A stretch of 64,000 bases of DNA from positions 6,203,501 through 6,267,500 of the forward strand of contig JAXDDX010000012.1 in assembly GCA_034670405.1 (NCBI GenBank), read 5' to 3'. The position numbers and the translations under genes were made by a program. Within the stretch, counting starts at the first letter, position 1. Each line of letters begins with the position of its first letter. The stretch comes from Hoplostethus atlanticus (taxonomy: Eukaryota; Chordata; Actinopteri; Trachichthyiformes; Trachichthyidae). Shown piece by piece: positions 1 through 64,000 of the stretch. A model generated the notes under the pieces. The model worked only from the letters and a program-made list of their open reading frames with translations. It was not told the DNA's origin and made no database searches.

Positions 1-196
1 AGAGAAAGGGAGCTATCCTGGTTTCATCAATCAAAAACTAACTGAAAAAATAGTTTATGGAAGAGTACAATATATGATATACATGACAGGTGTGTATATT
101 GTAATGAACTGTTTTATTTTGAGAGTGTGCCATAACCATAATAATCATAATAACTATATTTCAATTGAATCTATATGAATTAATGGCTTATTGAAT

Positions 197-236
197 GAAT
201 TATTATTGATAATACATTAATTATCAATAATAATTC
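197..236. repeat. Perfect 17-bp inverted repeat (hairpin)
   Basis: Positions 197-213 and 220-236 are exact reverse complements separated by a 6-base loop (214-219). The arms are almost entirely A and T, so this may be a simple AT-rich palindrome or the remnant of a short inverted-repeat element. No larger terminal repeats were seen around it. Confidence 0.75.
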
Positions 237-1695
237 TGAATGCATACTGTACCATCCATCACAGGAGAACTGCAATAAAAATCAAGAGACAATACAGTTA
301 ACAATATAGTTTTACAAACCAGCTGGTTGGGAATACAGCCGAAGACTACGCTCCACTAAAAAGGGTGTGAGGGCGCGGCCTTACAGACTGAGCAGATGGC
401 CTGGGTGGGGTAGAAACCATAGTGTCTCTTACTCATCTGACCTGAGAAGCAACAGCAGCCTCTGTGGCTCATGATTGTTTTTCCAATTCGTCCTGGGCGA
501 GTCCACACAGATCCACAGATAATCACAGGCACCAGGATCAAGGATTTAGACCTCAGAGGTTTCCACCAGACGTAATGTTCACCGTAGGCTCAAGACAGTT
601 GCAGTTCAGCTCAGATTAGCTCAGCTCAGCTGGGGCTCAGACATCTAGAGACTGACGTATAGCGAGAGAGAGACACAGGGGAAGAGAGCGAGAGAACAGA
701 GAGAGGGATGAAGACAGCAGATACATTTGAGTCTCCTGGAGGTAGGCACCATTTATCTATCTAACAGGTGGCTTTTGGTAGAACGCCCTGGAATACATCA
801 TGTGGAGATGAAACCGTTCTCACACTCATCACAGCTCTGACCTCTCCTTGATAGCCTCTCATTCACAAAGTTTTCCTGTCGTAGTGTTGTCAAAAAAAAA
901 TTGCTGCACTAGGCAAAAGTACACTCGCCTTATCAATCTAAATCCAAAATCCCACCCCCCCTATAGAGTCACCCTATTTCTCTAATTTAGTGTCAGGTAT
1001 GGTCACTGGTGGGAAATGTTCTCAGTGCACAGGAAGTAAGAATACAATTTTAAGAGCGAAATATAAACAGCAGTAAACAGCGGTGAGTGAGTGGCCCACC
1101 GAGGGAAGGCTGGACTCACCAACGACGGTTGAACCTAAAAATACTTTTTTTTTTCAACATTTCCTCCCATACCAGCCACTAAAAACAAGACATTTAGATC
1201 CAAGGAGCGTACAGTTCACTGATGTCACGTTGCATGACTCAGAAATTCAAACACTTATCTCCCATTGCCACCTGGGGCCGCAAGTCTGTCTCTGTTAATG
1301 GGGCATAAAATATTTCATAAGTTGTGCTGAGCAAACTAATAAGAGGCAGCATCTTAAGCATCTTATACATTGCTTTTTCCAGATTGGATACAATAGATCT
1401 GCAACACAGAGAAGTGCAGTATTGTCACACTTGCCTTGTTAATTCCAACACCAAAAGGCCCGTTGGCGCGGAGATAAAGTAAAGATTGTAAAGTAAAGTA
1501 TAGATTCAATTATCCGTTATGGGCTTCGTTCACACTGAACTGAAGACGAGGAAGTAAAAACCACGGGGGAAGCCGCTGAGTCTCATCAAATCACAGCCAG
1601 ATAGTTACAATATTCCAGTAAGAACTTTTCTTTCACAATATTGTAGCTATTATTACTGCTGACAATATTGTGTCCAATTGCTGTAACTCATAACT

Positions 1696-1740
1696 TATAT
1701 GGATACTACTTCAGTAACTTGGTGAAGTAGTATCTATATA
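1696..1740. repeat. Near-perfect 18-bp inverted repeat (hairpin)
   Basis: The arms at 1696-1713 and 1723-1740 pair with a single mismatch around a 9-base loop. The core GATACTACTTC and GAAGTAGTATC is mixed-sequence, so chance is less likely than for a pure AT palindrome. At 45 nt it is shorter than a usual microRNA precursor. A palindromic MITE end or a regulatory hairpin are alternatives. Confidence 0.7.
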
Positions 1741-2366
1741 AACTTGATTTGTTTCCTCTGCAGTTTGTCTTGCCATCTCTAATTCTTCATGTTGTACAAA
1801 CTACTTAACTCTCACCTATAAATGTTCAGTGTTTGGTCAGAATACTGTTTTATTGTAATAGAGAACAACAGTTTTACCTTTGGACTTTGGCTCTTAGCAC
1901 CAACATTGAAAGAGTTTGGTAAATGAAGAAATATAGATACAATTTCTCCATTTAGAGAATAAAAGCATTCACCTCAGTCAAGCCTGAAAAGCCTTTTGAT
2001 GCCCCAGTATTACTAAAGAGATCCCCCTGGAAAATATATTTATACTGAAATTAGCATCCTCATTTCAGGCTGGTTTACAACAGCTGACAGGCAAGTCACA
2101 GTCAGGCAGGCAGGAAAATCACCACAACGCGGATAGCTATTCAAAAATAAAACACAAATCCAAATTGGTAAGTTGGTTCAGTGGATGGAAGCGCTGTTTT
2201 CTCTCAACGTGAGAAGTCACATGGAGCTCACATGGAGGACCTCTGACCAGGGGACAGAAAACAGCCTGCCAGGCCTACTGCATGTTCCCTGAGGGCCCGA
2301 CCACTCCTAAGAGGTACGCTCATTTATAAGTGATGGAACACCAACACATTGCCACGTCACCAGGTT

Positions 2367-2368
<2 letters not shown>

Positions 2369-2405
<37 letters not shown>
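2369..2405. repeat. (CA)n microsatellite
   Basis: An uninterrupted CA dinucleotide tract of about 37 bases in the upstream intergenic region. Confidence 0.95.
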
Positions 2406-2407
<2 letters not shown>

Positions 2408-4486
2408 AGGCCGCTATGAGCTTTTGATTGACAGCTCAGAGGTTAATGCATTCTGCACATCGCTGTTCTCAGCCACTTATTATATCAAACGTGTTAGCCC
2501 ATCCTATTTGCACTTCATGAACCAATCAGAAGCCCTTATCCTGTAAGGCACTTTAAATGGCTCTTACGAGTGACATCTTTCACAAACGCTTCATGTTGCC
2601 CGAGGATGTTTGGTCGCCAGCAAAACACTCAAAATGCAAATCAGGAGGAATGCGTAAAATTGGAAATAAAGTTTTTATGTGTATTAGTTATGGTGGCATC
2701 AAATGCATGGGTGAGCAAGGAGCGGGAAAGCATGTAAAAAAATTCATTTTTTATGGAGTGGTGATTTCTGCAATGTGCAGCATGCCCTATGCATGTATAA
2801 TTCAGGCCCCCGGTGCCGCTCCACCACCGCGGCACGCTAACCAACCAGTCAGCAGTGCGGCACCGTTGGACAGGTGCAGTAGAGCACTGTAACATCACTG
2901 CATTGCTAAATACACGTGTCCCCCATCTGAACTACAAGAACAGTCAAATCACATCTCTATTACATTGTCATCACGCATACAGGTGAGCTGATGTGTAGTT
3001 GACCCCACATGTGCACTCAAACACACATCCAGTGTAAACACATGCAAACTCAAACACTTGTTCTTTCCCACACTCTTTTTTTTCCATCGCTGTATTTGTT
3101 TCTGTCTATGAAACTAGATCCCGCCACAAATTTCCCAAACAAACACAGCTATAAAACAACACTGATGTTGTTCGTTTATCTAAAACAACCCGACCCAGGT
3201 AATTCATCAAGCTCGGCTGGAGCACTAACACTCGCTTTCTGACACTGGCTCTGATTTTTGCTGCATGGGTGGCTTTGTGGCTTTTCTATAAATACTACAT
3301 GGAGGCCAGTCATCTGAAAGATAACCGCTGGGAACAATAACCTGGTAAATATTAGTTTTAAGGCAATAGATGTATGGTGCACAGGTGGGTCTGAATCAAA
3401 ATGACATTTATAATGATGGATCGAGTCTGCAAAGGAGAGCTCACAGATTTAATAAAAATGGAAAATTGTTTGTTTGTTTGCAGAGTTGATTGCCGACTTG
3501 TATATAAGGAAGCTACTATGCATCAGACCTGGATCAAACAGTATTTACAAATAATCTTTTGTGTTTGTTTTAAAGAGTAAGTGAGGCAAGTAGACTAAAT
3601 TGACTTTCAAATACTTGCCTGTGATTGCCTGAACTTTCTGACACTCACTGTATTGTCTGCTGTAGTGAGCCCCAATAGGATTAAAGTATAAAAAGTATTT
3701 GCACATACTATTTGATAATAGGGCTGCTGTAAACACAAGCTCCTCTCAGATTGACTGACCAATGATTCCTCTTCCCTTGATGTTGTTGTGCTATAGTATA
3801 ATCCTTCGTTAATGATATACCTTATCTGATAATCCTGCCTGATAAAGAATATGTCCACTCTTAATTCCCAGCCTCTTTTTTTCCCCTGAGGAATATTCCT
3901 TAATCCCCACCATCAACATGGAGGTCTGGGAGGTCATCTTTATTCTGTCTTGTCACTTGCTTTATGATAAAATGCAGCAGAAGGGGCCTTATCCCAAACA
4001 CAGACAGCAGAGAGAACAGCTTTCTGCAACAGAATGCTGTCTGATAAATGGTAGGCGTTACATGCAGCAAGTTGTTTGGAAGTTGCTTCCTTGGTTTGTT
4101 GAACACTTGAGTGGAAATAATGATGTTTGGGAATTATTATTTTTTTTATCTTTCTCAGCCCTGCACACTGGAGAGTGTAGCAGAGTCTGCCTCAGACATG
4201 AACACATTCTCTGGGGCCTCTAGTGTCAGGTCTGTAGCACAAACTGAAATAAGACAGCTTTTCACCACTATCATGCCAAAGAGGGAAAATCACATTTCAA
4301 ACTGTGAAGTTTTTACTTTCTATGCAGACAAAATGCATTTACCACAGTGATAAGAATGCAGACGCATTAACAGAGCCTCATTATGAGTGACATCAGTATC
4401 ATGTTCATACAGGAGCTTTTTCTAATATCACGTTACCATATGGGCTTGCCTCGTTCTCTGTGATAACATCATGAGAGAGTCCTTTG

Positions 4487-4500
4487 GTCACAGGGGGCAG
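4487..4500 (+). promoter_or_regulatory. Weak CTCF-like motif upstream of trpa1 promoter
   Basis: The core AGGGGGCAG fits the CTCF core consensus, but the flanking half fits poorly (about 10 of 14 positions). It lies about 50 bases upstream of the TATA-like box of the putative trpa1 promoter. Confidence 0.2.
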
Positions 4501-4550
4501 TGTCTTCCCTCCATTAGGAGACACAGAGGGTAATAGCTGTCTCCCCACAC

Positions 4551-4623
4551 TATTTAAAGCCCTTTTGCACTGGTCTGGAGAACATTCGGACTGCTCTGCT
4601 CAACACCAGCATCACCCAATACA
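4551..4623 (+). promoter_or_regulatory. trpa1: Putative trpa1 promoter and 5-prime non-coding exon
   Basis: A TATA-like box, TATTTAAAG, lies at 4551-4559. About 30 bases on, near 4580, a transcription start would be expected. The following 40-odd bases contain no ATG and end at 4623 in front of an ideal splice donor, GTAAGT (4624-4629). The next acceptor with a strong pyrimidine tract on this strand is at 6805, just upstream of the trpa1 start codon. I infer a short untranslated exon 1 spliced to exon 2 at 6806. No transcript evidence is available, so a different first exon remains possible. Confidence 0.45.
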
Positions 4624-6713
4624 GTAAGTACAGGATGTCTCTCTACTGAATGTTTTTTTTCATGTGATCTTTGTGATTAATTCATTAACTTAGCGTAGAT
4701 GACAATGTTCAATAGTTGTTTTCTGTAATCTTCTTCTGCACTGTGAGAAATGTGTTTCAGCTCAAAATTACATGTGCTCTTTCTCTGAAAATGGCAATTT
4801 GATTAGAATTTGATTGGAAACGAGTGTTCAAGTGTACAGTGTCACAGGCAACAAGTGGGTTGAATACACAGCGACATCGTTGAATGTCCTTAATTGAGAA
4901 ATTTCTGTCCAAATTTAATTTCATGAAGTAATAACTCATATTCCATAGGCCTGACCTGACCTACCATATCAACATAATCTAGTAATCTGGTGTGCTACAC
5001 TTAAATCAATTCCATTTATTTCCCTTGAGTGCTGATAATAATTTTATTATTAAACCATTTTAATAACACATAATACTTCAGTAATTCAGTTTAGCATTAA
5101 GTTATATAAGTAAACATTTCTCCCAAGGGTGTCACTAATAGCGTGAAATACAAACAATGATGAAATACTGTATGTATGTACAGTACAATAATAAACTGAT
5201 TGCAAGTTTGTTAAGTAACGTCACTGTGGAATACAATATCTCTGCCACCTGTTCTTACTGTTGGGAGAACGTATTGACCATTGGGGCATTTCTTGTACAC
5301 TGGGCTTCTTCAAACAGACGAGCGTTAGGCTCAATTAGTGAAACCAGCCACCCACATCCACTGCCGCTGCTTGGAAATGACAGTTAGGATAATGATGGTT
5401 ATGATCAGTTTAACTAAGTTATTGGACAATTAAGTTACATTTTCTAGCATCTTCTATCCGGTTCTATCTGGACTACACAGATGAAGGAGACACGCAGTAA
5501 AGTAGCTACTGATGTAGTACAGGTACATGCAGGTACAGTGGAGGCATTTGTTTTGCGTAATAGTTTATCTCAGTGTTTTCAAGTCTGTCAGTATTGATTG
5601 ATAGATACATTTACTAAGGTAAATTAATAATAATTACAATTAAAGTAGCTAATGTGGGTAACCTATATGGTCTTTCTGGCTCATGCTTTAACAGAAACCG
5701 TATGAGAAGAAACAATTTTAGATCTGTAATATGCAGAAATAGAATTGTTAAAAATGTATAACACACTTTAACATTTTGCCTTTGCCTGGTTTAATTAAAA
5801 TGAATCCTGTGGGGACCCCCTGAAGCAGACATCACATCCTAGCATGATTCTGCTCTTCATTTACCAGTCAAACCAATCCATTGCTAATCTGCAGAGCTGC
5901 CAGCAGAGAAGTAAATTAAATTGATTACTGTGGTGACCAAAGCCACCAAGGTTATAGTTGAGTATTGATCCCCTATCTGGAAAAGAGTCATTCTGCTCCC
6001 CATCGAGGCGCCACTGAGGGAGAAGGCTTCAGTAGAACCTGATGTGCGCATTATTGCATGAGGGTGAATATGTGAGGTTGCCGCTGGCCATCCTTGCATG
6101 TAGAAGTGCACAGAAAATCAAAATTGTGTGAATTAACCTAGAAACCAAATATAATTTCCACAAAATTACCCCCCATCCATACCGGGTGAACACAGCTGTT
6201 GCTTTGACTTGTGAAGAAACTGTGAGGTGGCATTTATCGACCACAGTAGTTATAAACCAAAACAATCTTAAATTCTTATGCAGCTACTGCGTCGGGTCAG
6301 AGGTGATTTTCTATGAGAATTCTCACCACTGCCATTTTCTGGTTGGCCTTTGGATGTGACTCAGGGGCTCATACAATACAATTACAAGGACTTTTTCAAC
6401 CTCGCTCACCCCGACCATTCCCAAGGACATCAGGGAGAAACTCAAACAAGCTGCCCCCCAGCTGTGAAGAACTTAATTGCTTTCCTCAACAGAAGGGCAT
6501 CAGCCTCCATACACTCGGTGGACTTGAATGCCCTCCCTGGTAAAGGCAAAGTCATCTGTACCCGCTTCCTCTCATGGTGAGAACAAACTATGGCTTAAGG
6601 CGTTATCCGCCCTCTCCATCGCAGAACACGGCATGCTCCGCTTGCATGTAAAGAAGGATTTATGTACTCAAATGAAACTGCCGTGGATTTGTTTTCTGCT
6701 ATTTTAGTATTTC

Positions 6714-6753
<40 letters not shown>

Positions 6754-6805
6754 ATATGTCTAGACACATGTCATTACCATTTAAACCCTTCCTCTCTGCT
6801 TCCAG
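4624..6805 (+). other. trpa1: Putative trpa1 intron 1
   Basis: This stretch runs between the GTAAGT donor at 4624 and the acceptor ending at 6805 (pyrimidine-rich, ends TTCCAG). It contains no recognisable exon. A (GT)n tract at 6716-6752 lies about 50 bases before the acceptor. Confidence 0.4.
6716..6752. repeat. (GT)n microsatellite
   Basis: An uninterrupted GT tract in the putative first intron of trpa1, close to the exon 2 acceptor. Confidence 0.95.
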
Positions 6806-6852
6806 TGCTTGTCTCCACTGAGTGACAGGCGTACATTGTAAAGGAGCTCCTG

Positions 6853-8071
6853 ATGAACTTCAGCAGGAACGTGGCCCGGCAGAACAGTTGTTACACGTAT
6901 GTGATAGACGAGGATCCACCCCTGACAAGCTGTAATGTATTTGAGGTGAGGTCAACGACGGTCTTCGGCAAACACTACAAACGATTTAGAATAAAAATAA
7001 AAATAAAAATAAAAATAAAAATAAAAATAATACATAAAAATGTGATAAAAATTAGGACACACATTCTAAAGAAAAATATGATGAACAACACAGAATAAAA
7101 AACATGGACACAATCAAAAACATTACATTATAATAGTATATAATATATAATAATATATAATATATAATAATATATAATTTCTATATAATAGAAACAAGAA
7201 CCAAGTCCAACAGTTGCCTTGTCTTTCCATCTCTTCAGATTATTATTACTATTATTTCTAAAATATGTCAAAAATGAGATTAGGTGGTTTTGGCGGTGCC
7301 ATGGTCTGTCAACTAACTATAAATATTTACAATATGAGGAGGTTTATGTAACCTCAATCCAAGCCCTGCTCAGCCTGACAGGAACACTGACTAGACGTCT
7401 ATATGAACCAGAGACCTGAGAACTCCAGTATTGTGTCGTTATGGTCCATGATATGCAATGTACAATAAAAATTACCATCATACAATCTGTGATGACATCA
7501 GGGACAGCCAAATGTAAAATATGTATAACATGAGCAGATAAAATCAGGGGAACAAAACTATGAAAAACAGTAGATGTTAAGAGTTGGTTCACTGGTGCTC
7601 CCACAACTGTGATTTGTGTTTGTGTTTGCGAATCTACAAGCATGTTTTTTCATATTTTAGTAGACTTAGCTCTGCTTCTCCGTGTGTATCTATTCTATTC
7701 TGCTCTTTAACCATCCCTACCTCTATCTAGTTGGCTTACGAGGGTGACCTGGCACTGCTGGAGAGCCTGGTGAGGAAGAGCCCAGAGGTCCTGAGTGAGA
7801 GCGATGAATCTGGAGCCAGTCCCCTTCATCACGCCTCAGCAGGGGGCCACGTCACCCTCATCCAATTCATCACCTCTGTCATCGACCCAGAGGGTGAGCA
7901 TGCCTCAGTCATCAATCATAAGATGCAGTCCAGCAAGTAAAAACGTGTATTGGAAATGTAACGTACTGTATGGAAGAGTATGTTTGATCTGTGTATGGTA
8001 AGGTATGGAGCGTTGCATCTGATGTTTATATGAGTCATGGGTGTATCTATGTGCGTCATTATGTACATGTT

Positions 8072-8103
<32 letters not shown>

Positions 8104-11100
8104 CATGCTCTTGTATGCCCTCCCTCCCAGAGGTGAACAGCTGTGATGAGCAGGGCAGTGTGCCCCTACACTGGGCGGTGGAGAGGAACCAGGCTGAGAG
8201 CTGCAGGGCCCTTCTGGACCTGGGGGCCGACCCCAACAGCCTCAACATGGCCCTCATGTCCCCTCTCCACCTGGCTATCAGCAATGGACACAACAACCTG
8301 GTGGAGGTGAGGAACTAGTATATCCATGAATCAACCATTGCATGAACAGTCCATTTTTTACTGAACCCTCTCCCATACACAGGAACACAGACAAATGGAA
8401 CATTTCAACCCAGTCCAGTCAACACAGTCCATTCAAACATGAACAATAAACAGGCTTCTGGAGCGTTTTGTTATTAGGGATGAACTCTGAAAGTGGCCTC
8501 TGTTTTCTCCGGGGCTTCTCCACCTCCTAAACAGGAAGGATCGATATAGGATAGCTAACAGGAATCATGTGCCACTTGTCTCATCAGGCCGTCTCTTGCC
8601 TCTCTCCCTTGTCTTGCTTGACCCGTACATACATTGATTTTTGGACTCCAAATGCTTTAATGAGTTATTTATTGCAGTGATATGTCCTGTAAACTATATT
8701 GGAGCAGCTGAGGTAGTTATCCTTAGTTGTACCTCCTGCACCACTCTGAGCTCAGTCCAGGGTTTTGATATACTTAGTTAGCCAAAAAATACAACTTGGT
8801 GGTGGAAAGGTGTCATGGCCCTTACCCACCCCAGAACACCTGCAAGGTAAGATGTCCTTTGCTTCCCTGCTTGTCTGGTTAGGGCGCAGGGTCAGCTAGG
8901 TTGCAGTGCCCCTGGAACAGGTATTGGCTTACTTAAGGATATTTTGACAGTTATGGCCACAATGGGGAGGATAGACATTTATGTTATCATGTCAGGACCA
9001 GCATCTTGTCACCTGGAGCAGCCGCTTCTGGAGCGTTACTCCCTCGTCACCTGACTGAGTTGTTTACGTTGACAAAAACCTGACTCAACATTTTACTTGG
9101 AAAGACCTTGGCCAGTAGTCCCCGATGCACTTGGCTGTTGGCCACTATCTCACACAGCTCCAGTCTGGTGCAGGACACAGGCTGCAGATATGAAGGAGAC
9201 ATAAGGACAGTAAGGACTGGATGATGCTCACTGTAAAGTATTTATCACCTTTCCCCTACAGCTGCTGCTGTCCTACAGTAGTACAGACAGCAACCTGCAG
9301 GGAGACCTTGGGAACACTCCTGTGATGCTGGCCTGCTCCATCAATAACTATGAGGCTCTCAGCATATTGGTATGTATTATAGCGTTCACACACAGATGCA
9401 TTCAATTTCACTGTCCATCTGTACCAGTCTATATAGGCTGTGTAGCTACATAAAGCAAGAGACAATTCGGTTTTTATTTTCGATTAATGGTCTGCCATTA
9501 CTACATTACATCACTATTCTGCTTCATACTGACTGCCAACCCACTGCAGCTTAACACCGGTCTTTTCTCTCTCTCCATCCATCCCTCTATCTGTCCTAAG
9601 CTGAAGCATGGAGCACGGCTCTGCCAACAGAACAAGCTGGGCCATTTTGCCATCCATGCAGCTGCCTTTGCAGGTGCAAAGAAATCCATGGAAGTGATCC
9701 TCAAGGCCGGTATGACACACACAATGATCTATCAGAAAAAATTGAAAGCGCTGACTATAATGAAAAAGGTTCCACAAGGCCAAAAAGCACATTACACTGA
9801 TGGGAGAATAGAGAGTTCACTTCACTCTTGCAAACTGCATTTGTAGCTTCCAGCAGCGACATTTTGCAGGAAAATGTTCATGCTAGTTTGTACACAAACC
9901 AGACACCACCGTCTGACACCATGTTTACCCGTAGTGGGAGGTCTGCTGGTTGAATCAAATGTTGTTGTAGAAATGTTTAGTCCAAGTACAAAATATTTGT
10001 GATATTTCTGTTATAGCTCAGCAATGGAATTAATGGGTATTCACATTCTTCAGCTATTTGAGGATCTACACTGATAGCCCACCATAACTAGACATGATGA
10101 CACTTTACTCGTTACCTTCTTCCAGTAAAAACAAGCTCAATAAACAATAAAGTCAAGTGAAGGAAAGCATCTAATGGAGTGTCTTGAAATTCCCTCTGAT
10201 CCCTAAAAAGTCAGCAATCAAAATAAAGGAGCTTGCTTACACCAACACACATTTACTAAAGCTCTTAAGCTCTCATGTCGTCATGTGAAATAAAAGTTAT
10301 TCACATTAAAGAAACAATTTATTATATTGTCCGTGGGCAGGGGAGGAGAACGGCCACACAGTTGAAGGCCACATCAACTATCTAGACAAGTCCAAGAGCA
10401 GCCCCCTCCATCTGGCTGTACGGGGTGGGAACATCGAGACCATCCGCCTCTGCATCGCTACTGGCGCCAAAATTGACCAGCAACAGGTATCAGCTTCACA
10501 GAACAAGAAAATGTAACATGAAATATCGATGTCGGTGTTATACATGCACGATATCTCACTTTTAAAAGTTTAAAAGTGGCCATAAAAGGCGTAAATGTAT
10601 TTGGCTGGCGACAGGCTACTCTTTCACCGCCGCTGCTTTACATTCAGTCCAACACACCTGGGAGCTTCCCATTACAACCGCTGTCTTCTACTGTTGGCCA
10701 CGGAGCAGCCTCAGTGGAGTAATTGGTGGGTTAAGTGCCTTACTCGAGGTCATTTTGACAGTAGTTGTTGAGGGAAGGAAAAGCTTTAGTCAGATTTTTC
10801 TAGCTGGTAACCCTCTTGTCACGAGCCCACTTCAACCTTCAGTCTACCGCTGCATTCAAAGGACGGCAATTATTACCCGTCTCTCCTGCTCTTCCACTCC
10901 CATTCATCCATCGAGTGCTTTGTCAGATTTCCATTGTTTCTCGATCTAGACGCATTGGACTGCACCTGTAAAGCATTGGACAAAGGATCAGACTCTTTGT
11001 GGTGTTGGAGCACGTCCGTCTTATCACGCCCATCTGGGAGCGATCCCTGCGTCTAGCCCTGGGCTAGTGGCCAGAGCTACAGCAGGAGTAGTGAGTCCAG

Positions 11101-13670
11101 TAATAGCTTCAGATGGCTAAATTGATACAAATTACCTCCACTTACATTGTGGAGCTGAGTGGAGCAATCGCTGGCCCACTCCTGCCAGTCCTGGTTATCT
11201 CATTAAAGGCTCACGTTACAGTTCTGCCCCCCCCACCCCCCCCCCCCCCCACCCTCCGTTCAGCCAGCAGGTCTGGAAGATAGTTTGCTAATGTTACACT
11301 AGGGAAGCGTACACTATACACTTGTGTGTGTACTGTGTCTGTCTAACGCTCTGTGTCACAATGTGTGTGTATGGAAGCAGGTACACTGATGTTTGTAGTA
11401 TTTGTGGCTTTTCACGACTACATCCGTGTATTTGTTGTTATTGCTGCCCAGGTTGACAAGTCCACAGCGCTCCATTTCGCCTGCACCCAGGGCGCCATTG
11501 AGGCAGTCAAACTGATGCTGTCCTCCTATGGCCGAGTGGAAGACATCATCAACCTACCTGATGGGGCGCGTCAGACCCCTCTACACAGGTGGGCCCCCTG
11601 TATCCCTCTATCCTGCTGCTGTACTTCATCCATTTATCCATTCATGCTTTCATTTATTTACTTTACTTACTTCTTTTATTTAAGTGCAACAAATATCGCT
11701 ACTTGAAATGTGTGTAATTGTTGCAAATGGTTGGAAAAGCTTTGTATGTTTACAGTCACACGGTTTTAATTGACAGCGCCAATTCATTGATAGTGTCTCA
11801 CTGTAATGATTTGGGTTATTATGGTATCTATGGTTACTGTGTCCACTGTGGCTCATGCTGTGCAAAGATGGAAATCAATCCACCCGCACAATATCAACAT
11901 CGTAACCCTGTGATAAAAAGGAATGACATGGATATAAAACCCGAGGGCACGGCTACTAGATGGCTGAGTTTTAATTTGAAACAATAATAAAGATATGCTC
12001 ACCATGTTAACTGATGTCTAATTAAAATAGCACACATTATTGTTGACTGTACCCTTCCTCATCAGAGAAACACTAAAAAGGAAACACATATAAATCATTA
12101 TCAGCAGTCATAAGGCTTTTTGGCACCAAGTCAACCAGCCAGTGACAAGCGGCTGGCATAGCTAGTGTAACCTATGACCTTTGATATACAAAAGCCATGT
12201 TCCCTCCTGTCTTGAGACATAAGGCCGTCTGTGGTTAGGAGATCTCTGGATTATCAACTGTGGAAATTGTCCCTTTCCACCTCTTAAGTCTCTCTTCTCA
12301 ATGCAAAATGTCACTGGAGTACTAAGAATTGGTTGTTAAAGTGCGTCATGAAAGTGAGTCATTGTAGTGATAAATGTAACCGAGGAGAAAAATCGGTTTG
12401 TTATATCATCTCTCATGACAGAATCATCCTAATGCTCTTGTGTCACAGGTGCTGCGTTGCTGTTGTAGGCTACATATGGACTAGCTTACAACAAATGTGT
12501 GTTTACTTTTCCAGGGCCATTGTATTTGACCACACAGAGCTGGCAGAGTACCTAATTTCTTTGGTAAATAAGGCACATACACAACACACACATACGCACA
12601 CACACACACACACACACTACACAGCTGTTATTAAGCAAAATGGGATGAGGTTCGTTCCATCCAAACTCTTTCGCCGATACTGTCACACTCTGTCTGCTGC
12701 TTATTGTAACTGTGTTAAAACTTCGATGCTCCAGGTAAGACCTCTTGAGATGAGGTGTTTACATCATTTTCTGTCCTGTACTGCGCAAGTTCAGTTTGGT
12801 GTTTGGCATGATAGTAATTGTGGATGTGCTGTGTGTGTCCTGCTATAATCGGTGTTTTGCTACTGTCTTGCCACACTCTTGCTACTCTCCTGCTGGCATG
12901 TCATTGGAGATTCTGTCCCTTCAGGAAAGTCCTGTCCTAAATTTAGCGTGTCTAGTTTATTTAGTGGTATCGGAGAAAGGAAAACAGCATTTTTCAGCAG
13001 CAACTACTGCAACATAAAAAATACAAGCCTGTCAGTGTAATAAAATCTCATGTAATAAACGATGGTGTTCCAGGTGAGACTCAACTTAACAACCTCGGTA
13101 TTGCTCTGCAGAGGACTGTCTTACAAATCACACACGCTGGCCAGCTACACCGCTACAAGCATGTGTAAAAAATGATCTCCACTACTCATTAGTTTCTCAA
13201 GCTTGGATTTCACATAGTGATTGGTGCTGTTATGCCACTTAGCTGGGCATGGTTTCACTAGAGAACTGTAGCAATTCAATAGGAACTCTTAGCTCAGTAA
13301 GTGTTGAAGCTGCTACATGAAGCATGAAATGTGTTTGGGATTTATATTAAAATGCTACGCAGCACATTTAAGTGTGATATCTTGTATTTTACTGAGGACA
13401 TTTTGAGTTGTTTGTGTTTGCACCTGGTCTATACCGTGCCTCTGTGATTGGAAAGGCTGAAAGGTCAGTTTAACAAGACTAAGGTTTGAGGGCGTTCTTT
13501 CCTCAGGGTGCAGACATTAACAGCATAGATTGTAAAGGAAACTCTGCCTTGCTGCTGGCTACGAGCTGTGGAGCATGGAGAACTGTGGCCCTGCTACTCT
13601 CTAAAGGTAAGCTGCTGCACTTCACCATCAGCAATGCTCCAATAATCTGCAAGGTGCCTGATAACTCTGG

Positions 13671-13726
<56 letters not shown>

Positions 13727-16700
13727 ACACGCGTGTATGCTTTCATGTCTTTATATCTTTTAGGGGCTAATGTGAATGTGAAAGACAGATGTGGTTGTAA
13801 CTTCATCCACCTCGCCATCCTCCAGCCCAAGGGTCTGAAGAATCTCACAGATGATGTACTGCAGGTACAGAGTCCATGTCGCCTAATTGAAGGATGTCAT
13901 TTAAAGATATTGAATCTGCTTATTACCCTCCTTGAACAATTTCCCTTGAGTCTAGCTGCATGCGTTCAAGGCCAGATAATAAAATCCATTACTCACTAAC
14001 TGAGTAAAATGATAGTTCTTTAAAACATTAAAATGATGGTGAAGCTTCCAGTATGAGCCAGGAGAAGGGTGATGAATTTACTGTTGACACTCTGTGAAAG
14101 GAATCTCTGTGCATCTGGGTGTGCAGATATTATTACATGATTACTTCTGTGTGTGTGTGTGTGTGTGTGTGTACAAATGTAGCCATTGTAGAAGCTGCAC
14201 AATTTACTCCACAATTTGCTGCATTATTTCTGCAGTGGTGCTCCATGACTGAGAGGAGTTGCTTGGAAAATTCAAGTTTTGTTCCAGTTTCAGTCATCAA
14301 AAGATGCAAATAAATAAATAGTTTTAAAGATTAGAGTTTGTGTTGCAATATGGCTATTCAGCTCTACCCACAACATTTGAGGATATTAGGCTACCATGGC
14401 TGTTGCAGATGATGGCTACCCCTGTATGCCCACTATGCATGTGTGCAGTATACAGTACCGTAAATGATTCTGTTTACATACATGAACATGTTTATATTGC
14501 GTCTTACTTCAGAATAACAACGTGAAGGCGTTGCTGAGCAGCGAGGATAATGAGGGCTGCACCCCCCTCCACTACGCGTGCAGACTGGGTATCCATGACT
14601 CAGTAAAGAACATGCTGGGTCTCTCAGGGCAGGTCTGCATCGCACGCAAGTCCAAAGACAAGAAGTCCGCCCTGCATTTTGCTGCCCAGTGAGTTGAATT
14701 GGTCCCTCTGTGCATGACTTTTCCATTACGTTACAACAAACCGTACTGATTTGGCGTTGCTTTCACTCACTGTAATTGCTTACACTTTGTTTCACACACT
14801 AATTGTGACCAGTTTCTGTTCCTTTCATATACTGTCTATTATATAGGCTGCATTCAAAATGCACATAATTAAAATGAACAACCTCAGCAATAATTTCATG
14901 GCTAATATCAAACCATGTACACCACTGGATTACTGTTATACCCCTGGAGCCTTCACCCCCCACCCTTCAGCTCTACCAGTGGACAACTGTTTCAGCATTT
15001 AGTAATTGGTAGTGGGGGAAAAAATGAATAAACAGAATTATTATGGGACAGAATAATGTCACATAATTTTGCTTAATCAGAGTTTGTTTTCAGTTTTCAA
15101 TAATAATGCAATTAAAGCAATGGCTGAGCTGCTTAGATTTTACACGTGGTAGATGTACTTTACTTCTCAAATAACTGCTCTCAAGGAGAAGTTGCTATAC
15201 ACTGTGTATTGATCGATTACACCAGCATACAACATTAATCAGAAATTGTTTTCCAAAAGCCTTTGAGTTACTATTTTGCTATAGCCAAGGATTTTATTTC
15301 TGTGATTAAAAGACAGGTCAGATGAAAAACAGATATATAACCGAATTCAAAAATCTCTTCTTACCATTCAGGTATTTCAATTCAGAAAGCAATTTCTGTA
15401 CTCAAAAGCTTTATGATGAATTGCTCATACTCTGACCAGTATCTCATCAATTAACTAGCATAGTGGACTTGTCACAAGAATAGAAAGCAATTAGCAAGGC
15501 ACACCTGAAGGAATGTTACAGATGGTGTGAAATGCGTGGACATCAAATGCTGTGATATCACTTCTTTCACCAATGTCGTTCCCTTTCCCCATCTCTCCTA
15601 TAAGGCACGCTGACAAGAATTGCCGCTGGGCCTCTCACAAAGCTTGGAGACAAAGAAAAATCATAAGGCCATAAGGCCAATAAGTCATTTCAGTTTTTTC
15701 CTCTTCCCTGCTTGGGGCCCCATGAGTCATTAACTCCCCAACATGTTCTACCTTTAGGCAGCAGGGTGGCATAGTGAGTAGGGAGACCATCCTTCTACCA
15801 GAAGGCCCAGATTCAAGCCTTGTGTCAGCAGACATCCAGGTTGCTGAAGTGTCCTTAAGCAAGACACTGAATCCAAACTTCAGGAGCTGACCGTGCGCTC
15901 TGACCTCCATGTAGAGTGGGGCAAGCAAAAAGAGAATTTCCCTTTCAGAGATCACAAGACAAACAAAAACTTCCACCAAATTGCACCACTACTTCTCTCC
16001 TTGTGCCTTGAAGCACTTTACCCTTGTTTCTTTTCAGGTATGGGCGCATCAATACCTGTCACAGATTATTGGAGACCATGAAAGACTCTCGTCTACTAAA
16101 CGAAGGGGATGAGCGGGGCCTGACACCACTCCATCTGGCCTCGGGAGGAGGGCACACCAAGGTGGTGGAGCTGCTGCTGCGCAAAGGGGCTCTCTTTCAC
16201 AGGTAAAAGATGTACAAACACACACATACACACACTCTTTTTGGTATGCTTACAGTACTGTAATGCTCGGCTGCCTTTCATCAACATGATCCTCATACCA
16301 CCTGTGACATAATCTTGGATGTTCATCTCTTGTCCACAGTGATTACAAGGGCTGGACTTGTCTGCACCATGCTGCGTCTGAGGGATACACACAGACTATG
16401 AACATTCTCCTGTCATCCAGTGTCACGTTACTGGATAAAATAGATGAGGATGGGGTGTGGCAATTACTTTTCTAATTTACACTCGTCAAGCCCATTATTA
16501 GTTGATGCACTTACCTGTACTGATATATTTGAGACCAGGCTTTGAAGTTCATTAGTAAACCTGAGATTGACGTGTTGTTTCCCATGCAACAGTAAGCTAA
16601 GTCAGTACCGGCTACTGTTCTCTAATGAAAGCATACAGTCCCATATTGTGTATTGTCATACCAGAACACAGCGCTCCACGTCGCAGCGAGAGAGGGACAT

Positions 16701-19700
16701 GTGGCCGCGGTCAGGCTCATGATGACTAGGGGGGCGGAGTTCCTCCTGAACAAGAACGACACATCTTTCTTCAACGAAGCACTGCAAAACGGGAGGAAGG
16801 ATGTGGTCAATGCTGTAGTTGACAGTGACAGGTATGTTGGTAATGGCAATGTGTCCAGAGAGCAATGTTTAAAGATAAATTCCTTAGAGTAAAAAATGTC
16901 ACTGGTGCAGGTGTTTTTTTAAGTGTAAACCATGGACTCAGTTCTGCCAATCATATAATGGACTCAACACAGTGACTGTCTCTAGGCTAAGTAATTGTTC
17001 AAGCAATAGATCGATTCAGGTCATGTCTATGCATTCGATCAGGTACACAGCTACACATTTGTGTTTCGTTTTTTTCCAGATGTGATGAGGCTTTGAGACT
17101 GTTCAAGCGCGGCACTGGCCACCGATCTCCGATAATAGACATGATTGAGGTTCTTCCTGAGTCCTACAAGGTTCGCCCCTAACAAAGACAAGAAGACTAA
17201 TGATTCATCTGCGTGCATAGTTAGCATTATAACTCATCTTTCCCAAAGCACAGAAATGGTATCCAACACCACATTCAATACTTAAGCATTGCTTGTTCAG
17301 GGGATATCAACAGAGAAACAAGCCCTTAGGCCCATAGTGTTGTTTTTCTCCTTTTCTTAATAGCACCTATTGGACCTCTGTGTGAGGGAGTCAGATGACG
17401 ATCCCAACAGTCCTGAGTACAATGTATTTAATCTTTGCACAATCAAAACAACCCACCGATAACTTTCCATATCAGATTTAATTCATATCAATTCTATACT
17501 GCATGAAGCATCCGCAAGGTAAAAGAAAAATGTATTTCTATGTGTGGTGTAGATCGAATACAATTTCATATGGCTCCAGGCTCCCATTGTCACAAAGAAG
17601 TATTCGGAAACTGACAAGACCCTGAGGGTTCAGCCACTAGCAGCACTGAATGTAAGCATCTTTTCTACTCAAACCTAATTTTGCTGCAGCAGAATGTACA
17701 AGAAGCTGCTGTCCCTGTGGTTGATAAGTAGTCATCCGCCGAGCAAACCCTCTTCTTTTATTACCCAGTGACATCGTATTGTTCAACATAATAGACACAA
17801 GCAATCTCATCTTCCACCAAATGTTTACATGCAAACAGTTCCCTATGCCATGTTGCTGAATGCCTGCCTCTGCCTGCTTGTGCTGCCACATTATTCCCTC
17901 TGGAGATCAATAAGATACACACAGAGTATTCAATCTTTAAGGCTTTTTGTTGACTTAGTGTCCTTTCCTGCATGTAGAAAATGTACCATTAAGTAATAGG
18001 CTATTTTTCTATTACTCTTTCCGCAGGCGATGGTGCAATACAACCGCATCGAGCTCCTCTCCCATCCTGTCTGCAAGAAGTACCTGGAAATGAAGTGGTT
18101 TGTATTCAATGCGATTTAACCCCTGAGAGCGGTATTTCTCATCCTGGCATGTTGTGACTACAGATCAGGGTGGGAGAAGGGCGATGTAATCTACTGCACA
18201 CAGGATGCCGATTCACTGCTATTTACTGACTCTGAATGCCATTCTCCTGACTGTATGTGTCTCCTCCACTCGTTTAACCCACAGGGTAGCGTATGGGAGC
18301 GGGGCTCATCTGCTCAACATGTTTGTGTACCTGTTAGGGCTGCTTCCCCTAACTCACCTCATAGTGAATCTGAAGCCGACCATGAGCACCACCGACCAGG
18401 GCAACCACAATGTCACCATGGTGCCCATATCTTTCACAGAGGTGCGAGTGACGCTGGTGCTAATGTGGAATGAAATGTCAGCAAAGAGTGATTTTTCTTT
18501 GTGTAAAATCAAAATGGTTTAATCGCGTGTATAACAGCTTCGATGACTGAATAGAAACAATTCTGAATGTATCCTTAGATGTAAGAATACAGAGAGGTAA
18601 AGTGTTGTAAAAGACACATAAGCGAAAACCTTTCAACCAGGTGGTTCAGATACAAACCAGAAGTTAATGGCGACATAGAATAGTACGCAATGTCACTCTG
18701 TCTCCATGTAGGGGAAGTAGCCTGTAAATCATGTAGTTGCTATTGACAAGATTATTTTCTATCCTATAACTTTTAATGACTTCCATCATCATCATATCTT
18801 CATTTCCCGGGTAATAAACCTTGTCCTTGTCCCATTACTTAATTTACTCACTTTCGTCATGAACCGTGAATTATATGTCACATTCACTGGCAACAGGGTT
18901 ACAGTGCCTATCACCTTGTTGAGTCGTCACGTTATTTGTCTCTTAGAGAAGGAAAAAACTGCCATGCTTACATGTTACATCACACAAAATCTGAACATTG
19001 TTCTTCATCCCACAGCAAAATCTCTTCTTGTCCTTCTGTATGGTGATGGTGTTGGTCATGAACATCTGCGCCATAGGGAAGGAGCTGGTGCAGATATTAC
19101 AACAGGTATGTTATGCAAGCGTCATCATTTCACATTAAATAGGTACCCATAAATTTGCTCTCAGCCTTCAGCACCAAGCGGGAGGACATACTGGCCGTCA
19201 GGCGTGATGCAGGAGTCCTGGCATTGAACGTCACCTCCAGACAGGAACTTTCCCTTGGTCCTTTTTAGTGTAGCTATAAGAACAGACGCTACACACTGCT
19301 ACACCAAACCAAAACAAGCCAACTCAACGCAACCCAAACCAAACCAACCCAACCCAACCCAACCCAACCAAACCGTGATGAAACACACTGTGATGACGAC
19401 TTTTCAGGGTCTGAGTACAACAGGAAGCGATCAGCCCTGCTGCATGAAAGTAGCCTTAGTAGGTGGTGTCAAATAGCTGTGCAGTTGTTCGTGTGACTAA
19501 TTGTTTTATATTTTACTTTGTCACTTGAAAGCGCTGGGATTACTTCAGGGATATTTCCAACCAGTGTGACTGGGCCGCAGCCATCTTCTCTCTTTGGTTC
19601 GTCATTCCACTCTTCTTCAATGCAGAGGGTTCTTTACATTGGCAAGCAGGGGCAATGGCAGTTTTCAGTTCCTGGGTTGGCTTTCTCTTTTATCTCCAGA

Positions 19701-22369
19701 GGTAAATGCTAAAATGTTTAAATGCTCAAGTGAACAAATCAGCACTTCATCTCATCATGCCTTTGTCAGGATTGATTGTCTGCTAATTGGAAATATCTCC
19801 CATTTCCCCAGGTTTGAGCACTTTGGTATCTACGTTGTGATGTTTGGGGAGATCATGAGGACGTTGGTCCGTATTGTAGTGCTGTTCCTGTTCCTGATGT
19901 TAGCTTTCGGTTTGGCTTTTTATGCACTGATGCTCAATCAGGTAGGAGAAGAACCAGAAACATTATTGAAACCAAGAAACATTTATTGAAAATCTGTTTG
20001 TCCTTATTACAAGCGAGCCCAAAATGAGAAACCAGTTTGCCCTGTACTGTATGAGTCATGTATTGTATGCATGCTATGTAGTGCACTGTATACAATACAC
20101 TGAGCACAACATAAATCTAAGCCTGCTCTTCTGAAGAAATAGACTGACCAGGTGGATCCTAAACTATGATCACTTATTGATTCCACCTTGATCCACTTAA
20201 ATCTTTGCGATTGAGAAATGTAGCCGAAGGGGAGGAGACATGGAAAAGAAGGATTTATAAGCTTTGAGACAAGTGGATTTTGCTAAAGGGTTGCAACTCA
20301 ATATTAGGCAAGGGTACTCAATGCATGTCACATATAAAGACATTGTTTCATGCTTTTATTTTGATAAGCTGCACAATTTAACAATAATAGATACAATTGC
20401 ATTGTCATGCAGTGCTCTTGTTTTTTCCTCACAGAAAGAGTTTGACACTGTGACACTCTCAGTGGTGCAGACTTTTGTGATGATGGTCGGGGAACTGAAC
20501 TACCAAAACAACTTCCTGGAGGTTTATCTGAACGATGAGCTTCCCTTTACGTTCCTGACATACGTACTTTTTTTAAACTTTGTTCTGTTCATGCCAATTC
20601 TGCTGGTGAACTTAATGGTAAGCATGTCACCCTATAAATCCTGTCACTCCTTATTCATACATCTTAGTCCATGTGACATTTGTTTTTGTTTCATTTTCAT
20701 GAGGTATTAGAATGTATTTCAGGGCTTTGCTTCCTTAGCTATTGACTCCTTAACCTCCATTTTTCACAGAAGCAGAAGGTCAATGCAACTAGTTGATGTT
20801 AATTACTGAACATAGTGAACATAGATGGGTCTTGTTTGTTTCACTTTGGCTGTGTTGTAGATTGGTTTAGCGGTCGGAGACATTGCTGAGGTACAGAGAA
20901 ATGCTGCCCTGAAGAGAATAGCCATGCAGGTCTGTATGAAACCAGCTACCGGACAGGGAGGGACTAATGATATAATCTATAACTCTGATTGGAAAAGAAC
21001 AGCGACTAGACAGTGTATGATGCATTCATGATGATATCACAGCTCCTTACCTGACCTGTCTGCCTGACCACCCACAAACGGCAAACAAACAAACAATCAA
21101 AGTATGAAGAATCATAGAGATGTGCAGTAGATGACCAACTGATGTTTTGGTCTGTAGGCCTTCTTCCCCGAGCACCCAGTTCTGACTGAAAATCTGACTT
21201 GTTGACCTCAGATTGACCTCCACACTGCTCTGGAAGATAAGTTGCCTTATTGGTTCATGAAACGAGTGGACAAACCCTTTCTCACCATCCACCCCAACCG
21301 CAAATGCTCCAAGGTATGCCCTATGCTTGCAACTGGAAACAGTGGTGATGAAAAATGACATATTGCTGCGTCTTTGTATCCTATTTCAGTTCAGCATTTC
21401 TCTTTTAACAGTCATCTATTCTATGTCATTTCATTTCAAATCTTTTGACAACAGACCTATATAAAGATGTTAATGTTCTGGCATGATGAGCCAACAAATG
21501 AAGTTCGGACTCGTGTGCAGACCAATTCATACAACTGCACTCCAATACAGAATGAGCTCCAAAAGCAGAAGTACAGGTAAAGCAAGAGTACAAAAAATAC
21601 TCACACTGGGCCCCTTCAAATCTGTCATTTTCCCGCTGTGTATTTTTTTATGTTTCTCTTAATTAATGATGGGAGACTATTATGCCAAATAAGCTAATGC
21701 TTTAATGTTTGCAACAAGCTAAACTGTTCTATCATCTCACAGAAAGTGTACACTAACAGCTACAGAGAGACAAAGTGGGGAAGAAAGAAACAACAGCTAT
21801 TTAATTGTGTTTTTTGATGCGTGAGCAGCCTCTAGTGGATTCAAACTCACAAGGGCCTGCATTTTGACCAGGGTCCCAGAAAACAGCTACCTTTTCTTAG
21901 GCTAGTGGGCACAACCAGAATGTGTTCCTGTCTTTCAAATGGCAAGAATTAAAGTCAGTAAAGACTCTTTACCCATTTTTTTTTCAACTGCACTACTAGT
22001 TTCATGAGTTATGTTAGCCACTATATTCCATTACTCAATGAGCACGTGGCACCTCAGAGCAGCATCAAACTCATAAAAACTATTTAAAAATCTAGTCAAG
22101 ATGTGAAGAAGTCAATATCTGATACATAATCTAAACCTCATGTTCTCTACTGCAGAATGAAGGAGATGTCGAGCATGCTGGAGAAGCAGCACAACCTCCT
22201 GAAGCTCATCATCCAGAAGATGGAGATCAGCTCAGAAGCTGATGAGACTGACGGCCCTGTGAACGTCAAAGGGGACATGTGGTCAATGTTGAGTCGAAGT
22301 AAATCCAGATGTCACCGTGAGTCTAAATGGGTCCCACTGATGAAGGCCATCGAAGCCAAGAGAAAGTGA
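6853..22369 (+). CDS. trpa1: TRPA1 ankyrin-repeat cation channel, complete, 27 coding exons
   Basis: TRPA1 is a tetrameric, calcium-permeable plasma-membrane channel of sensory neurons, opened by irritants and, depending on species, by temperature. Coding exons: 6853-6945, 7731-7893, 8131-8306, 9262-9369, 9601-9709, 10341-10486, 11452-11588, 12515-12563, 13507-13606, 13764-13864, 14513-14688, 16038-16202, 16340-16454, 16665-16831, 17080-17170, 17364-17423, 17553-17651, 18027-18097, 18285-18441, 19016-19105, 19532-19701, 19812-19941, 20435-20617, 20861-20929, 21212-21313, 21455-21576, 22156-22369 (TGA stop). Every junction is GT-AG and in phase. The sum is 3363 nt, or 1120 aa, against 1119 aa in human. 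The start is the first ATG after the exon 2 acceptor (6805), with an in-frame TGA at 6823. The weakest link is the first coding exon: its 31 residues only loosely resemble human TRPA1. Whether this is the trpa1a or trpa1b type was not decided. Confidence 0.95.
6991..7030. repeat. (AAAAAT)n simple repeat
   Basis: Six to seven tandem copies of a poly-A-rich hexamer in the intron after the first trpa1 coding exon. It could be the tail of an old retroposon, but no body was recognised upstream. Confidence 0.9.
7131..7189. repeat. AT-rich (TAATATA)n repeat
   Basis: Interrupted tandem copies of a TAATATA-type unit made only of A and T until its end. It is self-complementary and could form cruciforms. 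It lies in trpa1 intron 2. Confidence 0.85.
7731..16831 (+). CDS. trpa1: TRPA1 ankyrin-repeat domain (coding exons 2-14)
   Basis: These exons encode about residues 32-601, the long cytosolic ankyrin-repeat arm. Many repeats carry the TPLHxA-type core: SPLHHAS, VPLHWAV, SPLHLAI, SPLHLAV, TALHFAC, TPLHYAC, SALHFAA, TPLHLAS, CLHHAAS and TALHVAA. The segment KSKDKKS(A/P)LHFAA followed by YGRINTC matches human TRPA1 almost word for word, as does SRLLNEGD against TRLLNEGD. The repeats stabilise the tetramer and connect to the linker that senses ligands. Coding exon 8 is only 49 nt (12515-12563). The domain is unbroken and similar in length to the human one. Confidence 0.93.
8071..8103. repeat. (GT)n microsatellite beside exon acceptor
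   Basis: A GT tract with a short CG interruption that ends about 27 bases before the acceptor of the trpa1 exon at 8131. Confidence 0.92.
10729..10766 (+). repeat. Remnant of a dispersed fish repeat
   Basis: The stretch resembles a recurrent fish repeat segment with the pattern GTTAAGTGCCTTRCTCRAGG followed by ATTTTGACAG. A more eroded similar segment occurs near 8930-8960. I recognise it only from general familiarity, so a repeat library is needed to name the family. Confidence 0.35.
11227..11255. repeat. Poly-C tract in trpa1 intron
   Basis: Runs of 8 and 16 cytosines are separated by single A residues. The minus strand could form a G-quadruplex. The tract lies about 200 bases upstream of the exon at 11452. 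Confidence 0.9.
12584..12618. repeat. (CA)n microsatellite
   Basis: An interrupted CA tract just after the donor of the 49-nt trpa1 exon (12515-12563). Confidence 0.9.
13674..13723. repeat. (GT)n microsatellite inside a 157-bp intron
   Basis: A pure GT tract of about 50 bases that makes up about a third of the trpa1 intron 13607-13763 and ends about 40 bases before its acceptor. Confidence 0.95.
14148..14172. repeat. (GT)n microsatellite
   Basis: A short GT tract in the trpa1 intron between the exons ending at 13864 and starting at 14513. Confidence 0.9.
15757..15955 (+). mobile_element. tRNA-derived SINE copy
   Basis: The left part looks like a tRNA promoter: an A-box-like TGGCATAGTGAGTA at 15767-15780 and a B-box-like GATTCAAGCC at 15810-15819. 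The body carries GCTGAAGTGTCCTTAAGCAA and ends with GAATTTCCCTTTCAGAGATC. A second copy at about 49993-50191 shares the boxes, the body (GCTGAAGTGTC, AGCAAG) and the tail. It lies in the trpa1 intron upstream of the exon at 16038, in the sense orientation. It is a retroposed element, not a functional tRNA gene. Confidence 0.75.
17080..18097 (+). CDS. trpa1: TRPA1 pre-S1 linker (electrophile-sensing region)
   Basis: Coding exons 15-18 encode about residues 602-709 and align without gaps to human TRPA1 from the C621 region to beyond C665. In mammals this linker holds the reactive nucleophiles C621, C641, C665 and K710. Here the equivalents are Ser618 (C621), Ser630 (C633), Cys638 (C641), Ser648 (C651), Ala662 (C665) and Lys708 (K710). 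The block IEYNF and the block AMVQ-NRIELL-HPVCK-YL-MKW are strongly conserved, so the alignment is secure. Three introns here start with less usual donors (GTTCGC, GTATTT, GTTTGT). Confidence 0.92.
17890..17918 (+). repeat. Possible SINE/LINE 3-prime tail fragment
   Basis: The segment TTCCCTCTGGAGATCAATAA closely resembles the tail of the SINE copy at about 49993-50191. The SINE body is not visible upstream, so only the tail or a LINE end may be present. It lies in a trpa1 intron. Confidence 0.35.
18285..20929 (+). CDS. trpa1: TRPA1 transmembrane domain S1-S6, pore and TRP helix
   Basis: Coding exons 19-24 encode about residues 709-975. S1 follows WVAYGSGAHLLN. An NVT glycosylation sequon (N751) lies in the S1-S2 loop. 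S2 (LFLSFCMVMVLVMNICAIG) leads to KELVQ, and S3 follows DISN. E784, Q787, N801 and D804 correspond to the human calcium-site residues E788, Q791, N805 and E808. S4-S5 runs through FLFYLQRFEHFGI. The pore helix and filter read QTFVMMVGELNY, where human has GDINY. S6 ends in VNLMIGLAVGDIAEVQ, followed by the TRP-like helix LKRIAMQ. All membrane segments are intact, so the channel is expected to fold and conduct. Confidence 0.94.
19320..19373. repeat. AACCC/AACCA pentamer repeat
   Basis: Tandem AACCC units with variants in the trpa1 intron after the exon encoding S2. The unit is five bases and differs from the vertebrate telomere hexamer. Confidence 0.85.
21212..22369 (+). CDS. trpa1: TRPA1 C-terminal domain with coiled coil
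   Basis: The last three exons encode about residues 976-1120. IDLHTALEDKLPYWFMKRVD matches the human post-TRP helix. EKQHNLLKLIIQKMEISSE matches the conserved tetrameric coiled coil that holds the four subunits together and binds polyphosphates in TRPA1. The stop is TGA at 22367-22369. The tail after the coiled coil is diverged and lysine/arginine-rich but keeps the W-P-L-KAIEAK pattern seen as W-x-V-L-R-A-V-K-A-K in human. Confidence 0.92.
21825..21838 (-). promoter_or_regulatory. CTCF-like motif in trpa1 last intron
   Basis: GCAGCCTCTAGTGG matches the reverse complement of the CTCF consensus at about 12 of 14 positions. It is only a motif match. Confidence 0.2.
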
Positions 22370-22960
22370 GGAGGATGAAATGGATCGACCATCTACACTA
22401 AAACATCACCTGTCAGATTCCAGTGAATCATCACTACTACTATGTCACTAGACCTTAATATAATCCATTATTTCTGATATATAGGTAGTGGAGCAGCTGT
22501 ATGTTTTGGCCTTCCGCCGCCTTCATTGGCCGTGCATCAATGGTTGTGTAAGCAGTAAGTTGAATAACTGCCACTATAATCTTTGAGTTTGTTGAGATCC
22601 AGCATCAGTTTTGCAAGCTTGAATGAGCACTACTACTGAATTCAATAGCATGATACTAGTCTTTTCATCTTAGTAAATCATAGTGTATCCAAAACCTAAT
22701 CAATGACCTATTGCTATGTGTGCAGCTAAACCAAACGTCTCTACATCGCTCACACAGTTGCTCTGTGTCTTGTAATACATGAATGTATTTGTGTCTTCAT
22801 GTACAGCGTATACACATTTCACCTCTACATCTCTATAATGGGAAACTACTACTTTGTGCACTTGTGTTAAGAGTTAAGAGCATCTGTCTTTGAATTTGAG
22901 CCAAACATAGGTATCAGTTACCTGAATTGATTAAACATAAAACTGCTATCTCCTATCAGT
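22370..22960 (+). other. trpa1: trpa1 3-prime UTR (probable)
   Basis: After the stop codon there is no further open frame. An ATTAAA at 22930-22935 is a plausible variant poly(A) signal. An AATAAA at 23440-23445 would give a longer alternative end. The true end cannot be fixed without transcripts. Confidence 0.4.
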
Positions 22961-22985
22961 TGTCATCAGACTTCAGTGTGTTGGT

Positions 22986-23008
22986 GTGTGTGTGTGTGTG
23001 TGTGTGCG
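22986..23008. repeat. (GT)n microsatellite
   Basis: A short GT tract just downstream of the probable trpa1 3-prime end. Confidence 0.9.
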
Positions 23009-23292
23009 TAAAGAGAGGGAGGATGTGAATGAGATGGGATTGCTACACTGATGATGTCGCCAGGCAGATTCACAGGGAACAGGTCCACACTACCTCGCAG
23101 ATCACAATTTACACCTCCAATAAGAGCTCACAGGGACTTCTCTCTAGTGTGTGGATGAATTAGCACGTCAGTTAGCCCAGAGCTGCAACTTCATAACCTG
23201 GCAAGACTTTGTTATGGTGGCCAAGGGTGGGTTTCTATTAAAAACTCCATGCAGAATTGTGAGTTTTTTTCATTATCTAGTAGAAAGGATGG

Positions 23293-23293
23293 T

Positions 23294-23356
<63 letters not shown>
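23293..23356. repeat. (GATA)n microsatellite
   Basis: About sixteen tandem tetramers (TAGA/GATA register) without interruption, likely highly polymorphic. Confidence 0.95.
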
Positions 23357-23449
23357 ACTAGCTCTTTCACATACAGTAATAGGTTTAAATTGTGATGTAA
23401 ATATGTATTATCTTACATCACTTGCCTGTTGACAAGAAGAATAAAAACC

Positions 23450-26240
23450 ACTAAAAGGACTGGAAGCTACATCAAAGAGTGTCTGTCAGATTGGCTACTG
23501 TCATGGCACACTAGTGGAGTTGCTTACTTGCCAATATTAGAGGACTTTGTTTCCACTGGGCAGCTTCCAGACATGAACAAGGAAGTGTTGCCTGTTCACT
23601 GATTCTATACTGGATAAATTAAGATTATAAAAAAATATAAATCTAATTTAGATGAGTTTAGGGCATTTTAATCTAAACTAAGACAAGGGTGACTGGTGGA
23701 TCATTCTCACTGGTTTGTGCATTGGCCACTGTGTTATTTTCCAGCTTACTTTTTCTGCAGCTGGTACAATGGTGACCCATAATGGGAATCATGGGAGGCT
23801 GGGAGGAAACAAAAAAAGGCCTCTGACATCATGAGCTTGCACCTGTCCCTCTGTTTCTCCAGCATACTAGTGAACAGGCAAGGGCACTGATAGGGGTCAC
23901 GACCTCTGAAAGTCTCTGCTGATAGACAAATGCTTGCTCTCCCTTCAAGTCAGGATTGTAGTGATATTTATTGCGGTTGGCCCTGAATTTAATTACTCCC
24001 ATGGCAAATACAATAACCCTGTAACCATCCATTACACTGATGTTTTGGACAATATTTTCTGCTTTTACTTGAGTAACTACATCCACAAAATGACTAATGA
24101 ACGCCCCTGTTCCTCTCAGCCCGCTTCTCCCCGACAGTGAATGTAGTGCCAAGGTGAAATATGTGTCAACAAACCAATACTTTTTCATGTTATTCAAAAA
24201 GTATGACAGCGTAATTAAAGCGTAAATCCAAACTGCAGAATCCCTTAGCTTGCACCTTCAGGTACGTCGGTCAGGCCATTCACTGAGCTGACGGATGCGG
24301 CGACAGGGGATGAGGTGGCAGTCTGCCTGAAGCTCTGACTGTCGTACGGGGACAAGGAGAACTTCATATCTCAACCTGATGACAAGCATGAGCCAGGAGC
24401 GGCGATTCCTCCAAGGTCCAGCTGATGCCAGGTTTTCTTGTGAAAACTGCATGGGGCAGCAGGATTATGGGAAGCATGGGAATGTGTTCTTGGATTAGGG
24501 AGCATTCTTGACCCATGACAGAGGGAAATCTGAGAAATACGGCGCTGAGGAAGTCAGGGCACCCTCACGGTGACATGTGAAAGGCAACGCTGTCAGACAC
24601 CTCCAACAACTGACATTAAACAAGCAAAATCTTCAAATCTGTCATTGAAAACTTGGATAGGGACATTATATGTGAGTAGTGATTCATTTTGGGCTCACAT
24701 CAGTTTCAAATGCTACTAATGCCTATATTATTTGAATGAATTAGTGTGCACATGTGGTAAAAAGAAGTTAGAAACCTACGACTGAGACGCTAGCCACTGA
24801 ATGTAGCACCATAATGTGCTGGTATGAATTACACACCCTCTTGGAAACAGCTGAGAGTACAGTACAGCATTCAGTTCAGCACAGAGTACAGTAATTCTTC
24901 CCTTTTCTCCCTCCCTGGTGAACCTGGCATGGCCTAATACCAAAATCAAGCATGCATGTCAGCTGTTGCGCAGTTAGATAATCCTTGGCTGAGACATAGT
25001 ATTGTAATAAAAAAAAATCTAAATTTCACACTTATTATGTGGGGTAATGGCTAACAGGGAACTGGGATTTTCTGGGAATATTCTTGAGAACAGGGGGAGG
25101 TTTCTGTAAGTATGGAGACATAAGTTTCCATTTATTCAGAGAAAATATGCAGCGCTAGTCATCTATTTTGCCTCAAGTCTCCCACACCTCTAAGCTCATT
25201 ACAGTTTTCCCCAAAGCTCGACTTGCCTTTTGGAATTCAGTAGGCAACGTGCTGCGTTTTCCTTTGTAATGTTCACAAGCCTCACATACTACTACAGTTA
25301 CTCTGTCCAGGGGCAGGGTTTGGTACAACAAATACTTCTCTCTGTGAAAGTTGCCAGGCAGCACGGTATCTCAACAAACACATTTCGTACTCCTGTAGCA
25401 GAGCTAGGCCTGGAGAGGTTTCATTCCCTTATTCCCTTTCCTCCTCTGTTAGCGCTGATCTCACACCGCAGTAAGATATATGCTGCCCCTGTCTGAGCTT
25501 GGTGGGCGGATGCTCTCAGATCAGTTTGGAGGAAGGAGCTGAAATGAAGAAATGAAGAATGAAGAAAACAGTATTGTGACACTCTGGGAATAAAGATGGT
25601 GCCTCCCTGCCCCTGCCACGCCCTTGTCATGCCAGCACTCCAGATGTCATGGGAACCAATAACAGCTGGGGCTGTTGCACGCAGGCTGCGTGTGAAAGGC
25701 CGCTCCATCTGCAGAAACCCAATCCCTCTGTGAAACCAGCAAAGGATTAGACACTTTTGATAAGGTCCTCAAGACATTTCTATTACCAAAACACATCTGT
25801 GGGAGAGACAAACGTAGGAAGTGTTTACTATATAGGCCAAGTGCAGTTCCATGTTCATAGAATTAGTTGTGCATGTCGATAATCAGCCCTATAATAAAAT
25901 ATAACAAGGATCGTCCCTAAATTTGGTCAAATAAATGTTTGAAATCCTTGAAACCATCTTCAGAACATCTGGCACCTTCTACTTGTGATCATTTCCCATC
26001 TACTTAGTGTCATGATCAAGTTGCAGATGAGCAACAAGTCAGTCTACACTGTACACAGGGAGACCGAGTTGTGGTCTTATTGAGGTCATGGTGGTCTGCA
26101 GAAAAAAAAGGGGTGTGGAAAAGTTCTGAAAAAAACCCCACTGTACTCAAGCCAAGTCCAGGACACTTAAATTAGGCGGGTAGACAAGGGGGCAGGTTTC
26201 AGTTTTAGGGGGAGCTGCAACTTTCAAACTTGGCCTCATG
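23450..26240. other. trpa1-msc intergenic region, nothing recognised
   Basis: Several open frames of 60-120 codons exist on both strands, but none has a recognisable domain, a consistent exon structure or a signal peptide. No large repeat was recognised. Confidence 0.45.
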
Positions 26241-26246
26241 TATTTG

Positions 26247-26439
26247 TATATAATTTCATTTTAAAGTGGGGACAATTTAGGGCAGTAGACTGGAATAAGC
26301 TATAGTCCTAACAAGTGGGAACAGTTTAAAAGCAATTTCAGATAGCCTCTTAACTTCCAAGGATAGTTACTTTTTGTAGCCACAGCTGAGTCGTCTGAGT
26401 GCCACTCCTGTCCGCCTCCAAGGCGCAGGTGGAACAGCC
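26247..26439 (+). promoter_or_regulatory. msc: Putative msc core promoter and 5-prime UTR
   Basis: A TATATAA box lies at 26247-26253, about 190 bases upstream of the msc start codon. It would place transcription start near 26280 and give a UTR of about 160 bases. Two E-boxes, CAGCTG (26383-26388) and CAGGTG (26426-26431), sit just before the ATG. bHLH proteins bind such sites, so auto- or cross-regulation is possible, but this is inference from motifs only. Confidence 0.35.
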
Positions 26440-27335
26440 ATGTCCACTGGCTCAGTAGCAAGCGATGCTGAGGACTTGGAGACATGCCACAGGCGGACTG
26501 CAGCCCCTTTGGAAAGGAGCAGGCGGAGAATTGCCTGCTATAATCCCAGCCGGTATTCTGACGAGGAGTTGGACGACGACGGTGTCGACGGGAAGACCAA
26601 GCAGGAGCGCAAACTCTCCAAAGCGCACCAGAAGGATGGGCGGCAGTCGCAGAGAAACGCGGCCAATGCCAGGGAGAGGGCGCGGATGAGAGTGCTGAGC
26701 AAAGCCGTTCTCCAGACTCAAAACCAGCCTGCCCTGGGTACCAGCGGACACCAAACTGTCGAAACTGGACACGCTCCGACTCGCCTCTAGCTACATCTCT
26801 CATCTTAGACAGCTTCTGCAGGATGACCGATTCGAGAACAGCTTTGCTCACCCGGTTAATCTGGTATGAACCTCCAAAAGTTGTTTGCCATGTTCCTCTA
26901 CTTTCCCCTACCGGAGAACAGCATGCTCTGGATGAGGAGAGAAGATGTTAAAGAAACGTTACATATCCTTTAAAATCACTTAAATGACATGAGCAATCAA
27001 AACCCAAACGACAAATCACTATAATATTCCTTAAAATATCTATAAGGTGTGAGTTTATGCTACATTATGTAATCTTATATAGGATCACTATAATATTACT
27101 AGTACAAAATTGTTTTGCTGTGGTATTTGCACTGTATAGTTAAATGTATTTTAGGATTACCTTCCTTTTCCTGAGGGAATCTGTTCATTAGGACTAATTA
27201 ATAGCTGTGGTGCTTCTTTAGTGACCAACCTGTTGCCCTCTCCCTTTACAGACTTGGCCATTTGTGATGACAGGGCGATCAGAGGACAACCAAGACATCT
27301 CTTCAACTGCCAGACTTTGTGGAGCAACAGCATAG
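26440..27335 (+). pseudogene. msc: msc (musculin/MyoR) bHLH repressor, two exons, frame broken by one extra base
   Basis: Musculin is a nuclear class II bHLH factor that dimerises with E proteins and represses E-box genes. It acts in branchial-arch muscle and lymphoid cells. Exon 1 (26440-26863) opens with MSTGSVASD, close to human MSTGSVSD, and contains the basic region [19 protein letters not shown]. At 26703-26707 one extra base shifts the frame, and the shifted frame stops at 26788-26790. Without it, exon 1 is 141 codons and continues through intact helix 1, loop and helix 2 ([14 protein letters not shown]) to HPVNL. Exon 2 (27252-27335) begins TWPFVMTGRSED and ends LCGATA then TAG, as in the Msc/Tcf21 family. 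The expected length is 168 aa, against 206 in human. Apart from this one base it looks functional, so a recent mutation or an assembly error are both possible. Confidence 0.9.
26703..26707 (+). other. msc: Single-base frameshift inside the msc bHLH domain
   Basis: Family members read Lys-Ala-Phe-Ser-Arg-Leu here. The window reads AAAGCCGTTCTCCAGACTC, one base too many (an extra C or G between the Ala and Phe codons). Everything before and after is in frame with the family. The early stop (26788-26790) is 73 nt upstream of the exon junction at 26863, far enough to be expected to trigger nonsense-mediated decay. Confidence 0.9.
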
Positions 27336-27655
27336 GACTCTTCATTCAAAATGTAATATGAGAACGGTGCTTTCACCAACAGTAGTTCTTCTACAAGAGC
27401 ATGTGCAGACAGAAAAATGGATGCTGACCTTGAGATCCCCCTTTTCCCAGTGTTCCATCTTTGGAAAATCCCTCTGTCTGACTCACTCTGGCTCCACGTC
27501 TGGCTCTATGTCCTGAACATTCACTTTGAACTCTAATCCAACTTCAGCTTTAATGCACCAGAGCGTGTTTATTATTTTATGTTGCATCCTGTGATAGGCA
27601 TCTAGAATTGTCTTCTTCAAAGAGATGAGCAATAAAGACAATACTCAAGATAAGA
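27336..27655 (+). other. msc: msc 3-prime UTR with poly(A) signal
   Basis: A canonical AATAAA lies at 27631-27636, about 300 bases after the msc stop codon. No other coding sequence is seen in between. Further AATAAA sites occur downstream (for example 28796-28801) and could give a longer form. Confidence 0.5.
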
Positions 27656-29000
27656 GGAAGCATCTTAAAAAGGAAACAAGTCTTTTAACTGTTTGCTTTC
27701 AGCTGTATTCTGTCATGTGCAAGTTTGTTGTAATTACTATATGCCATGTTTACACTGGCTGTAACATGTCTTCATTTATATTTGAGTTTGGGTATTGGAA
27801 ACTACAGCTTGTTTTGTTGAAAAACTGCATAATACAGTTACTGACGTTTATCTGACTGCAACTAAACATTACTACTGTTTGCATCCTGGCACAGAGGAGT
27901 AAGGTGTCGGGGTGAGAGCTCAAACTGTGGGTAGTATTTGTTGTCTGTTTTGTATTTTCATCTGTATATAGCCACGTACCTTTTGACAGACTTTATCTCA
28001 CTAAAGCTCTTGAGAAATACTGTACTGTGTCTCACTTGGCAGGCCTTGTAACACTGTGATTTACAGTGAACATCACATGAAATCACATCACAGCTAGCAG
28101 TGTTCAACAGTGTGTTTATGGTCACTAAGGGACACCAAGTCCACATGTGCAACAGGATTATGTACTGTACAGTTATTCATTGTCTGTGTGGTAAATGTTG
28201 CGTTTTGGAAAACATTTGACTAATGTTGTTTCTCCTGGTATGATAAATCAGTGTGAAAATCATAATCACTCCCAAAGTGATTTAGCAGCTTTTATTATTT
28301 ATTTCAGCCTCTGAAAACCAACGGATGTTCAAGACACAAAGCACAATATCTTGTAATATCTTACTTTAAATGTAAAAAGCTCCATCAGTTTTGGTGCTCA
28401 AAACGAGATGCTCGCAGCAGATGAAACTAGAAGTAGCTACAGGATTCATACACATTGAGAGGAACACAGAAAAACTCACTTGTCATTTGTCCATGTAACC
28501 TCATTATAACTAAACCTTCTGGGGACTAGAACCTATGAGAATTGTTTCCTGGCCAATATGATTTGCTCACAAAAGTAACACAAAGGAATATGGACCATTT
28601 TCCATGCTGCTTTTGCTCTATGAGCCAAAAATGAAGTTTTTTCAGCTGGACAGATACAATACACACCTTCATGATCTTAACAGTCAATGTTTTGACAGGC
28701 AAGGCTTCCATATCTTCTATAAACAGTCCTAAAAGGCCTACATCTGCAGTGCCTGCAAGTCTGTTTTTCTATGTAGTCTCTATAGATAATGATGGAATAA
28801 AACTGTTATTCTGTGTGCAGGCAGAATTTCAAAGTGTTCCATAAACCACTATCCAAAGCATGCAGCAGTGTCTACATGTAGAAGTGAGTCACCTCACAGG
28901 AGTCCAGAGATCCTTACCAGTATCAGCAGATGGAATGCTATTTATCCCATAGTTCAGTCAAAACACAGAACTTCACAAAACATTGGTTCAGGGAGTAATT
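27656..29000. other. Intergenic, nothing recognised
   Basis: No coding exon, RNA gene or named repeat could be supported here. Confidence 0.45.
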
Positions 29001-29010
29001 AAAGCTCAGT

Positions 29011-29034
29011 CACACACACACACACACACACAGT

Positions 29035-29069
<35 letters not shown>
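29011..29069. repeat. Compound (CA)n-(GA)n microsatellite
   Basis: A CA tract to about 29032 is followed after a few bases by a GA tract to 29069. Confidence 0.95.
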
Positions 29070-29071
<2 letters not shown>

Positions 29072-29699
29072 AGTACGAATGACAGTGATTTCTCTATCTG
29101 TGAGCATTGTTATTCAATTAATCCTCAAATGATGTGAGTGCAGACGGATAGAGCTCCATGCCTGCACAGTCCGGTGGGACAGGCCGACAAAGTGCTTCAG
29201 ATGAAGAAAGAGAAGAAGAGAAGAGAGGAAGAGTTTTCATCGAGTTCGTGGAGAGTTGCAGCTGTTGGCTTGTTGGTGAGTTTCCCAGAACTCTGAACAG
29301 CTCTCCTGGGAGAAACGAACCACTCCGATGGACCAGGCCAGCTAATGAGCTAGCTTCTCACACTCACTCTGCCCCGGTTGTCGCACCATCCACTTCAAAA
29401 GATACCAGCAAAGGAAGGCAACATGCAAGCATATGATTTGCATCTTGAATGCACTGAAAAAGAGTTGTTTTTAACCAAAAGACGTAGAGCCACTAAAATG
29501 ACAATGTTCGCGTCAGGCTTACCAGTAGGGAGCTAATCTCAGTTCTCTGGGACTGGAGCTTTATTATCTCCAATATTAAACAGTAATTGGGGCCAATGTA
29601 TAGAGAAATGTTTACTGGAGCAGTAAAGAAACTGCTAAGATAAAAGGCTGGTTTGTAGCAAGCTTCATTTAGACTCAGGCAGTTTGTAATGTTGCATCA

Positions 29700-29713
29700 G
29701 TGACATCTAGTGG
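29700..29713 (-). promoter_or_regulatory. CTCF-like motif, minus orientation
   Basis: GTGACATCTAGTGG fits the reverse complement of the CTCF consensus at about 13 of 14 positions. Together with the plus-strand motif at 30490 it forms a divergent pair 3 kb downstream of msc. Confidence 0.4.
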
Positions 29714-30489
29714 CGAGCAAAGAGAATTCAGAGACAACAGGACATATTTTACACTTTCAGATCTAAATCTAAATAATTTCAACAAATCATGATGACGTTC
29801 ATGCTGTAATCTGTGCAGTTAGGTATCAGGTGTAGCTTGCTGTTTGAGAAGATGCCGTGGCTAACTTGTCTTTTCACAGTATCATTACAAATACTTATAA
29901 CATACCAAGATCGAGGTTAAATCACTTTCAATTCAGTCCATTTAAAATGTAGGTTGAGACCACAATTCATTTTCTAATTATGAAACATTCACTTCTCATA
30001 GTTTCTTGGTCGACTGCATATAAGAACATTTCATAAGAAGATAAAGATAAATCAATTTTCAAATTTTGATGAAAATCCACTTCCTGAATTGACTGAATTA
30101 AACCTGGCCCTGCACACTAACAACATTTTGCCAAGAGTTAAATTAAATAGTTAATTAAGTTAGTTAGTTAGTTAATAGTTCATTTGACAACACAGGTTGA
30201 AACATTAACCAGCACACCTTGGTCAAATTGTATTAGAAAACGTCTCTTGCAGTAGCTTTTGTTTTAACACAGGGCAATTAAAGGACAATTTGCCACAAAG
30301 GACAATTAAATGTGTTCTAGCAAGTTTAGAAAATTACAGCAGAGTATATGAAAGTTAGTATACTTTTCTGTAACTGACACTTTGTGAAGTTGAACTGTCC
30401 TGGTGTGGAAACCACACCCCTCTGGTACACCTAGCAGGTTAAAGGAAGTGCTAAGGATTATCTACAAATACTAACAGGCACAGGTCTGA

Positions 30490-30503
30490 CTACTAGAGGG
30501 CAC
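30490..30503 (+). promoter_or_regulatory. CTCF-like motif, plus orientation
   Basis: CTACTAGAGGGCAC fits the CTCF consensus at about 13 of 14 positions, including the whole AGAGGGCAC core. Confidence 0.45.
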
Positions 30504-32020
30504 AGGACTCCAGTTTTCGGCCTGTGAAGTGTCTGGATTTTCAAAACCTATGAATCAATATGTCCAGCAGAGGTCAGCATAGGCTCACAATAAAACACGG
30601 ACATGCCAAAGCAGGGCTCTTACTTCTTGCTCAGTTACTGTAATTCGGGCAGCCTCAGACTTAAATCAATTCCCCTTAATCTTCTCTTCTAGTTTGGTAA
30701 CCACATATCAGGGTGTAATTATGTTCACTCCCTAATATATGTACATTTATTTGAGAACTTTGCCTTGTTACAAAAAAACAAACAAACAAAACAATGGATT
30801 TCCCCTTTTGCTCCTTGTGTTTTGGTTTATTATGATGATTCTGTTTTTACCTCTTTCAAATCAATTCTTGGATATTTTCTAAGTGGTTGTCCTTAACCTA
30901 ATTCAAGTGGAACACATTGATTTAATATAAACTGCATTCTCAGCCATCAAGGCTCAGCACAATTCAACTTTTTTTGTAAGACTGAAACATATTTCGTTTG
31001 TAGAAAAATTTCCATGAACAGGAAGGGGCTACAGGTCCAAAGCCAACATTGGGGTTCACCGAGGCTGCCTTTGTAGCTCCCCCAAAGGCACTAGCTTTAG
31101 GCCTTACAGCCTGCAGGAATCCAGCCTGGGCGCTTTGAGCTGTCCAAACGCACTTTCAGTATGTTTGTTATTCAATATCCAGTCACTCAATAGCACTAAT
31201 GAGAAAAGGGATATGTAAATCCCAAACTATTTCAATCACGTTTGGCTAATGTATACACTTCCCATGGGGGGATTAGTTCCTCTCCTGTGTTCAGGCTTTG
31301 TTTATCAAATACATTCTTTCCAGGTATGAAAACTTTGACCCTTGAACTTAAGACTGTCATCCTAAAACAGAAATTACAGATAACAGTCGGGATATTGCCT
31401 TTTCGAGGAATTGCAGTTATTATTGTTATTGCTGTGGGGCGGTAGTGCAATGTGGACGTGGGTGTTTTTCTTGACCACCAGCTCCAGTCACACTCAGTGA
31501 ACTAGCTGATGCCTAGATCCAAATGGAACATCTCCAAGAATGTGCCCCGTGAACTAAGGAACCAAAAGTTTAAAGCCACTTGCAGCAGGCTGAAAGCTTG
31601 GCTTGGGTCGGAGGAAAGGGTGGGAGAAGGTCACTTTGAATGGTACTGCCATGTGTGTGTATGTGCGTGTGTGTGAAAGAATTTGCACAGATTTTCACAC
31701 AAGTACATATGTGCTTCTGTAGACATTACAGTTACTGAAATATGAACGTTTGTACATTTTGCTGTCTTGTCTGACAAAAAAAAATGTTTTTTATGTTTTT
31801 TGTTTTATGTTTTTTTAGGGATGATGATGTTCTCACTGACACCCATGTACTAAAATAAACCATGGACTTTTAGTAGATTTCAAGGGCCCAAGGGTGATAA
31901 AACCCAGTCAACACATACATGTAAACTTTTAATTCAAGCATGGAAACCAAAAACACCACGACTGCAGTTGCGTGGTTTTTCAGTGACAGCAGCAATCTAT
32001 TAAAAGTGTGCATGTGTGTA
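30504..32020. other. Intergenic, nothing recognised
   Basis: AT-rich DNA with no supportable gene or repeat family. Confidence 0.4.
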
Positions 32021-32028
32021 TGTGTGAA

Positions 32029-32050
32029 TGAGAGAGAGGGAAAGACAGAA

Positions 32051-32099
<49 letters not shown>

Positions 32100-32360
32100 T
32101 GGGGTGGGGGATCTGGCTTGTGTGCAAGACTTCCTGTTACTCTGTGGAGATGACACACTCTTCTGTTAGACAGGTGATTGGGTTACAGCGCGGGAGTGGC
32201 AGCCTCCTCTCAGGAGAGAATGGAGGCTCTTTGTGGCGGGATGAGCTGGACACTGAAGGGAAAGGTTGAGCCAAAAAGAGAGAGAGAGAAAAAGAGAGAG
32301 AAGAGGAAGGGATGCATACATTGGTGAGGGGGGGAGAGAGGAAGGGGAGGAGGGAAGGGT
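32029..32360. repeat. Purine-rich region with (GA)n tracts
   Basis: A GA tract runs at 32029-32098, followed by a G-rich stretch. Further purine runs lie at 32276-32360. Long polypurine tracts like these can adopt triplex or nucleosome-poor structure. Confidence 0.85.
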
Positions 32361-32790
32361 AGATGAGGGGTTGACAAAACAACATTCAACCAAGCCCCGC
32401 GGTCCTCTCTCGGCCTCTCCTCCCATTGTTTCCCGAGCCGGGCGACAGGACGGGAGGTGAATATCAGCACTGCGCTGCTGGCTGCTGCTGGGACGCCGGC
32501 TTTTTTGCTGCCTGGGTGGTGTCCTGGTTCCAGCGCTGCCAGTGGTGGGAGCCCAGAAGAAACAGATATTTGTATTTGCTCTGAGGGCATGTGGAGCTAT
32601 CCTGGCCCTGTTTACAAGAATTGGGCGGTGCCCTCTGGCCTATTATCCTTCCCTCGCTATTCTGTCTCTCACACAAAGGGATTGACACCACCAGTCTCTC
32701 TCACTGGGCTTGTTTTTCGTACACACTGGCTGCATATTTCTCTATTGTTTCGGAGTTTCTGGAGAAAGGCGCGATCCGTGACATGTTCAC
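32361..32790. other. GC-richer block, function unknown
   Basis: Between the purine tract and a CA repeat lies a block richer in G and C than its surroundings, with CTG-rich segments. An open frame crosses it, but no domain or exon structure is recognisable. It could be a promoter of a non-coding transcript or simply unique intergenic DNA. Confidence 0.2.
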
Positions 32791-32825
32791 ACACACACAC
32801 ACGCACACACACACACACACACACA
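32788..32825. repeat. (CA)n microsatellite
   Basis: A CA tract with one CG interruption. Confidence 0.93.
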
Positions 32826-32829
32826 AAGG

Positions 32830-35040
32830 TAAAAAAAATCATTCATTCATTCAGAAACAATTGGCATCTTTAGTCCAGATACAGCTAAAAAAAAGTTGTA
32901 GTCCAGGTGACAATTTGCAACTACGACTTTTGTTTTGCCCAGAATATCCTTGTCTCTACTGTGACAATAATTCCATGAAGTGGATGAAATACAGGCTAAT
33001 AACATGAGCTGGGGATCTGAAATAATTCATTTAATTTATTTCTTTGTTTTGCTCGTAGAATGGCGTGATCGGTGTTTATGAGCAACACTAATGGGCTCAC
33101 GAGAATTTGTTTTGAGTCGAGGTTTCAGACTGAATACTTCTTAACCCGGCTGAATACTTTCACACAGTCTGAGCTGGTCCCATTGCTGTTCCAATCCCCC
33201 TCCGGTGGCATATTCTGTCCTAATTCGTCATCTGACATTACAAAGATGGCCACTACCTGACAATGGAGATAATATTTTCCCTTCACAATGGCTCCTAGTC
33301 CCTGCTCTGGGCGAAGGCTCAGCCGCTGTAAGCAGCCTGGGTTTTCCCATCCCTGTCAGACAGTGGCCCAGCCCAGTGGAGAAATGAGTCCCCACGTTGC
33401 TTAAAGGCCCAACCTGTCAGCGGTCCAGAGGGATTAGCCATTCACAGCCTCCATATTGTTCTCCAGGCCACAATGGGCTGCATGGGGCCCAGCCCTTTGT
33501 CATCAACTCTGTTGTGAACTTCTGCAGGGGTAACAAAGGTGTAACACACCTGCAACTATGGATTAGAATTTTTTTTCACCCACTTTTCTTCTTCTCTTGT
33601 GTCTTTCTTTCTTTCTTTTCTGACACATGGCCCATGGCAGTGTCCGCCACATCAAAAGGACTGGTCTTTTGGGGGGGAAAAACAAAAAAACAAAAAAAAC
33701 AGGGTCCTGGCCAACACCCAGAGCAGTTGAGGAGATATGCAGGGTGTACTGTTGTTGTAGTTTCACCATGTGGGGTTGTGGAAGGTTAGATGTTGTTTAG
33801 GTATATAAAGGCTTCAGTGTGCATGTGTATTAAAAATAGGGCGGTGCAAAAAGCTGAGCAAGATGTAAGATATGGTGAAGGAAGTGTGGATGAACAAACA
33901 CAGTTGGAACAAGGCACTTTTATGCCACAATGTTGAACTGAGTAATATTGTTTTACAGGTTTCCATCATTTCAATCAATCCAATTACAAGTGTGGAATGT
34001 TTGAAAGGCCGAAATAAATGTCAGCGAGGATATCTTAGAAGGGCATCAGTCTTATTTTGACAGCCCTGCGTCACCTTTAACCTTGTGGAGAGGCGTTCTG
34101 ACGGCCATATCCAAGCAACTAAAACCCAAATCCAACCTTTTTTTCTAAGAGGCTTGAACTCCTCATGACCACATCAGAAAGCTGAGCGATTTCATGCTTA
34201 TCATGTAGAACGTGATGTCTCAGTGGAAAGGAGAAATTTATTGAGATGTGGTCTCTTTTCTTGTTTATTGCTTTTGAGGACTGCTTAGTCTGCACAGGTG
34301 CAACAAAAGAAGATGTGGGGCTTTTTTAAAACTTGAAAAGAAGAGTCAAAATACTCTTTGCACTCATAAGACAATGTTGCTGCGATGTAGTTTATCAGTA
34401 GTTCTTCAATTAGTTCATCTTTGATCAGTTACAGACTTCCTGTCACCCAATATCAAACTGCTTAGATTACAATAAAAACTTAGTCACCCCCATTACTCAT
34501 TTTAATGGCGCTGAACTGAGTCAAGGTGGAGTTTTGTAACACAGGTGAACCCTCATGTCTAATTCACAATGCAGCATTAATAACTAAACAGCAATACTCC
34601 AAGTGTTGCTTTGTGGAGAAACCGCACCAAGTTACACAGCTCAAAATTGGAAAATCAATACTGAATTCCATCAGAGGATGTTTTACTTTTGCTTTAATCT
34701 CAAATGTTACTCTTTTATTCTAAAAAAAATAAATAAAAATACAACACGTACAACAACATTTTTATTTAGTTTTATCTAGCAGGTCATGTGCTCCTTGTGC
34801 TCCTACCCCAGGGTCATCTAGGTGTGTTGGAGACTTTCTGGCTGCACAGTCAGACATCAGATTTATAGCAAAAGTCTTCTGATGCATCTAAATTCCACGG
34901 TGAATCACTCTCCGAATGCTTTAGGTGTGCTGAAGTGGGGATTGTCATTATGGCACATTATGGTCTCTGTGGGCACGACTCGGGGTCAGCATCATGCACC
35001 AGGAGACAGCTGACAGCGACACTGGGCCAGTTAACACAGT
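32830..35040. other. Intergenic, nothing recognised
   Basis: No supported gene. A TATATAAAG motif at about 33801 lacks other promoter or exon evidence. Confidence 0.4.
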
Positions 35041-35141
35041 TTGATGGATCACCTATGTGTATGTGTGTGTGTGTACGCGTAGGCGTGCGGACGTGCATGC
35101 ATTTGTGCGTTCATGTATGTATCTGTGCGTGAGTGCGTAGA

Positions 35142-35192
35142 TGTGTGTATGTGTGTGTGTGTGTGTGTATGTGTGTGTGTGTGTGTGTGTGT
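35142..35192. repeat. (GT)n microsatellite
   Basis: A GT tract with one interruption, preceded from 35055 by degenerate GTGTGC-type repeats. A CA tract follows at about 35380-35402. Confidence 0.92.
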
Positions 35193-35459
35193 CCCTGGAG
35201 AGCCTCTATGGCCGGATGGTGTATCAGATGGCACGTTAATTACTCAGCCTTCAAAAGATGGGCTGTCCTGGGTAGAACTGAGTGGAGGGCTGATGGCTCT
35301 ATGGTGGTCAGAGAGGCCGTCTGTGGGGAAAAGGCGTGGAGATGAGAGGCGCACGCGGAGATCTACTCACATGCACGCACATACACACACACACACACAC
35401 ACCAAAACACTGAGTAGACAAGTCAGACTAGACTAGAGTAGCCACTCCCTCTCTCCTTG

Positions 35460-35740
35460 AATATTTCCTTATGTGCACAGCATCACCATTTCAATAAGAC
35501 GTCCGCGGCACCAGCAGAAAATAATCTAAGACGATCAATCCATCTTCATTAATTAGCCTCTGTTGCTAAACTGGAAAATTAATTGAATCAACAAATTCAG
35601 TCGAGTAGAAGGGGAAGGGGTAGGGTAAATCGTGTAACAGAGTCAGTCTGTTGCTAGACTGATTGAATATGTCTCGGCTGTATTTCCTCGGGCATGCCGG
35701 GGCAGGATGCCACAGAGCACAAATATCTTGCGCAGTTTAA
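35460..35740. promoter_or_regulatory. Candidate conserved non-coding element
   Basis: A repeat-free block between microsatellites, with TAAT-type homeodomain cores such as CATTAATTAGCC and AAATTAATTGAATC. It resembles developmental enhancers in texture only. Conservation has not been tested. Confidence 0.22.
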
Positions 35741-35927
35741 ATGACTGAAACTGTGTGTATCTGTGTGTATCGCTACTTATATGTTTACGTATGTGTACGT
35801 GGCATGGTGTGTTTGTGTGTGCTTATGTGGTAGCCAGCGAACAGGAGGACAGGAGCGATGGATGCAGGCCTTTGACCCCACCTGACCCGGACCATCCCCC
35901 TGCCTTTCTGCCTTACTACCAAATCTC

Positions 35928-35931
<4 letters not shown>

Positions 35932-35969
<38 letters not shown>

Positions 35970-35982
35970 GCACACGCACACA
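35932..35982. repeat. (CA)n microsatellite
   Basis: A CA tract with CG interruptions towards the right end. Confidence 0.93.
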
Positions 35983-36499
35983 GGGCTCAGAGTTCTCAAA
36001 ACCCTCTCAGACCCTTCTCCTGTCCGTCAGATCAAAGCCTGCCGGGGGTTGAGAGGGACCTGACCCGTGGGAGAGGCGGAGGACCCCGCTGTTTGGCTAG
36101 TCGGCGGTGTGGAAAGAGACAAACAGGCAGCTCCAAGGACGCCCTGAGAGCCCCTGGGCCGACGGAGCCCTAAATCCATGGAGGTTTCTCAAGGCCATGC
36201 ATGACAGAGGAGGTCGTTTGTTCTGTCATCATAGACAGACGAACGCAGACACACACACACACAAAGACCGTACACGCACATACATAGACACACACTCTCT
36301 CTCTCTCTACATCACAGATGCGCAGACACACTCTTTGCCTCTTTCAATGACTCTCGGTCTCTCTCTCTTCCTCTCGCTGCATCACATGCTCACCACGCAG
36401 ACATTTTTCATCCATCATCTTTCTCCAACAGTCTGGGCCCGTGACACTGATTCATTTGTGCCGTATAATGGAGATACAGAAACTACTCTGGAACTGTAG

Positions 36500-37870
36500 T
36501 GTGCCAAGCTCTTAACTACTTAACAAGGGAAAAAAAGGGTATTTAAAGTGCCTTTGGATGCATTACAAGCAGATTATGAGACCATTAGACGTGTAAACCT
36601 TTATTAAAATGTAATCATCAGACAATCATCATCTGAAAACACAATAATATTACATTCAGTGTAATATTTCATGATTAACTACACAGTTGCCCTATAAAAT
36701 GCATGTGTGTGCTCATGAGGATCACTTCAAATAAAGGATTAGACTGTAATGTTATATATGGATAAGAGATGAACTGAAGACCCAAACTCATTGCTACAGG
36801 TCCAGATGTTGGCTATAGATTACGTAACTCATAGAACCTCATAGAAAATGACACATGAAAGTTATCTATTGTGCTGTGAAAAATGTGACAATATTTTCTA
36901 ATGTTGCAATTTCTTTTATTGGAAAATATTGGCAGCAACCTGGCTTGCTTATTGTTTCTGCAGCAAATGACATTGTGCTTGTTTTTGACCTCGTGTATCT
37001 TTCTTCCACTGTGATTATTCCTCCAGCCCACGTGGCATTGATTCATTTGTGTGATAATGGAGGCACACCGCAAACCCTGGTGGGTGTACGAGCACCATAA
37101 TCACTTAATAATTATGTTTAATCATCTGTTTACTCACTTTATCTCTACTTGATTAGATCTAATCACTTCTCACTAGTACAAAGTTGTTTTTTTAATAATA
37201 CTTAATCAGTTGTAGCTCCAGTGACTTTCTAATGATCTCTTTCCTCTACGTGGAAGTGCAGCGACGGTGATTCACGGTTCATTAGCATCTATATTGCAAA
37301 ACATAAAACTGACTAATATCCAATATCAACAATCATGGGCTAGTATTTCACAATCTCTCTTAGCTGAGTACCATAAAATACACTTTTGTAGCATGAAATT
37401 TCCTTTGAAATCCCAGGGACACTTGATGCTTGTTTGAGCTACTTCATGCATCTCGTACTAGTCTCTTCCACGTCCCCATTAAGCACCATGCAATTTCAGA
37501 CCCTTAAAGCTGCCCCCTCGGCTCCCTGTCCCTCTGGTGTGCAACAAAAAGACACAGTACCCCTCATTCACTTCCCCATAGTTCACTCTCTCCTCTTTCG
37601 TTTACAAGGTGACAAAGCTTGCTGCAGTGTCTCAGTGCAGCTGGCACCCCCAGTAAACGGAGGGTTCCCATATGATCTAGCTGCGTGGTGCTCATGTTAT
37701 CTCCAGCGAGGGCCTTTAAAGCGCTATGTCTTTTCCACATGGCCCGGGCCAGTTTAATTACCCTGCCTCAGCTGTGGCTGTGGACGCCCACCACTCTGTT
37801 TCACTGTGTGGGAACCGGGATGGAGGACAGAGGCCTGAGCACTGCTTCACTGCTTCATGTGTACTTTGAA
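36500..37870. other. Intergenic, no gene; possible conserved block near 36960-37110
   Basis: No coding exon is supported. The part at about 36960-37110 is repeat-free with balanced composition and could be a conserved element, but nothing beyond texture supports this. Confidence 0.25.
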
Positions 37871-37878
37871 ACAATGGT

Positions 37879-37920
37879 GCATTCTATTCTATTCTATTCT
37901 ATTCTATTCTATTCTATTCT
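37879..37920. repeat. (ATTCT)n pentanucleotide repeat
   Basis: Eight uninterrupted ATTCT units. Confidence 0.95.
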
Positions 37921-38002
37921 GATTTGAACTTACACAGTACAATAAAGTAATAAAGGAAAATACAGGCAGCCTTGTAGTGTATTACTTTACTCACTGGCAA
38001 CA

Positions 38003-38320
38003 TATCATATTGTATTGTATTGTATTGTATTTTATCGTATTGTATCATATTGTATTGTATCGTATTGTATTGTATTGTATTTTATCGTATTGTATCATAT
38101 TGTATTGTATCAAATTGTATTGTATTGTATTATATTGTATTATATTGTATTGTAATGTATTGTATTGTATTGCATCGTATTGTATTGTATTGTATCATAT
38201 TGTATCGTATTGTATTGTATCGTATTGTATTGTATTGTATTGTATTGTATTGTATCGTATCGTATTGTATTGTATTGTATTGTATTGTATTGTATTGTAT
38301 TATATTGTATTATTGTATTG
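38003..38320. repeat. Long (TATTG)n pentanucleotide array
   Basis: About 320 bases of tandem TATTG units with variants TATCG, TATCA, TATTA and TATTT. The open frames crossing it (Ile-Val-Leu-Tyr-Cys repeats) are artefacts of the pentamer. Confidence 0.95.
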
Positions 38321-38633
38321 CCCAGTTGTTTTGTTTACTACTTTATTTACTTTATTTACTTATTTACTGGTTTACACACACGAGTTGTGTGTGAACCATG
38401 GGAACACACAACACACATGCAAATATTTCCAAAGCAACAGGCAAACATTTTGGGGGAAAAAAAAACAAAACAAAACAAAAAAAGGTTATTGGCCCTTAAC
38501 AAGACCCACCCAGTGTTGGGTTCATACGATACTGCGAGCTTGGCTCTGCCTGTGTCAGGTCTTCTCTGGCTCTGAGCAGTGTGAGAAGGTGAGACTCTCC
38601 GATAAGATCAGCCGGAATGACCTTTTCACTCCT

Positions 38634-38672
38634 CTCCCCCCCCCCCACCACACCCGCCCGCCGCCCCCATGC
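38634..38672. repeat. C-rich tract
   Basis: A run of cytosines followed by CCGCC-type sequence. The minus strand is G-quadruplex-prone. Confidence 0.8.
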
Positions 38673-38797
38673 CGTTCCCTCCTGGCACAGTTGGCGCTGT
38701 GTGGCACCCAAGAGCCACTCGGGCCAGTGGGTAGAGTTACAGCAGGCAGCGCCTCGGCTCACATGTTTTAGCAATTTCCTCCGTCCTCTGTGAAATT

Positions 38798-38805
38798 ATG
38801 CAAAT
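38798..38805 (+). promoter_or_regulatory. Octamer motif ATGCAAAT
   Basis: An exact POU/octamer consensus within a repeat-free block (about 38690-38950). A single motif match is expected by chance every few tens of kb. Confidence 0.15.
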
Positions 38806-39456
38806 ATTTTAGCCGTTTCCTCGAGTCTGGAGGACCAATTAAGACTGAACGCTGTTGAGGAGGCCTGCAGACAGAGGTGAAGGGCTCCCATCAAGCCAGC
38901 CTGGACCCTGAGGTCTAAGAAGTGCAGATCGCAGCACCCAAACGGTAAGACACAGACCTATAGATGAGGTGAGGCGGACAAGAGGATCACAAAATGGAGA
39001 GTGTGATGTTGACAAGGGAAGGAGGCAAAGAAAGGAGGCTGTAAAGAAAAAGAAACGATGATGAAAAAGAGATGAAGATATAGGGACGATGTAAAAATGG
39101 AGGGGGGCAAGGGAAAAGAGAGATAAAATAGGAATGGGCAGGGGGGAGTAACTCTTTTCCAAGTCTGTCATAGCCTGTAGGGGAATAACAGACATGTGAC
39201 TGAGTGTTTATTTCAAGGAAACCTGCTGTGATGGATGATTTTACCAGGGTGGCTTGCACCACAATGACAAAATGGAGGCTTATCAATCTGCCTTGATGAC
39301 GGTCCAACTCTGCTCCTCCAGCAGCAGGTAAGGCCATATCTGATGTTACTGCCATGTAAAAGCACAGACAATAGCAGTTTAAAAATTGAACCTGGCCCGC
39401 TGCTGGGAATACAGGCCTCTCCTGTGATTTCAATCAGTTCCCACTCCAATGCTCTG

Positions 39457-39461
<5 letters not shown>

Positions 39462-39495
<34 letters not shown>
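39462..39495. repeat. (CT)n microsatellite
   Basis: An uninterrupted CT tract. Confidence 0.93.
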
Positions 39496-39499
<4 letters not shown>

Positions 39500-41160
39500 G
39501 TCTCTCCCACCCCTGTAGAGACTAGCTACTGGTCCTGCAGAGTCCAACACAGGAAAACCTGATAGGTCTAAGAGGCTATGAAGTGCGCTCCACCTCACTG
39601 GAAGTCCATCTTTGCAGTAAAGATCTACCGGCTCCAGAAATTCCCCGTCATGTTGAAGAATTCGATCCAGGGATTGTGCTGTCTGGATAAAAGTTCACTG
39701 CGCCCTATAAGGGGAATGGGTTGAGGTCACGGCACTAAAGCATCTCCCCTAGTTCAAAGGTGGGCATAAATGTGAGTCGTGAGGAGAGATTAATCTTGGT
39801 CAGGGGAAAACCTTTTGAAAGGAGGGCATGTAATCGCATTGTGGAGCGTAACAAACCATATCGTTATTAAACGGTATTGTTAAAGGAAATAGGAGAAAGG
39901 GGTCAAATCTGAAGTGAGCAGCATTATTGTGACATTTGAGCCTAAGCCTTAACTGTTGCTGGTGATAGATACGGGGTAAGCTTTGATGAGCTTATCCATC
40001 ACTATGTGTGCCATGGAACTAAATTGTCACACTGGGTTAAAAAAACAACTTTTTTTAAGACCAAAGAAAAGACAAAACCTGATTTTACTACAATCTATTC
40101 ATGCTGAAGTTAACATATTCTTATATCTGTGTAATCAGTGTGTAATTAAGTTATTTGAGGCTATTTTCTTTCTACATTCTACATTTCTGTATTTTCTTGT
40201 AGTTGTACTGTATTCAGTATTTTATTGTGAAGGAGTATTTAGAGACATAACCCTTCTCTCCTGACCATATTCCAATGTAATTCAAAATACTGGTATGTAA
40301 TTCCCTCCTTCCTTAAGATATAAAGAGTGGCAGCCATGAAGTTGCACTGCAATTAGTTGGAAACAAAACGCAACGCTGGCAAGAAAGAGCTTCTTGAAGC
40401 TAAGAGGGGTCACAACTTTGTCTCTGTGTCTGTCCCATTCTCCCTCCTTTGTCTGTCTCTCTGTTTCTTCATCCTTCTCTTCACTCTGTCTATTTCTCTC
40501 CCCTTCTTCATATCTTTTTCCCCCCACCCTTCCCCCCCATTTCCAAGCTCTCCTCTCCAGGGTGTCTCCCACAGGCCTTAGTGTGGCCGGGCCTTTCTGC
40601 TCCAGGTGGTCTGCAGCCAGCCACCTGTGTTGTCTTTGTGGCGCTGTCATCTGTCTCCGGGCAGGCTTTGTGGGGTTGCCAGTGTGAGGACAGGCCTGGT
40701 GAGCACTGATGATGGAGATACTGCTTTCTGCTCCTGCTTCTCCCAGACTCTCACAGGACTCCAGTGTTGCCAGACACAAGGAGCCATGTTTCCCCCCCCT
40801 GCCCCCAGCCGGTCCCAAGGAGAAATCCTGGGAAAATGCTTTACCAGTCACGATGCCTCATTGTTTGCACCGCGGGATTTCAAGGTGTGATGTTATGTTA
40901 AATGACTCATTCATGAGGACCTGTTATAGCATAGCATAGTGCCTCGAGACAAGATGTTATCCCTTATGCATGTTACAGCATGGTGGAGTTATTAATATTT
41001 CAGTTTACTTGCTGAATTACATTTACACACTGTAGCATAGCATTCATAGCATTCACAAAGAGACAGGTGTGTATACGGGGATAATCCGCGCAAGAGGTGA
41101 AAGTTGAAGGCATTTCAAAGCCACAGCCCTGACCTGATACCACTCAGGACCTCGAGCTAT
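39500..41160. other. Intergenic, nothing recognised
   Basis: A pyrimidine-rich stretch lies at about 40420-40560. Open frames of 75-190 codons on both strands overlap one another in low-complexity sequence, and none is supported. Confidence 0.35.
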
Positions 41161-41179
41161 AACTGCCTAAGTCATGTGT

Positions 41180-41181
<2 letters not shown>

Positions 41182-41237
<56 letters not shown>
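41182..41237. repeat. (GT)n microsatellite
   Basis: An uninterrupted GT tract of about 56 bases. Confidence 0.95.
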
Positions 41238-41239
<2 letters not shown>

Positions 41240-42119
41240 CCTGACTCAGTAGTCCATTGTCACTACCCTGAGATTTGAAGAACCACTCAAACTCATCACC
41301 AGAAGAATCACCGTCACACCTGATTCTTTAAGGGCATCATGACACACACAGAAAACACACACACACACCATAAAGCATAAAACATGGCCAACAAGTGCTC
41401 TGAACACTACACAAGTTAGCATAGCAAGCACATATTTTCCAGAAAGCACAGCCAGCCTTGCTTCGTTAAAAACATCAGCATGATGTGTGGTCTTTGACCA
41501 ATCAGATTGCTTGGCCAAATCTATGTGTTGTGTAATAACCAATGCATCTATAGTTAGAAATGAAAGTAATGCTTAAACTTGAGGCACATCCACAGGACCA
41601 GACAAATGCATTTTTCTTAATCTCCACTTGAGGGAAACGTTTGGCAGCTATGGCATCCATTTATTTTTCTGCAAAGCAAAGCTGGGAGAAAAACACATCT
41701 TCTGAAAAGGAAATACAATAGCCTAGTACTATCATACATTTTAGAATGATACCTATGCTTAATAATTCTGCAAAACTTAAAAATAAAACATCACCATGCA
41801 GTTACTGTGTCAAAAAATAAAAACCAGAAATAATACCAGAGTAGAAACTAAATCAGAAAATAACATGACACTATAAATTCACTATTGAGTAGCACAGACA
41901 CATTAGAAGTCTGTATAAGATTATTATAGTGATTACTTTATTAGGGCATTCTCAGAATAAAGTCACTACATTCCCCTAGATATGCAGGGATGTAGTGGAG
42001 GACAAACCCAGCTTTTTAATGATGTAAATTCATAGTAAATAGTATCAAAGAGATGTAAGTTAAATGTGAATATGGGCTTTTAAAGGGAAAAAAGGAAATG
42101 TCATAAACTATAATCCAGA

Positions 42120-42660
42120 ATTCATAAAATATAATGATTTTTGTTTATATTGGTTGCTCGCCTCATGATGATCGCCGAGCGGAGGCTATATTTCCCCTAC
42201 CTTTTTATTTATCATTACAACACTGGATATGCTCAGCATCACAGGACCAGCCCCCCCTTCTATATTCCGAGTTTTATTTACTCCACATCCGGAGGGGGAG
42301 TGTTGATAAATGACGGCGCTGCGCCCTGGGACTCTCCTGTTTAAGGAGCGGCGAGGCGATTTATGAGCGCGCTCTCGCAGGCTTCACTGTGATTAATCGT
42401 CGCCGTCCTCCACGGCCACAGGCTGGGCAGGGGCAGCCGGCCCTCCACTGTTTGGATAGGGAGATAACATCAAAGCAGCCTGCTGCTTGTGTTAAGAAAA
42501 TACTGCATTCTGGGTCAGCGCAAATGAATCCAGGAGGAGCCTGAAACTGTTTTTAATGACACTCCCATCAATATATTATCACTCCAGCTCCAATTTGAGC
42601 AGAGAGGTCACAAATGACATTTGCAAATGTCTGTTGCTGACCCCCCGAGCTTCCTAGAGG
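42120..42660. promoter_or_regulatory. Candidate conserved regulatory block in msc-eya1 interval
   Basis: A repeat-free segment that changes abruptly to CpG-containing, balanced composition within AT-rich DNA. It includes a CG-rich centre at about 42310-42450 flanked by motifs such as GTGATTAATCG, TTTTTAATGAC and ATTTGCAAAT. No coding exon fits. A developmental enhancer is plausible, given the large regulatory landscapes known around eya1, but conservation is untested. Confidence 0.28.
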
Positions 42661-45600
42661 CTTACACAGACTAGGATGATTTAACTGTTTATGTTAGGCT
42701 ACGTTTATGAATGTGTAGGGATCACAGGGTGAATATGTTGAAGCCAGTGAGAGTTTTTATAATCCATTAATAACTGCTGCAGCACCTTCAATTATTTACA
42801 CATCAATTAGAAATTAGTTCTACAACATTTCTCCAACTTTGAGATGTACTCAGCCGGGGGTTTGGACTGAGGGTTGCGGTTTGGCTCATCATGAATCCCA
42901 AGTGTCAAGCCTCATACAAATTAGCTAGTGTCTAATGAGTAGTTAAAGGTGTTAGCCTGGGAGATATTTACCTGCCCTGGTGTACTCCTCCACACCTGCA
43001 CCATTGATCACAGGTCTCACTGGAGGGCTGGATGCTCCAGGGGTGACACTGTTTCTCTTTTGATCTCTCTCCAAAATGGCCAACTCATCACCAGGGCTAC
43101 AAGCCTTCCTGTCTTGTGTCAGACTTTTACTTTTAAATAGAGTATCTCCTCAGGAGATAACACCCAGTGCTCCATTTATTCTCAAGATGGTGACGTGAAT
43201 CATCTCGGTATGATTATCTCTGTTTTACTGCAAAGCACCTATTCCACATGCAATTCCAGATACAATTCATTGCAGGTTTAAGAAGATTTAAAACAAAATA
43301 AAAGAATACATTTGAATGTGTTGAATAGGTGATCAGTGATTCAGGGCTTCTCTATAAAACAGTAAAAGAGTCCTGGCCAAAGTATTCTCTGTCTTATCTC
43401 ATTTACACATCAAAATAGTTTCTCTCATTTCCTTTTTGTTAGAGCACCGTACTCCTCAAGCCAACTGGGAATAGTTGGGAGAATTTCCGTTCTTTATTTT
43501 CTACTTCCAACTACTTCCCCTGGTTCCTAAAAGGATGCCAATTTAGTTGAATTCAGGCTGAGTTGAAAGGCGCACTGTTACCTGTCCGCTGGGGTAGAAC
43601 CATGGCAGTGGCTGCCCTTTCCCATGCTTCCACTTCGGGACCTCGACCACAGGCAGACAGAAGGGACACCTGTTCCTCCGGAGAGGTTGGCCAGCATCTG
43701 AAATCTTAGCGTCAGTCCTGCCTATTGAGAATGGGCAGCGTGATAAGGCCCCGTACTGTGATGGGGAGGAGGAAACCTGAGGAGAGAGCAGGAAAGGGGA
43801 CGCCTATAGCCAGATGAATCTGGTACAATTTGCCAAAACACTGTGCCCCCCTCCACAAGATGATTACCCACACTTGCAATAGGAAAGCCATTGTCTGGTG
43901 CAAGTCTCCACTTATCTGTGTATTCTTTATTGTAATGCACGGATATGATGGTGTACCTGTGTTACGCTGGAGGACAAGGTTTGGTGCAGAGGCGAACAGG
44001 TACAATTAAATGTGCCTCTCCTGCTGTTGGTGTAAATCAGCACAATTATATATCCTGGTGGGAAAAACACTGGCCTCTCTCGGAAATACCTTTGACTCAA
44101 ACTCATAAATTGCTGGCACAAAAACCCCATCAAACTTTACACTGAGAACCATTCCTGCGTTTTCACTCTGGTCTGCTACTATTCATCTCCTAAAAAACAT
44201 AAGAGCAGAGACGTTGATTTAAGATCCAAGAATTGGTGCATGCCCCATTGAAAATAATAACTTTTTAAACATGTGGTTACAAATATGGAAACACTGAAAG
44301 ATGAACATGATCCTCGTCTTAATGTTTTTCATCCCTCATGCTTACAGTATGAACCAAGGCCACTGTGATTGCTTGACCTTGTATTGACAACAGTTTCCAA
44401 CAATTTTCTTTAAAGAAAATCGTGCAAAAATCTTTCCCCCCGGCCTGACAAGATTTGTACTGAACGCTCTCCGGAGAATGGGTCACAAGGGCAAACCCGG
44501 AGCACTGAGAGTTTGTCCAAGAGGTTTCCGCATGAGCCCCTCAACGAGCCTCATATTGTCTCCCTCCTCAGTGCCTTCTCGCCCCATATATCAGCCTCCC
44601 CTGCTGAGGGTGAGTCACCTTCCCCATACCACCTTTGATGTCCTAAAGATCCTGCAGCACTATTTGTAATCACGGTTGAGTCCACCTATGGGGCAGCGTC
44701 ATGCAGGCCCCACTTGACAAACTCAGTTTTTTTTTTCCTTCCCCAGTTTTTTATGGTTCTCTCCTCACTTCCGTTATTGTAACATCTGAAAAGCGCACCC
44801 TTGCTGATATGGTTGAGTTGCATAAGTTACAGCGTAAAAATGTCATGTGCCTCGGTGCTTTCCTATGCTGAAGATGGACATTGCCAGACGCAATGGCCGC
44901 CATGGGGCCCTTACTGAGGCCCAGGTCAATGTCTTTCTGCTGCAGCCAGAAGCCATGGGGAAATAACTAGCAGCTCTGGTGGAGGGAGTCAACAGTCTGA
45001 GAGGGCCCAGATGCACACTTCTGAAATCTTCAAAGATTCCTCCCGTGACTTTCACTATCAAACATATGTGCACTTAGGATGCTTTATTTGATGGTCAGAT
45101 CTGTTAAGGAAACATTTTTTTTCAGATATGAACTGGAGGAAGAGTTGTAGGGGGGTGTGTGTGGTTGACATAACAGTAGGGTTTAAGCTTTAAACAATAG
45201 GATGCTATAGCTTGAATGTCAGTCTTTTGGAATATACAAGTGGTGATTTTAAAAAGAGGGTGGTTTTGTCGTTCCCTCTGGTGCAGTCCCTCAAGCGTCT
45301 GTGGTTGGAGTGAGCCCAGCCATTCAAACAATACACAAAGAATATTAAAGTAAAAACGTTCATGTAAGGAAGTTGTTGATATAATTTATCCAAAAAATGA
45401 TCAACTCCTTGCTACTCCTGCTAAACAACAAAGGAAAACTGAGGATTAGAAAAAAAACTATTGCTTTGCCTTAATGCTTCACAAATATGGCCATAAGATG
45501 GACTAATGCCCCAGTGTTGTTTCTAATGGGTGATCACATGTTAAAAGTCAGTCTGTGTTGTTCAAAGCCTTGGGTGACAGCTTAACGTTACAGCTTCTTT

Positions 45601-45900
45601 ATTTATCCCCCCCACTTCATCCTTTGAGTCAGGGCTAAAACAAAAAAAAGAGCCCTACCAGAGGTCTCCTTTGTAGAAGCAATGGATGAGGGCATGTTGT
45701 TTGGGAGAGTTCGTTAAACTGTCCTCACCTTTACGCCTGACCTGAGCCTGGTCGAGATGTTTCCTAGCTGAGGCATCCTTCCTGCTAGAAGAGCAGCGGG
45801 GTGATTTATGACCCAACGTGCTGAGAGGGAAATGTAAGGGCACACACCGAGAATTATCGGGTATTATGGGAATCAGCCACGAGGAGGGAGCAGTAGAGAG
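42661..45900. other. Intergenic, nothing recognised
   Basis: No supported gene, RNA or repeat family. Confidence 0.4.
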
Positions 45901-45916
45901 GCACGGGAGGAAGGGA

Positions 45917-45965
45917 GAGAGAGGGTGAGAGAGAGAGAGAGAGAGAGAAAGCGAGACAGAGAGAG
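45917..45965. repeat. (GA)n-rich tract
   Basis: A GA tract at about 45927-45948 with degenerate purine repeats on both sides. Confidence 0.88.
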
Positions 45966-46299
45966 AATGAGGAAGAGGAGTCAGACAGACCAGAGACAGA
46001 GATAGAGAGTGTGAAGAGAGGGCCGTAAAGTGTGCAGCGAAGGCCATTAGCCTCTCCGCTTGCAGGAGAGAGCAGGCAATGATGGGTGATCTCCTGCAGC
46101 GCCGAGCACAGGAAGAGGAGGAGAAGAGCAAAGGAGGGGCTCTAATAGGATAACTCCCCCATTAACCCAGGGGAGACGCCTCTCGGAGATGCTATCAATC
46201 CGAGCAGACGTCTCCATCATGCCTGCCGCAACGTCGCCATGCAACACCGATACACAAAGTCGGGGAGAGACAGCGTCTGTCTATCATGGACACTCAGAC

Positions 46300-47130
46300 A
46301 ACATGTAAACATCTAGTAGAGTTTGGTGAAATGTTTTTTTTTTCCATCTGGGATCGAAGGACACCCCTGTTATTGTTGCTCTTCAACACTATGAACACAC
46401 AGGGGAAGTAGTGGAGGTGGTAATAGGCTGCAGACATTTTGGAGTACAGCTTCATTTCTGGGTTTACATCATTCTAATTTTCACTATATGTTTACAGTAC
46501 AAACATCTGCATGGAGCTGTTGTGCACTTAAGGAATTGTGCCTCTAAAAGGCAAAATGTACACTTGTTTTCTTAAAGTAAACACAATCTCCATGGTGAGC
46601 ATATTATTTAAAAGGTAACTGACAGTGTTCATAAAACATCATGTGATGCCATTCTAGCCCCCTGATTCAAAATATGATGTAATCAGTGTCTAATTTAGTG
46701 TGTTTATGCTTCAGTTGCATACAGTATGGCTCCTTTTTGCCAAGCATTTATCCTGCTAAAAGGGGATACTTTGATTGCAGAGAGAGAAAGAAAGTGAGAG
46801 GTTGAGAGAGATTGATCAAATCCAGTTTACTGCATCAACATAACATTAAAACACTCAATAAATATCAATTCTCTCTCTCTCTATATATACATTTTGAAAT
46901 AACGTAGTATTAACAAAATAAAACTTATTGGATTGTTTTAAATGTACCTCAGGAGGACAGGAGTTTTCTCTTCAATATTTCCAGTACCCACTTTGATTGA
47001 ATAATCTCCTTAGCCTATTGTTTATTGGAAATGCATGAAGAACGAGTGTCTCTGGACACCTTGAGTGGATAACCATATGCTGTCACAGTAGACCAGACGC
47101 GCCTCATATTGAGCGCTCTGTTGACCTGGG
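46300..47130. other. Intergenic, nothing recognised
   Basis: AT-rich sequence with a short CT/TA repeat near 46870-46890. Confidence 0.4.
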
Positions 47131-47138
47131 AATTGTGT

Positions 47139-47190
47139 GGGAGGTGGAGGGCGGGGGTGGGGGAGGGGTGGCGGCGGGGGGGCACAGGGG
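47139..47190 (+). repeat. G-rich, quadruplex-prone tract
   Basis: At least five runs of three or more G on the + strand within about 50 bases. A GT microsatellite follows at about 47260-47287. Confidence 0.75.
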
Positions 47191-47539
47191 ACTTGTGAGA
47201 GTTTAGAGAGGTACAAATCAACGATTTAACTACTCCAGGCCTGTGTGTGATTGTGTATTTGTGTGTGTGTGCGTGTGTGTGTGTGTGCTATTGGAGGCGT
47301 ACATACTGCTGGCATTTACAAAAAGGAACCAAAGAACTCGCATTTCTGTTGAGTCTTTGCAGCAACACATCTCATGGCTGTGTGGAGGAGGTGATGCTTT
47401 TTTTCATCCTTACATGTCCTTAAACCGCGTTGCACCACTGCAGTATTTGAATCCAGCGCATGTGTGCAGGAAAAAGAGAGTGACAAAGAGGATGAGACAG
47501 ACAGACCTAACAATAGACAGAGACAGATAGAAGGATGTA

Positions 47540-49990
47540 GTTCTGACCAGTGCCATTGATCTTTATTGGGCCACACATTAAATCAATGGCAGATGCTCTC
47601 CCTTTGACCAAACCACTCAGCTGTCACCCTCCTTGTTGCTCCCGCCTGCCCCACTTCTTTCTCTTAGGGGACAAACCAAAACTAACTATCAGTAAACAAG
47701 CAGACTCCTCAAATTCCATAAACGTCAAGCTACAGACAACAAGCCAGCCAGCCTCTGTTTGTGTAAGTGGGAAACCCCTCTCTGGTTTTGACACAGGCCT
47801 ACAGCTAGCACGCTAGTTTGGGGGGGAAGTGTTATTATGGTTTAACATGCCAGCAGTTCTCCCTCATCATGAAACCAACCCAACAGCCTGTCAAACAACT
47901 GTTGCCTTCTTAGGGAAGCACATTGTTGTTTGCCCTTTTGGAGTCTTACTTGTGGTTGGATGTTGGTACCACAGAAAAGAGTCTGTTTTTGCATTAGCAA
48001 GGTAACTGAACGCAACACAAACGTTCCTTTGTGATTCAAAGTGAACTGAGAGGTTCTGGGGAATCTTTACTCAAAGTGATTTTGCAGTGATCAAACATTG
48101 ATAACTTGGATATGTGTCATTTCAAACCAAGGCAAGTGTGCGGCAGTAAAGAGGAGTAGCAGTTGGTAGCAGGCTAGAGCGATTAGATTAGAGGTGAACC
48201 TAAAATCCATACAGTAAAAACCTTCACAAATCCATTTGTACTTAAATGTTCATGGGAGATAGAACTTGTTCCTTTCCATTACTTTGACTGCGTCTGCATA
48301 CGTATGAAAATGTAACGTTTTGAGTATGCTGCATATTTAGCTCTTGCTTGCCCTAATGGCGCCCAATCAGTTCCACCAGGTCTGTTCCAATGGGGTAGGC
48401 GGCCTCTACCCTGATTACACTGAATTGTGGGTATTTCCTGCCTCTAAGCCTCGCATATGGATCGAGTAAGGCAGTGGCTGAGGGACTACCGTTTCTCTCC
48501 ACTACATCTTCATTTCTTTCTCTCTCACTTTTTTCAACGGAAAAGCAAAACACTTTTGTTTTTTCTGGCTCTGCTGTCAAAATACTGAGCTGGGCTTTGG
48601 CTCAGTGTCTACTTGCATGTAGCCAAGGAAAATCCCAGGAGACAAGTGTGGCTAAATGCAGTTTAATCCACATGATCACTATCCGTCTGCGGACTCAACC
48701 ACACCTATTGTTGACCTATTGCTGCGAGGCAAACAGATTTTCATTCAATTTCTATCGTTCTGTGTTTTCTCTGTTCAGGACAGAGATGTTTGTGATACAT
48801 GAAAGTAACTTGTTTTAAAACCCCTGGTGAAGGTAGAAGTGTTATTATTGAGTCAGATCCACCATATGGTCTGATTCTGGGCTTTATTATGGAGGTTATT
48901 TTTTCACTAAACAACAGCAGGGTGGATGCATTATATGTCCAACGAGCCTTTTCCCTTCCCTGTGAAAAGAAAACTATAAAATCGTCAGGAAATAAAGCCA
49001 TCTGCTGACAAATGCCATCATAGAACCTGTACGTGCACATACATGCATTTAAAGTGAAGACTTGGAAATGGAGTGAGATGTACAAAGTTGGTTGTGGATG
49101 GCATTTCATTATATCCAAGAACTCTGTCAATAAGAAACACTTCTCTGTCATTCCTTGTGTCACATACATGACTCATTTTCTTACTAAAGGTTTCAGGAGC
49201 CAAACATATTCTGGCCTGGCGGTAATTTAAAAAGCGTAAAAAACATATCCCTCTGTCACGGTGACGAAAAAGGCCCTATATTATAACAGGGAGCCAGCTG
49301 CCAGCTTTAGACAGAGTTTAGAAGATACCTGTCTGGCTACAACACTAAACCATCACGACCAAGTTAAAAGGCCAGAAGAAGTCCCATATGAAGCGCTGTC
49401 TGATTCATGACAGTATATAAAGAGTAAGATCCACACATGCTGAGTTATTGTACTGAGCATTATTGGAAGACGGCTCCCGACTACAAGTTTCTCATACTTT
49501 ACCCTACTCCACTACACCAGTCCTTCGTATGCTCTTTTTGTGGGAGATTTTGGCATTTGATGCCGGAGCTTGTAGTATGTTTGTATTAAACATTTTTTGG
49601 AGTGGGTTACTCATTATTTTGCACTCTACTCTCAAACATTGGCCATACTTCCTCTCCAATATAACCACTGATGGAGGACAGATTGAACCACATTTTTTAG
49701 GGGTTTGCTTACCTGCCTGCAGAAGTATTTGATTTGGCAGTTGGACGACCTTCACATCGAAGCCTGTATAGGAGCAATGAATCAACATGTTTTGATTATT
49801 ATTGTGGCATTTGGGCAGTTGTCTTGCAAGTCACAATATTAAATGTCCAACTAATTCAGTTTCATAGGAAAGCAGGAAAGCACAGCAGTCTTTCTTGTGC
49901 AGCATTAATTAATCTTATTTGTTGTTGCTATATTTTGGTCTGCAGTGCAAATTGACATTTTATCCATGATATCAGGGCTTATGAAGGATA
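47540..49990. other. Intergenic, nothing recognised
   Basis: No supported gene. A TATATAAAG at about 49414 has no accompanying exon signal. Confidence 0.4.
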
Positions 49991-49992
49991 GT

Positions 49993-50191
49993 TTTGTGGT
50001 GTAATGATTAAAGAGACTGTCCTTTAACTGGCAGACCCATGGTTCAAGCCCCTGTGTCAGGGAGTAAACCGCCTGCTGAAGTGTCATTGAGCAAGTCATT
50101 GAATCCTTTCCAGATTAAAAGTGTTGTTCTGTAGCTGACCCCGGCAAGCAAAAAGGGAGAATTTCCCTATGGGGGATCAATAAAGTATCAT
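49993..50191 (+). mobile_element. tRNA-derived SINE copy (same family as at 15757)
   Basis: The head has a B-box-like GGTTCAAGCCC at 50041-50051. It is followed by GCTGAAGTGTCATTGAGCAA, the segment GGCAAGCAAAAAGGGAGAAT and the tail TTTCCCTATGGGGGATCAAT with AAAGTATC. It shares head, body and tail with the copy at 15757-15955 and keeps a more complete tail. Confidence 0.75.
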
Positions 50192-50989
50192 ATTATATGT
50201 GTGTGATTGCACTGTTGCATCCAACTACAGCATGCTGTACAACATGTCTTGCTAACAGGAGGGCATCCCTACATGTTGGTTTTTTTTGTGTTTTCTGTTT
50301 GAAAAACATTTTGTTGTCTTGTTCCTTTGCCTCCCACCGCTGTCCTGTGGCCAACAAAAGAGATAGTGTGACACCTACTAAATTACTGGCGTGCAAAATG
50401 TGATTGATTGACTTGTTGTTGGGCTGCCATGACCACTGGAATGCACCTCATGTGAAAGGTGCCTCCGACAAACACACCGGCGCATACCTACTCAGGTTAC
50501 CTGGGCTGGGCTCCAGGTATTATAAATCGCATTGTCTGATAAAAAAAAAAGAGGGTGAAGCAAAAAGCAATATTTGGATAAAAATATTGCCTCCTCCCTT
50601 TTGCGTATCAAAAGAAAATATGTGCTTTTCTCCAGGTGTGGGTTATTTCACTTTGCCTGTAATGTGATAGAACACTAATACAAAACACCTGTCCCCGAAA
50701 TAAAATGCAGCATATAATGTAATAAAGTGCATTGTCTGATTGGTTATGGCATTTCTTCATTTAGCTGCAACAACTTTAAGCTCAGCCACCCTAAAACCTT
50801 AAGAAAACTCACATATAACAGATGTGGTTCTGAGGTTGCAGAAAGATCCGTGAAAAATGCGTCCCACAGTAGAGGTACCACCAAACCTGGCCCTCAACTG
50901 TCTGGGAGAGTATCTCTACACAAAGAAAGCATCGGTGCATTGTTATATTTTACTGTGTGGCATAAATCAAATATTATAGAAGTGCTGAG

Positions 50990-51200
50990 AATAAAAAGCA
51001 TCTGACGTTTTTAGCGTGACAGTTCCGCAGTTCCCGTGTTTAAGTGGCGGCGGGAGCTTTGTGGCGCTAGGCCGGGATCTCCTCCCGTTAAGCACACATC
51101 CTGCAGGCTTTGTCCCCTGGCAGTGACCTGATCCAGCTGGAGGAAGCAACCAATGAGGAAGATATTAGATCAACTCCGGGACAAATTAATAAAATTCTCT
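50990..51200. promoter_or_regulatory. Candidate conserved or CpG-rich block
   Basis: A short repeat-free segment richer in CpG than its neighbours (about 51010-51100), followed by ordinary AT-rich DNA. No exon structure is evident. Confidence 0.18.
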
Positions 51201-52344
51201 CAAGTCTGCCTCACCTACTGTACTGTGCCGTGAGATTTACACGCAAGAGTAGAGGTTTTGCTTTCATCAGAGCAACCCCATTAAACTTCCCCTCTCCAGG
51301 TTCAAATGATCTATGGACACCATGATCCGCCTCTGGAAGGTGTTGTGTTCCTTACACCCGACGTCCAGACAAGGGTGGTCTGTGCAACCGGATCCTTTGA
51401 CATCATGGAGAACATGAAAACATGAAACATAGTTATTGATCACAGAGTTCACACTAATCAAATAGCACCCTGGTTTGTTTGAAGTTAAAAATGGTTACAG
51501 TGGGTGTTTATCGTTGCACTTCAGGACCCTCCTGCCTCGCCCCTCTTAAACATACACAGACAGAAGTGTTATTTGTATTGTTAAATTTACATTAAGTCCA
51601 TTTTAATTGCATCAACCCACTAAACAGATCTTACAATAATGGGCCTGACAGAGAAAATTGCAATCATCTGTGGAGAGCCTGCGGCGGTGTAATGGACAAA
51701 CCTGATTAATTTAATCTTGTTGCACTCCATTATGGCTGCACTTTATCATTTCAACAGATGGAGCACAAAGAAATTAAAAAATGCTCTCAAGGATATGTGG
51801 CACTCTCACTCCATCCTCTCACATCCCTTCATCTGAAGGTGTGTGGGCTGCTATGCCTAAATGAAGGCCCTGACTTGAACCTCTGGAAGAGTGCATTATC
51901 AGACCCAAACCAGATTATATGGATGATTATATGGTCAACTGATGCAGAGAATCATCAGAATTGTCTCCTGATAACTGCTGAACGCTGTTATTATTAGAGG
52001 GCTGTCCAATCATCCAGTCCAATGAGTTGGTATTCTCAAAGGAGTAGAATGACAATTACTTTACTATGTCTAGAGGAAATTCAAATGAACATGAATGTCA
52101 CATTCATTGCATGGTTATCTATAAATAACATCATTTTCATATAACAATAGGTTTTTGCATTACTGGAATCACATTATTATTCCTGAATTGACAAATTGTC
52201 TGAATGCTGCAAGGAGGTGTACTGTATGATTGATGAATGATTACAAGATATTCCTGCTGGACTAAATGTTCAATGCTATTGAATACTAAAGCACTCACAT
52301 TTTCACCCAGGAGTCAGGCAACATACTAGGTTGTCAAATAGAGA

Positions 52345-52358
52345 TCTACAGGTGGCGC
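52345..52358 (+). promoter_or_regulatory. CTCF-like motif, plus orientation
   Basis: TCTACAGGTGGCGC contains the full AGGTGGCGC core and matches about 11 or 12 of 14 consensus positions. It lies directly before a 107-base GA tract and about 500 bases before the CpG-rich block. Confidence 0.4.
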
Positions 52359-52371
52359 TCTAGTTCATATC

Positions 52372-52488
<117 letters not shown>

Positions 52489-52789
52489 GGGGGAAGCATC
52501 CACAAGAAAATAATATATAGCTTATTAGAGCAAAGGCTATAAGGCTATATACACTGTAGCTGAAGCAATATCCTATAATCTGATAGATTCCAGTATTAAA
52601 TGACGTTCAATTCAAAGGTTTATATCTTGCCAAAAAAATATATGAAGAAAAAAATAATAATTATTGAATTTATTTCAGTATAAAAATACTGCAATTGGAC
52701 ACCAAGGGAAAATACTGCAGCTCTAGTCGTTTACTTACAAGTAGACTACAGAACTGAATTGATTTAACGCCGTGTATTAATTTGCTCCT

Positions 52790-53101
52790 GCATGTTACAT
52801 TTGATACTACAGCGAGCGGCGCGCACGCAGACGCATCCGGAAATCTGGGTTGTCAATTCACTGTAGGCTACCGACTGCGCTGCCGTGAAAACTTTCCCTA
52901 GTTAGCTCGGATAATTGGACGGTTAAGTTTTTATATGCTTTTGCCTTCTCTGTTGAGTTTGTCGCGGGTGGAGGAAAAAAAAAAACACTTTCCAGCGACC
53001 AGGCAAAAAGGAGCCCGTGCGAGTCAGCGGTCAAAAGATGTAAAAGTCCTGGTCATGGACAGCGAGACTTGTTGCATGTGGTGACAGCGTTAATCTATAA
53101 G
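52790..53101 (+). promoter_or_regulatory. Putative promoter and 5-prime non-coding exon, probably eya1
   Basis: A CpG-rich block (dense at 52812-52840, with further CpGs to 53090) ends at 53101 before a good splice donor, GTAGGC. It contains several short upstream reading frames, such as an ATG at 53054 that stops after nine codons, so it would be untranslated leader. Identification as eya1 rests only on human gene order and orientation (EYA1 follows MSC on the same strand). No eya1 coding exon was recognised in the window. Exact transcription start is unknown. An unrelated non-coding transcript is the main alternative. Confidence 0.35.
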
Positions 53102-54483
53102 GTAGGCCGCTACGAGACCACTCCGTTTGAGGGTAGACTGCTTCTCCTATTAGTTAATGGTTTGTTCACGGTGGCTGTTACCCACCTCTAATTGTTTGCG
53201 TTGTAAGCCTGTGGTAAATTGACAGCGCGGTAGTGAGGTATTTCCATTATGGGCGGGGACAGTGGTTACTTACAGTCATACCATGCTACTTTCAATCATA
53301 GCTCTTTACGTTTCAGACAGGGTCAGTGATATGAGGGGAAATAAAAACTGTAGGTGAGCCATGACCATGACGACAAATTAAAAAAAAGAGTATTTTCATA
53401 AAAGCATTACATTATGTTTTCCCCCTTAAAAGACCCTATTTTTATACAACTAACTATGCATTGGCCTTATAAAGATTTATATCAACCTATAAAGGTGTGT
53501 AAACGCTATTTCAACTCAAATTTATTTTCAGTTTAGGCCTTACAAATAGTCTAACTTATCATTGGTATGACGGTGTTTCCTATATCATCCTATACAGTAT
53601 CAGTGTACAGTATTTCTTTATGGGTGTTTTGTCTTTTAGGATTACAGTTTTACATTTGTCTTCACTGGCATATCCTGTAAAACTAAGATACTTGTACTGC
53701 TGGAATGCAAGCAGAAATAAATAGAGAGAGAGATTTAGTAAAACATCATTTGCCTTATGTTAACTTAGCAACAATTGTACAAGCTAGATTTTTCTTTCAT
53801 TCATTCTGCCCCGGGCTGTGTTCATTTTTCTGTCTAATTATTTCCTTTTTTGCTGCGCACCACATTTGACAGTGATGGATAACAGGTTAAAAATGAATGT
53901 TTTCTCCTCAGCTAGTGTATGTTGGATTGGCTCTAGCACGCATGGTGTTCTGCCCTCAGACCAAAAGGACCTTGGAAAGATTGTGTTCCCCTCTGCTTTT
54001 CCCATTCCAGTGTGATACAGTTTGTCTTCATTTTCTTCTGACTAGCACCCATTTGCATGATATATAGCTAAAGCACATCATCAAGACAGAAGTGTAGGTT
54101 ATGTCAAAGTTATGCCATGATGATTACATTCTAGGTTGCAGAAGCAGGGCCAGTCCAACAGTACTGACTATTCATCCGACTGCATAGAGATGGTTGATGT
54201 TACTGTACTTGTCCCACAGAACAAAGCCTCCAAATATCAGTGGTACTTCAGCATCTAAATGTCAATCCAGGAAGCCCCTATATTTATGCACCTGGTCCGA
54301 TGTTATGCTGCAAATCTAACAGGTTACTGCTGAATCATTGAGTGTTCATTGAGTATTGGCTCACTTCGGCCTGGAAGTGATATCCTAGCTCCGACTTTGG
54401 CTTGCGAATGGTCACACAAACCATGTGCTGCTGTCATTACAGTGGTAGAATGGTGGAACAGGGTACACAGATGATGCTTGGTG

Positions 54484-54552
54484 TCCCTCCCTCCCTCCCT
54501 CCCTCCTCTCTCTCCCCCTCCCCTCTCTCGCTCTCTCTCTCTCTCTCTCTCC
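54484..54552. repeat. (CCCT)n and (CT)n pyrimidine tract
   Basis: About six CCCT units, then a CT tract ending near 54552. Confidence 0.93.
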
Positions 54553-56399
54553 ATCTCTAGCAATGATAATAAGTGTTTCAGATGCTAACATTGTAATACT
54601 CACTGCAAACCTTTACTGCTTTAATACCTTGCATTCCATTGGGTGCCAACGTCAGGTTTCCACTGGTAATCATTTCATCCAGCCTCCATTTCATGACACC
54701 CAAATGGGAGAGCCCTGTTTACTCATTTATCATATTTTAGCCTTCTGTCTACAGAAACACAACATGCATGATCAAGGGACAGATAGGAGTATCTACAAAG
54801 CAATTTTTAGTCAGTGTTTTCTGGAAATGTTTTTACTGATATTATTAATATTTAGATGCATCTCTCGTTGTGAGTAAATCATCGTTTCACATGCCCACAG
54901 CTCCATGTTCCCTCCCTTGGTTTGCCTCGGGAAAGTATCATCCATTTCATGTAAGATGGGAAACACGGAACATGGAAAAGTGGTGAACGCCTCTCAGTGA
55001 CACATTTATTGTGACTCATGGCCATTAAAGTTTTTGCTTTTTTGCTACTTTTATGATCTCATGTGGACTAACATTTTATGGATGTTAATCCACATTTTCT
55101 TTTTTTGTTTTTGACCTAATTTCTATTGAATACAATTTGTATTTTCAAAATCAGAGCCTTGAGCTAGTACTGTTATGAAACAGCAAGCGACTCAAAGATG
55201 AAGGGTCGAAATTCATTCAGTTTTAAAAGTGTGGTGGTTCAACAGGAATACTGCAATGTTTCACGTCCTGCAGCAATGAATAGAATCACTAACTATTTTC
55301 ATTCACACATGTACCAGCTTCCCTACTATACTGTACATGTGCTTCAGGTTTTCTTTAAGACTTGACTTCAGAGGAAAGTTCTCCAGTCTGTTCTCCTTAC
55401 TTTTGAAGTTACATGCTCCTCCAATTACTGGGGCCATGCAGTCTCCCCTATGGTGTCCTTGGACAGCTCTTTGAGTGCCTGAAAATGTTGCGGACCATTA
55501 ATTCTGGATTGTCTTCATCTGTTTGCATAATTTTCCCTTCGCAACCATTTTCCTTCCCCATTTTCAACGGTCTATTCTCTCAGGTTTATTTTCTATTTTA
55601 CAAAATGTTTGAGTCTTACCAAGATGCTCCTATTATATAGATCTTTTTGAATGCCATGGACAGTTGTTAAACTTTTAAACCAGTGCATTACACAGTACTT
55701 GCATGCCTGTCTGCTCATGTTGCCTTTGGAACGGCTCACCTGCCAAGGGGACAGATAGAGATGCACCTACCTACCTATTCCACAATAAGGATTATTCTCT
55801 TTTTAAAACTATCCGATATATCATAAAAGTAAATCATAAATACAGCAAAGCAGTCAGAAGTGCTGTTAAAATTTGTTGGGCTGTTTTCTTTAACCTTATG
55901 CATTTTCAGGGTTTTTCATTCAGACTAATTTGCTGTAAGGCAGGAGGTTGTTTTTGCGATGCAGGCAGACTCCAGAAATTAATTTATCAAAATAACCAAG
56001 CCCTCCTGGGCCATGGAGGTTGGGACACAGAAATGGCCCTGGTAGGCAAAGCCGCCTTTTGAAGTCTGGAATGTTTTGGCTGACTTAGAGCAGGCGACTG
56101 GAGTGGAAGGATCGTTTTCACTGACCCATGGGATTTTTAACCATTTTCATACACTGAGAACAAAACAAAGTGAGGAAAAATGCCTGAGCTGATTTGCATC
56201 GACTTTGCTATGAAAAAGCGAGGGAAAAAATGAAGTGAAACTGATTTGGGGGATCTGTAGCTCTTCCTTTGTAGATTTGTGTAATATGTTCTAGTTGATA
56301 ATGGTGCCAGGACATAATTATTATCAGCTGAAAAATCCTGAAATTTGACGGACTCCATTGACTGACCATACTAGCTGAGCTTCCCGCTAAAGACTCTCC

Positions 56400-57070
56400 A
56401 AATCCTCGTTATTAGGAATAGCTTGATACTTTATCTTAAAGAGGCAAGACCTATAATTAAAACCCATTATTAATGCACCATGGTGCTAATTAGAGGGTAA
56501 TTTGGATCGGGGGTAAAGTAAATACAACATCCATCCTAATAATACAAACACTGTGCAAAAGCCCTCATTAGTTGTAGGTGCACATATTGATGATATATAA
56601 TTTGTTATATCCAGGGTAAAAAAAACACTACATTATGTACATTAATAAAACTAATTCCTGTTGGTGTACTCGGCCTTTTTAAAAGACTTTTTAATCGCAA
56701 CAATTAAGATGCTATGCTTTTATTAAACAAGCCCGAGGAAAGGAAAGTGCAGGAAAAACCAGGCGGTCTTGAGTAACGGGGCACTTGAGTTTCCAGTGTA
56801 ATAAATAATTCACAGGTCCTGTGTGATGAGCTGCTGAGGACAGAAATCCCTAATGACAGCTTTTTATAACCTATGACTCAGCTGGCCATTATGCTCCTGA
56901 CATCCCTACACAGACCACATCCCCTCTGCCAGGTCGCTCCTCTCTCACTTTGCACTGCTTCACCTACCACACCGACAAATGAAGAGTTCTATTACAAAAC
57001 GCTATATATCCACTTAAAAAGAGCCTTCGCTGAAATTCACCATTCGATATCTCTAAAATCTATAGAGCCC
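56400..57070. promoter_or_regulatory. Candidate conserved non-coding block
   Basis: Repeat-free sequence with several TAAT cores (TATAATTAAAACC, ATTATTAATGCACC, GTGCTAATTAGAGGG). Candidate by texture only. Confidence 0.22.
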
Positions 57071-57483
57071 ATTTAATGTAAAAGTGTTACCAGATTGTTA
57101 AGCAAGGACTTCAACAACCTACTATCCTTTAAAAGCTTTTTATTTGTGTAGGTATCTCTTTTTTTTCAAATGGTGGATATCTCTTGAAAGGTGATATAAT
57201 AAGTGATGCGTTGACAAATCACCCCTATCTCCCTACTGCTGTCTGTGATTAGTTGTTCTTGCCTACAAGCGCTCCATTTACAGGATGAATTTCACATTTT
57301 CTATCTCCCTTCTTAAATGGAACTTACTGAAGTACTGTGTCCTATTTTATACTGCAAACGTGATGTGGCTTACAGTTGTGAAAAGTCATTTTTTCAGGCT
57401 GGCACTGCCCTGTATTATAACGGCCCTGCTTCAAATTTTACTTGATGTTATTAATTTCACGCTGTCGTCATTTTCTCCTCCAG

Positions 57484-57543
57484 GTCTACGTAGGAGGGCT
57501 CGGGCCCAGCCAGCGCCCGGTGCTACTGCTGCATATGTGTGAG
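57484..57543 (+). other. Exon-like 60-bp segment
   Basis: A GC-rich 60-base stretch is bounded by a strong acceptor (pyrimidine-rich, TTTTCTCCTCCAG) and a good donor (GTAAGA). It differs sharply in composition from the AT-rich flanks. It could be an alternative 5-prime exon of eya1 or of a non-coding RNA. The three frames give no recognisable protein, and two contain stops. Confidence 0.25.
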
Positions 57544-59859
57544 GTAAGAGGCTGAATAATTGAGGTGCTCCACTCTAGTTTGGGCCTGTGACTGATCAAG
57601 TGTTGGTGTGGCTGATTGGCATAATGGCACCATACCCCCCAGGTAAGGTCATTACAAGCAACATCTGGGTCTATTACGCATTATGCAACTCCCAGGATGC
57701 AAAGCGAAGCCTCATATGGTATTGGTAGATATCATTATTGTTATCATTTCCAAATCCCAGCTCTCACTAAGTATAGGTGGTTAATTTTAGATGCAAAAAA
57801 AGATCCAATTACTCAGGCCTCTGCTTGTGGTGGCTCCCCAGAGTTAGCACAGGGAAATAAATCTGGTGGCCTTGATTAAGTACCTGACAATAGAGTTAGC
57901 ACAGCACTAGTGGTTTATAGTAATACAGCGGACATGGGCAATTAGGCCCACCAAGTAATTTACAGTACTGCTTGCAGGTGGTGACCTGGTGTGAGCTGGG
58001 GACCACCTCGGTAACAAATTAGAGCGTATAGACAAGCGGACCAGCAGCTCTGTAGGGCGTCCAAATAAAGCAAAGCAATCAAAGATTTTAAAGAGCTTGA
58101 CGCATATTTCAAATTTGTTATGATTTTGATTTTGTGAAAGAAATAACATATAGCACTTGGTTTTTCATCCGTAATTTGCCCAGGAGAATGAATGATCACT
58201 TTATATGTTGTTGATCTTTTTACGTCAGCGTGGACCCTTTTCCCTCTCACTGCTACCTATTAATTATGAAATACTGTAGGTCTCGCCCATTTCATTTTAC
58301 TACTTCTTCCTGCTGAACTTGGTGTGAAAGGCTGCTGTTCTTAAATAGGTGTATAAAAGAGTGAGAGTGGAGAAAGTTCCCCCAGCACTAACTCTCCCCA
58401 GCATTATGTCATCAGAGTCAAAAAGGCACGGCTGAAGAAAAATAGCTTGTTTCGCACATGATAGACACCTTAACACGTCGAGGGAGGAAGAAAAAAAAAA
58501 GACGCCGAAGGTATTTGGCTGCTCTTTTTTACTGTAACACAACTGAGAGCAGCAGACTTGTTAAGAAATTCACACATTCATACTCTATGAGTCATTGTAA
58601 TTTTGACAGTCTTGGATGGGGAAATGACAGTATTTAACCTAAGACGATTTAGGGAGATGAGGATTTGTCAAGAAGTTAAAGGTCACATTACTGTATGTAG
58701 GGTCATGAGCCATAATGTACTATAGTCCGCAGGCTACATATACTGCATTTACCTGTTTTGCACATCAAGCTTTTCTTCCCCTTTGTGCTTTCCTAGCAAT
58801 GCAGCTATTAGCTTACTATAAAACACAATGAGGACATTTCAATGAGGTCAACATTTTCTTAGATGGCTCATACTGTGTACTGTACTGTGTCTCATAGTGA
58901 AGCAAAACAGTGCCCTCTTCTGCCGGCCTGTCCCTGCATTGTCTCCCTCAGATTGAAACATAACTTCAGGTTTTTCTGCAGCGTACAGTGTGGAGAGTGG
59001 CACTCTGTGTCTGTGGCTTATCAGCCTCTTGTCTAGGTCAGCCATTGGGCTGCAGAGTGGCAGGACCCGTGGAATAACTCCGACTGCCTTGATCCCCACT
59101 GTCAGCACCTTGGCCCGAGTGTGAGCTGATTTCATCAAGGCCACCACAGTACAGTAGTTGCCTTGCTCCCCATGACTGGGACACTGCTGGGTTGGTTTCC
59201 TCAGCAAGTCTGCTCCATTAAACAGGAACACGTCCTGTGCTGTAAATGGCATTTCTACCTGTAGAGCGCCAGAAAGGTGTGTGACTCCGGATTGTGTATG
59301 TGGTCGGATCAGACACAGGGGAAAACATACAGTGTAAATGTTACTCCAAACTAAAAGGCTGTGCGATATTAAAAAGTGTACATACACTGGTGGAAACATG
59401 TCTGAGATTGTAAACTCTACTAGTGCACATCTTGCACATTAGTCATATAAATATAAACATTTTATAGTTTATTTTATAGTTTTTAGACATTTATTGTCTT
59501 TACATACTCTCCTATTGCCAGTCAGACGTATCTCAGCATGCATAGCGCTGCATGGCTGCGGGGGAAACTCAAACTTCCATCTATTTCTGTGTGTATCATT
59601 CAATCATGACAAACGCCCTGATGATAGTGAGAAAAACAAATCGGCATGAAGCCCAGTGATGTAAGCAGAACGACACCATTTGGCAGGCAAAACGAGCAGC
59701 AGTGTGTGGTCCACAAGTGCTTGCATGGCTATTTTAGAACTCCGGTCTGAAGGAAATGTATTGTATATTTGCGGGGCACCTGCAATGCAGCTTGGTTCTG
59801 AAGACAGACAGCGTAAGTAGCAGAGCATTTTGTTTTTTCCCTTGACAGACAAAGGATTA

Positions 59860-60260
59860 GTTCTGCTGAGCTCAGCTATTATTTCCGTGGCCTGCTGTCA
59901 ATACTAATACATGTGCAATTATTAATATATAACGCCTCTCGTCCATGAGATGATTGCATTTTCTATTTTTGAGAGATTATGTAAGTGAACAGAGAGTAGA
60001 GCAGTTATCACATCTGCTATTCCTGCTTTTCAATTTTTAATTTGTGCAGATGCTTTGTCTAAGAAAAAAAAACAAACGCTTGAATAACTTTCTAATTACC
60101 AAGTATATCTGCCTGCTATTTCCATTCACCAGAAAACAACAGATGGGCTTACAGTGTGAAACCGATGAGGGAACGGCCCCTGGGTTTTTCTCTCTTTGCT
60201 GGACTACTGAAACAATATTTATCATTTCTGCTACTGATGTTTAATCTCTCATTAGCCTTT
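59860..60260. promoter_or_regulatory. Candidate conserved non-coding block
   Basis: Repeat-free sequence with homeodomain-type cores (CAATTATTAATATA, TTCTAATTACC). Supported by texture only. Confidence 0.18.
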
Positions 60261-61002
60261 CGGTGACGTGAAAGAGCATCAGCCTAAGTCTTCTGTTCGC
60301 CGGTCAGAGGGAGGTTGAGTGACAGGCACAGAGCAGCACATCCCTTATGTAAACCCTTCCACTACCACCACGAAATTAGAGTGGCTGTTGCTACACGCCG
60401 CCTTCTCCTGCTTCTACACAAATGAGAAAGCAAGCACGGTTCAGAAGTTCACATTTTGGATGCTTGCCGGAACTACTTAAGGCCAGTGACGTTTTTCAGA
60501 GGAACAGGTGGTCAGAGTGACATAATTCTGGCTCACGGTGAAGATCCTTAGAAATTAGGCCCCCTCGCTCTGCCAGAGGGGTTATTACTCTGTCAATATG
60601 CATGAGCGCCTGTTGATCTGACCTGTTACTAATGTAAACCGATAAAGGATCGAGGTATTGGCATGAAGTAATGTTTCCTTACAGTCGTGCATATGCATAA
60701 GTGTTCACGCATGCACGCACAGGCAAACACTCACATACATGCACACCCATCTCTGCCATGTCTCAAGGCTTGGCTGAGGAAGCTATTTATTCTCATACAC
60801 TGTTAACTACTGGCACGTATGCTTTAGACTGGAATGCCATTCAGAATGCAGAAAATATATTTAGTTCTCGCCAACAGACAGCAAAAGGCACCAGTGGGTC
60901 TAGCCCCTGTGTGAGAACAGTTATTTTTGTCACAGTATGGACTTTCAATTACCGTAATCTGCTGCTTGATTCCTTCAAGAACATCAGGGCCCATTAACTC
61001 TT

Positions 61003-61018
61003 TATATATATATATATC
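61003..61018. repeat. Short (TA)n repeat
   Basis: About eight TA units. Confidence 0.8.
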
Positions 61019-63379
61019 AAAAGTGTCACCAATGTGTCATAAATGGCCTTTTTTTTCTGCCACTGCAAATAATGTATTTTCTTTTTGTATTTTTTTTCAA
61101 AGATGTGCCAAATTAGGATGGTAACATAGTGCAACTTGTCCATACTACATGATTTATTGTCTGTCCTGACCCGCTACTGTATTAATTTGTGATTTACACC
61201 TTATACTGTTTATGGAAGCAAATAAACAGGAAACAGTATTTGATAGTTCATGATATTTAATGGTTTATTACACTTAAACACTGACAATACAGGTTTGACC
61301 GAAGAGTTATAATGAGTTTCTTTAAGCTTATTAAAAGGTTGGCGCTTCTGGACGGTGGAAATACCCCACAGCTGCAGTCTGGCAGGGGCTCCATATGTGG
61401 TCCTCCTGTTGGACCCTCTGGAGACACCCACACTTTACCATGAGTACACACTCATTCTCATACAGACATCAGCTATCCAACACACATATTAGATGCATAA
61501 AGAATCTACACATGCTGTGGTTTATTCTCAGTCAGATCAATTTGAAACACTGTCGCCAGTCCAGTAGTATTTACCGTGCAATACTGATGTGTGTGGAGGA
61601 TGCATTTTGTTTTTTCTCTTGGAGATCAGTTATTATCATGACTGCAACACATTTTGGATCAAATATAACCTCCTGGTGACACTCTGAACATTCGCCATTG
61701 TTTTATTTTGAGGGAACCCTGTGAGGTCTGCGCTTATACTTGGTAGGGGTTTTTGCCTAAAGCTGGGCAAATCTAATAGCAAAGCCATGTGGTTTCAACG
61801 TGGATGAACTGAGAACAATACCCAGATAAGTGAATTACCTACCTGGTAGGAACACACAAGGGCTGTGTCCTGCAGCTAGGCAACTGGCAGCCCCACTGTT
61901 TGTATTAGGAAACAGTTGAGCAGCACTGCAAACACGACTTATCCTGTTTAATTGCTGTGTAATTCCTGCAAAGTTGTCATATGTGTCTGTTTTCCCTGCC
62001 CTGTACAAACAGCAGAGGGCAGGTTGAATGGTCATTGAGTGTTTAAGTGGAGACTTCTCTTCTCTGGTTAGGCAAACAATTGGTGGCAGGAATTTAATTG
62101 AACTCTTGAAGGTTTTGTTGATAAAGTTCTGTCGTATTTTCCAACTTGACGTTATTAGAATGATAAAGAGTTAGAGATGTATAAGTAATTCACTTCTTTC
62201 TGTTTGTGGTGAATTACCTTTGGGGAGCAAGTCCATTCTATGTAATTCTAAATAAATGTTCCAATTATTAACTGTAATTGTCTAAACTTATCTTGTGCAG
62301 TTCAGTCAACCAAGTTGTTTCATGACTACTTTATTCATCAAAAGAACTCATAAGCTTATAGTTTGTTGGTGCTGACTGACAAACTCTAGTCCAAATGACC
62401 TAAACATTCAGCCAAATAATCTTGCACCACTTGAAATGCTATTTGGTAACTTACTGTAACACTGGGAGTGATGCTGACACAACAACAACAACAACAATTA
62501 AAAGAAGTTTACTTTGTCTAAATTCTTATTTGCACTCCCTACAATTTATTTGGTCCCTCTTTTGAATGAACCCAGAAGACGAACACTTGCTTTATTTTCC
62601 TTTATTTTGAAGAAATAACTAATGACAGTCATTGGTGAAATTGTTCTAAATTGTATGGCTGTCCTCTCTCTAACAGGATAATTAGTCCAATCAGGGAGTT
62701 AGAGCTTTGCTGAATGCTTGCTAACTCTTGGCCAGGGAGTATTGGATTCAAAGTTGCTAGCTGGCACTTCACAGAGCTTATTTATCATTGAGTTGATGGA
62801 GCAGTCACAGCAGATGGGGCTAATACTGTAACTTGTTAAAAGCTTATGGATAACATTTTGTGCACTTCTCTGGTCAATGTGACCACAGTAGTGTATCAGA
62901 TTGACTTTCATTCATTTAATTAAGGGTATTGAATAACTTTCACTGAGATTTTGTTGCTTTCATTCAGTGATTCAATGAAGATATTGTAAGTCCTACTTGA
63001 AAACATTGAAATGTTTGTCTGGCGCGCCGCTAAATCCCACATTAAACTGGTAGGGTATTAATAAAATGCTCAGCACAATTGAATTTATTGTCATTATGAA
63101 TTAAAACAATTTTTACATTATTTTTATTTGTCCTTAACCTCGGTACGAATTCTTCAGGTTTAACTGAAATGATCAAAAATAGGCTTCACAGTCATCTCTC
63201 TGATCTGCTGCCACGAGTGAGCAATACCTTTACCTTCTCTCGGCACTGAAACTTTTTAAATGTCCTGGAGGAGTTCTTATTGGGGTCCCAAACATATTGA
63301 GATATCTAATGAAGGCTTTACCTTCCAGGCAGGCATATTTCTCCAAATGACAGTAATTTACATATGATGTATTTAGAGA

Positions 63380-63740
63380 AGAGGAGGGCAGGCTAATTCT
63401 ATTTAGAGATTTTCCTTTGTTTTAGGAGTCATTAGCAGCTAGCGCAAATCTAATTTTTACAATTTCATCAGGCCATCTTGGAAAGCCTCTGTGAGCTCAT
63501 CAGAGAGGGGCATTTATTGCTAAGTGTTCTCTATTGCATTAGCACACAATAAAGCGGCCAGGGACTGCTACAGACGTTTATGTGGAATCCAGTTAACACT
63601 CCGCCAATTCGTTTTTTATTGGGACACAATCAATTTTTATTCATTTTAAAGCCAGAATGCTTTCTTTCATTGTGTGCCTTCCCCAGCTTATTACGCCCTA
63701 AACTAATTACTCAGTTGTTTTCACAAAATGGGAATGTTTA
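63380..63740. promoter_or_regulatory. Candidate conserved non-coding block
   Basis: Repeat-free sequence near the window edge with motifs such as GTCATTAGCAGCTAGC, GCAAATCTAATTT and AACTAATTACTC, like many developmental enhancers. Conservation is untested. Confidence 0.25.
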
Positions 63741-64000
63741 CGTTAAAGATTTCCTCCTTTGAAATGCAGACCTACCGTGCACATACATAATGTGTGAGTT
63801 TTTTTTTTTTATTGTTGTATATTCTGAGGTGCACACGTATGCACACATGTTCCTCGTTATCACACACTTCCCACATTGTTTTTAGTGTTGCTAATCACGT
63901 TCGTGTAATTTGTAAAAGTCTGACACTAATGACACACATTGATTTTTTTTTTAAAGAACTACATGACACAAATTATCTCTACTGGAATGTTATTGCAACA

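Follow-up and report, generated by a model that had tools for sequence, protein, structure and literature searches.

A TRPA1 gene in a Hoplostethus atlanticus assembly with serine and alanine at the sites of human C621 and C665

The trpa1 locus

The window, the whole 64,000-nucleotide stretch of DNA that was analyzed, covers positions 6203501-6267500 of contig C12 in a 632.8-Mb assembly of 1161 contigs. It encodes a trpa1 gene, with an msc-like gene as its downstream syntenic neighbour (Table 1). Upstream of trpa1 lies a copy of kcnb2, whose first exon is some 21 kb from the gene. The gene names kcnb2 and msc are in part assumed. The genes of the assembly are those of a teleost.

Table 1. Features of the window, in window coordinates, with the residues read at sites equivalent to human TRPA1 positions
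Feature	Coordinates	Strand	Content	Basis
trpa1 (TRPA1b by synteny)	6853..22369	+	27 coding exons, 1108 aa	exon cores and splice sites
Exon 11	14513..14688	+	Cys410 and Cys417 kept (human C414, C421)	
Exon 15, start of pre-S1 linker	17080..17170	+	Arg617, Ser618 (C621 equivalent), Ser630 (C633 equivalent)	
Ser618 (human C621 equivalent)	17126..17128	+	TCT	codon read
Ser630 (human C633 equivalent)	17162-17164	+	TCC	codon read
Exon 16	17364..17423	+	Cys638 kept (C641 equivalent); Ser648 (C651 equivalent)	
Cys638 (human C641 equivalent)	17379-17381	+	TGT	codon read
Ser648 (human C651 equivalent)	17409-17411	+	AGT	codon read
Exon 17	17553..17651	+	Ala662 (C665 equivalent)	
Ala662 (human C665 equivalent)	17580..17582	+	GCT	codon read
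Exon 18	18027..18097	+	Cys701 (C703 equivalent) and Lys708 (K710 equivalent) kept	
Cys701 (human C703 equivalent)	18072-18074	+	TGC	codon read
Lys708 (human K710 equivalent)	18093-18095	+	AAG	codon read
msc-like bHLH gene	26497..26866	+	downstream syntenic neighbour	Pfam HLH on second piece
TATTG five-base unit	38008-38320		63 copies, 83% matches	
GA dinucleotide run	52376-52486		55.5 copies	

The trpa1 reading frame is unbroken across the pore and on to the C terminus. With no internal stop in the 27 exons, the first-pass annotation was right to call the gene otherwise intact. All 26 donor sites are GT and, as first placed, 25 of the 26 acceptors are AG. Exon 26 was shifted by eye by 3 bases to AG/CCA, which gives it an AG acceptor and the protein a length of 1108 aa, the start of this exon being uncertain. 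Searched against human TRPA1 chains in the PDB, the protein matches with E=0 across residues 32-1107 (numbering of a 1109-residue version), and the alignment as shown ends short of the C terminus. Identity with human TRPA1 is 51.2% (496 of 969 aligned residues). Pfam finds Ank_2 in seven stretches and Ion_trans at 762-966, which gives the protein the TRPA1 layout, an extended ankyrin array at the N terminus followed by an ion-transport domain. By sequence, then, the window gene is an intact TRPA1-type cation channel. His851 of the protein corresponds to human N855, a residue that the available text of PMC5118716 ties to inhibition by HC-030031 and gives as Arg in zebrafish. With His at this position, HC-030031 may not block the window TRPA1.

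The msc-like gene takes two reading frames, which join near 26700 within the helix-loop-helix region. This one-base break may come from an indel in the assembly or be a genuine mutation. Two simple repeats, of TATTG and of GA, lie further along the window. Elsewhere in the assembly, a cluster of alpha- and beta-globin-like exons is found at about 2.30-2.35 Mb of contig C78. The best PDB haemoglobin match of one alpha-globin exon is 6hit, presumably Atlantic cod haemoglobin, with many positions differing. A parvalbumin in the assembly has 1pal as its best match, all four matches to MHC class II beta domains were above the cut-off, and a search for the UDG family gave no match. The MHC class II domains led to the rejection of a cod-like source, which dinucleotide repeats had suggested, as gadiforms are not known to have MHC II.

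Copy number and TRPA1b identity

The first-pass annotation had proposed a check for a second trpa1 that keeps the cysteines, and none was found in the 632.8-Mb assembly or at the TRPA1a site. In the whole-assembly searches, which score the best candidates only and cover an assembly that may be incomplete, a 464-aa query gave 14 matches, 12 of them at the trpa1 locus and two of them weak matches elsewhere (E 2.88 and 5.68). With a pore query, three matches were obtained and each lay at the trpa1 locus. The 701-base stretch from 17000 to 17700 of the window occurs once in the assembly. Among bacterial/archaeal and viral contigs, a search for TRPA1 relatives returned eight and two pattern matches, respectively, with none confirmed.

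According to the available text of PMC8857925, TRPA1a sits between kcnb2 and hsp40 and was lost around the Neoteleostei. The assembly has four Kv2 loci. Two of them, the kcnb2 copy upstream of trpa1 and another on contig C320, are 92.9% identical over 296 aa. On C320 the first exon of kcnb2 is at about 52.6 kb and a DnaJ/HSP40 gene is at about 22.1-28.8 kb (Pfam DnaJ E=1.6e-16 on a 38-aa piece). A search of the whole stretch between them (~28.8-52.6 kb) turned up no TRPA1 match with an E of 10 or less, and across C320:1-120000 the best TRPA1 match (E=6.4) was near its start. The DnaJ motif HPDK or HPDR was absent from the window and from 20 kb on each side of it. With DnaJ and kcnb2 on C320 in the order given in that part of PMC8857925 and no TRPA1 between them, the TRPA1a site is there, and it is empty. 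This empty hsp40-kcnb2 site supports the loss of TRPA1a. Since the TRPA1a site is empty and trpa1 lies elsewhere, the window gene can most likely be identified as the TRPA1b ohnolog of teleosts, and it is the only TRPA1 found in the assembly. As a kcnb2 copy lies next to each of the two sites, it is hsp40 on which the assignment to TRPA1b depends.

Residues at the electrophile-reactive sites

Between C621 and C665 of human TRPA1, the alignment of the pre-S1 linker is free of gaps. This alignment and the codons in Table 1 reproduced the residue calls and numbering of the first-pass annotation (Ser618, Ser630, Cys638, Ser648, Ala662 and Lys708). The mammalian-type reactive C621 with K620 nearby is absent, the fish having Ser618 and Arg617, and the mammalian-type second site, C665, is also absent, the fish having Ala662. 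The pair C641 and K710 is present as Cys638 and Lys708. These two had been named as the sole survivors; both are indeed kept, but so are the equivalents of C703, C414 and C421. Whether most reactive cysteines are gone, as had also been stated, depends on the list: only one of the set C621, C641 and C665 is kept in the fish, whereas C414 and C421, which we take to be mouse C415 and C422, are both kept. Over the compared range (residues 38-1010), 9 of 25 human cysteines are kept. Residues of the JT010 pocket are changed as well, with Trp for Y662, Thr for F669, Val for Y680 and Ala for T684. No convincing alternative exon carrying the cysteines was found in 16600-18300, where the best match beyond the known exons had an E of 0.057 and a stop.

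To judge which cysteines count as lost, the fish linker was set beside the TRPA1 PDB chain 7ykr, presumably from Drosophila. 7ykr has Cys at the equivalents of 621, 641 and 665 and Lys at that of 710. As all four are shared with human TRPA1, they look old. On this alignment the fish TRPA1 has lost two cysteines from the old set of three, at the equivalents of C621 and C665. 7ykr has no Cys at the 633 and 651 equivalents, and C633 and C651 were rejected as losses after this comparison. Of the four losses first listed, those at C621 and C665 therefore stand, while the ancestry of C633 and C651 is unsupported by 7ykr; half of the list may be cysteines gained elsewhere. Human TRPA1 and 7ykr are identical at 40 linker columns. 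The fish keeps 34 of these; the C621 and C665 sites are among the six that differ. Cysteine loss among those columns has a hypergeometric P of 0.054, a value that is suggestive only as the test was chosen after seeing the data.

By one published account, part of the cysteine change is ordinary for fishes. In the available text of PMC8857925, the one source on fish TRPA1 cysteines that the literature search yielded and one that does not name the residues, two of three AITC cysteines are retained by notothenioids as by other teleosts, so that teleosts already lack one of them; for notothenioid TRPA1b the same text counts 5 of 10 redox cysteines as kept, a state like that of other teleosts. It is possible, and we put it forward tentatively, that all of the change is ordinary teleost variation, with Ser and Ala common to many TRPA1b channels that respond normally through C641, K710 and other cysteines. 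The lack of support from 7ykr for an ancestral C633 and C651 would fit this, as would the zebrafish channels: excerpts report strong AITC currents (PMC5605526) and calcium responses to AITC (PMC12633415) for zebrafish Trpa1b, and stimulation of both TRPA1a and TRPA1b by cinnamaldehyde with differing sensitivity (PMC5118716). The AITC sensitivity of TRPA1 is called conserved across the vertebrates tested in the part of PMC12446388 available. If the cysteines of zebrafish Trpa1b match those of the window TRPA1, sensitivity need not be reduced. However, the window TRPA1 keeps one of the three cysteines as opposed to the two reported in that text of PMC8857925, and 7ykr keeps all three. At least one loss thus seems lineage-specific, provided that the same three are meant.

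Relaxed constraint, under which a channel losing function would shed its cysteines first, is improbable. That just 9 of the 25 compared human cysteines are kept is in its favour, but the 27 exons are intact with canonical splice sites, 34 of the 40 columns shared by human TRPA1 and 7ykr are kept, and the human match spans 32-1107. Less probable still is that the TCT codon reflects a rare allele or an error in sequencing. There is a single assembly with a single copy of the stretch, and the one-base frame break in the msc-like neighbour makes base errors possible; yet the trpa1 reading frame is clean, Ala662 must be wrong too, at two base changes from a Cys codon, and the errors of a long-read assembly, if this is one, would mostly be indels, as is usual for such assemblies. 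Error at both the TCT and GCT codons is unlikely.

Predicted electrophile range and comparison with other channels

TRPA1 serves as the principal receptor for irritants, and it is debated whether its responses to electrophiles and to temperature are separable. Human mutants suggest what substitutions at these sites may do. In the available text of PMC5684862, C621S abolishes the response to 9,10-phenanthrenequinone (9,10-PQ) and keeps that to 30 uM AITC, and C414S, a change at a site that the fish keeps as Cys, is insensitive to both; in calcium-sensitised C621S/C665S cells, 9,10-PQ currents were small in five of seven cells and large in the other two. Excerpts of PMC9695908 report that C621S loses the response to 10 nM JT010 and keeps that to 100 uM AITC, and name Y662, F669, Y680 and T684 as important for JT010. 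Isothiocyanates, the first-pass example of irritants to which this channel would be less sensitive, were accordingly a poor choice, since human C621S still answers AITC in these parts of both papers. AITC may nonetheless be hit harder than we propose, as C621A alone lowered responses to the electrophiles tested, including AITC, in the Ca-45 uptake assay described in the available text of PMC10282659. There, C621A/C641A/C665A retained a minimal AITC effect, tied by the authors to K710, and carvacrol still worked on this channel.

Carried over to the fish, the behaviour of the human mutants suggests a channel that should work with a narrowed, right-shifted electrophile range. Our preferred reading, to which we give a probability of roughly 55%, is that this sole TRPA1b, with an eroded pre-S1 pocket, would be a working thermo- and chemosensor whose electrophile range is narrowed. 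The pocket would be eroded by the changes of C621 to Ser, K620 to Arg and C665 to Ala together with those at Y662, F669, Y680 and T684. Small electrophiles such as AITC would still open the channel, though less potently, by way of Cys638 and Lys708, and the ankyrin cysteines may perhaps contribute to this opening. Agonists that depend on C621 (9,10-PQ, JT010 and similar) would be expected to fail; the two of seven C621S/C665S cells with large 9,10-PQ currents appear to count against the proposed loss for 9,10-PQ. Temperature and oxidant responses could then carry more of the physiological role, as in Antarctic-fish TRPA1b, which is temperature-activated and has its threshold lowered by oxidation in the available text of PMC10581778; by this likeness a thermal or redox role of the window TRPA1 is plausible. 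The cysteine loss probably narrows the irritant response and does not abolish it. The earlier interpretation of a functional channel with reduced or altered irritant sensitivity is supported in part. The intact channel and the lost C621 and C665 equivalents stand, and a second TRPA1 with the cysteines was looked for without success; the points on C633, C651 and isothiocyanates do not hold as first put.

A stronger version, which we consider doubtful, is that a sole TRPA1 without C621 and C665 has given up fast C621-type irritant sensing and kept temperature and oxidant gating. If true, the chemical and thermal functions of TRPA1 would be naturally separated in a vertebrate. Cysteine state alone is no predictor of sensitivity, as mosquito and drosophilid TRPA1s differ in chemical sensitivity despite conserved cysteines (excerpts of PMC6934445 and PMC12132172).

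The TRPA1 family is known already, as is natural substitution of a key cysteine, in the highveld mole-rat (cited in the available part of PMC12132172). That a vertebrate's only TRPA1 has lost both C621 and C665 may be new; no description of this was found in the literature searched, mostly without subscription papers. In an animal that has no other TRPA1 in reserve, a natural channel without the C621 and C665 sites would put the two-site activation model to the test outside mammals and reveal what C641 and K710 are capable of by themselves. The finding is also relevant to nociception assays in fish where AITC or other electrophiles are taken to act through the mammalian sites.

Among known channels, human TRPA1 and its C621S construct share with the fish protein the ankyrin, pre-S1 and Ion_trans layout and 51.2% identity over 969 aa. 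Of three human PDB chains compared, the best-scoring, 6pqq, has Ser at 621, and we take it to be the published C621S construct; 6wj5 and 9m8n have Cys there. Unlike that construct, the fish also has Ala at C665, Arg at K620 and an altered JT010 pocket. The chain 7ykr has the C641 and K710 equivalents in common with the fish but keeps those of C621 and C665, both absent from the fish. In highveld mole-rat TRPA1, as cited in the available part of PMC12132172, a key electrophile cysteine is likewise naturally substituted and chemical sensitivity is reduced, although this is a mammal. Like the TRPA1b of zebrafish and notothenioids, the window gene lies apart from the hsp40-kcnb2 site, which is empty as in derived teleosts in the accessible text of PMC8857925. 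From notothenioids and other teleosts it is set apart by description, with one of the three AITC cysteines kept as opposed to the two reported in that text.
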